Positions 1-44,104 of a stretch of 44,104 nucleotides of DNA are shown here, one piece after another. Origin of the DNA: Bacteroidales bacterium (lineage in GTDB: Bacteria > Bacteroidota > Bacteroidia > Bacteroidales > P3); contig JAFXAD010000026.1 in assembly GCA_017522065.1 (NCBI GenBank), positions 1 through 44,104 on the forward strand. Direction: 5' to 3'. How positions within the stretch are numbered: position 1 is the first letter of the stretch; each line of letters opens with the position of its first letter. Below the pieces are notes generated by a model that saw only the letters and a program-made list of their open reading frames with translations, had not been told where the DNA came from and ran no database searches. Both the position numbers and the translations under genes were made by a program.

Positions 1-1158
1 CGTGTCTCCAACATCCACCGTGCGCGTGCCCTGCACATAGCCTATGCTGATATTGTTGCTGCGACCCGTGACGGTGTATACCACCCTCTCGAACTGCACC
101 GTGTCGCTCCACACACTCCATACACTGTCGCCATCCGACGAACAGCACAGTCCGCGCAGGCGGCACGCATAGCGCTCGCCTGGCAGCAGCGTCATCACAC
201 TGCAAGTGTCCGCTGTCGTTACTATCGTCGTATACGCACTCCTGTCCTCGCCAGCCCCGCCGTACGCCAGCTCGTAGGCGCAGTATGTGCTGTCTCCTTC
301 CCACTCGAAAAAGGCCTTGCGCCTGTCCACTGTCACCGTGGGACGTCCCGGCGGAGGACATGCATAGTGCACTTCCAAGTCGTACTCGTCCTCTATTATC
401 GGGAAAACGGAATAAAATTTGGGTTTCGATTCAATCCTATAATCTCGAGGATTATTGTAATGATACTCAATTGTATCCGCATCTTCATAGCCGAGTATAT
501 CTATATCTATCAGAGCAGTAATGCAATTTTCTCCTTCTGTAATAAATTCACCAATATGAGTAACACCGAGGTCGTATGGATCATAATACCAAAAAGAATG
601 TTGAAGTATATACGCAAAATCAGGATAGTGTTTAAAATATACAAAATATATAGAACTGTCGTTCATTGTGATAACGCTATCGAAGAAAGCATCATAAACT
701 TTATTTATTTCACTTCGATGTCCATGATCTATCCCTGCTTCATAATATCTCGTGGGTGTAGTCTCAGCATACAGCCTTACAGAATCAATTATTTCAAAAA
801 AATCATACTGGGGATGGCTATACATTTGTGAATAGCTATTAGACGACAACAATCGCGCTTGGATTATACTGTCCGAGAGCACTGAATCCGGGCCAACATA
901 TTTTGCAAGAACCAAAGTAGCTCCATTGCCTTTTAATGAATCAGCAAAACAACTCAGTCCCAAAACCCTCACATTTGAATCTGGTTTATAGATATTACCA
1001 CAGAAGTTAACTGGCATACTGGTACGACAACCAAATACTCTATAATCATTATTTGGCAGCCAATACCCTCCTTCACCAAATTCAATTGTATCCTGATATT
1101 GTGCATAAGACAATACGGAACAAAAAACTAATAAAACATTTATAACTATCTTTTTCAT
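1..1158 (-). CDS. Secreted protein with fibronectin-III-like domain, cut by window edge
   Basis: An open frame reads from ATG at 1158 to base 1 without a stop (386 codons), so the 3' end lies outside the window. It starts MKKIVINVLLVFCSVLSYAQ, a classic signal peptide ending at an A-Q cleavage site. The middle is rich in Tyr, Asp and Ser and matches no family I recognise. From about residue 285 (PPPGRPTVTVDRRKAFFEWE) to 360 the pattern looks like a fibronectin type III domain: a PxxPTV start, a W on strand B, and a YACRLRGLC stretch like strand F, then VWSVWSDTV. G+C content rises sharply in this domain (from about base 370 leftwards). The start is 5 bases beyond the stop of the upstream gene, so the two are probably co-transcribed. 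Function unknown; a surface or secreted protein is likely. Confidence 0.75.
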   Translation of the reverse strand, partial: MKKIVINVLLVFCSVLSYAQYQDTIEFGEGGYWLPNNDYRVFGCRTSMPVNFCGNIYKPDSNVRVLGLSCFADSLKGNGATLVLAKYVGPDSVLSDSIIQARLLSSNSYSQMYSHPQYDFFEIIDSVRLYAETTPTRYYEAGIDHGHRSEINKVYDAFFDSVITMNDSSIYFVYFKHYPDFAYILQHSFWYYDPYDLGVTHIGEFITEGENCITALIDIDILGYEDADTIEYHYNNPRDYRIESKPKFYSVFPIIEDEYDLEVHYACPPPGRPTVTVDRRKAFFEWEGDSTYCAYELAYGGAGEDRSAYTTIVTTADTCSVMTLLPGERYACRLRGLCCSSDGDSVWSVWSDTVQFERVVYTVTGRSNNISIGYVQGTRTVDVGDT

Positions 1159-1163
1159 AGAAA

Positions 1164-2543
1164 CTATTTATTAGGATTTGGACAAAATACATTTATTAAA
1201 TCTATTCTCTCCACGCAAAGAGCATCTTGCAACAGACTAAGATTATGTGTAAACTGAAGCGGGCTCGGCAATGCAGTGTACTCAACCCGCTCGTCTCTGT
1301 CTATTGCTATCCCATAACTGTCAACGCATTGGTCAGACGATAGACTCCCGACATTATGGATATGATAGCGCTTGTCGACACCATACACGCCACCGCACAA
1401 ATAAAAACTGGCTCCGGCTGGTGTCTCGCATAGTTTCGAAAGCGAATGCCAATACAACATATCATCATAATTAAACTTGTAATACACATAGTTCGTAAGT
1501 TCATCCGGTTTGAAAAGCACTACTGTGGGATTCACAGCCACATAGCCAGGATCAAAAAACTCCAATACCGCAACGGTTTTCTTCTCCGATAAATACGTTA
1601 TATCTATCGGATAGTTCTTCTCGTTCAGGTGATGGCTTTGCGCATTGGTCATCCCCATTGTAGACAAATCCATCACCTTCAAAAACATGCGCCAATACAT
1701 ATCGTTTTTCAGGCCCGAATGTACCAAGGCTATCCTGTTTTCACCGGCATCCACTTCCTCTCTGCCAAGAAACGTGGCCTCTGGATCGAATTCAATATTC
1801 TCAGACAACGGATATTCATACAGCACATCCTTCATGGCATCATCAAGGTTCATAACATTGAACCTTCTCAGTCTCAAATTGTGTATTAAGTCGGTGGATA
1901 CTATTGCTACATAGTCGTCAGTTGAAACTATATCTGTAATGTATTTATCAGACAATGGCGCAACATCATACTCCCATGTGTTTGTGTACGACGACTCATA
2001 TCCCTTTACGACATAGTTTTGTCTCGTAGAATTATATTCTTTTTGCCCTATCGAAACTATCACTTCCCGACCGGAGGACATAACCCGCACCAAATCTGTA
2101 AGCACTCCTACTTCGTCAACGTCTATATAGTTCATCGACTGGAGGATGCCGGCAGCATTTATCACCATATAGCCCATGACCCCAATACTGTCATGCAACA
2201 CAGGGTCCCACCTCGCTCCGCAAAAACAGACCCGGTCGGAAAAACCGCTCTGTACCATGTCGCGTACCAATATCTGAGGATATAGCACATAGCTCTTCGC
2301 AGACATGGCATCTTTGACTATTGTTATTACTCCGCGTCTTTCTCCAGAAATGACTCCTTCATAGCAGGAAACTGCCTTCTGAGGATACATACCTATGGTT
2401 TTGTCATACAGAATACTGCCACCAAATACAATACTGCTGCTGCTCACATCCTGGGATAACGAAACATAACTCGTTATCGGCTGCCCGAACGATCTGCTGC
2501 ACAGAACTGTGACTATAAAGAGCAAAAGAATGGATTTTTTCAT
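1164..2543 (-). CDS. Secreted protein of unknown function
   Basis: This 459-residue protein begins MKKSILLLFIVTVLCSRSFGQ, a Sec signal peptide with likely cleavage around G20-Q21. The mature part has many short hydrophobic strands separated by polar turns (for example VVIVSTDLIHNLRL-like and TVAVLEF segments), which would suit a beta-propeller or other all-beta fold, but I do not recognise a family. No lipobox, catalytic motif or C-terminal sorting domain is evident. It is the first gene of a two-gene unit with the Fn3-containing protein, which starts 5 bases after its stop, and a TAnnTTTG promoter element sits about 55 bases upstream. Both products probably work together outside the inner membrane. 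Secretion is well supported; role is unknown. Confidence 0.8.
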   Translation of the reverse strand: MKKSILLLFIVTVLCSRSFGQPITSYVSLSQDVSSSSIVFGGSILYDKTIGMYPQKAVSCYEGVISGERRGVITIVKDAMSAKSYVLYPQILVRDMVQSGFSDRVCFCGARWDPVLHDSIGVMGYMVINAAGILQSMNYIDVDEVGVLTDLVRVMSSGREVIVSIGQKEYNSTRQNYVVKGYESSYTNTWEYDVAPLSDKYITDIVSTDDYVAIVSTDLIHNLRLRRFNVMNLDDAMKDVLYEYPLSENIEFDPEATFLGREEVDAGENRIALVHSGLKNDMYWRMFLKVMDLSTMGMTNAQSHHLNEKNYPIDITYLSEKKTVAVLEFFDPGYVAVNPTVVLFKPDELTNYVYYKFNYDDMLYWHSLSKLCETPAGASFYLCGGVYGVDKRYHIHNVGSLSSDQCVDSYGIAIDRDERVEYTALPSPLQFTHNLSLLQDALCVERIDLINVFCPNPNK

Positions 2544-2595
2544 AACTCTTTGGTTTTAAATGGTTAATAAATATATTTAATTGTCTTTACTTTTG

Positions 2596-2603
2596 CAAAT
2601 ATA
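2596..2603 (-). promoter_or_regulatory. Bacteroidota -7 promoter element for the secreted-protein pair
   Basis: On the minus strand the bases read TATATTTG, a full match to the Bacteroidota -7 consensus TAnnTTTG, followed by C. It lies 53 bases before the start at 2543. A clear -33 TTTG at the usual 19-21 base spacing is not seen; an A/T-tract fills that space. Confidence 0.5.
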
Positions 2604-2671
2604 CATTTTTTTTAAATTTCTTATAAAAAAATTGTAACTATATGTATATGGATTTACAAAATAACAATAGA

Positions 2672-2709
2672 AGAATGTGCACTCTACCGCGCGGCAAAGT
2701 GCACATTCT
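2672..2709 (-). terminator. Inverted repeat after the sugar transporter, probable terminator
   Basis: A perfect 11-base inverted repeat, AGAATGTGCAC at 2672-2682 and GTGCACATTCT at 2699-2709, encloses a 16-base loop that itself holds CCGCGCGG. It lies 24 bases past the transporter stop. Downstream on the minus strand the sequence is T-rich but not a clean T-run, so termination may be imperfect. Confidence 0.55.
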
Positions 2710-2732
2710 CCTATCGTCAAATATAGTTCTCT

Positions 2733-3989
2733 TTACTCCGTAGGGATATCTTTGTTCACATTCTTGCTGCCTACAAGAGCGTAAAAGAGGATATATGCGA
2801 AACCAAGGATGACAATCCAGTAGCTTCCGACATAGCCAATGCCGTCGGCTAACAGGTTCTGGAAGAACGGCAGAATGCCACCGCCGCATACAAGTGTCAT
2901 AAAAATGCCGCTGGCCACAGGGGTGTATTTGCCCAACCCTTCTGCCGATAGGTTGAAAATGGCGCCCCACATCACCGAGGTGCAGAGTCCACAAAGTGTT
3001 GCAAAGGCAATCTTGAGCGGAACGTCGGCACCATGAAGGTGTACAGTAGAAGTTTCGGGAATAAATATCAGGCAAAGGATAAAAATGATGGCTACGGTTG
3101 ACGCCGTGGCTAGCATAGCCTTGGACGACACCTTACCGCCCAGCAATCCGCCGACAAAACGACCCACAAGCATCAAGAACCAATAGGCTCCTATGAACCA
3201 GCCTGCCAAGTCGGCTCCCAAGCCAAGACCATCACCAGGCGTGGTCATATAGAGATTGGCAGTATTAGGAATGCCAACTTCTACTCCGACATAGAAAAAA
3301 ATAGCAATGGCTCCCAGCACAAAGTGGCGAAACGACATAGGGCTGTATTTGTCCTTCGGTTTGGCCTGATGTTCGGCTTTCGTCTCTAAATGGGGTTCCG
3401 GAATCTTGGTCACCATTATGACCAAAAAGGCAACAGCAAAAATGACCATAGCGATAATCATTGCCGGTGCTGCATCGCCCACGCTTGCCTTGTCGACCGA
3501 ACCACCGATAAGGTAGCCCAAAAGGATTGGCGCCAGTGTGCCTCCCGTGGAGTTGATGGTACCGCCCCATTGGATTAGCTGGTTGCCCTTGTTGCCGCCA
3601 CCGCCAAGAGTGTTGAGCATTGGGTTGACGACAATGTTGAGCAAACACATCGAGAATCCTGCCACCAATGCACCGGCCACATAGACGGCAAAACTCTCAG
3701 CATAGCCCGACATAAACTGGATGCCAACTCCGATGAAGCCCACGGTGACAGCCAGCAGCGAGGTGAATTTATAACCCTTGCGACGCAGGATAAGACCGGC
3801 AGGGATGCCCATGCAAGCGTATGCTATGAAGTTGGCAAGCGTACCCAGCTGGGCAATGGCATTGCTGGTGCCGAACTGGTTCTTCACGATGACGCCCATC
3901 GAGCCGGCGAAGTTAGTGACAAACGCTATCATAAAGAATAGCAGAAACATCACAATGATGGGGATTGTATAGTTCTGTTTTTTTCCCAT
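2733..3989 (-). CDS. FucP-family MFS sugar transporter
   Basis: The product (418 residues from the chosen start MGKKQNYTIP) is an inner-membrane permease with about 12 hydrophobic segments. The first helix (IPIIVMFLLFFMIAFVTNF), the LRRKGYK loop and the Gly-rich GGGGNKGNQLIQWGG segment after helix 4-5 resemble the fucose/glucose-galactose symporter group (FHS family) common in Bacteroidales. The sugar cannot be read from the sequence; L-fucose, glucose/galactose or N-acetylglucosamine are candidates. An in-frame ATG further upstream at 4040 is rejected because it would place the first 17 codons across the atp operon terminator at 4003-4031. The gene is therefore a separate unit just downstream of atpG, or is read by leakage from it. 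An inverted repeat follows its stop. Confidence 0.85.
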   Translation of the reverse strand: MGKKQNYTIPIIVMFLLFFMIAFVTNFAGSMGVIVKNQFGTSNAIAQLGTLANFIAYACMGIPAGLILRRKGYKFTSLLAVTVGFIGVGIQFMSGYAESFAVYVAGALVAGFSMCLLNIVVNPMLNTLGGGGNKGNQLIQWGGTINSTGGTLAPILLGYLIGGSVDKASVGDAAPAMIIAMVIFAVAFLVIMVTKIPEPHLETKAEHQAKPKDKYSPMSFRHFVLGAIAIFFYVGVEVGIPNTANLYMTTPGDGLGLGADLAGWFIGAYWFLMLVGRFVGGLLGGKVSSKAMLATASTVAIIFILCLIFIPETSTVHLHGADVPLKIAFATLCGLCTSVMWGAIFNLSAEGLGKYTPVASGIFMTLVCGGGILPFFQNLLADGIGYVGSYWIVILGFAYILFYALVGSKNVNKDIPTE

Positions 3990-4002
3990 TTTTTCTTTCT
4001 TT

Positions 4003-4031
4003 AAAAAAGGGAAGAGACTGTGCCTCTTCCC
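4003..4031 (-). terminator. Rho-independent terminator of the atp operon
   Basis: A perfect 8-base stem, GGGAAGAG at 4009-4016 with CTCTTCCC at 4024-4031 and a 7-base loop, is followed on the minus strand by a run of six T (4003-4008). It lies 22 bases after the atpG stop and just before the transporter start. It also settles the transporter start codon. Confidence 0.85.
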
Positions 4032-4052
4032 GCAAACCATTCATTCAATTAT

Positions 4053-4937
4053 TTATCCTTTCAGGGCTTCGCTGCCGCTGACGATTTCGATGATTTCGTT
4101 GGTGATGGCAGCCTGACGCGCCTTGTTGTAGCTGAGACGAAGGTCCTTGAGCAGCTCGGTGGCGTTGTCGGTGGCCTTCTGCATCGCCGTCATTCGTGCA
4201 CCATGCTCGGCAGCAAGCGAGTCGAGGATGACGCGATAGAAATGCGAACGCAGCGTGAGCGGTATGAGTTCCTGCAGTATGGTTGTCTTGTCGGGCTCGT
4301 ATATATAATCGTTGCGCGACGGGGCAGCGTTCCCGGCTTGCGACACTTGATGCCCGTCGGCGACAACAGGAAGGAACTGTTCCGTCGACAGTATCTGCGT
4401 CAGTGAATTCTTGAACTGGTTGTATACCACTTCAACCACGTCATACTCCTTGCTGCAGAAGGACGACATGATCCTGTCGCACAAATCGGACACGGCATCG
4501 AACGCGGGGTTGTCGAGCAGGTCGTCGTATGCTGCAACGACAAGACCCGACTGTTTTGCAAAGAACTCGCTGCCGCGCTTGCCTACAGTAATCATTTTTA
4601 CATTCGGGCTTCCCTTCTCGTTATAGTGACGCAGTCGCGACGAGGCTTCTTTTATAACATTTGAATTGAAGGCACCGCAAAGTCCTTTGTTGGAAGTCAC
4701 TACGACGATAAGCACGTTGGACACTGCGCGGACCTCATGGTAGGGTGTCTGCACTCCGTCGCCGACATCGATGTCGCTTATTATCTCGCCCAGCTGTGCC
4801 GCATACGGACGCATGCCGAGAATGGCATTCTGCGCCCTGCGGAACTTGGCAGCAGAGACCATCTTCATGGCCGAAGTGATCTGCTGCGTACTGCTGACAG
4901 AGGCTATTCGGGTGCGGACTTCTTTTAGATTTGCCAT
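4053..4937 (-). CDS. atpG: ATP synthase F1 subunit gamma
   Basis: The 294-residue protein is the central rotor shaft of F1. It shows the family ends: N-terminal MANLKEVRTRIASVSSTQQI and MKMVSAAKFRRAQ, and C-terminal LRLSYNKARQAAITNEIIEI, which form the antiparallel coiled coil inside the alpha/beta ring. The middle holds the Rossmann-like SNKGLCGAFN segment. Length is usual for Bacteroidota. It is last in the atpE-F-H-A-G unit, 34 bases after atpA and just before a strong terminator. Nothing appears missing. Confidence 0.97.
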   Translation of the reverse strand: MANLKEVRTRIASVSSTQQITSAMKMVSAAKFRRAQNAILGMRPYAAQLGEIISDIDVGDGVQTPYHEVRAVSNVLIVVVTSNKGLCGAFNSNVIKEASSRLRHYNEKGSPNVKMITVGKRGSEFFAKQSGLVVAAYDDLLDNPAFDAVSDLCDRIMSSFCSKEYDVVEVVYNQFKNSLTQILSTEQFLPVVADGHQVSQAGNAAPSRNDYIYEPDKTTILQELIPLTLRSHFYRVILDSLAAEHGARMTAMQKATDNATELLKDLRLSYNKARQAAITNEIIEIVSGSEALKG

Positions 4938-4971
4938 ATAGTGATGAACGTTGAAAACTATATTTTACTTG

Positions 4972-6552
4972 TTACTTGGCATACTTTGCACTCAAATCGG
5001 CAGCCACTTTCCGCATGGTCGCAAGGTCCTCGTCGAGCAACTTGCCGGCTTTGAGGTTGGCAAGCAACGAGGAGTGATTCTGGCGAAGATAGAAAAGATA
5101 CTCCGACTCGAAATTGCGCACCTTGTCGACCGGGACATTCTGTATAAGTCCATTGGTACCGCAGAAGATGATGGCAACCTGCTCCTCGACTGGCATAGGC
5201 GTATACTGAGGCTGTTTCAGTATCTCGACATTGCGCTGACCTTTGTCGAGCACTGCTTTGGTAGCTGCATCGAGGTCGCTGCCGAATTTGGAGAATGCCT
5301 CAAGCTCACGGTACTGAGCCTGGTCGAGCTTCAGCGTTCCTGCAATCTTCTTCATCGATTTGATCTGAGCCTTTCCGCCCACACGCGACACCGAGATACC
5401 GACGTTGATGGCGGGACGCACACCGCTGTTGAAGAGGTTCGTCTCCAGGAATATCTGGCCATCGGTAATGGATATCACATTGGTCGGGATGTAGGCCGAC
5501 ACGTCGCCTGCCTGGGTCTCGATGATGGGCAGTGCCGTCAACGAACCGCCACCCTTCACCTGGTCTTTTATCGAGGCGGGAAGGTCGTTCATCTGGCGTG
5601 CTATCTCGTCGCTCTGGATTATGCGTGCAGCCCTTTCGAGCAGACGCGAATGCAGGTAGAACACGTCGCCAGGATATGCCTCGCGTCCCGGCGGACGACG
5701 AAGCAACAACGAGACTTCACGATAGGCAACAGCCTGCTTCGAAAGGTCGTCGTATATCACAAGGGCGTTGCGGCCGGTATCGCGGAAATACTCTCCGATG
5801 GCAGCACCGGCAAAGGGTGCATAGAACTGCATGGCTGCAGGGTCGGAGGCTGTGGCGGCAACAACGATGGTGTATGCCATTGCCCCTTTCTCCTCAAGGG
5901 TCTTGACGAGGTTGGCAACAGTCGAACCCTTTTGTCCGCAGGCCACATAAATACAATATACAGGATCGCCGGCGTCGAAGAAGTTTTTCTGGTTGATGAT
6001 CGTATCTATGGCTATAGCTGTCTTGCCTGTCTGACGGTCGCCGATGATGAGCTCGCGCTGGCCGCGTCCGATGGGTATCATCGAGTCAATGGCCTTGATA
6101 CCGGTCTGCAAGGGCTGCTCCACAGGCTGACGGAAGATGACGCCGGGAGCCTTGCGCTCGATAGGCATATCATACAGCTGACCTTCGATGGGGCCTTTGC
6201 CGTCGATGGGCTCGCCAATGGTGTTGATGACTCGTCCTACCAATTGCTCGCCGACCTTCACCGAGGCAATACGCTTGGTCCTCTTGACGGTGTCGCCTTC
6301 ATTGATGGTGTTCGACTCGGCCAACATAACGATACCGACATTATCCTCCTCAAGGTTCTGGACAATGCCCTGCTCGCCCGTCGCGAACTCTACAAGCTCG
6401 CCCGACTGCGCATTGTTGAGGCCATAGACGCGGGCAATGCCGTCGCCTACAGTCAGTACGGTCCCGACCTCCTCGAGGGAGACGTCGAGATTAACATCTG
6501 ACAGTTGTTTCTTAAGAATCGCCGAAACTTCGGCTGGTTTTATTTCTGACAT
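4972..6552 (-). CDS. atpA: ATP synthase F1 subunit alpha
   Basis: This 526-residue protein is the non-catalytic nucleotide-binding subunit of F1. The Walker A motif [11 protein letters not shown] lies near residue 173, followed by the [15 protein letters not shown] Walker B region, and the alpha-specific signature [14 protein letters not shown] near residue 380. The N-terminal beta-barrel ([11 protein letters not shown]) is intact, as is the C-terminal helical domain. It sits between atpH (51 bases upstream) and atpG (34 bases downstream). The catalytic beta subunit gene (atpD), normally in the same operon, is not in this window, so alpha and beta must be made from different transcripts. Confidence 0.98.
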
Positions 6553-6603
6553 CTTTTATTATATTATTTCTTTTTTATTAATGCTGCAGCTCGCTCGGAT
6601 TCA

Positions 6604-7161
6604 TCACAGCTTGCTCTCATACACATTCTTGCTGAATTCTTTGCGGAGCTTGGCAACCTGCGAGCTGATGCGTGCATCGTACATGTTGTTGTCATACGTC
6701 ACACTGAATCCGCCGAGAATGGACGGGTCGACCTTTGTCGTGAGTTCAACAGTTTTGCCGGTATGACGGTTCACTGCATCGCAAACAGCCTGCTTCACGC
6801 TGTCGTCGACCTCCGTTGCAGTAACAAGATTCGAGAGGACTATGTTCCGCTCGTCGCGATACAGCTCAATGAACGCATTCGATATCCCTTTAAGGTTGAT
6901 TGCCCTACGCTTGCGCACAACAAACGTGAGGAACATCAGGCTGATCGACGTGATGCGCTCGGCAAACAGGTCGTTGAGTATCGCCACCTTCTTGCTTTCG
7001 CGTATCACCGGATTGGCAAACAGGGTCTCCAAGATGTGGTTCTGCACACAGACTTCGTTGACGAGTCTCATGTCGCCGCACACAGCATCAAGCTGCCCCA
7101 TGTCCGATGCTACAAGGAAAAGGGCTTTAGCATAATTGAGATTTATTCTGTAGTCTTCCAT
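6604..7161 (-). CDS. atpH: ATP synthase F1 subunit delta
   Basis: The 185-residue protein is the OSCP/delta stalk subunit that links the top of F1 to the b-subunit stator. The N-terminal helical domain (NLNYAKALFLVASDMG) and the C-terminal beta-hairpin region (VDPSILGGFSVTYDNNMYDARISSQVAKLRKEF in pattern, with the conserved P-S-I-L-G-G) are typical. It starts 3 bases after the atpF stop, implying translational coupling, and is followed by atpA. Confidence 0.93.
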   Translation of the reverse strand: MEDYRINLNYAKALFLVASDMGQLDAVCGDMRLVNEVCVQNHILETLFANPVIRESKKVAILNDLFAERITSISLMFLTFVVRKRRAINLKGISNAFIELYRDERNIVLSNLVTATEVDDSVKQAVCDAVNRHTGKTVELTTKVDPSILGGFSVTYDNNMYDARISSQVAKLRKEFSKNVYESKL

Positions 7162-7164
7162 TTA

Positions 7165-7665
7165 TCAGTTGAGCTTTGCGTTCTGCAATTCACGCGACAC
7201 AAGGTCATTGGCCTTCTCTTTGTCGGAGAGTTCCTCTTTTATGAGCTTTTCGGCAATCTCGATCGACAGGGTTGCAATCTGATTCTTCAAATCGTGCATC
7301 GCTTTGAGCTTCTCGTAGTTGATGTTCTCACGGGCGTTCTCCACAATTCGGTCGGCTTCTACCGTTGCTTTCGCACGGGCATCCTCTATAATCTGCTCGC
7401 TGGTAAGGCGTGCATTGCGCAGAATCTCGTCGCGCTGCTGTTTAGCCTCCTTCAGGAGGTCGTCGTTCTTCGCCTGGAGCTGTGCCATCTGCTTCTTCGT
7501 CTCCTCGGCAGCATTGAGGGCATCGCTTATCGCTTTCTCTCTCTCGTTGAGGGATTTCAGGATAACAGGCCACCCCCACTTCATCAGTATGAATGCCAAG
7601 ATGCCAAAGGCAATGATCATCCAGAATATTACTCCAATTCCAGGGCTAACTAACGGATTGTTCAT
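7165..7665 (-). CDS. atpF: ATP synthase Fo subunit b
   Basis: The 166-residue product is the peripheral-stalk b subunit: one N-terminal membrane helix (GVIFWMIIAFGILAFILMKWGWP, residues about 9-31) followed by a long charged helix with many Lys, Glu and Ala (LNEREKAISDALNAAEETKK) that would dimerise as a right-handed coiled coil. It ends 3 bases before atpH. Upstream it is separated from atpE by 409 bases, far more than expected within an atp operon, and that gap contains a strong hairpin and a dispersed repeat. Its expression relative to atpE may therefore be set separately. Confidence 0.94.
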   Translation of the reverse strand: MNNPLVSPGIGVIFWMIIAFGILAFILMKWGWPVILKSLNEREKAISDALNAAEETKKQMAQLQAKNDDLLKEAKQQRDEILRNARLTSEQIIEDARAKATVEADRIVENARENINYEKLKAMHDLKNQIATLSIEIAEKLIKEELSDKEKANDLVSRELQNAKLN

Positions 7666-7780
7666 ATAAGCAAATTTTTATTGCTGGGTTCTTTTTATTA
7701 TTTGTTTTTCGCACCACGCCAGGGTTGGCAAGTTGTCTTGTTTGGTCGCTCTGCTCAAAAGTCTTCAATTTTTTTGGTAA

Positions 7781-7919
7781 CCTCTAAAAATTCGTTTAAT
7801 TATCTTCGTTGACATTTCTTTGGCTCGGAAAAGCAAACAAGTTTTCTTTTCTCTCGCTTTGCGAAACGTTCGCGTTTTGTTTGCAAAACAAATTTCTAAA
7901 TTTCAATTCGTTTAATTCG
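7781..7919. repeat. Dispersed A+T-rich repeat, copy 1
   Basis: The 49 bases 7871-7919 match 35276-35324 with about five differences, including the element GTTTTGyTTGCAAAAC, a 6-base inverted repeat with a 4-base centre, and AATTCG repeats. A further shared block, CCTCTAAAAATTCGT, lies at 7781 and at 35255. The two copies sit in unrelated intergenic regions and neither codes for protein. Confidence 0.7.
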
Positions 7920-8028
7920 TACAATTCGCCGTTTTAAATAATTATTAGAGGTGCTCTTTTCAAAATCTCACAGCTCCCTTTGCTCATCCGGCTTGGCGAA
8001 AAAAAAACATTTCTTTTTTTTAAATGGC

Positions 8029-8061
8029 GGCATGTTGCAGGCCCATCGCCGGCAACATGCC
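8029..8061 (-). terminator. Strong hairpin between atpE and atpF, attenuator or processing site
   Basis: A perfect 10-base inverted repeat, GGCATGTTGC at 8029-8038 and GCAACATGCC at 8052-8061, has a 13-base loop and lies 13 bases after the atpE stop. On the minus strand it is followed by an A-tract and then a T-run (8001-8009). It could terminate part of the transcripts or protect the 3' end of atpE mRNA, favouring production of the multi-copy c subunit. Confidence 0.6.
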
Positions 8062-8074
8062 ACCGGTTTGCCGA

Positions 8075-8347
<273 letters not shown>

Positions 8348-8430
8348 TTACGAATTTATATTAAAATTTTATTACAATACTAAGATACGCAATACATTAT
8401 ATATATGTATACAAATTTTCATCAAACGTG

Positions 8431-8460
8431 CAAAGTTACTCTTTTTTTTGAAAAAACAAA
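8431..8460 (-). promoter_or_regulatory. Promoter for atpE
   Basis: On the minus strand TTTG (8460-8457) is followed after 18 bases of a T-tract and A-tract by TAACTTTG (8438-8431), matching the Bacteroidota TTTG / TAnnTTTG promoter. It lies about 95 bases before the atpE start and is almost identical to the promoter of the S46 peptidase at 16869-16899. Confidence 0.75.
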
Positions 8461-8575
8461 CTTCTGTCGCAACCTTTTATGTTTTATTTTCAGCAATCCC
8501 CTGCTGTTCAGTGTATTATATTGCGTTATAAAATGTGGTTTACCTCAGCACCGTTCAATTGTCGGCTCGGGCATT

Positions 8576-10141
8576 TCAGGCATTTATCAGGTCTATCGAA
8601 TAATGAAGTCCGACATTCTGGCGACGGGCCATTGCCTGCTTGATTATCAGGTAGGCGCATGCAATGAGGTTGCGCAATTCCGAAAGGGGTTCCGTAAGGA
8701 CACTGCGGTTGTAGAGTTCCTCTGTCTCACGGAATATCAGATTCAGACGGTCGAAAGCACGCTGCAGACGCAGGTCGCTCCTCACTATGCCTACATAGTT
8801 GGTCATTATCTCCTGCAGCTCTTTTTTGGTTTGTGTGATAAGCACCATCTCCTCGTTGAGGACCATTCCCTCGGCATTCCAGTCGGGCACCTTATTGTTG
8901 ATTTCGGTGTTCTTCACAATCTCGATGGCATCCATCGCCGCATTGTGGGCATAGACAACCGCCTCGAGGAGCGAGTTGCTGGCAAGTCGGTTGCCGCCAT
9001 GCAGCCCCGTACACGAACATTCGCCCGCAGCATAGAGGTGGTGGATGGACGACCGCCCCTTGCGGTCTACCTTGATGCCTCCACACTGGTAGTGTGCCGC
9101 CGGACGCACCGGAATCATGTCTTTCGTGATGTTGATTCCGAGTTCCAGACACTTGGCATAGATGGTGGGAAAGCCGTCGATAAGCTCACGCTTGCCTATC
9201 GAACGGGCATCAAGCCACAGATACTCGACTCCGGCAATCTTCATCTCGTTGTCGATAGCTCGCGCCACGATGTCTCGTGGTGCTAACGAAAGGCGTTTGT
9301 CGTATTTCTGCATGAACTCGTTCCCGTTCCGGTCCTTCAGTATTGCACCGGCTCCTCGCATCGCCTCGGTAATGAGGAATGCGGGCTTCTCGGCCGGGTT
9401 GTAGAGACTTGTAGGATGGAACTGCATGAATTCCAAATCCTTCAAAACTCCACGTGCACGGTGTACCATGGCGACTCCGTCGCCCGTCGATATAATGGGT
9501 GTCGTCGTCGTTGTGTATACGTTGCCCATGCCTCCGGTGGCCAGCAGGGTCACCTTGGCCAGGTATGTGTCGATCTCGCCGGTCTTGCAGTTGAGGGCAT
9601 AGACTCCATAGCAATCGATGTCCGGCGTGTGTTTCGTCACCCTCTGACCCAGATGGTGTTGTGTGATGAGGTCGATTGCAAACTGGTCTTCCTTCAGCTC
9701 GATATTCGGATGGTCGTGGATAGCCTGCAAGAGGCCGCGCTCGATTTCGGCACCCGTATTGTCCTTATGGTGCAGAATGCGGAACTCGGAATGGCCTCCC
9801 TCGCGGTGCAGGTCGAACCGCCCTCCCTGTTTGTCCATATCGAAATTCACACCGTATTTCACGAGCTCGCGTATGCGTTCCGGTGCCTCGCGAATGGTCA
9901 TCTCAACCACGTCGCGGTCGCAGATTCCGTCGCCGGCCACGAGGGTGTCGCTTATATGCTTGTCGAAGCTGTCGGTGTCGTACATCACCGCAGCAATGCC
10001 GCCTTGCGCATATTTGGTCGAACCCTCCGATGCTGCACCCTTCGAGAGTATGCACACTTTACCGTAGGGAGCCACCTTTAGTGCAAAACTGAGTCCGGCA
10101 ATGCCGGAACCTATTACGAGAAAATCTATCTGATGTCGCAT
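8576..10141 (-). CDS. nadB: L-aspartate oxidase
   Basis: This flavoenzyme oxidises L-aspartate to iminoaspartate, the first step of de novo NAD synthesis; it is cytoplasmic. The chosen start MRHQIDFLVIGSG gives 521 residues and puts the FAD-binding GSGIAGLS at residues 10-17; an in-frame ATG 14 codons upstream would add a Lys-rich tail with no family support. Other family signatures are TKYAQGGIAAV, HREGGHSEFRILHHKDNTG, DLEFMQFHPTSLY, LAPRDIVARAI with the catalytic Arg, and GLHGGNRLASNSLLEAVVY. The C-terminal three-helix domain is complete. The partner quinolinate synthase (nadA) and nadC are not in the window. It follows the response regulator by 63 bases. Confidence 0.96.
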   Translation of the reverse strand: MRHQIDFLVIGSGIAGLSFALKVAPYGKVCILSKGAASEGSTKYAQGGIAAVMYDTDSFDKHISDTLVAGDGICDRDVVEMTIREAPERIRELVKYGVNFDMDKQGGRFDLHREGGHSEFRILHHKDNTGAEIERGLLQAIHDHPNIELKEDQFAIDLITQHHLGQRVTKHTPDIDCYGVYALNCKTGEIDTYLAKVTLLATGGMGNVYTTTTTPIISTGDGVAMVHRARGVLKDLEFMQFHPTSLYNPAEKPAFLITEAMRGAGAILKDRNGNEFMQKYDKRLSLAPRDIVARAIDNEMKIAGVEYLWLDARSIGKRELIDGFPTIYAKCLELGINITKDMIPVRPAAHYQCGGIKVDRKGRSSIHHLYAAGECSCTGLHGGNRLASNSLLEAVVYAHNAAMDAIEIVKNTEINNKVPDWNAEGMVLNEEMVLITQTKKELQEIMTNYVGIVRSDLRLQRAFDRLNLIFRETEELYNRSVLTEPLSELRNLIACAYLIIKQAMARRQNVGLHYSIDLINA

Positions 10142-10204
10142 ATTGTTTGTTATTGGTTTTTTGATTCTAATATCGTTTTTCACAAGACAAGAGAGCAGAC
10201 TTGG

Positions 10205-11041
10205 CTACCTCTTCAAATAATCGATTTCGTCAGGGTGTATGATGCCGAACTGTATGGCTTTGGCGATGCGCGCGCCCGACTTGTTGACGATGCCGAACTT
10301 GCGCGACAACTCTTTCTGCTTGTCTTGTATCGACTTGTCGGTCTCTACCCACTGCGTGAGGCGCTGCGCTATCTCCTGCGCCGTGCATCCCGCCGCCTCA
10401 AGCCGGAGTATCTCCCTCTCCTCGTCGCCGACGGGCTCGTCGACGACTGCATGCCGCTCCCGCTCAAAGTACAGCTGGGCGGCCTCCATAAGTGTGAGCA
10501 TGACGGGATAGTTGAAATAGTATTTCTCTCCTCGCTCAAGGCACGATATGGCCCTGATTATGTTCTCTATCGAAAAACCTCCTATCGCGTTTTTGCTCAC
10601 AAAGGCATTGGCTCCTTTTTTCAGGGCTTCGAAAACCACGCTGCCTATCGCCTTCACACGCTGCTGCCGGTCGGTCTCGTTCTGCAACGGATTGTCGAAA
10701 CGACCCGAAAGGATTATTATCTTTATGTCCTGTCCATATATGTTCTTGTACTGCCTGCGTATGCGCTCGGTAATGAAAATGCCTCCCGTCGGCTCTCCCT
10801 GGAACTCCATATCGACCAACAGGTAGTCGGGCCGACGGCGCTGGGGGTCGTTGAGGGCCGCAAACAACTGCGGACCGCTGGCAAAGGTGTCGAGCACCTC
10901 CAGCTCTTTGCGCTCAACACGCCCGTCGTCGTCCATACGGCAATCGACAAGCTCTTTGCGCTCGTTTATCTCGTACTTGATGGCCTTCCTTATCAACGGC
11001 TCATCATCGACTATCATCAGTGTTATCTTTTCTGTTTCCAT
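10205..11041 (-). CDS. DNA-binding response regulator
   Basis: The 278-residue protein has an N-terminal receiver domain with the acidic pair D12-D13, the phospho-acceptor D77 in YLLVDMEF, S112 in IILSG and K150 in FVSK. The receiver is longer than usual: about 25 extra residues precede the D77 strand and an insertion follows ILSG. After a linker, residues about 210-278 (EEREILRLEAAGCTAQEIAQ) form a LuxR-like helix-turn-helix that binds DNA. It lies downstream of the sensor kinase on the same strand and is its obvious partner. Target genes cannot be deduced. Confidence 0.88.
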   Translation of the reverse strand: METEKITLMIVDDEPLIRKAIKYEINERKELVDCRMDDDGRVERKELEVLDTFASGPQLFAALNDPQRRRPDYLLVDMEFQGEPTGGIFITERIRRQYKNIYGQDIKIIILSGRFDNPLQNETDRQQRVKAIGSVVFEALKKGANAFVSKNAIGGFSIENIIRAISCLERGEKYYFNYPVMLTLMEAAQLYFERERHAVVDEPVGDEEREILRLEAAGCTAQEIAQRLTQWVETDKSIQDKQKELSRKFGIVNKSGARIAKAIQFGIIHPDEIDYLKR

Positions 11042-11056
11042 ATTCTGTTTTTATGA

Positions 11057-11085
11057 TCATCCGCTTTTGCCATAAAAAACCTCGA
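11057..11085 (-). terminator. Weak hairpin with T-run between kinase and regulator genes
   Basis: On the minus strand CCTC-TTC-GAGG is followed by six T, 65 to 80 bases after the kinase stop. The stem is only four to five pairs, so it may only reduce read-through from the kinase gene into the regulator gene. Confidence 0.3.
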
Positions 11086-11151
11086 AGAGGCCACAAGCTC
11101 CTGTTTTTATCGTAAATTGATATTTTTAAATTATTAGTTTTTAATTGTCTC

Positions 11152-13230
11152 CTATCCTCTCTGTAGCACAAAGCGGAACACCGACCCTTCGCCTACTTTG
11201 CCTTCTGCCCATATACGGCATCCGCGCAGCGTGTTGTCGTCGTGCTTTTTTATGATATATCTACACAATATCAGTCCAAATCCCGTGCCATAGCCGTGCT
11301 CCGACGACGGCTTGATCTTTTTGTCGGCGCGGAACAGGTTCTCTATCGTCTCCTCATCCATACCACTCCCCGTATCGCGCACACATACCTCTACAAAACG
11401 GCTGTCCTCACTCTCTCTTGCACTGATGTCGATTCTGCCCCGCTCCGTATGCTGGATGGCATTGTTCACAAGATTGCGCAACATTATCTCTATCAGCTGG
11501 CGGTCTCCTACAACAGCCATCTCTGTTGGATGATATAATATCTCGAGCCCTTTGAAATTGCCCGTCGTGGTACCGACCGTGTCAAACACCTCCTGCAGAG
11601 GCACGCGCGACGGGTTGAACTGAAGACCGCTCGGAATCGAAAGGTTTGTCCAACTCTTGATGTTCTCAAACGTCCTGATAAGCTGGCTCGTGACCTCGCG
11701 CTTCAGCTCCTCTGGGAGGCTGTCGTTCTGCAGATATGATATGAACGGTGTGATATCGTGGCGCAGCACCGACAGGCATGTCTCCACGTTTGCGATTCGC
11801 TCCACGTCCTGACGCTTGGCCTCCTGCAGACGGGATGTCTCCCTCTGCAACGCCTTTGTGCGTCTGTGCAGCAACAGCAGCGTGACAAGCAGTGCCACCG
11901 CAAGCACAGACAACACTATCGCAAAAACCATGTAGGCCACACTGTTGTGGCGCGCTTTGTTCAATTGCTGCTGCAACAGGAAATCGGCTTTCTCGTTACG
12001 GGTTATATAGGCAAGCAGCTGCAGCTCGTGACGGGTCCAATCCGCCACTTCGTCGAGCGTTTCTGCACAGCCCGACGTGAGGAATCCTTCATACAGCATA
12101 GCCTCGAATTTCGGAGCCACACCCAACATCGACGAGTCCAAAAGTGCCTCCTTGAAGTAGTTGCGGGCCCTGACGGTATCGCCATGCGCCATGCAGAAAC
12201 GGCCAGTCGCCACAACGCTGCCAAGCCGCTGATAGGCATCTTCGTGCTCAAAGAACAGTGCCGTTGCCTCTTTCAGGAATGCGTATGCCAGCCGGGTGTA
12301 ATTGACAGCCGCGTCAGCCGCGGTATCGCCAGCGTATGCATCGAAACCGAACGCATCATAGACCAAGTTGCATATCTCTGTCAGTCTGCCGTTGTTGGCA
12401 TCCAACGACGTCTCTCGCACATTGCCGTTCCACAACAGGAAACCGAGCAACTGATATGTATTCGCCAGATGGTAGGCGCTGTACCTTGTGCTGTCCGAAA
12501 GCAATCGGAAATTCTCGGCACAATAGCTCAACACTTTTGCCACATACTCGCTCTGCTCGGCAGTGTCGGCACACAACGCATGGTATCCGTATGCAATAGC
12601 ATAATTCAACGACATGTCCTCCTGGTAGTCGCATTGCAGCTCCCCACGCCGGTTTTCCATCTCGGTCAGCAACTCGGTCTGCTGGTACTGCGACTTGTTC
12701 CGGTAATGGTAGTTAAGCGTCGTGGTGGTAATGTAGAACTCGCTCCTTGCCAGGTTATAGAGCCACCCCTCCCCTTTTCCGTCCAGCAATCCCGACTGCT
12801 CCGTGTCGTAAAGTATCTGGTACGACTCGGCAATATCGCATTTACGCTGCAGCAGGCGGGCTTTGAGCAATTTGGCCAACACCCGTTCAATTTCCCCGTT
12901 TCGCGTCTTTCTTCCGAAGTTCAGAACCGAGTCGGCATACATATCGGCCGTATCGTGAATCGAACGGTTGAAATACGACATCGCCAAATTGTTCCACGAA
13001 CGCAGGCGACCGTCGTCGTACGTGGGCAGACTGTCATCGATATACTGAAGAGCCCGACGCGCATACCTTTCGCCGAGACGGGCATTGTCAAAACGCACCT
13101 TGAACGACGCCTTGTTCAGCGCATCCACTTTCGACCGCTTCAAACCGTCAAGCCCCCCCTCGTCGTGGCCACACCCGACAAAGGCGACAGCGCCGAAAAC
13201 AAATAGCATAACCGATAGAAAACGTCGCAT
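11152..13230 (-). CDS. TPR sensor histidine kinase with lipoprotein-like signal
   Basis: Started at MRRFLSVMLF (692 residues), the protein has a signal ending AFVGC, a plausible lipobox, then about 390 extracytoplasmic residues with paired helices typical of TPR repeats. A membrane helix (VFAIVLSVLAVALLVTLLLL, about 430-452) and a short coiled coil lead to the phospho-acceptor His in LRHDITPF (about residue 491). The ATPase domain has the N box LRNLVNNAIQHT, G1 VRDTGSGM, F box LFRADKK and G2 GYGTGFGL. The earlier in-frame ATG at 13272 is rejected because the promoter overlaps it. It is paired with the response regulator 110 bases downstream. The stimulus is unknown. Whether the Cys is lipidated while a second membrane helix is present is uncertain. 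Confidence 0.88.
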   Translation of the reverse strand: MRRFLSVMLFVFGAVAFVGCGHDEGGLDGLKRSKVDALNKASFKVRFDNARLGERYARRALQYIDDSLPTYDDGRLRSWNNLAMSYFNRSIHDTADMYADSVLNFGRKTRNGEIERVLAKLLKARLLQRKCDIAESYQILYDTEQSGLLDGKGEGWLYNLARSEFYITTTTLNYHYRNKSQYQQTELLTEMENRRGELQCDYQEDMSLNYAIAYGYHALCADTAEQSEYVAKVLSYCAENFRLLSDSTRYSAYHLANTYQLLGFLLWNGNVRETSLDANNGRLTEICNLVYDAFGFDAYAGDTAADAAVNYTRLAYAFLKEATALFFEHEDAYQRLGSVVATGRFCMAHGDTVRARNYFKEALLDSSMLGVAPKFEAMLYEGFLTSGCAETLDEVADWTRHELQLLAYITRNEKADFLLQQQLNKARHNSVAYMVFAIVLSVLAVALLVTLLLLHRRTKALQRETSRLQEAKRQDVERIANVETCLSVLRHDITPFISYLQNDSLPEELKREVTSQLIRTFENIKSWTNLSIPSGLQFNPSRVPLQEVFDTVGTTTGNFKGLEILYHPTEMAVVGDRQLIEIMLRNLVNNAIQHTERGRIDISARESEDSRFVEVCVRDTGSGMDEETIENLFRADKKIKPSSEHGYGTGFGLILCRYIIKKHDDNTLRGCRIWAEGKVGEGSVFRFVLQRG

Positions 13231-13250
13231 ATTGCCTGTAATTTTTTTTG

Positions 13251-13280
13251 CAAAAATACACAAAAAAAACAAATCACAAA
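13251..13280 (-). promoter_or_regulatory. Promoter for the sensor kinase gene
   Basis: TTTG (13280-13277, minus strand) and TATTTTTG (13258-13251) are 18 bases apart, a good match to TTTG / TAnnTTTG. The implied transcript start is about 15 bases before the ATG at 13230, giving a very short leader. Confidence 0.6.
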
Positions 13281-13293
13281 TCTATTATTCACA

Positions 13294-13374
13294 TCACCCC
13301 CATTAAACCCATTAAACCCATCAACCCCATTAACCCCATCAACCCCATCAACCCCATCAACCCCATCACCCCCC
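13294..13374. repeat. 9-base tandem repeat, about nine copies
   Basis: The unit CCCATyAAm is repeated head to tail about nine times, with the first units reading CCCATTAAA and the later ones CCCATCAAC. It lies between the sensor kinase promoter and the tRNA-Cys terminator. Units are contiguous with no spacers. The period of three codons produces spurious reading frames on both strands. Confidence 0.9.
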
Positions 13375-13380
13375 TTATAA

Positions 13381-13410
13381 CAAAAAAAAACGGCAACATC
13401 ACTGTTGCCG
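13381..13410 (-). terminator. Terminator of tRNA-Cys
   Basis: A perfect 8-base stem CGGCAACA / TGTTGCCG (13391-13410) with a 4-base loop is followed on the minus strand by nine T. It lies 9 bases past the tRNA 3' end and is a textbook intrinsic terminator. Confidence 0.92.
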
Positions 13411-13419
13411 TAATCCTTC

Positions 13420-13492
13420 GAGGTCGCTTCCGGATTTGAACCGGAGTAGCAGGTTTTGCAGACCTGTGCCTAACCTCTCGGCCAAACGACCT
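13420..13492 (-). tRNA. tRNA-Cys (anticodon GCA)
   Basis: The 73-base minus-strand sequence folds as a cloverleaf. The acceptor AGGTCGT pairs with GCGACCT (one G-T pair). The D arm is GCC-GAGAGGTTA-GGC, the anticodon arm CAGGT-CTGCAAA-ACCTG with anticodon GCA, and the T arm TCCGG-TTCAAAT-CCGGA. CCA is not encoded. The discriminator would be C, where bacterial tRNA-Cys normally has U, and pair 1-72 is A-T instead of G-C, so the end assignment may be off by one or the acceptor is atypical. Confidence 0.93.
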
Positions 13493-13691
13493 TTTTGTCC
13501 CAAAAAGACATTGCAAAAGTACTACATTTTTCTTAATCCACAAATTTTTTTTCCAAATAAAAAGACCGGCAACCACTATCCCCCTGTTTTCAAGCATCAT
13601 ACACAAACCCTTCCTCTCACCGGCCACCCTCGCCGTTCGCCCTCAAAAAGCCAATCCGCCAAATGCTTTTTCCAAAATTCCGACACTTTCG

Positions 13692-13699
13692 TATTTTTG
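13692..13699 (+). promoter_or_regulatory. -7 promoter element for the methyltransferase gene
   Basis: TATTTTTG matches TAnnTTTG and ends 5 bases before the ATG at 13705, so the mRNA would be leaderless or nearly so. The surrounding ACTTTCGTATTTTT is identical to the sequence in front of mraZ (17173-17186). A clear -33 element is not seen. Confidence 0.45.
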
Positions 13700-13704
13700 C
13701 ATCC

Positions 13705-14523
13705 ATGAACATAGTCCATATCGACAACATCAACAACCCACAACTCGATGTCTTTGCACGACTTACAGAGTCGCAACTCCGTAATCGCCTCGAGCCGCAA
13801 AAAGGCATTTTCATCGCCGAGAGCCTTAAAGTGATCCGCATCGCACTCCAATGCGCCATGAAGCCCATCGCCTTCCTCGCCGAACAGAAATTCATCGACA
13901 CGCAGCTGGCTCCCCTCTTCAGCTCCTACAGCATTCCGCCGGACGTTCCCGTTTTCTCGGCCGACAGGTCGACCCTCTCCTCGCTGACGGGATACGAACT
14001 CAGCCGAGGCTTCCTTTGCGCTTTCCACCGGCCCGTTCTCCCATCAGTAGAACAAATCTGCTCCGGCAAACGCCGCATAGCCATCATGGACAGCGTCGTC
14101 AACTCGACCAATACCGGTGCCATCTTCCGCGCTTCAACAGCTTTGGGCGTCGACGCCCTGCTTCTCACGCCGACCTGCTGCGACCCCCTCAACCGACGCA
14201 GTGTCCGCGTCAGCATGGGCACCGTTTTCCAAATGCCGTGGACTTACATCGACAACTGGCCAAACGAGGGCATAGAACGCCTTCACCACTTGGGTTTCGC
14301 GACAGTGGCACTCGCATTGAGCGACAATGCCGTCAACATCGACGACCCTCGCCTTAAATCCAACAACCGCCTTGCCATCGTCATGGGTACCGAAGGCGAC
14401 GGACTGGCTCCCGCAACCATACAAGCCTGCACCCATGTCGCCAAAATCCCCATGCAGCACGGCGTCGACTCCCTCAATGTCGCCGCAGCCGCCGCCGTCG
14501 CTTTCTGGGAATTGAGAGTTTAG
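13705..14523 (+). CDS. SpoU/TrmH-family RNA 2'-O-methyltransferase
   Basis: The 272-residue enzyme (start MNIVHIDN, chosen over an upstream ATG that overlaps the promoter) transfers a methyl group from S-adenosylmethionine to a ribose 2'-OH in rRNA or tRNA. The three SPOUT-fold motifs are present: NSTNTGAIFRAS (about residues 134-145), IVMGTEGDGL (about 228-237) and IPMQHGVDSLNVAAAAAV (about 249-266), the last forming the trefoil-knot AdoMet site. The N-terminal part resembles the substrate-binding domain of RlmB/TsnR-like enzymes (GIFIAESLKVI). The exact RNA target cannot be told. It is a single-gene unit followed by a bidirectional terminator. Confidence 0.9.
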   Translation: MNIVHIDNINNPQLDVFARLTESQLRNRLEPQKGIFIAESLKVIRIALQCAMKPIAFLAEQKFIDTQLAPLFSSYSIPPDVPVFSADRSTLSSLTGYELSRGFLCAFHRPVLPSVEQICSGKRRIAIMDSVVNSTNTGAIFRASTALGVDALLLTPTCCDPLNRRSVRVSMGTVFQMPWTYIDNWPNEGIERLHHLGFATVALALSDNAVNIDDPRLKSNNRLAIVMGTEGDGLAPATIQACTHVAKIPMQHGVDSLNVAAAAAVAFWELRV

Positions 14524-14560
14524 CAAAACTCTTCGCATTACCGCCCAGATATAATAAAAA

Positions 14561-14591
14561 AACGGCCCTTATGCAGGGCCGTTCGTTTTTT
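14561..14591. terminator. Bidirectional terminator between converging genes
   Basis: The stem AACGGCCCT / AGGGCCGTT (14561-14583, 9 pairs, 5-base loop) is followed by a T-run on the plus strand and by a T-run from the A-tract 14554-14562 on the minus strand. It can end both the methyltransferase and the peptidase transcripts. Confidence 0.9.
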
Positions 14592-14606
14592 CGAGGGGTT
14601 GTGTGA

Positions 14607-16778
14607 CTATCTTACTATAGTCATCTCCTCTATAAGGTTTTTGGCTCCAGCGTACTTGTCAATGACAAACAGCATGTAGCGCGTGTCAAGGCAGATGCAG
14701 CGCTGCAGATTCTCTTCAAAATCAATATCGCCGCTCATGGCCTCGCCATTGCCGTCAAAAGCCAAGCCTATGAGGTTGCCCTCAGCATCCATGACAGGGC
14801 TGCCGGAGTTGCCTCCTGTAATGTCGTTGTTCGTCACAAAGCATGTCACCAACTCGCCCTTGCTGTTGGCGTAGGGACCGAAATCCTTCATGGCATAGAG
14901 GTTCTTCAGTCGCTCGGGAACTATGAATTCACTGCTGGTCGGATCCTCTTTCTCCATGACTCCCTTCAGCGTCGTGTAGAAACTGTACGACACAGCGTCC
15001 TTCGGATCGTATGCTTTCACATTACCGTATGTCAGACGGATAGTCGAATTGGCATCCGGGCTCATGAGCTTAACGTTCTTGTTGATCTGGAGTATGCCAT
15101 CGGTAAAGTTGCGGATGCCGCGCTGCAATCCGTCAGCACTCTCTTTGGACACCATACTGTTGACTTCTACATATTTCTCATAGATTTCCTTTCCTGCCAT
15201 ATAGACAGGATCCTTTGCCATCGCTTTGAGGTCTATCTTCTGCATGAATTTGCGGTAGCTTTCCTCAGTGCCGAAGAACGATTTCTTGAACATGTCGTCC
15301 ACATACTTGACAAAATCGCCTTTATATTTCTTGTCGGCATCGATAAGGAACTGAGGCATATACCGCATGTCCATATTGCGGTAGACGTACTCGAACAGAG
15401 CGGCCATGAGGCGCTTCTCAGTATTGGGGTTGTAGTCTTTGTAAAAATCGGCCATTGTCTTGTCCAAGGTCTCGATTATCTCGTCCTTACGGTCGGCATG
15501 ACGGGCATCAAGTGCCACCTCAAGGTTGCGCCCGGTGCGATATGCTCGCCACGGCAGCTCGGGACCGCTGATCAATCCTTCTGCTATATAGGTGCTGGCT
15601 GTCTCGTAGGGCGCACGGTCTGCATAGCCTTTCTTGATCAGGGGCAGTGCTTCTGCATATTTGGGGTCTTTGTCTTTTGCCCAACTCTTGTACATGTTCT
15701 CTATATCACGCTTGATTCCCATCGTGTTGAGATTCTTCAGGGCCTTGTTCTGCTCGTTGCTGTATTTCCAGTAGTTCGAGCAGCTTGCATACTTGGAGGC
15801 ATACTTGATCTTGGTCTCCTGGCTGGCAGCCATCTCTTCGCGAAGGATATTGATCTTCACCGTACGGATTTCATATCTCAGCTTGTTGGTAATATTCATG
15901 GTCTCTTCCAAACCATAGCTTGTAAGGAAATGGTCAGTAGTGCCGGGGAATCCCATCACCATAGCAAAATCACCATCCTTCAGCTCTCGGTTGCTGACTG
16001 GCAGATAGTGTTTGGGTTTCAGAGGTATATTGGCATCGGAATACTCGGCGGGATTGCCATCGGGACCAGTATAGATGCGGAACATCGAGAAGTCGCACGT
16101 GTGGCGAGGCCATGACCAGTTGTCTGTGTCACCGCCAAACTTGCCCATCGACGACGGAGGCGCTCCGACAAGACGGACATCCTTGTAGATGACATGCACG
16201 AAAAGGAAGAACTGGTTGCCGTTGAACATCGGCTTCACCTGGGCGTCATATATGGTGCCTTCCACTGCTTTCTTTGCAATACGGTCGCACACCTCCTTGA
16301 CGGCACGGGCACGCTCCGATTCACTCATATCATCGCTCAATGCGGCCTTCACCTGTTCGGTCACGTCTTCCATACGGACAAGTATCGATGCCGTAAGTCC
16401 CGGATTCGGAAGCTCCTGGTCTTTGCTGTATGCCCAGAATCCATCACGAAGATAGTCGTGGCCTACCGTGGAGTGCTCCTGTATCTTCCCATAGCCGCAG
16501 TGGTGGTTGGTCGACATAAGTCCCTGGTCGGATATGATTTCTCCTGTGCAGAAATGCCAGAAGGGACTGCCTTCGTTGCCAAGTCCCACAATGGCATCCT
16601 TGATGCAATTCTGGTTAACACTGTAGATATCCTCCGGCGTCAGTTTGAATCCGGCTTTCTGCATGTCTGCATAGTTCTTGCCTAAAAGCGACAGCAGCCA
16701 CATGCCTTCATCGGCTCTGGACAGACCCGGAAAAACCATAATCATGGCCAATGCCATTACAATCGATTTAATTTTCAT
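14607..16778 (-). CDS. S46 dipeptidyl-peptidase, DPP7-like
   Basis: The 723-residue protein has a signal peptide (MKIKSIVMALAMIMVFPGLS, cleaved near A22) and is a periplasmic serine exopeptidase that removes dipeptides from the N terminus of peptides. The chymotrypsin-type triad is visible: His in TNHHCGYG (residues 90-97), Asp in GGDTDNWSWPRH (about 215-225) and Ser in TGGNSGSPV (about 655-660). The N-terminal-binding helical domain lies between. In this family the residue after AFD decides the P1 preference: Gly in DPP7 (hydrophobic or broad) and Arg in DPP11 (Asp/Glu). Here it is Gly (GLAFDGNGEAMSGD, about residue 674), so DPP7-type is inferred. It fits an organism feeding on peptides. It has its own promoter and terminator. 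Confidence 0.92.
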   Translation of the reverse strand: MKIKSIVMALAMIMVFPGLSRADEGMWLLSLLGKNYADMQKAGFKLTPEDIYSVNQNCIKDAIVGLGNEGSPFWHFCTGEIISDQGLMSTNHHCGYGKIQEHSTVGHDYLRDGFWAYSKDQELPNPGLTASILVRMEDVTEQVKAALSDDMSESERARAVKEVCDRIAKKAVEGTIYDAQVKPMFNGNQFFLFVHVIYKDVRLVGAPPSSMGKFGGDTDNWSWPRHTCDFSMFRIYTGPDGNPAEYSDANIPLKPKHYLPVSNRELKDGDFAMVMGFPGTTDHFLTSYGLEETMNITNKLRYEIRTVKINILREEMAASQETKIKYASKYASCSNYWKYSNEQNKALKNLNTMGIKRDIENMYKSWAKDKDPKYAEALPLIKKGYADRAPYETASTYIAEGLISGPELPWRAYRTGRNLEVALDARHADRKDEIIETLDKTMADFYKDYNPNTEKRLMAALFEYVYRNMDMRYMPQFLIDADKKYKGDFVKYVDDMFKKSFFGTEESYRKFMQKIDLKAMAKDPVYMAGKEIYEKYVEVNSMVSKESADGLQRGIRNFTDGILQINKNVKLMSPDANSTIRLTYGNVKAYDPKDAVSYSFYTTLKGVMEKEDPTSSEFIVPERLKNLYAMKDFGPYANSKGELVTCFVTNNDITGGNSGSPVMDAEGNLIGLAFDGNGEAMSGDIDFEENLQRCICLDTRYMLFVIDKYAGAKNLIEEMTIVR

Positions 16779-16868
16779 GTTGTTTGTTGGTTTTTACAAT
16801 TTATAATTATTACTTAAACTATTGATTTCTACTTAAACAACTCATTTTCCCCCACACACGTACTTTTG

Positions 16869-16899
16869 CAAAGTTACTATTTTTTTCTGAAAAAACAAC
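16869..16899 (-). promoter_or_regulatory. Promoter for the S46 peptidase
   Basis: On the minus strand GTTG (16899-16896) is followed after 19 bases by TAACTTTG (16876-16869), an excellent TTTG / TAnnTTTG promoter. The spacer is a T-tract, CAG and an A-tract. The predicted leader is about 85 bases. Confidence 0.8.
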
Positions 16900-17107
16900 C
16901 TCTATTATTCGCACCCTCCCACCGCAACTCTCTCTCCCCGCTTTCCAAAAAGTTATCAACAGGTTTTCAGCGCCTCCTTTTTCTTCCATTTTTTCCCATT
17001 TCACGAAAAATATCCCTTTACAAAGTCTTATATATCATTACATATCAATTATTTAAAACAATTTCTCTCAAACCGAAACTTTTGGCTCTTTTTCACGTAC
17101 AAATGTG

Positions 17108-17129
17108 TTGAAATTGGATTTCAATGGAT
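17108..17129. promoter_or_regulatory. Inverted repeat and paired TGGAT motifs upstream of mraZ
   Basis: TTGAAAT-TGG-ATTTCAA is a perfect 7-base inverted repeat (17108-17124). Overlapping it, TGGAT occurs at 17115 and again at 17125, exactly 10 bases apart. MraZ regulators elsewhere bind short direct repeats with a 10-base period in front of their own gene, so this may be an autoregulatory operator. The match is to spacing and not to a known Bacteroidota motif. Confidence 0.35.
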
Positions 17130-17178
17130 ATTTTTAGAAAAATTTGTCAGTCGTAGGCATTTTTTGGAAAAACTTTCG

Positions 17179-17186
17179 TATTTTTA
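17179..17186 (+). promoter_or_regulatory. Possible -7 element for the dcw cluster
   Basis: TATTTTTA is one base from TAnnTTTG and lies in ACTTTCGTATTTTT, shared exactly with the methyltransferase promoter region. It ends 24 bases before the mraZ ATG. The -33 element is not clear. Confidence 0.35.
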
Positions 17187-17210
17187 CAACTTGAAACAAA
17201 TTAGGCAAAA

Positions 17211-17672
17211 ATGTCGTTAATCATTGGTATAGAATATTGTAAGCTCGACAACAACGGTCGCTTCAAACTGCCAATTGCTATAAAAAAGCAATTACAGGGC
17301 GAGGACTGCCGTTTTGTTATCAAGCCAAGCATCTATGCCGACTGCCTGGAACTATGGACCTATGCAAGTTTTGAAGCTGAAATCGAAAGACTCCAAAAAG
17401 AACTAAACCCCTACTCTATCGAAGACCGCAAGCTACTGCGAGTCCTCAGCGCTGGAAACATCGTCGAGATGGACACCAGCGACCGACTGGTAATCCCTAA
17501 CGAACAACGCATTCGTCTCAAATCTTCTAAAGACCTCGTCATCCAGTCTTACGGAAATTTCATGGAAATCTGGGACCACGACACTTACTGCCGCATCAAC
17601 GATAACGTCGATGGATACGCCGAAAAAATCGACGAACGGTTAGGGAGGGTCGACAATGAACCAGAAAAATAA
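17211..17672 (+). CDS. mraZ: Transcriptional regulator MraZ
   Basis: The 153-residue protein has two AbrB-like swapped-hairpin domains, each with a D-x-x-G/D-R-h-x-h-P motif: LDNNGRFKLP (residues 12-21) and MDTSDRLVIPNE (about 88-99). MraZ forms rings that bind DNA repeats in front of its own gene and controls the dcw operon. It is the first gene of the cluster and its last 17 bases overlap rsmH, so the two are translationally coupled. Candidate operator repeats lie about 90 bases upstream. Confidence 0.95.
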   Translation: MSLIIGIEYCKLDNNGRFKLPIAIKKQLQGEDCRFVIKPSIYADCLELWTYASFEAEIERLQKELNPYSIEDRKLLRVLSAGNIVEMDTSDRLVIPNEQRIRLKSSKDLVIQSYGNFMEIWDHDTYCRINDNVDGYAEKIDERLGRVDNEPEK

Positions 17673-18624
17673 CATCCTTCAGCCCTCAGCAAACATTCCG
17701 CACGCAACGGACTCCGCCTCACCTCAAACCTACCATCTGCCGGTGATGCTCGACGAGTGCATGGAGTGGCTCAACATCCAACCCGAAGGTACCTATGTCG
17801 ACGCAACTTTCGGTGGCGGCGGACACTCGCGCGCCATTCTCGCTCACCTCAACGAGAACGGACGACTTTTCGCTTTCGACCGCGACGCCGACGCGCTGAA
17901 AAACTCCATCGACGACCCCAGATTCTGCCTGATCAACGAAAACTTCATGTTCCTCAAGAATTACCTGCGTCTGCACGGCGTCCGACATGTCAACGGCATC
18001 ATTGCAGACCTCGGCATCTCCAGCCACCAGATCGACACCGCTGAAAGGGGGTTCTCCACTCGCATGGACGGCCCCCTCGACCTGCGCATGGACAGACGCG
18101 AAGGCTCTACCGCAGCCGAACTGGTAAACTCAGCATCGGAAGAGGAACTGACATGTATCTTCAAACTATACGGCGAACTGAACAACGCACGACTTTTGGC
18201 AAGGGACATCGTCTCTGCTCGCAAAAACGAACCCATCAGCACTACACGGCAACTGTGCCTGGCCGTCGGAAAACACCTCCCGCGCGGACGCGAAAACAAA
18301 ATCCTGGCCATGATTTTCCAGGCTCTCCGCATCGAAATCAACGGCGAACTGGAGGCTCTACGCGAATTGCTCTCTCAATCTGCCGACATACTCGTCACAG
18401 GAGGACGCATCTGCGTGATGTCCTACCACTCGCTGGAAGACCGACTGGTCAAGAACTTCCTCCGCTCAGGCAATTTCGAAGGCTCTTTGCAAAAGGACTT
18501 CTATGGCAACGTCATCGCTCCTCTACGTATGGTCTCTAAAGGACATATCTCTGCCTCTGAAAACGAACTCCTATCCAACAATCGCGCCCGCAGTGCAAAA
18601 CTAAGGGTGGGCGAAAAAATATAA
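17656..18624 (+). CDS. rsmH: 16S rRNA m4C1402 methyltransferase
   Basis: The 322-residue RsmH (MraW) methylates N4 of C1402 in 16S rRNA. AdoMet-binding motifs are seen: YVDATFGGGGHSRAIL (about residues 47-62), LFAFDRDADAL and IIADLGISSHQID (about 117-129). ERGFSTRMDGPLDLRMD and the C-terminal RIEINGELEAL and SYHSLEDRLVKNF are family signatures. The Gln- and Ser-rich first 25 residues before YHLPVMLDE are an extension on the usual start but the ATG has the mraZ overlap typical of this pair. FtsL follows 9 bases after the stop. Confidence 0.97.
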   Translation: MNQKNNILQPSANIPHATDSASPQTYHLPVMLDECMEWLNIQPEGTYVDATFGGGGHSRAILAHLNENGRLFAFDRDADALKNSIDDPRFCLINENFMFLKNYLRLHGVRHVNGIIADLGISSHQIDTAERGFSTRMDGPLDLRMDRREGSTAAELVNSASEEELTCIFKLYGELNNARLLARDIVSARKNEPISTTRQLCLAVGKHLPRGRENKILAMIFQALRIEINGELEALRELLSQSADILVTGGRICVMSYHSLEDRLVKNFLRSGNFEGSLQKDFYGNVIAPLRMVSKGHISASENELLSNNRARSAKLRVGEKI

Positions 18625-18633
18625 CGACTTCTC

Positions 18634-18975
18634 ATGGACAGCAGCAAACAACAGAAAAAGAAATGGGGACTGGCTCAAGTTTTGGGCGGCGACATGCTCG
18701 GATCTCGTATCGTCTTGAAGCAGATCCCGCTGTTGCTCATCATCCTTTCCGGATGCCTGCTCATGGTCGCCGTACGCTACAACGTCGAAAAATACAACAA
18801 GGAAAAGGACCGCCTGCAAAAGAAAGTCAGCTACATGCGCGAACAACGCGTACAGATGCAGAAACAATACCAAGAGTCTATCCGGATTTCGCGCATCGAC
18901 GAGGTCCTCGACACTATAGGTGTAGGACTGGTGCCAGGCCCTCCCTACGAAATAAAAATAATAGAAGATAAATAA
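18634..18975 (+). CDS. ftsL: FtsL-like divisome protein
   Basis: This 113-residue protein has a basic cytoplasmic start (KQQKKKWG), one membrane helix (IPLLLIILSGCLLMVAVRYNV, about 31-51) and a periplasmic coiled coil rich in Lys, Glu and Gln (NKEKDRLQKKVSYMREQRVQ). The topology and its place between rsmH and ftsI identify it as the FtsL counterpart, which joins the FtsQLB complex and activates FtsW/FtsI. Sequence similarity within this family is low, so the call rests on position and layout. The C-terminal IGVGLVPGPPYEIKII is typical of the Bacteroidales version. Confidence 0.85.
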   Translation: MDSSKQQKKKWGLAQVLGGDMLGSRIVLKQIPLLLIILSGCLLMVAVRYNVEKYNKEKDRLQKKVSYMREQRVQMQKQYQESIRISRIDEVLDTIGVGLVPGPPYEIKIIEDK

Positions 18976-18991
18976 TATAATAACTCACCTC

Positions 18992-21238
18992 ATGAAAGAC
19001 CGCTCTTCTCAAAGATCGAAAATCGCTCTGCTCTTCATCCTGCTTGTTGTAGGGTTCGGTGGCGCTTTGCTGTGGGCTTCCATCAAGGTGACTTGGATCG
19101 ACGGCGACATGTGGCGCAAACGTGCCGAAAAACTCACGAAAAACTATATCGACAAGAAAGCCCAACGCGGCAACATATACTCCGCCGACGGCAAAATACT
19201 GGCAACAACGGTGCCGGAATGCGACCTCTATCTCGACTTTGCCATCAGACCAGCGCGCGACAGCAAAGGCGAAATCAAATTCAAAAAGGACTCTAAAGAC
19301 ACCATTTTCGAAACCCCCATCGCCGACTCCAACTACACAAAATACATCGACTCCGTCTGCCTCATCCTGCACAATGCTTTCCCCGATTCGTCAGCAGCTT
19401 CGTTCAAGAAGCTTATCGACTCGAAACGCAACGCAAAAAAAAGGAGCGGTTGCATCCGAATCAAGCGGCATGTGCCCTACTCCGACTGGGACCGCATCTG
19501 CAAGCTGCCCGGATGGGGGCGCGGTGTGGTCAAATACGTCGACGGCAAGTCGGTCATTCACAACAAACGCTTCCATACCTATGGCAATCTGGCAGAAAGC
19601 GTCATCGGCTTCAACATCTCTTATCTTGAGGAAAAATATACCGGTCTCGAAGGCTACTACGACTCCATCCTGAGAGGTCGCGACGGAAGGCTGCTCTGCC
19701 GACGTCTGACCTGGGGCTCATGGATCCCTGTGGGACAAGGAACCATCACCGTCTCCGAGGGCGACAGCCTCCGCACCGACACCATCCCTGGCTACCCCGT
19801 GATCAACGGTCAGCACATCGTATCCACTATCGACACGCGCCTGCAGGACATCGCTCACTATTCGCTCGAACGTGCGCTCCGTCGCTACGGAAGCGATGCC
19901 GGATGCGCCATCCTCATCGAGGCCGAGACGGGAAATGTATTGGTTTGTTCGTCGCTCATTCTCGACACAACAGGCAGATATCTTGAAATGCCTTTCCGAA
20001 ACGTGGCTGTCTCTGACCTCTACGAACCGGGCTCCATATTCAAGCCCGTACTCTTGACAGCTATGTACGAAGACCCGTCTTTCACTCTCGAAAGGGACAT
20101 GATGCTCCCCGTCGGACGTAAGACTTTCAGCTCCAAAAGCAAGACCGTCGAAGACCATGACATCCCCAATGGTGAGTATCCGCTATGGAAGGCTGTGGCC
20201 GTATCGTCGAACGTGGCTTTCTGCGAACTGGCATGGCGCTTCTACAACAACCGCAGAGACAGCCTCTTCGCACAAGTAAGCCGCATCTTCCCTTACCAAA
20301 AACTCAACTGCGACATCGTCACCAACGAATTCAAATGCCACACCCACCCTCTGACCTACGACAACGACTTCCTGCGCTTCTGCTACGGCTACACGAGCTC
20401 TGTCTCTCCGCTGAGGATGGCTACTTTCTACAATGCTCTCGCCAACAAGGGGCGCATGGTGAAGCCTCGCTTCTGCCGCGGCGTCATCAAGAACGGCGAG
20501 CTTGTCGAACTCCCAACCGAAGTCATCAACGAACACATCTGCTCGGTCGAGACCGCCGAGACCTTGCGCGACTTGCTGATTGGCGTTGTGGAAGGCGGTA
20601 CCGGCGACAACATCAAGAACGACACCTACAGCATTGCCGGAAAAACCGGCACCGCAGTGACTTCGCCCAACGCACCGACGAGCAACGCCACTTTCGTCGG
20701 ATTCTTCCCTGCCGACAAGCCCAAATATACTTGCCTTGTCATGATGCAGAACATACGAATGTTTGGACGTAATGCCGCTCCCGTGTTCCAAGACATTGCC
20801 GACTGCGTGGTGTCTCTCGACAAGGAACTGGACTGCAGACCGACCATCAAGAAAATGGCCGAACTACGAAAAAAAGACAACTCCGCTGTCTCTTCCTACC
20901 CGCTCCCCACAGTCAACAAGGCTCCTCAAGCCGCCGTACGCCTGGCCCACAGGCGACTCGGACTGAACTACAGCAACATAAGCAGACAGTCGGTTTGGTG
21001 TACTTTTGTCGACAATAACGACGAATTGGGAACTAAGGCTGCCTACGTTCCCTACTCCCCGCCACGAGGACAAGTGCCGAACTGCTACGGAATGACTATC
21101 AAGGATGCCTTGCTGCTCTGCCGTAGCATGGGCATCGACGTCTCCTACGAAGGATACGGAAAGGTGGTCTCGCAAGAACCAAAGTCCAGAACTCCTTTGA
21201 CGAAAAACACCAAAGTGCATCTGATACTGAGAAACTAA
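18992..21238 (+). CDS. ftsI: Septal peptidoglycan transpeptidase FtsI with PASTA domain
   Basis: The 748-residue class B penicillin-binding protein cross-links septal peptidoglycan with FtsW. After a basic tail comes a membrane anchor (IALLFILLVVGFGGALLW), then the pedestal domain with RGNIYSADGKILA. The transpeptidase has SIFK (catalytic Ser about 348), SSN (about 405) and KTGTA (about 551). The end (from about 685, RGQVPNCYGMTIKDALLLC) is a single PASTA domain, usual for Bacteroidota FtsI but absent from the enterobacterial form. Spacing from ftsL is 16 bases. Confidence 0.96.
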   Translation: MKDRSSQRSKIALLFILLVVGFGGALLWASIKVTWIDGDMWRKRAEKLTKNYIDKKAQRGNIYSADGKILATTVPECDLYLDFAIRPARDSKGEIKFKKDSKDTIFETPIADSNYTKYIDSVCLILHNAFPDSSAASFKKLIDSKRNAKKRSGCIRIKRHVPYSDWDRICKLPGWGRGVVKYVDGKSVIHNKRFHTYGNLAESVIGFNISYLEEKYTGLEGYYDSILRGRDGRLLCRRLTWGSWIPVGQGTITVSEGDSLRTDTIPGYPVINGQHIVSTIDTRLQDIAHYSLERALRRYGSDAGCAILIEAETGNVLVCSSLILDTTGRYLEMPFRNVAVSDLYEPGSIFKPVLLTAMYEDPSFTLERDMMLPVGRKTFSSKSKTVEDHDIPNGEYPLWKAVAVSSNVAFCELAWRFYNNRRDSLFAQVSRIFPYQKLNCDIVTNEFKCHTHPLTYDNDFLRFCYGYTSSVSPLRMATFYNALANKGRMVKPRFCRGVIKNGELVELPTEVINEHICSVETAETLRDLLIGVVEGGTGDNIKNDTYSIAGKTGTAVTSPNAPTSNATFVGFFPADKPKYTCLVMMQNIRMFGRNAAPVFQDIADCVVSLDKELDCRPTIKKMAELRKKDNSAVSSYPLPTVNKAPQAAVRLAHRRLGLNYSNISRQSVWCTFVDNNDELGTKAAYVPYSPPRGQVPNCYGMTIKDALLLCRSMGIDVSYEGYGKVVSQEPKSRTPLTKNTKVHLILRN

Positions 21239-21300
21239 ACAACAACGGCTAAATCACAGAACCCAAAACATATCAACATAATCATATTAACAGAAGAAAA

Positions 21301-22779
21301 GTGAAAATAAAAGATATACTATATAATATAGAATACACTGCTTTCGCCGAAGGCAAGGAATGCTGCGTCGACGACCGCAACATCAAAAGCATCGTCTTCG
21401 ACTCGCGCAAGGCTTGCGAAGGCTCCATTTTCGTCGCTCAAAAGGGTGTTCATGTCGACGGACACAACTACATCTCCACCGCCATCGAGAACGGTTGCAA
21501 TACCGTCATCTGCCAAGACTTGCCCGCCAACCAGCCCAAAGGGGTTTGCTTTGTCAAAGTGGCCAATTCCGACATCGCTCTTGGAAAGGCGGCATCCAAC
21601 TTCTATGGCAACCCCTCGGAAAAACTCAAACTGATAGGCATTACCGGCACCAACGGCAAGACCACCACGGTGACTCTGCTGCACCACATGATGCGCAAAC
21701 TCGGCGTCCACGCTGGTCTGCTCTCCACAATAGTCAACATGGTTGACGACGAGGAATTCCCTGCCACTCATACAACCCCCGATGCCGTTGAGCTCAACTC
21801 GCTTCTGGCCCGGATGGTGGAAATGGGTTGCGAATACTGCTTCATGGAGGTCAGCTCACACGCCCTGGTGCAGAACCGCGTTGCTGGCATCAGCTTCGCC
21901 GGTGCCATTTTCAGCAACATCACTCACGACCACCTCGACTACCACAAGACGATGGCCAATTATATTGCAGCCAAAAAACTGCTCTTCGACAACCTGCCGG
22001 AGTCGGCCTTCGCTCTCACCAACATCGACGACAAGAACGGACTCGTCATGGTGCAGAACTGCCGCGCCAAAGTCAAAACTTACAGCCTCCAGACTGTCGC
22101 CGATTTCCGTTGCAAGATAATTGAAAGCAGCATCCACGGACAGCAACTCCAACTTAGCGTCTACGCCGGCAAACCTCTCGAATTCTGGACCTCGCTCGTC
22201 GGACGGTTCAATGCTTACAACATCACCGCCATCGTCGCCACCGCCATCCTTTGCGGATTCGACTACGAGGAGACGCTGCGCGTGGCCAGCTCGCTGCACG
22301 CTGCTCCAGGACGCTTCCAATACCTGCACGGCAAAGGCATTACCGCCATCGTCGACTATGCTCACACTCCCGACGCACTGCAAAACGTAATCGACACCAT
22401 CAACGACGTGCGCTCAAAACAGCAGAACCTGATTGTCGTCGTCGGATGCGGTGGCGACCGCGACCCGCTCAAGAGACCCATAATGGCTCGCATTGCCGCC
22501 AGCGGCTCTGACCATCTGGTGCTCACCTCTGACAACCCTCGCACCGAAGACCCCGAGGCTATTCTCAACAGCATGGAAGAGGGCCTCTCCGACGAGCAGC
22601 GCGCAAAAACCGTTCGTATAACCGACCGCCGACAGGCCATAAAGACCGCCACCATGATGGCTCACGAAGGCGACATCATCCTTATCGCCGGCAAAGGCCA
22701 CGAGACCTATCAGGAAATCAACAACGTGCGCCATCATTTCGACGACTCGGAAGAAGTACGCAAACTATTGAATGATTGA
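21301..22779 (+). CDS. murE: UDP-MurNAc-L-Ala-D-Glu:meso-diaminopimelate ligase
   Basis: The 492-residue cytoplasmic ligase adds the third residue of the peptidoglycan stem peptide using ATP. The start is GTG (21301). The ATP-binding loop GITGTNGKTTT is at about residues 112-122. The specificity motif DNPRTEDP begins at residue 411; DNPR is the mark of meso-diaminopimelate ligases as opposed to lysine ligases, so the wall is A1-gamma. The C-terminal Mur-ligase domain is complete (IVDYAHTPDALQNV, GCGGDRDPLKRPIM), which makes a contrast with the murD remnant further on. Confidence 0.97.
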   Translation: MKIKDILYNIEYTAFAEGKECCVDDRNIKSIVFDSRKACEGSIFVAQKGVHVDGHNYISTAIENGCNTVICQDLPANQPKGVCFVKVANSDIALGKAASNFYGNPSEKLKLIGITGTNGKTTTVTLLHHMMRKLGVHAGLLSTIVNMVDDEEFPATHTTPDAVELNSLLARMVEMGCEYCFMEVSSHALVQNRVAGISFAGAIFSNITHDHLDYHKTMANYIAAKKLLFDNLPESAFALTNIDDKNGLVMVQNCRAKVKTYSLQTVADFRCKIIESSIHGQQLQLSVYAGKPLEFWTSLVGRFNAYNITAIVATAILCGFDYEETLRVASSLHAAPGRFQYLHGKGITAIVDYAHTPDALQNVIDTINDVRSKQQNLIVVVGCGGDRDPLKRPIMARIAASGSDHLVLTSDNPRTEDPEAILNSMEEGLSDEQRAKTVRITDRRQAIKTATMMAHEGDIILIAGKGHETYQEINNVRHHFDDSEEVRKLLND

Positions 22780-22831
22780 AAATCCATTATCGCCCATTAT
22801 ACCATAAACCTCAAAAACCAAACCCTATCAC

Positions 22832-24109
22832 ATGTTATATTATCTCTTCAACTGGTTAGACAAAGCCTTCGACTTCCCCGGTGCAGGTGTGTTTCAATAC
22901 ATCTCTTTCCGAGCAGCCATGTCGGTAATAACATCTCTGATTATCATGCTGATTCTCGGAAAACCGTTCATCAAATGGCTCAAAAAGAAACAAATCGGCG
23001 AAACCGTCCGCAACCTTGGTCTCGAAGGACAGAAGGAGAAAGAAGGCACCCCAACTATGGGTGGACTGCTTATTCTTGCCGCTATCATTATACCGACTCT
23101 GCTCTTCGCCAAACTTGACAACATCTACGTGCTCATAATGCTCGGCACCACCGTCTGGCTTGGCTTGATAGGTTTTCTTGACGACTACATTAAAGTGTTC
23201 AAAAAGCACAAGGAAGGTCTGCGTGGAAAATACAAAGTCATCGGACAGGTCGTGCTGGGACTTGTTGTCGGACTGCTTATTATGTACCATCCCGACATAA
23301 CAATCAAAGAGTCCTCCTCTGTAGAAAGCTATGTCGCCTCGCACAACATCAACATCGAAGACAACTTCGAACGTGCCAAAAACGAGATGAGCCAAGACCC
23401 TGTCAAATCAACCAAAACGACTATTCCTTTCGTCAAAAACCACGAACTCGACTACGCAAAAATCATTACTTGGATGGGCGATTGGGCAAACAACTGGGTT
23501 TGGCTTGTATATGTGCTGATTGTCATCCTTGTGGTCACTGCAACGTCGAACGGGGCCAACCTCACCGACGGTATTGACGGTCTGGCGACAGGCACTTCGG
23601 CCATTGTGGGCTCCACTTTCGCCATCCTCGCTTGGGTATCGGGCAACATAATCTTCGCCAACTATCTGAACATCATGTTCCTCCCGAACATTGGAGAATT
23701 GGCTATCTTCATTACCGCCTTTGTCGGTGCCACCCTGGGATTCCTCTGGTACAACACCCACCCTGCCGAAATATTCATGGGCGACACCGGTTCGCTGACC
23801 ATCGGAGGCATCATCGCCGTTTTCGCCCTGCTGATTCGCAAGGAACTTCTGATTCCTATCGTATGCGGAATATTCCTGATTGAAAGCCTGTCTGTCATCA
23901 TACAGACCTCCGGATGCAAGATTTACCGTCGCCGCCACAAGCTGCCCGCAAGCGTCGCCGTGCCGGTCGAAAAGAGACCCTTCCTCATGACTCCTCTGCA
24001 TCACCACTATCAGAAAAAAGGCATCCCCGAAGAGAAAATCGTCACGCGCTTCTACCTTGTCGGCATCATTCTCGCCATCATCAGCATTGTAACTTTCAAA
24101 CTCCGATAA
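22832..24109 (+). CDS. mraY: Phospho-MurNAc-pentapeptide transferase
   Basis: The 425-residue integral membrane enzyme attaches the MurNAc-pentapeptide to undecaprenyl phosphate, making lipid I. About ten membrane helices are evident. Catalytic loops are intact: the DD pair in IGFLDDYIKV, ANLTDGIDGLA (about residues 242-252) and FMGDTGSLTIGG, and the His-rich MTPLHHHYQKKG near the C terminus. A polar insertion of roughly 60 residues (SSSVESYVASHN to KNHELDYAKI), typical of Bacteroidota MraY, lies in a periplasmic loop. The murD remnant starts 47 bases downstream. Confidence 0.97.
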   Translation: MLYYLFNWLDKAFDFPGAGVFQYISFRAAMSVITSLIIMLILGKPFIKWLKKKQIGETVRNLGLEGQKEKEGTPTMGGLLILAAIIIPTLLFAKLDNIYVLIMLGTTVWLGLIGFLDDYIKVFKKHKEGLRGKYKVIGQVVLGLVVGLLIMYHPDITIKESSSVESYVASHNINIEDNFERAKNEMSQDPVKSTKTTIPFVKNHELDYAKIITWMGDWANNWVWLVYVLIVILVVTATSNGANLTDGIDGLATGTSAIVGSTFAILAWVSGNIIFANYLNIMFLPNIGELAIFITAFVGATLGFLWYNTHPAEIFMGDTGSLTIGGIIAVFALLIRKELLIPIVCGIFLIESLSVIIQTSGCKIYRRRHKLPASVAVPVEKRPFLMTPLHHHYQKKGIPEEKIVTRFYLVGIILAIISIVTFKLR

Positions 24110-24156
24110 TATCCAAACCATAAAATTTTAACCTTCATATAATCATCTTTGAAATC

Positions 24157-24702
24157 ATGTACGAAGCATTAGCAACACAAGGAAAATCATCTGTCCATTC
24201 CGGATTGGCCGGCATTGACAGCGCCAAACTCAAAAAACTACGTAGCAGCCACTTGAAAGAGTGCTTCAACCTCATCGACGAGATGCGCCACAAACTCGAA
24301 TTTGTGGCCCGCATCAAAGGCGTATCTTTCATCGACGATGCTGCATCGCGCAACGTCATGTCCACATGGTATGCGCTCGAGACCATCGAGGGCAAAGCCA
24401 TCTGGATAGCAAACGGCGCCGCACCGTCAGCCAACAACGTCTCCCAGCTGAAACGCCTCCACAGCCTGGCCGCACAGAAAGTACAGGCCATCATCACTTT
24501 AGGCAACAGCTCGGTGTACGAACTCGTATTTGGCGACGCCAACATCAAGGTCTGCTCGGTCGAAACCATAGGCGAGGCTGTATCGAAAGCTTTCTACAGC
24601 TGCTCCGAAAACATGAAAGTGCTTTTCTCGCCAGCAGTCGAGAACGGAATCTCGTACGAGACTCAGGGCGACTCATTCAAACACGAAGTCAACGAATTAT
24701 AA
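24157..24702 (+). CDS. MurD remnant: C-terminal domain only, substrate residues lost
   Basis: This 181-residue frame occupies the murD position, between mraY and ftsW. It aligns with the end of MurD only: SSVHSGLAG (11-19) with the helix closing the central domain, and HKLEFVARIKGVSFIDD (45-61) with the start of the C-terminal domain. The N-terminal UDP-binding domain and the ATP-binding domain with GKTT are absent; only 47 bases separate it from mraY. Residues that hold substrate in true MurD are changed: IxDSKATNV reads IDDAASRNV (59-67), so the Lys and Thr are Ala and Arg; GGxDKGxD reads NGAAPSANN (86-94); and SPACASFDxF reads SPAVENGISY (158-167). It cannot be a ligase. Still, the frame is open, codon use is like its neighbours, and its TAA abuts the ftsW ATG, so it is probably translated. 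A structural or regulatory role is possible but unproved. Confidence 0.88.
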   Translation: MYEALATQGKSSVHSGLAGIDSAKLKKLRSSHLKECFNLIDEMRHKLEFVARIKGVSFIDDAASRNVMSTWYALETIEGKAIWIANGAAPSANNVSQLKRLHSLAAQKVQAIITLGNSSVYELVFGDANIKVCSVETIGEAVSKAFYSCSENMKVLFSPAVENGISYETQGDSFKHEVNEL

Positions 24703-25923
24703 ATGGCCACAGAGAAGAAAGACATATCACGCAAACTCCTCAACCCCTTCAAGGGCGACAGGGCCATCTGGTTCATCTTCCTGGTGCTGGCCATCATTTC
24801 GCTCGTGTCGGTCTATAGCTCGGTAGGCTACACGGCCGTCATATCCGACACCACACCTCTGAAGGCCCTTATGAGACACATGCTTTTTGTCGGTGCCTCC
24901 TTCATCCTTGTCATCCTTATGTCTAATTTCGACTACCGCAAGTTCTCCGGCTTGTCGTGGTTTGGCTTCCTTATCTCTGTAACGCTCCTCGTCATCGTTC
25001 TTGTAATCGGACACAAGGACAATGCCGCCGGCTCGGGCATGAGCCGCTGGATATACATACCGCTCATCGGACGCTTCCAGCCGTCCGAATTTGCCAAAGT
25101 CATCATCATCATCTATCTGGCACGACTGTTGGCGCAGGAGAAGGCCACTCTGCACGAGTGGACCACTCTTAGGAAAATTCTTATCCCAGTATTCGCAATC
25201 ATCGGACTCATCATCTTCGACAACCTGTCTACAGCCTTCATCATCTTCTGTGTATGCTATGCTATGCTTCGACTTACAACAGTAAGCAAAAAACAACTAT
25301 GGCTGACAATATTAGTATTGGTCACTACAGGTCTTCTCGCCATTCTCATAACCGACAAGCTCGACCTTAAATTCATGGAACGAGCCAACACTTGGACAAG
25401 CCGTATCGACAAATGGCTCAACTTCGACGAGGAGCAGCTCTCGCAAGAGTCCATGGCGCGAATGGCCGTCGCCTCCGGACGCTTCGTCGGTGTAGGTGTC
25501 GGGTCGACCATACAGGCTCGTCTGATGACTCAAGCCAACAACGACATGATTTACGCAATCATCGTCGAAGAGACTGGAATGCTCGGCGGCGCACTGGTAT
25601 TCCTGCTCTACCTCTTCCTCTACATCCGCTGCATTCGCATCGCCTGGCGATGCAAAGGCGACTTCGGCCGAATGACGGTGGTGGGCTTAGGCACGCTCAT
25701 TTTCATTCAGGCTTCCATCCACATGTGCGTCTCTGTGGGCGCTCTGCCCGTAACAGGACAAACGCTCCCCTTCATCAGTTCGGGCGGATCGGCTTACCTC
25801 TGCATGGGCCTTGCCCTTGGCGTAATCCAATCCGTTGCCTACGACGTGAACAAGAGCGAATCCAAAAACACCATTCCCGAAACAAACGGCAACAAAGCAA
25901 CAAGCGACGAAAAAACAATATAA
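24703..25923 (+). CDS. ftsW: Septal peptidoglycan glycosyltransferase
   Basis: The 406-residue SEDS protein has ten predicted membrane helices and polymerises lipid II at the septum with FtsI. Family features: an early VYSSVGYTA, the catalytic-region PLIGRFQPSEFAK after helix 4, a long periplasmic loop with RMAVASGRFVGVG and NDMIYAIIVEETGMLG, and TLPFISSGGSAYLCMG near the C terminus. The ATG follows the murD remnant stop with no gap, suggesting coupled translation. The tail (about 20 polar residues) is cytoplasmic. Confidence 0.96.
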   Translation: MATEKKDISRKLLNPFKGDRAIWFIFLVLAIISLVSVYSSVGYTAVISDTTPLKALMRHMLFVGASFILVILMSNFDYRKFSGLSWFGFLISVTLLVIVLVIGHKDNAAGSGMSRWIYIPLIGRFQPSEFAKVIIIIYLARLLAQEKATLHEWTTLRKILIPVFAIIGLIIFDNLSTAFIIFCVCYAMLRLTTVSKKQLWLTILVLVTTGLLAILITDKLDLKFMERANTWTSRIDKWLNFDEEQLSQESMARMAVASGRFVGVGVGSTIQARLMTQANNDMIYAIIVEETGMLGGALVFLLYLFLYIRCIRIAWRCKGDFGRMTVVGLGTLIFIQASIHMCVSVGALPVTGQTLPFISSGGSAYLCMGLALGVIQSVAYDVNKSESKNTIPETNGNKATSDEKTI

Positions 25924-25954
25924 ATACTCTATAAAAATTAACCTTAATTACACA

Positions 25955-27076
25955 ATGAAAGCTATAATCAGTGGAGGTGGTACAGGCGGACATATTTTCC
26001 CCGCCATCGCGATAGCCAATGCTATCAAGGCTCGCCATAGCGATGCCAGCATTCTTTTCGTAGGAGCCGAGGGCCGAATGGAAATGGAGAAGGTGCCGGC
26101 TGCCGGCTACGATATCAAAGGCCTCCCGATAGCAGGTCTGCAACGCAAACTGACAGTCAGCAACATCATCAAGAACTTGCAGCTGCCTTTCAAGATGATG
26201 CGAAGCCGCAACATGGTCAAGAAGATTCTTCGTGACTTCAATCCCGACATCGTCGTAGGGGTCGGTGGCTTTGCAAGCGAACCCACACTCAAAGCTGCCG
26301 CCTCGATGGGCTACCCGACTCTGATTCAGGAACAGAACTCCTACGCCGGCCTGACGAACAAGATGCTCGCAAAGGACGCAAGGACCATCTGCGTCGCCTA
26401 CGAAGGCATGGAACGGTTCTTCCCCGCCGAAAAAATAGTCTTCACAGGCAACCCCATACGCGCCGACATCGAAAAAATGACCGCAACAAAAGAGGAAGGA
26501 CGCGCCCACTTCGAACTCGCAGACGACAGCAAAGTCCTCCTCATAATCGGCGGAAGCCTTGGCGCTCGCAGCATCAACCAGATGATGCTTTCCAACCTCG
26601 AACTCGTCAAAAAAATCGGACAAGAACAGAATCTGCAGGTAATCTGGCAAACGGGACAATGGATGAACGACGAAGCCGTCGCTGCCGTAAAACAGGCCGG
26701 AGCCGACGGCACCATAAAGGTGCACCGCTTCATCTCGCGCATGGACCTCGCCTATGCCGCCGCCGATGTCATCATTTCAAGGGCTGGCGCCATAGCCATC
26801 AGCGAGCTGTGCATCGTCGGCAAACCCCTCATCCTGATACCCTCTCCCAACGTCGCCGAAGACCACCAGACTAAGAACGCTCTTGCCCTATCCAACAAAA
26901 ATGCCGCAATCCTGGTCCGCGACAGCGAATGCGCAACGAAAGGCATTCCGACCGTGGTAGAGCTCCTGGCCGACGACGAACGCCGCAACGAAATGTGCCG
27001 CAACATCCTCGCTCTCGCAAAACGCAATGCAGCAGAACTCATCGTCGACGAAATCGACAAAATAGTCACAAAATAA
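25955..27076 (+). CDS. murG: UDP-GlcNAc:lipid I N-acetylglucosaminyltransferase
   Basis: The 373-residue peripheral membrane enzyme adds GlcNAc to lipid I, forming lipid II. The Gly-rich GGGTGGHIFPAIAIA (residues 7-21) is the lipid-diphosphate-binding loop; PTLIQEQNSYAGLTNK, GGSLGARSINQ and the UDP-GlcNAc site SRAGAIAISELCIVGKPLIL with EDHQTKNA are all present. Length and domain order are normal for GT28. It lies 31 bases after ftsW and 20 bases before murC. Confidence 0.97.
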   Translation: MKAIISGGGTGGHIFPAIAIANAIKARHSDASILFVGAEGRMEMEKVPAAGYDIKGLPIAGLQRKLTVSNIIKNLQLPFKMMRSRNMVKKILRDFNPDIVVGVGGFASEPTLKAAASMGYPTLIQEQNSYAGLTNKMLAKDARTICVAYEGMERFFPAEKIVFTGNPIRADIEKMTATKEEGRAHFELADDSKVLLIIGGSLGARSINQMMLSNLELVKKIGQEQNLQVIWQTGQWMNDEAVAAVKQAGADGTIKVHRFISRMDLAYAAADVIISRAGAIAISELCIVGKPLILIPSPNVAEDHQTKNALALSNKNAAILVRDSECATKGIPTVVELLADDERRNEMCRNILALAKRNAAELIVDEIDKIVTK

Positions 27077-27096
27077 CTAAACACAAAGACAGCAAT

Positions 27097-28494
27097 ATGA
27101 CATACTACTTTTTAGGCATAGGTGGAATAGGCATGAGTGCTTTGGCTCGCTTCTTCAAGCAGAGCGGACACAACGTGTCCGGCTACGACCGTACCGAAAG
27201 CCCTCTGACGCGTCAGCTCGTGAGCGAAGGAATACCTGTGCACTACTGCGACGACCCCTCCCTCATTCCCGACAACATCGACCTCGTCGTCTACACCCCC
27301 GCCGTCCCGCAAGACACCAAGGAATTTGAATATCTGCGCGACAAAGGACTGCCTATCAAAAAACGCTCGCAAGTGCTCGGCGAACTGACCCGCGGCAAAA
27401 AATGCATTGCTGTGGCAGGCTCGCACGGCAAAACGACAACAAGCGCAATGATAGCCTTCCTGCTAAGCAAGACCGACATCGGATGCTCGGCATTTCTTGG
27501 TGGCATCTCCAAGAATTTCGGCAGCAACCTCCTGGTCAATACCAAAAGCGAATACGTGGTCGTCGAAGCCGATGAATACGACCGCTCTTTCCTGCAGCTC
27601 CACCCCTTCTATTCCGTAATCACCGCAACCGACCCCGACCATCTGGACATCTACGGCACTCACGAAAAGCTCATCGAAGCCTTCGAACAATTCGCCAACC
27701 AGACGTCGCCCGACGGTGCCATCTTCCTGAAGGAAGGTCTTGCAGGCCACCATCACGACCACGACGAGGAGCATGACGAGGAGCACGAGACCAAACACCT
27801 CCACATCGGCGAGGAAATCAAACAGTACTCCTACTCTGCACGCTCCATCGAGCCCGACTATTACGCCATCAACGTGCGCAACTACAACGGCAACATCTTC
27901 TTCGACCTCCGCACTCCTGAACGTGTACTCTACGACCTCGAACTGCAGAACTCCTGTCTCTACAATGTCGAGAACGCAGTGGCAGCAGCAGCCGTGGCCC
28001 TGAACTGCGGCATCAACGAATACCAGCTGCGCAACGGACTGAAGTCGTTCGACGGCATCCAACGGCGTTTCGATGTCCGCGTCAAAAACAACGACATTAT
28101 CTATATCGACGACTACGCCCATCACCCCAAGGAAATCTCGGCAACCATCGAATCCGTCAAATACCTCTACCCCGGCAAGCGCGTCGTCGGCATATTCCAG
28201 CCGCACCTCTATTCGCGCACTCGCGACCTCGCCGACCAATTCGCCGAAGCCCTCAAACCACTCGACGAAATCATTCTGCTGCCCATCTATCCGGCACGCG
28301 AAAAACCCATCCCCGGAGTCTCCTCAGGCATGATCCTGCGAAAACTCGACACTATGAACAAATACCTCTGCACCCGCGAACAAATCCCCGACATGGTCGA
28401 CGCCCTCTACCCCGACATTCTTCTTACCATGGGCGCAGGCGACATCGACCGGCTCGTACCCGTACTCGAAAAGAAACTGAAAGAAGATTTGTAA
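27097..28494 (+). CDS. murC: UDP-MurNAc:L-alanine ligase with His-rich insert
   Basis: Started at MTYYFLGIGGIGMSALA (465 residues), MurC adds L-Ala to UDP-MurNAc. An in-frame start upstream at 26929 would overlap murG and is rejected. The GIGGIGM nucleotide loop (about residues 7-13), the ATP loop GSHGKTTTSAM (about 108-118), and the DDYAHHPKEI and FQPHLYSRT motifs are intact. Residues 218-236 form a stretch of His, Asp and Glu built from DEEH repeats (HHHDHDEEHDEEH). I do not know this insert in standard MurC; it lies in the central ATPase domain, far from the catalytic motifs, probably on a surface loop, and could bind metal ions. Confidence 0.95.
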   Translation: MTYYFLGIGGIGMSALARFFKQSGHNVSGYDRTESPLTRQLVSEGIPVHYCDDPSLIPDNIDLVVYTPAVPQDTKEFEYLRDKGLPIKKRSQVLGELTRGKKCIAVAGSHGKTTTSAMIAFLLSKTDIGCSAFLGGISKNFGSNLLVNTKSEYVVVEADEYDRSFLQLHPFYSVITATDPDHLDIYGTHEKLIEAFEQFANQTSPDGAIFLKEGLAGHHHDHDEEHDEEHETKHLHIGEEIKQYSYSARSIEPDYYAINVRNYNGNIFFDLRTPERVLYDLELQNSCLYNVENAVAAAAVALNCGINEYQLRNGLKSFDGIQRRFDVRVKNNDIIYIDDYAHHPKEISATIESVKYLYPGKRVVGIFQPHLYSRTRDLADQFAEALKPLDEIILLPIYPAREKPIPGVSSGMILRKLDTMNKYLCTREQIPDMVDALYPDILLTMGAGDIDRLVPVLEKKLKEDL

Positions 28495-28513
28495 CCTCAT
28501 CGACAGCGACAAA

Positions 28514-29290
28514 GTGAATTCCAGAATCCGAAATATAATCATCATCGTCCTCCTGGCGGCAATAGTCGTCACCTTCCATATCGTTCGCCGCAACGCCACG
28601 ATGAGGGGCTTGGAAATCTCGGTCGTCGACAGACAACCCAACATCATAACGGCCGACGACGTCGACAGCATTCTCATGGCCTCGTTCCCATCGCTGACGA
28701 AGACCGACATCAAAGACATCGACCGCGATGCAATTGTCGACAAGCTCTGCGAGAACCCTTATATTTTGGAAGCCTCCGCACACACAACGACTGGAGGCAA
28801 ACTTCAGGTCAACGTCACGCCACGAATCCCTGTGGTGAGGATGTTCTATCAAGACAACGAGTTCTACATCTCGCACGAAGGCACCTTCATGCCAATCACC
28901 GCCAAGCACTACTGCTACACCCTGATAGGCAACAGCAACGCCGACGAGCCGAGACTCAAGAAACCATCCGGCATCAATCTCGCCGACACCGCCGTAAAGA
29001 AACAGCCTTCATCGCTCGTCAAAGTCTGGAAGACTGCTTCCTATCTATACGACAACCCCGCTTATGGCGACATTTTCGACCAAGTCAGCATTGCCGAAAA
29101 CGGCGACATCTGCCTCGTCCCGAAACTTGGCCAGCTGACCGTGATTCTCGGCGACACAACCCAGATGCAGACAAAATTCGAAAACCTCTGGGCTTTCCTC
29201 GACCAAGGCATCAGCCTTGTAGGGTGGAACACCTATTCCACCATCAACCTCAAATACAAAAACCAAGTGGTCTGTACAAAGAAACAATAA
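28514..29290 (+). CDS. ftsQ: Divisome protein FtsQ
   Basis: The 258-residue protein starts with GTG (28514), has a short cytoplasmic tail, one membrane helix (IIIIVLLAAIVVTFHIV, about 6-22) and a periplasmic region. Residues from about 30 (LEISVVDRQPNIITADDV) form a POTRA-like domain, followed by the beta domain that binds FtsL. Sequence identity to enterobacterial FtsQ is low but topology, size and place between murC and ftsA fit. It likely scaffolds the divisome in the inner membrane. Confidence 0.9.
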   Translation: MNSRIRNIIIIVLLAAIVVTFHIVRRNATMRGLEISVVDRQPNIITADDVDSILMASFPSLTKTDIKDIDRDAIVDKLCENPYILEASAHTTTGGKLQVNVTPRIPVVRMFYQDNEFYISHEGTFMPITAKHYCYTLIGNSNADEPRLKKPSGINLADTAVKKQPSSLVKVWKTASYLYDNPAYGDIFDQVSIAENGDICLVPKLGQLTVILGDTTQMQTKFENLWAFLDQGISLVGWNTYSTINLKYKNQVVCTKKQ

Positions 29291-29308
29291 ATTAAAAAAC
29301 ATATCATC

Positions 29309-30787
29309 ATGAACAATCTCAACGACATCATCGTAGGCTTAGACATCGGAACAACCAAAATCGCCTGTTTCATCGGGCAACGCAGTTCTGAAGGGAAAAT
29401 AAAAATTATCGGCTTCGGCAGAACCGAATCGAAGGGCGTAGAACGCGGCGTTGTGAAAAACATCAAGGACACTGCCATCTCCATCAAAAAAGCAGTGGAC
29501 GAAGCCACCGAACAGGCCGGAATAGCCATCAACGAAGTGTATGTCGGCATCGCCGGACAGCACATCAAAAGCACTCGCAACCTCGGCTCCTACAACATCA
29601 AAGACCACGACATAATCACTAACGAGGATGTCAACAAACTGATTGAGGACCAGTATGGCATAGCCGTCCCTCCTGGCGAAGAGATTATTCATATCTTCCC
29701 GCAGAACTTCATCGTCGACGACGAGGAGTTGAGTCCGACGGTAGACCCCGTTGGCGTGGTCGGCAAGGTGATCAAGTCCAACTTCCACATCGTAAGAGGT
29801 AACACCATGAACCTCCGCGCAATCCACGAAAGTGTGGAACGTGCAGGACTCCGCATCAAGGGTGTCGTCCTCGAGCCCATCGCCTCCTCCTACGCTGTCC
29901 TCGACGACACCGACCGCGACGCCGGTGTCGCTCTGGTCGACATCGGAGGCGGCACAACCGACATCGCCATCTTCAAAGACGGCATCATCCGTCATACAAC
30001 CGTGCTCCCGCTGGCCGGAAACGCCATAACCAACGACATCAAGGAGAACTGCCGCATCATGCGTGGACAAGCCGAAGCCCTCAAAACCCGATTCGGCTCC
30101 TGCCTGCCCGAAAACGTCAGCGAAAACGACATCATATCCATTCCCGGACTTCGCTCACAGCCCCCGCGCGAAATAAGCATGCGCACCCTTGCCGGCATCA
30201 TCAAGGCTCGCACCGAGACCATCATCGAGCAGGTGAAATTCGAAATCGAAGAATCTCATCTCGAAAAAGACATCTTTGCCGGCATCGTGCTGACAGGCGG
30301 CGGCGCGCAAATGCGACATATCAAAGAGTTCACGGAGTTCACCACCGGCATCGACTCGCGAATCGGCCTGCCCGACGAGCACCTCGACAGAGACACCAAC
30401 CCCGAAATCATCAACACAATGTATGCAACGGGCATCGGTCTCGTACTCTACGGCTTCGACAAACTCGACGAAAAGAGAGCCCTCGAAAACGACATCGAAA
30501 GCGAGCAACCCGAACCCGTCAAGGAAACGCCCAAGGAGGAACCCGCTCAGACCACACCGAACGACATCTTCGCCGACCTGCCGGCTGTCGAGACAACAAC
30601 CCCTACCATCGACGATGTCGAAACCGAGCAGCCTAAAGAGCCCGACAACAAACCCGACACCACCGCCAAACGTCCTCGCAGACCAGGCTGGGGCTCACAG
30701 GCAATGAAGGCCATCGACAAATACTTCGGACGCGTTTTCGGCGACGACAACATCAAAAACGAAGGCAAAGAAGAACGCGACATCTGA
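29309..30787 (+). CDS. ftsA: Cell division ATPase FtsA
   Basis: The 492-residue actin-like protein tethers FtsZ to the membrane. Phosphate-binding loops VGLDIGTTKIACFIG (near residue 10) and LVDIGGGTTDIAIF (near 210) and the adenosine motif GIVLTGGGAQM are present, as is the 1C domain (GIAGQHIKSTRN). After residue about 390 the tail is longer than in E. coli FtsA: a Pro/Glu/Thr-rich linker and then GWGSQAMKAIDKYFGRVF, an amphipathic helix likely to be the membrane-targeting sequence, followed by a charged end. A 165-base gap precedes ftsZ. Confidence 0.96.
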   Translation: MNNLNDIIVGLDIGTTKIACFIGQRSSEGKIKIIGFGRTESKGVERGVVKNIKDTAISIKKAVDEATEQAGIAINEVYVGIAGQHIKSTRNLGSYNIKDHDIITNEDVNKLIEDQYGIAVPPGEEIIHIFPQNFIVDDEELSPTVDPVGVVGKVIKSNFHIVRGNTMNLRAIHESVERAGLRIKGVVLEPIASSYAVLDDTDRDAGVALVDIGGGTTDIAIFKDGIIRHTTVLPLAGNAITNDIKENCRIMRGQAEALKTRFGSCLPENVSENDIISIPGLRSQPPREISMRTLAGIIKARTETIIEQVKFEIEESHLEKDIFAGIVLTGGGAQMRHIKEFTEFTTGIDSRIGLPDEHLDRDTNPEIINTMYATGIGLVLYGFDKLDEKRALENDIESEQPEPVKETPKEEPAQTTPNDIFADLPAVETTTPTIDDVETEQPKEPDNKPDTTAKRPRRPGWGSQAMKAIDKYFGRVFGDDNIKNEGKEERDI

Positions 30788-30952
30788 CATACGCAATGCC
30801 CCCCAGCCGCGAACGTTGATAAATCTGTTGAAAACAAATACATCGACAGCAACAACTTCTCGACAATAAAGAGTAATTTTACAATTGCTTAACACCATCG
30901 CCACAACGGCATATATCATTTATTACCAACAATCTGAACAGAAATAAGTACA

Positions 30953-32857
30953 ATGGAAGACAGCACAAATTCAACGATTTCGAATAACAACGAAACCAAC
31001 AACAGCAACAACTTCATGGGCGGAACAAGCTCGGTAGAGTTTGAACCAATCCGTGAGCAGCCCGCCAAAATAAAAGTAATAGGTGTCGGCGGTGGTGGTG
31101 GAAACGCAGTCAACCACATGTTCCAGGAGGGAATCCACGGTGTAGAATTCATCGTCTGCAACACCGATGCCAAAGCCCTCGAGTCGAGCCCCGTGCCCAA
31201 CAAGATAGCCCTCGGTAAACTCGGTGCCGGCAACATCCCGGAACATGCACGCAAAATGGCTCTTGAGCACAAAGACGAAATCCTCCAGGCCATTTCCGAC
31301 AACACTCAGATGCTCTTCATTACAGCTGGTATGGGCGGCGGTACGGGAACAGGTGCCGCCCCGGTAGTGGCAGAAATAGCAAAAAGCATCAACCTCGACG
31401 ACGAACTGGTGTCCAAAATACTCGTTGTCGCCATCGTCACCGAACCATTCGAATTTGAAGGTCCCATCCGCATGCAACAGGCCAAGGTCGGTATCGAAGC
31501 CCTGCAAGAGAATGTCGACGCCATCCTGGTAATCAACAACGACAACCTGCGCAGACTTGGCGACATGGACCTCGACGAGGCCTTCAGCAAAGCCGACGAC
31601 GTCCTCCTCACCGCAGCCAAAGGCATTGCCGAAATCATCACCCGCAGCGGCAAGGTCAACATCGACTTCCGCGATGTCAACACCGTCATGAAAAACAGCG
31701 GCACCGCCCTTATGGGTACCGGCGCCGGACGCGGCGAAAACCGCGCCATGGAAGCCATCGAGAACGCTGCCACCTCTGTCCTCCTTAACGACAACGATAT
31801 CCGCGGCGCAAAGAACGTCCTCCTCTACTTCTCCTACTCCCCGTCCCACAAAATCAAAATGGACGAACTCTACAACATCACCAACTACGTCAAGGAACGC
31901 ACCGGCAGAACAACCAACGTCATCTGGGGTAACGGCACCGACGACAGCCTCGACGACGAACTGCGCATAACCCTTATCGCTACTGGTTTCGAACCCCTCC
32001 CCGGACGCAAGGTCATCAATCTCGACCCCGTCGAGCAACCCAAACCAACCGACGAGACCCCCAAAGTCGACACCACTCCCGCACCGACTCCGCAAGACAT
32101 CCACGAGCCTCCGGTAGACGATAGCGGCATCCATCTGGTACACCGCAACAACGTCACCGTAAGCGTGGCTTCTGCACCTGCCACCACGAATGTCGAACAG
32201 CACGTCGAAGACAAAATCGAAGCAAAGAAGGAAAACGACATCTTCAACAACCCCACAAACGACGGTCCGAAACGCTATTTCCAACTCGACCCCATGACCG
32301 AAGATGCCCCCGAAGCCGAAGCTGAAGCCGAAAACGACGAATGGCCTATGAACTACGCCTCGGAAAGCGACTCCAACGACTCCAGCAACAACCACCTCAA
32401 CGACATTCGCGTCATCTCACGCGAAATAATCGATGCTACGGCACCTCAACAGCACACCAGCGAGAACAGCCAACGCTTCGACAACAGCACCTCACAGATC
32501 TCTGCTTTCAGCAACGATACCGAGACTCAGGAAATGGTAGCCGAAAAACAGCAGCCGAAGCCCGAATACAACGAAACGTTCGCACAGCAGCAGATAACAA
32601 AAGCGCTCAACCCCGAAGAAAGCCTCGACGACATCAAGGCTCGCCAGCGCGCTGAACGCATCCGCCGCATGAACGACCTCCTGCGCAACGACCCTGAAGG
32701 CCCGCGCAAAGTAGAGGAAATGAGTATCGAAGAGCTCTCCTCCTCTCCAATCTATCAGGCTCCACACTCATCCGAAAGCGACGCCGCCCGCACGAAAGTC
32801 AGCTCCAGAGGCTCCTTCACCAACCCGATGGACTTCCTCAACGGACTGCCCGACTGA
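30953..32857 (+). CDS. ftsZ: Cell division GTPase FtsZ with very long linker
   Basis: The 634-residue tubulin homologue forms the Z-ring. An Asn/Ser-rich tail of about 40 residues precedes the GTPase fold (KVIGVGGGGGNAVNHM). The GTP signature GGGTGTGAAPVV is near residue 127; NTDAKAL, NIDFRDVNTV and LIATGFEP mark the rest of the core, which ends near 345. A linker of about 250 residues, rich in Asp, Glu, Pro, Thr, Asn and Gln, runs to a conserved Arg-rich segment (QRAERIRRMNDLL) and the end NPMDFLNGLPD. Most FtsZ proteins are 350-450 residues, so the linker is unusually long. It is last in the dcw cluster and followed by a strong terminator. Confidence 0.97.
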   Translation: MEDSTNSTISNNNETNNSNNFMGGTSSVEFEPIREQPAKIKVIGVGGGGGNAVNHMFQEGIHGVEFIVCNTDAKALESSPVPNKIALGKLGAGNIPEHARKMALEHKDEILQAISDNTQMLFITAGMGGGTGTGAAPVVAEIAKSINLDDELVSKILVVAIVTEPFEFEGPIRMQQAKVGIEALQENVDAILVINNDNLRRLGDMDLDEAFSKADDVLLTAAKGIAEIITRSGKVNIDFRDVNTVMKNSGTALMGTGAGRGENRAMEAIENAATSVLLNDNDIRGAKNVLLYFSYSPSHKIKMDELYNITNYVKERTGRTTNVIWGNGTDDSLDDELRITLIATGFEPLPGRKVINLDPVEQPKPTDETPKVDTTPAPTPQDIHEPPVDDSGIHLVHRNNVTVSVASAPATTNVEQHVEDKIEAKKENDIFNNPTNDGPKRYFQLDPMTEDAPEAEAEAENDEWPMNYASESDSNDSSNNHLNDIRVISREIIDATAPQQHTSENSQRFDNSTSQISAFSNDTETQEMVAEKQQPKPEYNETFAQQQITKALNPEESLDDIKARQRAERIRRMNDLLRNDPEGPRKVEEMSIEELSSSPIYQAPHSSESDAARTKVSSRGSFTNPMDFLNGLPD

Positions 32858-32927
32858 TAAACACCGGCAATCGCTACAACAGAAACAAGTTTTTATAGAC
32901 AATACATCTTCTACTTCTTATATAATG

Positions 32928-32953
32928 AAAAGCGTCCGGCTGGACGCTTTTTT
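32928..32953 (+). terminator. Terminator of the dcw cluster
   Basis: The stem AAAAGCGTCC / GGACGCTTTT with the 4-base loop GGCT is followed by further T (32948-32953), 70 bases after the ftsZ stop. It is a strong intrinsic terminator. Confidence 0.9.
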
Positions 32954-32971
32954 ATTCAAAAAAACTACCCT

Positions 32972-33853
32972 GTGAAAAACAAAAAAATATTCGGAACTCT
33001 ATGCGCCATTGGCGCCGCTGTATGCTACGGAACAAACCCCATAGGAGCTTTTCTCTACAAAGAAGGCATGACACCCCCCAGCGTGCTGTTCTGGCGATTC
33101 GGGCTGGCCTGGATCATCATCTCTATTGTCATGTTCTTCCGCAAAGAGAAACTCTCCGTCACCCGCAAGGAGTTCGGCATCCTCACCGCTCTCGGACTTC
33201 TGTTTCTGGCCTCGTCGCTGACCCTCTACGTGAGCTTCACCCTCATGGACGTAGGCGTAGCCTCCACCATCCTGTTCATCTACCCCGTACTGACGGCAGC
33301 AATAATGGCCATCTGTTTCAAGGAGAGGGTTACACTTCCTACTGCCGTCTCCATCGTCATGTCGTTTGTTGGCGTGATGCTTCTCTATTGGAGTCCTCAG
33401 GGCGACACCCTTTCCGTCGCAGGCATCATCCTTGTTCTGGTATCGGCCCTCACCTACGCCGTCTATATCATCATCATGAACCGCGCGAAACTCAACATGT
33501 CGTCGTTCAAGATAAACTACTATGTACTTATCTATTGCGCACTCGGCAACCTTGCCGTTGCACTGATCGAAGGCGACGGATTCCAGACGCCCTCCAGCCT
33601 ATGCAGTTGGTTCTATGTCGCATGGCTCGCTCTGGTTCCTGCCATCCTCGCTCTCGTCATGATGGTCTATGCCGCCAAATACATAGGTTCCACCCCGACG
33701 GCCATCATGGGAGCCCTCGAGCCCCTCACCGCCGTCCTCATCGGAATATTCCTTTTCAAAGAAACTTTTTCAATCAGGCTCCTAATCGGCATCATATTAA
33801 TTTTCAGCTCCGTAATATTAATAGCAGTACAAAGTAACAAACCGAAACAATAA
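32972..33853 (+). CDS. EamA/DMT-family permease
   Basis: The 293-residue protein has ten hydrophobic helices in two five-helix halves, the layout of the drug/metabolite transporter family. It starts with GTG (VKNKKIFGTLCAIGAAVCYG). The helix-start motif GTNPIGAFLY and the second-half PTAIMGALEPLTAVLIGIFLF are the EamA repeat signatures; the latter has the conserved E-P-L. The substrate is unknown; amino acids, nucleosides or other metabolites are exported by relatives. It lies just behind the dcw terminator and 52 bases ahead of the CNNM gene. Confidence 0.9.
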   Translation: MKNKKIFGTLCAIGAAVCYGTNPIGAFLYKEGMTPPSVLFWRFGLAWIIISIVMFFRKEKLSVTRKEFGILTALGLLFLASSLTLYVSFTLMDVGVASTILFIYPVLTAAIMAICFKERVTLPTAVSIVMSFVGVMLLYWSPQGDTLSVAGIILVLVSALTYAVYIIIMNRAKLNMSSFKINYYVLIYCALGNLAVALIEGDGFQTPSSLCSWFYVAWLALVPAILALVMMVYAAKYIGSTPTAIMGALEPLTAVLIGIFLFKETFSIRLLIGIILIFSSVILIAVQSNKPKQ

Positions 33854-33905
33854 AAGGAACACTATAACGTTTCCCTAAAAGATAATCAATCAATAAACAA
33901 ATCCA

Positions 33906-35003
33906 GTGTCACACGTAGTACTCCTGCTCCTTTTCCTATTTGGAGCGATGATCATATCCTTTCTCTGTTCCATCCTTGAGTCGGTACTCATGTCAACCCC
34001 CCTATCCTACATCACCATGCGGGAAGATGCTGGATACAAACCCGCCACGCGGTTCAAGCAATACAAGACCGACAACGGCAAACCCATTGCCGCAATCCTG
34101 TCTCTCAACACCATCGCCAACACCATCGGTGCCGCAGGCGTCGGAGCACAAGCCACACAAGCTTTTGGAAACCAATGGTTCGGACTTGTTTCCGCCATCA
34201 CCACCATTCTCATCCTTATCTTTTCCGAAATCATACCCAAAACCATCGGCACCAAGTACTGGAAACGGCTGATGGGCTTCACCGCACGCGCCATCAGGCT
34301 GCTTATCATCATCCTATATCCCTTGGTCCTGTTCGTAGGACTCCTCACCAAACTCTTCGCCGCCAAGGAAGACGAGACCGCTGTAAGCCGTGAGGAAGTG
34401 GCAGCCATGGCCGACGTAGGCGAGGACGAAGGTGTGCTCGACGAGGACGAGAACAAGATTATCCAAAACGTCATCAAGCTCGACAACATCAAGGCCTACG
34501 ACGTGATGACCCCCCACAGCGTGGCCGCCGTGGCTCCCGAGTCGATGACGCTGCGCGAATTCTACAAAGTGGAGGAATACAGCCATTTCAGCCGCATCCC
34601 CGTCTATGCCGACGACCCCGAATACATCACTGGCTACATTCTGCGTAGCGACGCCCTCGAGGACCTCGCCGAGGACAAATTCAACAAGAAACTCAAAGAC
34701 ATCAAACGCGACATACCTCTCTTCAACGAAGAGCAGTCGGTCAGCGAAATATGGGACTCGCTGCTCAAACACAAAGAGCAGATAGCCATCATCATCGACG
34801 AATACGGCGGATTCCAGGGCATCCTGACCCTCGAAGACATCATCGAAACCATCCTCGGCCTCGAAATCATCGACGAGAACGACGAGGTCAGCGATATGCA
34901 GCAGTTCGCCCGCGAACACTGGCAGCAACGCCAACGCCGCTTCAAAAGCATCCGCCTGCCGGAAGAAGAAACGGAGAACGGAGAACAGAAAACGGAAAAC
35001 TGA
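33906..35003 (+). CDS. CNNM/CBS-domain membrane protein (CorC/HlyC family)
   Basis: The 365-residue protein starts with GTG. An N-terminal CNNM (DUF21) domain with three to four membrane helices includes SILESVLMSTPLSYI, NTIANTIGAAGVGAQA and IFSEIIPKTIGTKYW, followed by a CBS pair (YDVMTPHSVAAVAPE and YGGFQGILTLEDIIETILG). Relatives are linked to Mg2+ or Co2+ export. The C-terminal CorC_HlyC domain that often follows the CBS pair is missing; the protein ends in RLPEEETENGEQKTEN. The last codons are encoded by the first units of a GGAAAAC-type repeat array that continues past the stop, so the tail seems to have been created by repeat DNA. Confidence 0.9.
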   Translation: MSHVVLLLLFLFGAMIISFLCSILESVLMSTPLSYITMREDAGYKPATRFKQYKTDNGKPIAAILSLNTIANTIGAAGVGAQATQAFGNQWFGLVSAITTILILIFSEIIPKTIGTKYWKRLMGFTARAIRLLIIILYPLVLFVGLLTKLFAAKEDETAVSREEVAAMADVGEDEGVLDEDENKIIQNVIKLDNIKAYDVMTPHSVAAVAPESMTLREFYKVEEYSHFSRIPVYADDPEYITGYILRSDALEDLAEDKFNKKLKDIKRDIPLFNEEQSVSEIWDSLLKHKEQIAIIIDEYGGFQGILTLEDIIETILGLEIIDENDEVSDMQQFAREHWQQRQRRFKSIRLPEEETENGEQKTEN

Positions 35004-35045
35004 GAACGGAGAGCGGAAAACGGAAAACGGAAAACGGAAAACGTA
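34973..35045. repeat. Degenerate 7-base tandem repeat at the CNNM gene end
   Basis: Units of CGGAAAA and variants (CGGAGAA, CAGAAAA, CGGAGAG) follow one another from within the last ten codons of the CNNM gene to 35045. Related units recur at 35358-35377. The array is non-coding beyond 35003. Confidence 0.8.
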
Positions 35046-35070
35046 GGGGCGTACCCCCGTGTACGCCCGG
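35046..35070. repeat. REP-like GC-rich hairpin
   Basis: GGGCGTAC (35047-35054) and GTACGCCC (35061-35068) form a perfect 8-base stem with a 6-base loop, then GGGTGCGCCCGG continues the G+C-rich element. It is an island of high G+C in A+T-rich surroundings and resembles extragenic palindromic elements. Confidence 0.6.
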
Positions 35071-35194
35071 GTGCGCCCGGAAAACTAAAAACGAAAAAAA
35101 TTGTAAAATTTGAAATTAATTTGTAAAATTTCTTGCCGAAGGCAATAAGAAGTGAGAACGGAAGTTGATTTGGGAGTTAAAGGAAGTTAAGGGA

Positions 35195-35250
35195 CAATAG
35201 TATTTGTATCTGAAGTTAAGGTTAAGGTTAAGGTTAAGGTTAAGGTTAAA
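35195..35250. repeat. Six-base GTTAAG tandem array with duplicated leader
   Basis: GTTAAG is repeated six to seven times (about 35214-35250). The bases before it, ATAGTATTTGTATCTGAAGT, occur again at 35378-35397 just before mnmA, followed by a degenerate version of the same array, so this block has been duplicated directly. Confidence 0.8.
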
Positions 35251-35254
35251 GTTT

Positions 35255-35332
35255 CCTCTAAAAATTCGTATAATTCGCGTTTTGCTTGCAAAACAAAATT
35301 CTAAATATAAATTCGATTAATTCGATTAATTC
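35255..35332. repeat. Dispersed A+T-rich repeat, copy 2
   Basis: Bases 35276-35324 match 7871-7919 with about five differences, including GTTTTGCTTGCAAAAC. It ends in three to four units of ATTCGATTA. With the neighbouring arrays it fills the 424-base gap 35004-35427, in which I see no gene. Confidence 0.7.
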
Positions 35333-35377
35333 GATGACAAAAAAAGAATAAAGCGCAAAACGGAGAACGGAGAGCGG

Positions 35378-35427
35378 AAATAGTATTTGTATCTGAAGTA
35401 AAAGTTAACGTTAAGGTTAAAGTCAAA
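35378..35427. repeat. Second copy of the duplicated leader, directly before mnmA
   Basis: This copy of ATAGTATTTGTATCTGAAGT plus AAAGTTAACGTTAAGG runs to the mnmA start codon. It therefore supplies the 5' leader of mnmA and perhaps part of its promoter, though no exact TAnnTTTG is seen. Confidence 0.6.
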
Positions 35428-36528
35428 ATGAACATAGCAGCACTTGTTTCTGGTGGCGTCGACAGCTCCGTCGTTGTCCATCTTCTAAAAGAGCAGGGCC
35501 TGACGCCCGACATCTTCTATATCCGTATCGGTATGGAAGACGAAGAAGGCTTCATCGACTGTCCGGCAGAAGAGGACATCGAAATAACAACCTATATAGC
35601 CAAGAAATATGGCTGCCGCTTCGAAGAGGTCAACCTGCACAAGGAGTATTGGGACAACGTGGTGAGCTACACCATCGAGTCGGTGCGCAAAGGCCTCACC
35701 CCCAACCCCGACGTGATGTGCAACCGCCTCATCAAGTTCGGTGCCTTCAACGACAAGCGCGGCCACGACTACGACCGCATCGCCACCGGACACTACGCCA
35801 CATCGCGCGTCGAAGGCGGCACAACATTCCTCGCCACCGCCAAAGACCCCATCAAAGACCAGACCGACTTCCTCACACAGCTCTCTTACCCTCAGATCCA
35901 GAAAGCTATGTTCCCCATAGGCCACCTGATGAAAAGCGAGGTGCGCCAGCTGGCACACGACGCACACCTCCCCTCGGCCGACCGCAAGGACAGCCAAGGC
36001 ATCTGCTTTCTCGGCAAAATTAACTACAACGACTTCCTGCGCCGTTACCTCGGCGAAAAAGAAGGCAAAATCGTCGAACTCGAAACAGGCAAAATCCTCG
36101 GCACACACAAGGGCTACTGGTTCCACACCATAGGACAGCGCAAAGGGCTCTTCCTCAGCGGCGGACCCTGGTTTGTCGTCAAAAAGGACATCGACGAAAA
36201 CATCCTCTACGTCAGCCAGGGCTACACCCCCGAGGCACAATACGGCAAGGAAATCAACCTATTGGGCTTCCACTACCTCAGCGCCGACATCTGGAACACA
36301 CCCGCCGACGGCAGCCCCGCCGACGACTGGAGCATCCCCGTCAAGTTCAAGATTCGCCACACGCCCGAATTTGCCCAAGGCAACTTGAGCCGCATCAACG
36401 ACCCCGTCTATGGCACCCTCTTCCACCTCAGCAGCGACACCAAGATACAAGGCATAGCTGCAGGACAATATGCCACCATTTACGACAACAATGCCGACCT
36501 CGTAGTCGCCACCGGAATGATCGTCTGA
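35428..36528 (+). CDS. mnmA: tRNA-specific 2-thiouridylase
   Basis: The 366-residue cytoplasmic enzyme puts sulfur on the wobble U34 of tRNA-Lys, -Glu and -Gln. The PP-loop ATP motif [12 protein letters not shown] is at residues 5-16. The catalytic Cys is in [13 protein letters not shown] (about residue 98) and the second, persulfide-forming Cys is in [11 protein letters not shown] (about 193). The central GHYA motif and the C-terminal beta-barrel are intact. Downstream it converges with a tiny lipoprotein gene, whose stop lies 9 bases away. Upstream is the repeat-filled gap, which forms its leader. Confidence 0.96.
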
Positions 36529-36537
36529 ACAGGTAAG

Positions 36538-36693
36538 CTATCCTTCCCTATCGACACTATCAACGTCCCTATAGTCCACTTCAGGACAGCCATAAAGGTC
36601 CGCAGCCGGTTCGCACGAAGCCATCGACATTCCCATTATAACAGCTATGGCCTTCAGTAGCAACATTCTGATTCTGAGCGTTCTTGATTTCAT
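36538..36693 (-). CDS. Small lipoprotein, 51 residues
   Basis: A short frame, ATG at 36693 to TAG at 36538, encodes a signal (basic MKSRTLRIRM, then LLLKAIAVIMGMSMA) ending in MASC, a good lipobox, and a mature peptide of about 24 residues: CEPAADLYGCPEVDY then an Asp-rich end. The E/D-xYGCPxVDY pattern recalls the N-terminal part of a longer Bacteroidales lipoprotein found beside radical-SAM genes; here it stops early, so it may be a truncated copy. A candidate promoter (TTTG, 18 bases, TATTTTTT) lies about 25-55 bases upstream. Confidence 0.55.
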   Translation of the reverse strand: MKSRTLRIRMLLLKAIAVIMGMSMASCEPAADLYGCPEVDYRDVDSVDREG

Positions 36694-36717
36694 AAGTAGC
36701 AGTTAATAATAGCGTAA

Positions 36718-36747
36718 AAAAAATATTCGCATCAGCTTAACGCCAAA
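36718..36747 (-). promoter_or_regulatory. Candidate promoter for the small lipoprotein
   Basis: On the minus strand TTTG (36747-36744), 18 bases, then TATTTTTT (36725-36718), which is one base off TAnnTTTG. The start codon is 25 bases further on. Confidence 0.35.
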
Positions 36748-36795
36748 GGCGGTAATAATTTACAAGATATACGAAGTTGCGGAAGCTGAGAGTAG

Positions 36796-36811
36796 AGCAA
36801 ACCGGTTTGCT
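36796..36811. repeat. 16-base perfect palindrome
   Basis: AGCAAACCGGTTTGCT is its own reverse complement. It lies in the 205-base non-coding gap between the deaminase and the small lipoprotein. It could be an operator, a remnant terminator stem or part of a dispersed element; no T-run follows on either strand. Confidence 0.6.
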
Positions 36812-36898
36812 TTACCGAAGTGCAGCAGCGTTGACGTAGTCAAGATTTCGCCCGATTTGCGGGCAGGAGATTTATCCGTTCTCTCATCTCCGTCGTGA

Positions 36899-37369
36899 TC
36901 AATACCCGGAATGGGGAGTATCCAGATATTCCCTGAAAAGGTCGAGGCAAGCCTCCCTGTCAATCTCCGTCAGGAAATCACCAAGTTCGTTACGACCAGC
37001 GAATATGTCATTGAAATAGTCGTCACGGAAACCAATAATGGCATTATCCTTGATTGTGCAACCATAGAACACGCGATGTATGTTGGCCCACAGACACGCA
37101 CAGAGGCACATGTGGCAAGGCTCGCCGGTAGTGTAAATGTCACAGCCGCTCAAGTCATGCGTGCCCAACCTGCTGCAAGCGTTGCGAATGGCTTCGACTT
37201 CGCCATGGGCTGTAGGGTCATGATGACCAAGCACACAGTTGTGTCCGCGACCAACAACAACTCCATCCTTCACAACTACAGACCCGAAAGGGCCACCGTC
37301 GCCGGCTTTGATGCCCTTGCGAGCCTCGTCGATAGCCATCTGCATAAAACTGTCAGTAGCTTGTTTCAT
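36899..37369 (-). CDS. Guanine deaminase-like nucleoside/base deaminase
   Basis: The 156-residue protein has the zinc-binding cytidine-deaminase fold: HGE in TAHGEVEAIRNA (about residues 55-66) provides the His ligand and proton-shuttling Glu, and TTGEPCHMCLCACLWA (about 80-95) provides the two Cys ligands. Length and the C-terminal segment (REYLDTPHSGY) are close to the Bacillus guanine deaminase, which converts guanine to xanthine; the tRNA adenosine deaminase TadA has a shorter and different end. It starts 39 bases after prfA and is probably co-transcribed with it. Confidence 0.85.
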   Translation of the reverse strand: MKQATDSFMQMAIDEARKGIKAGDGGPFGSVVVKDGVVVGRGHNCVLGHHDPTAHGEVEAIRNACSRLGTHDLSGCDIYTTGEPCHMCLCACLWANIHRVFYGCTIKDNAIIGFRDDYFNDIFAGRNELGDFLTEIDREACLDLFREYLDTPHSGY

Positions 37370-37408
37370 GGTGTGTGTTTTTTTCAGAAAAAGGTTTCTT
37401 TGTCCACA

Positions 37409-38479
37409 TCAGCCGACCGAGGCTTTCAGTTTTTCAGCGTTTTCGGCAAGCTGAAGGGCTTCGATACAGTCTTCGATATCGCCATCCATAAAGGCCGGAA
37501 GGTTGTGCATCGACCAACCGATACGGTGGTCCGTCACGCGACTCTGAGGATAGTTGTATGTGCGCACCTTCTCGCTGCGGTCGCCCGTAGCAACCATCGT
37601 CTTGCGTTTCGACGACAGCTCCTCCATATATTTGTTGTATTCGCGTTCATAAAGACGTGTACGCAAGATACTTATGGCCTTTTCTTTGTTCTTTATCTGA
37701 CTTTTCTGGTCTTGCATCGAGACGACAATACCCGTTGGGATATGTGTCAGACGAACAGCCGAATAAGTCGTGTTGACGCACTGACCTCCCGGGCCGCTGG
37801 CGCAAAAGGTATCGATACGCACATCGTTCATATTCAGCTCCACATCAAATTCCTCAGCTTCGGGCAGCACAACCACACCCGCCGCACTGGTATGAATACG
37901 GCCCTGGGTCTCCGTAGCAGGCACCCTCTGCACACGGTGCACACCGCTCTCGTATTTCAGCAGACCATAGACACCATCGCCTGTCACCGTGAATGTTATG
38001 TCTTTATAACCTCCCGCAGTACCCTCGTTGAAGTCGGTAACTTCAACCTTCCAGTGCTTTTTCTCGCAGTAGCGGCTATACATGCGGAACAGGTCGCCAG
38101 CGAAAATGCAGGCCTCGTCACCGCCCGTGCCGCCACGTATCTCAACAACGGCATTCTTCGAATCTGTCGGGTCGGCCGGAATAAGCAGTATACGGATTTC
38201 GTCTTCCATTTTTTCACGTCGCTCTTGGCTGGCCGTGAGTTCCTCTTTTGCCATCTCGCGCAACTCGGCATCCTTCTCGTTCTCAAGCAGCTCCTTGCAT
38301 TCGGCTATCGTATCGAGCAGAGCTTTGTAGTCGTGATAGGCTTTCACCACCGGCTGCAGGTCCTTGTAGTCCTTACTCAACTTCACATATCGCTTCATGT
38401 CGCCCGTAACCGCGGGGTCGTTCATCTGCTGTTCTATCTCACAGTAACGTGAATATATTGCCTCTAATTTATCTAACAT
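37409..38479 (-). CDS. prfA: Peptide chain release factor 1
   Basis: The 356-residue RF1 recognises UAA and UAG and triggers peptide release. The universal GGQ is in SGPGGQCVNTTYSAVR (about residues 230-245). The codon-recognition region VHRVQRVPATETQGRIHTSAAGV has the P-A-T form of RF1 and not the SPF of RF2. No internal frameshift is present, as expected for RF1. N-terminal helices and the C-terminal domain are complete. It is followed by the guanine-deaminase-like gene. Confidence 0.96.
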   Translation of the reverse strand: MLDKLEAIYSRYCEIEQQMNDPAVTGDMKRYVKLSKDYKDLQPVVKAYHDYKALLDTIAECKELLENEKDAELREMAKEELTASQERREKMEDEIRILLIPADPTDSKNAVVEIRGGTGGDEACIFAGDLFRMYSRYCEKKHWKVEVTDFNEGTAGGYKDITFTVTGDGVYGLLKYESGVHRVQRVPATETQGRIHTSAAGVVVLPEAEEFDVELNMNDVRIDTFCASGPGGQCVNTTYSAVRLTHIPTGIVVSMQDQKSQIKNKEKAISILRTRLYEREYNKYMEELSSKRKTMVATGDRSEKVRTYNYPQSRVTDHRIGWSMHNLPAFMDGDIEDCIEALQLAENAEKLKASVG

Positions 38480-38527
38480 GCTTATTCAAAAACAATTAAA
38501 ACAATTATATATATTTAATAGAAAATG

Positions 38528-38535
38528 CAAAAATA
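38528..38535 (-). promoter_or_regulatory. -7 promoter element for prfA
   Basis: TATTTTTG on the minus strand matches TAnnTTTG and lies 49 bases before the prfA ATG. The -33 position holds only a T-rich segment. Confidence 0.45.
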
Positions 38536-38593
38536 AGAAAAAAATGGGGATAACTGAAAAGTATTGTGAAAACACATATATAGCAAAAGAGGT

Positions 38594-38690
38594 TGGCAGT
38601 CTGTTGCGACGGGATTTCAACCATCAGTTCGAGGCATCTAATTGAATCGGTTTTTGCAGATTAAAAATCTTCATATCAAGCAGCGTCGGA
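38594..38690. repeat. Inter-cassette repeat, copy 1
   Basis: About 97 bases, including TGTTGCGACGG, TAATTGAATCG and ATATCAAGCAGCGTCGG, match 42068-42165 at roughly 80 percent by eye. It lies between prfA and the outermost lipoprotein gene, downstream of that cassette. The next 70 bases are G+C-richer and contain no gene. Confidence 0.75.
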
Positions 38691-38763
38691 TTGCAAATCC
38701 GCCGCAACGGATGGCGGTTCGTAGTTCCGCTGCAACTTGAAGAACAATCAATGTAACGGAAAA

Positions 38764-39360
38764 TTATTCTTCTACCAAACACAGCAGATTTATTTTATTA
38801 CCGTTTTCAGAGAAATGTATTTCGCTTATAATGATTAATTCATCTGGATACTGACAAGGAGGATTCATTTTGTTGTCAAAAAGGTCTCTGACAATAGATC
38901 TGTCATATGATGCAAATTCGGTATACTTATATTTGTTAATTTTACATTCTGTCAACAAATCTCTTTGATATGTTAGAGAGATAAGTCCTTCAGATGTATA
39001 TATATTATATTTGTATATTGGTCCTCGATATATTTCTTCTATAAGGATCTCTCTCGGGAATTTAATCATCTTGAAAACAATATCCAACACCTTGATTCTG
39101 TTATTTATTACATAAATAACGTATTCTTTCGGTGAAATAAACGTATAACATTCATTTTCATAATTAACATATAGTATTGTGTCATTATTGCTGCAGCCGT
39201 TAATGCTATCCAAAGTGTTCAATGTGACGTCTTCCCATTTTGATATAAGCTCCACTTTCCATTTATGTTCTTCCCCTTTCCTGAGCTCTTTAGTTGACGA
39301 ACAAGATATGCAGATGAACAAAAAAAAACTTAATACGATAATTTTTTGAGATGTCAACAT
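38764..39360 (-). CDS. Lipoprotein, candidate immunity to Rhs tip A
   Basis: The 198-residue protein has a signal peptide with lipobox FICISC (Cys at about residue 19) and then a Lys-, Ile- and Tyr-rich mature part of no family I know. Its ATG lies 2 bases after the stop of Rhs tip A on the same strand, the usual place of an immunity gene. The position outside the cytoplasm suggests that it protects an envelope target. It is A+T-rich like the rest of this region. Immunity function is inferred only from context. Confidence 0.7.
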   Translation of the reverse strand: MLTSQKIIVLSFFLFICISCSSTKELRKGEEHKWKVELISKWEDVTLNTLDSINGCSNNDTILYVNYENECYTFISPKEYVIYVINNRIKVLDIVFKMIKFPREILIEEIYRGPIYKYNIYTSEGLISLTYQRDLLTECKINKYKYTEFASYDRSIVRDLFDNKMNPPCQYPDELIIISEIHFSENGNKINLLCLVEE

Positions 39361-39362
39361 AT

Positions 39363-40310
39363 CTAAAAAACATTTGTTTGTCTCCAGTTGTGAAGAGTGT
39401 TTACATATCTTCCTCCAATATAGTATGTCTGAGCCTTTTTTGTCACTTTGTGCACTTGTCTACCTGAAACATGTAATGATTGGCTCATATAGTCTCTCTT
39501 TTCGATTAAGTCAAAGTGTTTTGGATACTTTTTATTAGGCGTTATTCCGAAACCATACACATCCAAACCTCCATATTTTTTTCGTAATGGTAACCCACAG
39601 TCTCGTCTCACCATATTTTCCCACTCTACAGCATTCACCTCCCCAGCAGCAATCCCAGTATTTTTATTGTTCAAAAGTATTTTTCCTGTACTTGGGAATA
39701 TAAAATGGGATAATTCGTGAGCCAATATCGAAATACCAGTATATAGAACCCCTCCGTTAGATTCGTCATATGTACCATTTGAAAAATCAAAAATAATAGT
39801 TGATACATTTTGATTCATCTTCTTTACAGTATTTCTCTCCTGAGATTCATTACATTTGTTTGGTTGAATTATCGCAAAACTATTTTTTGATTGTAAAGCG
39901 GCATTCACTAAAGTTTCACCTGCTTTACCTGATTTCTTTATTTCAAGAAGAATATCATATGTTTTTTTTCTGAATTGTTCATCTCCTATTATTTTTATAG
40001 TATCTCCATCCGGATCCACCAGCTTCACCGGATTCCAGGCACAATAGGCGTATGGGCTGACGCTCGGGTACTTGTCGGCCATCGGGTCGACGGAGAGGAA
40101 TAGGCCCGAGAGAGAGGGGTCGTAGTAGCGGGCGCCGAAGTAGTAAAACCCTGTTTCTGAGTCTTTTTCTTTGCCGGTGAAGGTGAGAGCATTTTTGTAG
40201 GAAAACAAGCATTGAAAATCAATATGTTGCAAATACCGTTTTTCTCCGTCCGCTTTGGCGTGGAGGTTGGCGGTAAATTGTCGTGGCGATATGTCGGTTG
40301 GAGTCTTCAA
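39363..40310 (-). CDS. Rhs tip A with HExxH metallopeptidase domain
   Basis: The 315-residue frame begins with TTG and has no signal peptide. Residues 44-102 are the end of an Rhs core (FTGKEKDSETGFYYFGARYY, then SGLFLSVDPM and NPVKLVDPDG). After the DPDG boundary comes an unrelated domain of about 210 residues with ILAHELSHFI: His198, Glu199 and His202 form an HExxH zinc motif, and Glu224 in AAGEVNAVEWEN could be the third ligand. The layout recalls M91-type effector peptidases, though I cannot assign the family firmly. No upstream Rhs repeats are present, so this is an orphan tip: either silent DNA for recombination or a degraded gene. The lipoprotein gene follows at once. Confidence 0.75.
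   Translation of the reverse strand: MKTPTDISPRQFTANLHAKADGEKRYLQHIDFQCLFSYKNALTFTGKEKDSETGFYYFGARYYDPSLSGLFLSVDPMADKYPSVSPYAYCAWNPVKLVDPDGDTIKIIGDEQFRKKTYDILLEIKKSGKAGETLVNAALQSKNSFAIIQPNKCNESQERNTVKKMNQNVSTIIFDFSNGTYDESNGGVLYTGISILAHELSHFIFPSTGKILLNNKNTGIAAGEVNAVEWENMVRRDCGLPLRKKYGGLDVYGFGITPNKKYPKHFDLIEKRDYMSQSLHVSGRQVHKVTKKAQTYYIGGRYVNTLHNWRQTNVF
40003..40234. repeat. Rhs core-end repeat, copy A
   Basis: About 230 bases nearly identical to 41706-41940 and, over the first 185, to 43632-43814. It encodes the core end from the DPDG boundary back to LQHIDFQCLFS. Such identity could support homologous exchange of tips. Confidence 0.85.
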
Positions 40311-40475
40311 TACGCTGGTTTTGCGAGGTTAACGAGAATCGGAGGTTTGAATTGTGCGGAAGGAGGGAGGATATTTTTGAGTTTTGGTTTTAGTGTTGAT
40401 TGGGTTGCAGATAGCAGTGCCTTATTCTAATTGGTGTCGATTAGAAACCCTGCTGTTCGAAGACGGGTGTCAGAT

Positions 40476-41114
40476 TTATTTTAATGGTGTTAAACCATCT
40501 ATCGAATTTGACGTACAAACATGTTTCCATTCTTGGAGCTCCAGATCATAATCCCTAATAACGTATCCATTTAAATACAGTCCAGAATTATGGTATTCGT
40601 CGGTACTATCTTGAAAAAAATATGGTTTTATCTTTAAGTAATATGATTCCCCAACGGCAATATCTTTGATATGCCGTTTCTTACGAGACTTCAAGCTGTA
40701 AATGTGATATTTTGTCGAGTCGTGTGTGACATCAATTCTGAATACATTATAACCATAAAGAATGCTGTCTATCGTCATCACTCCTTCAATGCTGACCCTG
40801 TCATCTTCGCTACATTGGGTGGAGAATCTTAAAAGTCGCTGTTTGTATTGTAAACTGTCTAAATATTGTGCCGAATTGATTTTTCCTGATATAGGATCAA
40901 TTTCGCATACTCTAAAAACTTTTACCTTGTTGTGATAAAACCATAAAGGTATAGCAGAAAGTTTCCTTCCGACAGACTTGTATTCGTTTATTAATGAATT
41001 GTTTGAATCATTGTTGTGGGTTTTCTGCGAACGTGGAGTATTTGCAGAACATCCTGTAATAATTACAAACAATACAGCATATATGAGCAATTTCAATAAC
41101 TTGTTATTTTTCAT
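40476..41114 (-). CDS. Lipoprotein, candidate immunity to Rhs tip B
   Basis: The 212-residue protein has a basic start, a hydrophobic helix (LLIYAVLFVIITGC) and a good lipobox (ITGC, Cys at about 22). The mature part starts with a polar Asn/Ser-rich linker and has no family I recognise. Its ATG overlaps the last 11 bases of Rhs tip B, which points to translational coupling and to an immunity role. Between it and tip A, 40311-40475 contains no gene that I can support. Confidence 0.7.
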   Translation of the reverse strand: MKNNKLLKLLIYAVLFVIITGCSANTPRSQKTHNNDSNNSLINEYKSVGRKLSAIPLWFYHNKVKVFRVCEIDPISGKINSAQYLDSLQYKQRLLRFSTQCSEDDRVSIEGVMTIDSILYGYNVFRIDVTHDSTKYHIYSLKSRKKRHIKDIAVGESYYLKIKPYFFQDSTDEYHNSGLYLNGYVIRDYDLELQEWKHVCTSNSIDGLTPLK

Positions 41115-42012
41115 ATCGATAATTTGACCTTAATACTGTCTGTATAATTGATGGATTTGTAAAATCCCTATTAAAATAAAAATAAGTCATGAAGGGATCG
41201 GAATCTATGTTGCCAGGGAAAAAAACACCTGCTTTATTGTGAGCCGTTTCATAAATGTTGTTTTTTTCATTTAGATATGCCACTTTAGCGTTTGTGTTCT
41301 GAGACAATGATATGAGACCTCCTTCGTATGCTTCAGATATTTCATGCCATATCATATTACCAGAATTTTTGCACAAAAAGTCGTACTTCTCAGACAATAG
41401 AACATTAATCGTTTGGAATGCATCGACTTTTGTACCATCATTTCTTATAGCGTTTCCCATAAAAGCAGTTCCGTACTTGTTATTAATCGGTTTGGGATAA
41501 TAATTGTTTCCTTGAACCGAAAGATTTACAATGACCTCAGAACTGTTTAAAATATCAACCATGTATTTTTCCATATCAGTTTTGGCTTCACCGCTATATG
41601 TGACGAACCCGTCGTCATTAAAGTGAAATGAAATATTTGTTGCCTTGCTATTCATCTGTTCTAATGCCTTGTTGAAATATTTATCCGATCCGACTAATTT
41701 AAGAGAATCCCCATCCGGATCCACCAACTTCACCAGATTCCAGGCACAATAGGCGTATGGGCTGATGCTCGGGTACTTGTCGGCCATCGGGTCGACACTC
41801 AAGAACAGGCCCGAAAGAGACGGGTCGTAGTACCGTGCCCCGAAGTAATAAAACCCTGTTTCTGAATCCTTTTCCTTGCCGGTGAAGGTGAGAGCATTTT
41901 TGCAGGAAAACAGGCATTGAAAATCAATATGTTGCAAATGCCCAAAATCGAAGATTCCGGCATTGTGGAAATTGCTGATTGGATTGTCTGTTATGTTGCT
42001 GTTTCGATGCAA
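41104..42012 (-). CDS. Rhs tip B with HExxE putative metalloenzyme domain
   Basis: The 302-residue frame starts with TTG and lacks a signal. Residues 25-101 match tip A, including LQHIDFQCLFS and the core end (with NLVKL for the usual NPVKL). The domain after DPDG is different: it has IWHEISEAYEGG, with His223, Glu224 and Glu227, and later His258 in YETAHNK. HExxE with a distant His could bind a metal, but it is not the standard HExxH, so a peptidase call is tentative. Its end overlaps the following lipoprotein gene. Confidence 0.68.
   Translation of the reverse strand: MHRNSNITDNPISNFHNAGIFDFGHLQHIDFQCLFSCKNALTFTGKEKDSETGFYYFGARYYDPSLSGLFLSVDPMADKYPSISPYAYCAWNLVKLVDPDGDSLKLVGSDKYFNKALEQMNSKATNISFHFNDDGFVTYSGEAKTDMEKYMVDILNSSEVIVNLSVQGNNYYPKPINNKYGTAFMGNAIRNDGTKVDAFQTINVLLSEKYDFLCKNSGNMIWHEISEAYEGGLISLSQNTNAKVAYLNEKNNIYETAHNKAGVFFPGNIDSDPFMTYFYFNRDFTNPSIIQTVLRSNYRYEK
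41706..41940. repeat. Rhs core-end repeat, copy B
   Basis: Second copy of the core-end repeat. Its similarity to copy A extends past the FTGKEKDSETG segment to TTGAAAATCAATATGTTGCA, then stops sharply. Confidence 0.85.
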
Positions 42013-42067
42013 AATGGTGTGTCTTTACGGAGTTAACGCAAAAGTGGTGGTTTTATTGCAAAATATG

Positions 42068-42165
42068 CTGGCAGCCTGTTGCGACGGAGCTTCAACCTTC
42101 AGATCAAAGCATATATAATTGAATCGTGTTTGCGGATTGAAAATCCTTATATCAAGCAGCGTCGG
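42068..42165. repeat. Inter-cassette repeat, copy 2
   Basis: Partner of 38594-38690. It lies in the 276-base gap between the lipoprotein of cassette C and tip B, just downstream of a cassette as the first copy is. The following 42165-42240 is G+C-rich with TGCGACGG-like motifs and no gene. Confidence 0.75.
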
Positions 42166-42288
42166 TGCCGTGGCGTCGGCTCGTCCGACAACGCAGATCT
42201 GCCGCGACGGAGGGAACATCAGTCGCGACGGGTATCTCGCCCGTCTTGAATACACTTTCCCTCTATAATTTGTAGAACAAAAGAATTC

Positions 42289-43026
42289 TTATTTGTGAGA
42301 TGCTTTATTATTCCATGTTCCATCATGGTTTTTATCAGAAGTTATTCTTTTAAGGGTTGCGTTTGTATAAAAAACGTCTTGGATACTGTCTTTACTCAAA
42401 ATTTTGAATTTTCTTCTGTCTAACTCTGTGTAGTTTACTGGTTTTACCTGTAAAAAAATACCCTTTGTCTCAATTCTGTAAATACCGGGTTCCTTAATAA
42501 TAATATCGTCAGATTTAAATACAACCCCTGATGTCGCATTTTCTTTAATAAAGATATTGATTGTATCTGGAAAACTTCTTTGACATAGCATTACTGTATC
42601 CGAATCAATGGTGATAGAATCCCGTGCTGTTGAAAAACACATTAAACTATTTTGATATGCAACTTTATCACATAGAATCACAACATCATCTTTTTGCGGT
42701 AAACTATCTATTCGATAAACTTCCACCGGGAAACACTCTACATTCTGGACAAAACTATTCAATACCACGTAATTCCCTTCTATCCACCAATTACCATCCG
42801 ATGACAAATCTGCTATATCATAGATATAGTGCCACTCAAAAGTGCCATCTGGATTTAGTGTAACTCGATAATAAAAAATCCAATACTCCTCAAATGTTCC
42901 AGATAAAGTCGATACACTATATTTCTTTGACAGACAACTAGAGAAACTCACACAAAATGAAAGTGCTCCTATAATACACAAAAACAAACGAACTGATTTC
43001 TTTTTTAAATCACTCATAAATGGCAT
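42289..43026 (-). CDS. Lipoprotein, candidate immunity to Rhs tip C
   Basis: Started at the ATG at 43026, which overlaps the tip C stop as TAATG, the product has 245 residues; MSDLKKKS three codons later is also possible. An earlier ATG at 43092 would lie deep in tip C and is rejected. The signal (VRLFLCIIGALSFCVSFSSC) ends in a lipobox. The mature part includes NPDGTFEWHYIYDIADLSSDGNW, a pattern seen in small lipocalin-like or beta-sandwich proteins, but no firm family. The stop-start overlap strongly suggests coupling and an immunity role. Confidence 0.72.
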   Translation of the reverse strand: MPFMSDLKKKSVRLFLCIIGALSFCVSFSSCLSKKYSVSTLSGTFEEYWIFYYRVTLNPDGTFEWHYIYDIADLSSDGNWWIEGNYVVLNSFVQNVECFPVEVYRIDSLPQKDDVVILCDKVAYQNSLMCFSTARDSITIDSDTVMLCQRSFPDTINIFIKENATSGVVFKSDDIIIKEPGIYRIETKGIFLQVKPVNYTELDRRKFKILSKDSIQDVFYTNATLKRITSDKNHDGTWNNKASHK

Positions 43027-44024
43027 TATTTGATATTTATATAAGGGTGCACTTGTTTTCCATCTTTTGGATAATAAACACCTCTTACCCATTCTTCAGA
43101 TATACGAGGAGAGGGGCATAAATTGTTGTATATATATTTAAAGCTGTCCGAGGAAAAAGCATATTGCGTTGAATAAGCATTTATCTCGCAGAACATTAAA
43201 TTACCATTTTTCATCTGATTCCTATAATGTTGTATGGCGTGTGTTGTCTCATGTATCATATTTGCCATTCCTATAGCAATATGCTCTTGGTAGTTGATCG
43301 GAATCACCCCATTTACCTCTTGAAATGTATTTACTTGAACATCGCCCTCCGAAGGATTGAAAGAATATCTTTTATCTTGGTCGTCTCCTAAATCATGCAA
43401 TCCAACAATAAAATCTTCCAGCAATTCTTTTTGATATTCCAAATCTGATAGTTCATTTTTTAAAGTGGATAGCTTTTTATCTTTTTTTGATGCTTTCATT
43501 TTTTCGTTGTTAGTTATTCTATCAATTTGTTTTCTCTTAGACTGAACCACCTTTAAAATGTCTGAAATTCTATTCTTTACAGCATTTTCCATCTTTTGAG
43601 CTTTTTCCTTATCCTCTGGTTTGTCCCATTCTTTCCCATCCGGGTCAACCAGTTTCACTGGATTCCAGGCGCAGTAGGCATACGGGCTGAGGTTCGGGTA
43701 CTTGTCCGACATTGGGTCTACACTCAAAAACAGGCCCGAAAGAGACGGGTCGTAGTACCTTGCTCCGAAGTAGTAAAAACCTGTTTCTGAGTCTTTTTCT
43801 TTGCCGGTGAAGGTATTACAACACAAACAGGGGTTATTGTATTCGTTATTAGTTAATTCCGAAGAAATACAAACGTGACATTTTTGAAAAAATGTACTAT
43901 CAAAACACTTTTTTGCACATAAGAATACACGGCCAAGTATAGGCGTCCTACTATCTGTTATGAGACAGTAGTTTATGTCCATTATGCAGTGAAAAGCTAC
44001 AAAATTATGATTTGATAGCAACAT
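43026..44024 (-). CDS. Rhs tip C with HExxH metallopeptidase domain
   Basis: The 332-residue frame starts with ATG (44024). Its first 70 residues are Cys-rich and resemble neither a signal nor an Rhs repeat. Residues 72-130 are the Rhs core end with the DPDG boundary. Next come a Lys/Glu-rich helical segment (about 135-205), probably a coiled coil, and a zinc-peptidase motif MIHETTHAIQHY: His258, Glu259 and His262, with Glu280 in FCEINAYSTQYAF as the likely third ligand of a gluzincin. It differs from tips A and B after the boundary. It is followed by the coupled lipoprotein gene. A TACATTTG element lies just upstream (44054-44061), so this cassette could be transcribed. Confidence 0.75.
   Translation of the reverse strand: MLLSNHNFVAFHCIMDINYCLITDSRTPILGRVFLCAKKCFDSTFFQKCHVCISSELTNNEYNNPCLCCNTFTGKEKDSETGFYYFGARYYDPSLSGLFLSVDPMSDKYPNLSPYAYCAWNPVKLVDPDGKEWDKPEDKEKAQKMENAVKNRISDILKVVQSKRKQIDRITNNEKMKASKKDKKLSTLKNELSDLEYQKELLEDFIVGLHDLGDDQDKRYSFNPSEGDVQVNTFQEVNGVIPINYQEHIAIGMANMIHETTHAIQHYRNQMKNGNLMFCEINAYSTQYAFSSDSFKYIYNNLCPSPRISEEWVRGVYYPKDGKQVHPYINIK
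43632..43814. repeat. Rhs core-end repeat, copy C
   Basis: Third copy of the core end, ending at the FTGKEKDSETG segment. The DNA upstream of that point shares nothing with copies A and B, so the recombination boundary differs. Confidence 0.85.
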
Positions 44025-44104
44025 GTTTATTGAGGAAAAATTTTGTGCAAATGTATGAAAAAAATACTATACATTATCATTTTTTACCACAACAAAAATA
44101 CAAC

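Follow-up and report, generated by a model that had tools for sequence, protein, structure and literature searches.

The window considered here is a stretch of 44,104 nucleotides from a Bacteroidales bacterium (GenBank assembly GCA_017522065.1, contig JAFXAD010000026.1). Its forward strand carries a dcw cluster that includes murE (21301..22779), mraY (22832..24109; PF00953, MraY_sig1), ftsW (24703..25923; PF01098), murG (25955..27076) and murC (27097..28494, with the start at 27097 picked by eye inside an open reading frame spanning 26929-28494). Between mraY and ftsW, on the same strand, lies a gene for a protein of 181 amino acids (24157..24702), which comprises about 45 of the MurD residues that precede the C-terminal domain (C-domain) and the C-domain itself, with degenerate ligand-binding motifs. 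The start codon of this gene (24157..24159, forward strand) falls at or beside the place of an internal methionine (MTLEELALQGKHN) in the full-length MurD of Bacteroidales, and its stop codon is followed immediately by the ATG of ftsW. The forward-strand gap that separates it from mraY measures 47 nucleotides (24110..24156), and so the N-terminal and middle domains of MurD cannot fit there.

An earlier note, made from the letters of the window, had claimed that the murD slot contains only a C-domain with altered motifs, and this is borne out by a profile match restricted to positions 283-439 of the 441 in the MurD profile. Like MurD of known structure (1UAG, 7U35), the protein has homology over these positions, the C-domain fold and the dcw position between mraY and ftsW. 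Unlike MurD, it lacks the UDP-binding domain and the P-loop ATP-binding middle domain of the three-domain architecture, and it has lost the C-domain residues that contact D-Glu and ATP (K319, K348 and others), in whose places the window reads DDAASRN and NGAAPSA. Because these domains and residues are missing, the protein cannot be a ligase alone. Against the Pfam model Mur_ligase_C (PF02875) it scores 15.4 bits, below the curated cut-off of 28.4. It also differs from MurT of the MurT-GatD system (6GS2, 7Q8E), which keeps the middle and C-domains together with ATP binding, in that it has neither a middle domain nor the ATP residues. We think it probable that this gene is the dcw murD cut down to its C-domain and retained as a separate, non-catalytic protein.

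The note had further predicted a full-length murD elsewhere in the genome, and one is indeed present, but it is not a canonical enzyme. The single MurD above the family cut-off in the source genome resides on contig C52, where a MurL-like epimerase and a MurD2-type ligase are fused as one protein (L004:964-3489, reverse strand). Its MurD half has an intact ATP site (GTKGKSTT) and carries Glu for Asp182 and Arg for Lys348 (EEHLDHY, GGFSRG), the two substitutions that, in the sections of PMC8788868 consulted, set L-Glu specificity in MurD2 of Xanthomonas oryzae. The MurL-like N-terminal part matches NF041275, a model named for Xanthomonadales, with E 4.8e-68 and 229.7 bits; since this is under the cut-off of 700 bits, we regard the protein as a relative of MurL and do not file it as that equivalog. 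Glutamate racemase (MurI) has no match in the source genome. With a MurD2-type ligase and a MurL-like epimerase present and MurI missing, the canonical D-Glu ligase would be dispensable. Judging from these sequences, D-Glu is most likely made from L-Glu on the nucleotide precursor, and we infer that ligation is done by the MurD2-MurL route. A spare canonical MurD was considered and rejected, because the sole other MurD over the cut-off is of the MurD2 type. The source genome, which has both MurD2 marks on one MurD, a MurL-like epimerase and no MurI match, resembles in this the MurD2/MurL pathway of X. oryzae (XOO_1320/XOO_1319; PMC8788868); the differences are that the pair is fused in our source genome and that the stand-alone C-domain is a third, separate gene. 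Elsewhere in the source genome, an 842-amino-acid frame with a Mur ligase middle domain (L003, G000:C30:29026-29610) is perhaps a MurF-alanine racemase fusion, and a separate MurF-like frame of 468 amino acids is present on C48.

The stand-alone C-domain gene is widespread in the family, which we sampled with 149 genomes of at least 80% completeness from 11 genera. A profile search located the stand-alone C-domain frame in 137 of these genomes, and seven more, all of genus g4, have a more diverged C-domain (39-55 bits) in the same slot, for a total of 144. The other five (80-88% complete) yielded no mraY above the cut-off, and the mraY-ftsW locus is therefore probably absent from their assemblies. 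In 143 of the 144 loci the gene lies between mraY and ftsW, directly before ftsW; at some of them the frame, counted from stop to stop, runs into the end of mraY, though its matched part stays clear of that gene. The remaining copy (G086, L135:1604-2143) has moved within the dcw cluster, where it follows an mraW-like and a small ftsL-like ORF and precedes a penicillin-binding-protein (PBP) gene, all three identified by eye; neither mraY nor ftsW gave a match within about 1.6 kb of it. Counted from the Met nearest the expected start, all 144 loci encode 161-186 amino acids, and one of the 137 profile-matched copies (G136) contains an internal stop. A one-strain deletion or an assembly error, which the earlier note had named among the findings that would undo its reading, is rejected by the near relatives, by the family sample (144 of 149 genomes) and by the order sample (18 families).

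In the family sample, MurI was found in none of the 149 genomes, and MurL matched at E <= 0.001 in 143, where a few matches are short pieces and none reaches the NF041275 cut-off. Depending on the genome, MurL and MurD2 are encoded on different contigs, side by side or in a single frame. Every full-length MurD of the family that could be read at the Lys348 place has Arg there (loci L004, L015-L044), and those that align at the Asp182 place, where about half of the rows did not, have Glu, with one exception: a MurD2-type protein (L016, G017:C39) that has Asp.

Several measures indicate that the C-domain gene is maintained as a protein-coding sequence. In the window and 15 near relatives, which are named as Bacteroidales or Bacteroidetes bacteria and come in some cases from rumen samples, the protein is 180-181 amino acids long, with a median identity of 71% and a pN/pS of 0.27; the ten closest pairs give a dN/dS of about 0.18, with synonymous sites near saturation. 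The corresponding identities and pN/pS values are 70% and 0.28 for MurG, 65% and 0.30 for FtsW, and 87% and 0.12 for MraY. Together with the near-constant length across the family, these values uphold the claim that the frame has been kept by selection.

The residues that have been kept are informative about what is being selected. We counted them in 58 full-length MurDs, 26 stand-alone proteins of the order and 144 of the family, with residues numbered as in E. coli. Ligand-site residues are invariant in the full-length set and mostly lost in the other two: the His of GKHN (58/58, 1/26 and 0/144, respectively), Lys348 (58/58, 7/26, 16/144), Lys319 (58/58, 16/26, 20/144), Thr321 (58/58, 15/26, 10/144) and Phe422 (58/58, 16/26, 17/144). 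Retained throughout are the Trp of VWI (55/58, 25/26, 142/144), the Val of KVK (56/58, 26/26, 132/144) and Asp317 (58/58, 26/26, 137/144). These counts argue that the C-domain fold is kept and that most ligand sites are lost, with Asp317 as the exception. The stand-alone C-domain is more distant from outgroups than its full-length sister in six of seven pairs. A value lower by over 0.04 is seen for FtsW in two of the six sister pairs with data and for MraY in one of seven; neither protein is consistently faster in stand-alone lineages. Mirror-tree correlations over 143 of the 144 loci are 0.47 between the C-domain and MraY and 0.13 between the C-domain and FtsW, where MraY and FtsW themselves reach only 0.08, and these values single out no partner.

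Across the order, which was sampled with 198 genomes of at least 90% completeness, MurI scores over its cut-off in 122 genomes and MurL matches (E <= 0.001) in 68, none of them over the NF041275 cut-off. The two are mutually exclusive: no genome has both, and eight have neither. Fifteen further genomes, 13 of them MurL genomes, give a weak TIGR00067 match under the cut-off (E 1e-5 to 5e-19); such matches are taken for paralogues because genomes that have a true MurI can carry one as well, next to it in the hit list. Stand-alone C-domains are present in 29 genomes from 18 families, and 28 of these genomes have MurL, none has MurI, and one (G160) has neither; three (G260, G273, G291) show a weak TIGR00067 match far under the cut-off. 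A full-length dcw-type murD was assigned by exclusion to 162 genomes (58 were read in detail), comprising 35 with MurL, 120 with MurI and seven with neither. The seven unclassed genomes are two at contig edges (G244, G286), one without a match (G265) and four MurL genomes (G164, G194, G218, G264; 4 of 68) with a MurD2-type match only, in which the C-domain may have been lost fully. Over the 191 classed genomes, the association of the stand-alone state with MurL has a Fisher p of 4.8e-15 when kinship is ignored.

Two loci of this sample deserve separate mention. The G160 genome is 98% complete, and in the dcw cluster of its contig with the stand-alone C-domain (L270, G160:C4) the interval from murG to ftsQ gave no match to murC. 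At L265 (G338), about 420 nucleotides separate the C-domain stop from the start of the ftsW match, more than at most loci.

The 35 MurL genomes that have a full-length murD (35 of 68; for example L273, L277 and L272) lack MurI over the cut-off, and their MurD retains D-Glu-type motifs. The P-loop and the motifs of Asp182, Lys198, Lys319 and Lys348 are intact in all 35 proteins, and conservation of the C-domain relative to the N-terminal and middle domains is similar to that in 11 other full-length MurDs (ratios of 1.12 and 1.09). The idea that full-length MurD in MurL genomes is already catalytically dead is therefore unsupported.

How often murD was truncated depends on which genes are consulted. 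A tree of MraY and FtsW (109 rows) requires 17 changes between the two states, no fewer than nine of them on branches with SH-aLRT of 95 or more, and a single stand-alone clade is rejected (p 2.8e-61, 105 rows). Stand-alone and full-length forms are sisters in f45 and f6, each within one genus, and in f23, f31, f67 and f85. It is likely that murD was truncated many times separately. A different history, compatible with the functional reading, would have a single truncated allele pass from family to family through recombination at the mraY-ftsW locus, and one origin alone would account for the shared start Met described below. The tree of the C-domain itself (94 rows) resolves little, with nine changes of which only two are forced by well supported branches. 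In a separate test on the C-domain, from which 12 of the 26 order stand-alone rows were left out as long or diverged, a single clade of the other 14 is not rejected (p 0.66, or 0.46 without catalytic columns), and holding them together even raises the score by 12.4 log units. Against such a spread stand the 17 changes and the rejected clade on the neighbouring genes, and also the finding that each of the 14 tested rows is nearer some full-length MurD than any stand-alone row of another family, with G192 nearest a full-length MurD from its own genus; this is a weak point because identity favours short branches. A single truncation event is accordingly rejected on the neighbour genes and not rejected on the C-domain, and we view spread of one allele as possible but doubtful.

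By eye, most stand-alone genes start at the Met that opens MTLEELALQGKHN in full-length MurD. Met occupies exactly this column in 20 of the 26 order rows and in 121 of the 144 family rows, and every one of the 144 has a Met no more than 12 residues from the expected start. Among full-length MurD proteins, 52 of 58 have the internal Met; the aligned place is Met in MurD of Streptococcus agalactiae and not in that of E. coli. We looked for traces of an internal start by setting the codons of each gene against synonymous shuffles of that gene, using windows picked after a first look and sequences that are related to one another; in that first look the 33 MurL genes carried a signal and the 19 others carried none. 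Taking families as units, a 57-nucleotide window is enriched in A in MurL genomes (26 families; z 1.70, p 1.6e-6) and folds weakly there (z 0.83, p 2.7e-5), compared with 0.81 (p 0.017) and 0.23 (p 0.2) in genomes without MurL (22 families), and the two groups differ in both A excess (p 0.028) and weak folding (p 0.0089). Six control columns have an A excess of at most 0.36, and some deviate in the opposite direction.

When the whole gene is scanned at those columns that no fewer than 70% of rows fill, the strongest signal lies at the true 5' start in genomes without MurL and in a stretch surrounding the internal Met (columns 344-370) in MurL genomes. By combined score the exact Met column comes 27th of 432, short of the peak, and similar values occur at two 5' columns of MurL genes outside those listed. 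Codon use at a domain border is disfavoured as the source, because the equivalent positions of MurD2 (33 of 33 loci), MurE (23 of 25) and MurC (12 of 25) have neither A excess nor weak folding, in controls drawn almost wholly from one family; MurC has an A deficit there (p 0.0034). These patterns are evidence for, and not proof of, internal translation starts in the full-length murD of MurL genomes. Tentatively, then, the dcw murD of Bacteroidales might be a two-product gene whose short product has been freed in the window. An internal start at the conserved Met would yield a C-domain polypeptide that serves the wall machinery in a separate, non-catalytic role; once MurL-MurD2 replaced the ligase, the long product could be lost and the short one would persist as its own gene. 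If the start already exists in full-length murD, this may be why most stand-alone genes begin at the same Met.

What might the C-domain do? A protein that has lost its partner domains and most ligand sites, and has kept its fold, length and selection, most simply works by binding. In this lineage, which lacks MurI and has a MurD2-type ligase and a MurL-like epimerase, the dcw murD has lost its N-terminal and middle domains, and we propose that ligation passed to MurD2-MurL. The C-domain would already have had a second role in full-length MurD that is independent of catalysis, most likely as a surface that docks or scaffolds the membrane-bound machinery of precursor synthesis (MurG, MraY, other Mur ligases, FtsW), and this role alone would now be under selection. 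The portions of PMC6420597 consulted report associations of Mur ligases with MurG, MraY and MreB, and binding of MurD by MurG in Thermotoga maritima; the dcw position fits a partner among these proteins. The MurG-scaffolded complexes described there for Bordetella pertussis and T. maritima resemble our proposal in the membrane-side docking of a Mur component, but their partners are full-length enzymes or a MurE-MurF fusion, whereas here there is a C-domain only. The suggestion that the remnant has gained a role thus agrees with what we consider the best reading, a new or second role. We count against docking the 35 of 68 MurL genomes that still have an intact full-length murD, the four with a MurD2-type match only, and G160 without MurL or MurI. 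On the same side we put the mirror-tree correlations, the absence of consistent acceleration in FtsW and MraY, the weak TIGR00067 matches of three stand-alone genomes, and the fact that every MurL match in both samples stays under the NF041275 cut-off.

Instead, the C-domain could work together with the MurL-MurD2 system or regulate it, for example by tuning its activity or retaining what it makes, and would then be kept only because that system is present. Such a role would explain the MurL match in 28 of 29 order stand-alone genomes and 143 of 149 family genomes, but the same co-occurrence is expected if MurL merely frees MurD from catalysis. We consider it unlikely, since 35 MurL genomes use a full-length MurD instead, MurD2 has its own C-domain with conserved motifs, and G160 carries the C-domain without a MurL match. 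Still less probable is a translational leader that couples ftsW to mraY through a protein that itself does little. The abutting stop and start codons in the window and the position directly before ftsW in 143 of 144 family loci are what a leader would require, and the earlier note had listed control of ftsW translation among its suggestions. Nevertheless, the low dN/dS (about 0.18), the core residues conserved along the protein and the G086 gene, which precedes a PBP gene and has no ftsW match nearby, disfavour this as the main role. Finally, a decaying pseudogene is highly improbable and was rejected, because purifying selection, a length of 161-186 amino acids in every family locus and presence in all 144 family genomes whose locus was seen outweigh the lost ligand motifs, the greater distance from outgroups in six of seven pairs and the single internal stop.

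Searches of PMC, a scope outside which subscription papers and preprints fall, retrieved no paper that, judged by title and abstract, deals with a MurD C-domain standing alone or with Bacteroidales MurL. The MurL carriers named in the sections of PMC8788868 consulted are genera of Gammaproteobacteria, Alphaproteobacteria and actinobacteria, with Bacteroidetes not among them there, and PMC2650404 contains the words MurL and Bacteroidetes in the text matched. Our counts indicate that the MurL route, which is known from Xanthomonas and some other bacteria, is frequent in the order Bacteroidales (68 of 198 genomes) and excludes MurI there.

That Mur ligases are structural parts of a precursor-making complex was proposed earlier, in the portions of PMC6420597 noted above, and such a role is hard to tell apart from essential catalysis. 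Here evolution seems to have split the two, with catalysis on another protein and a single MurD domain still selected. Some uncultured relatives of gut Bacteroides seem to have switched their route to wall glutamate, and these have lost most of MurD and retained its tail as a separate, selected protein encoded among the cell-division genes, and the persistence of this tail under selection without its enzyme suggests that it has a second job.
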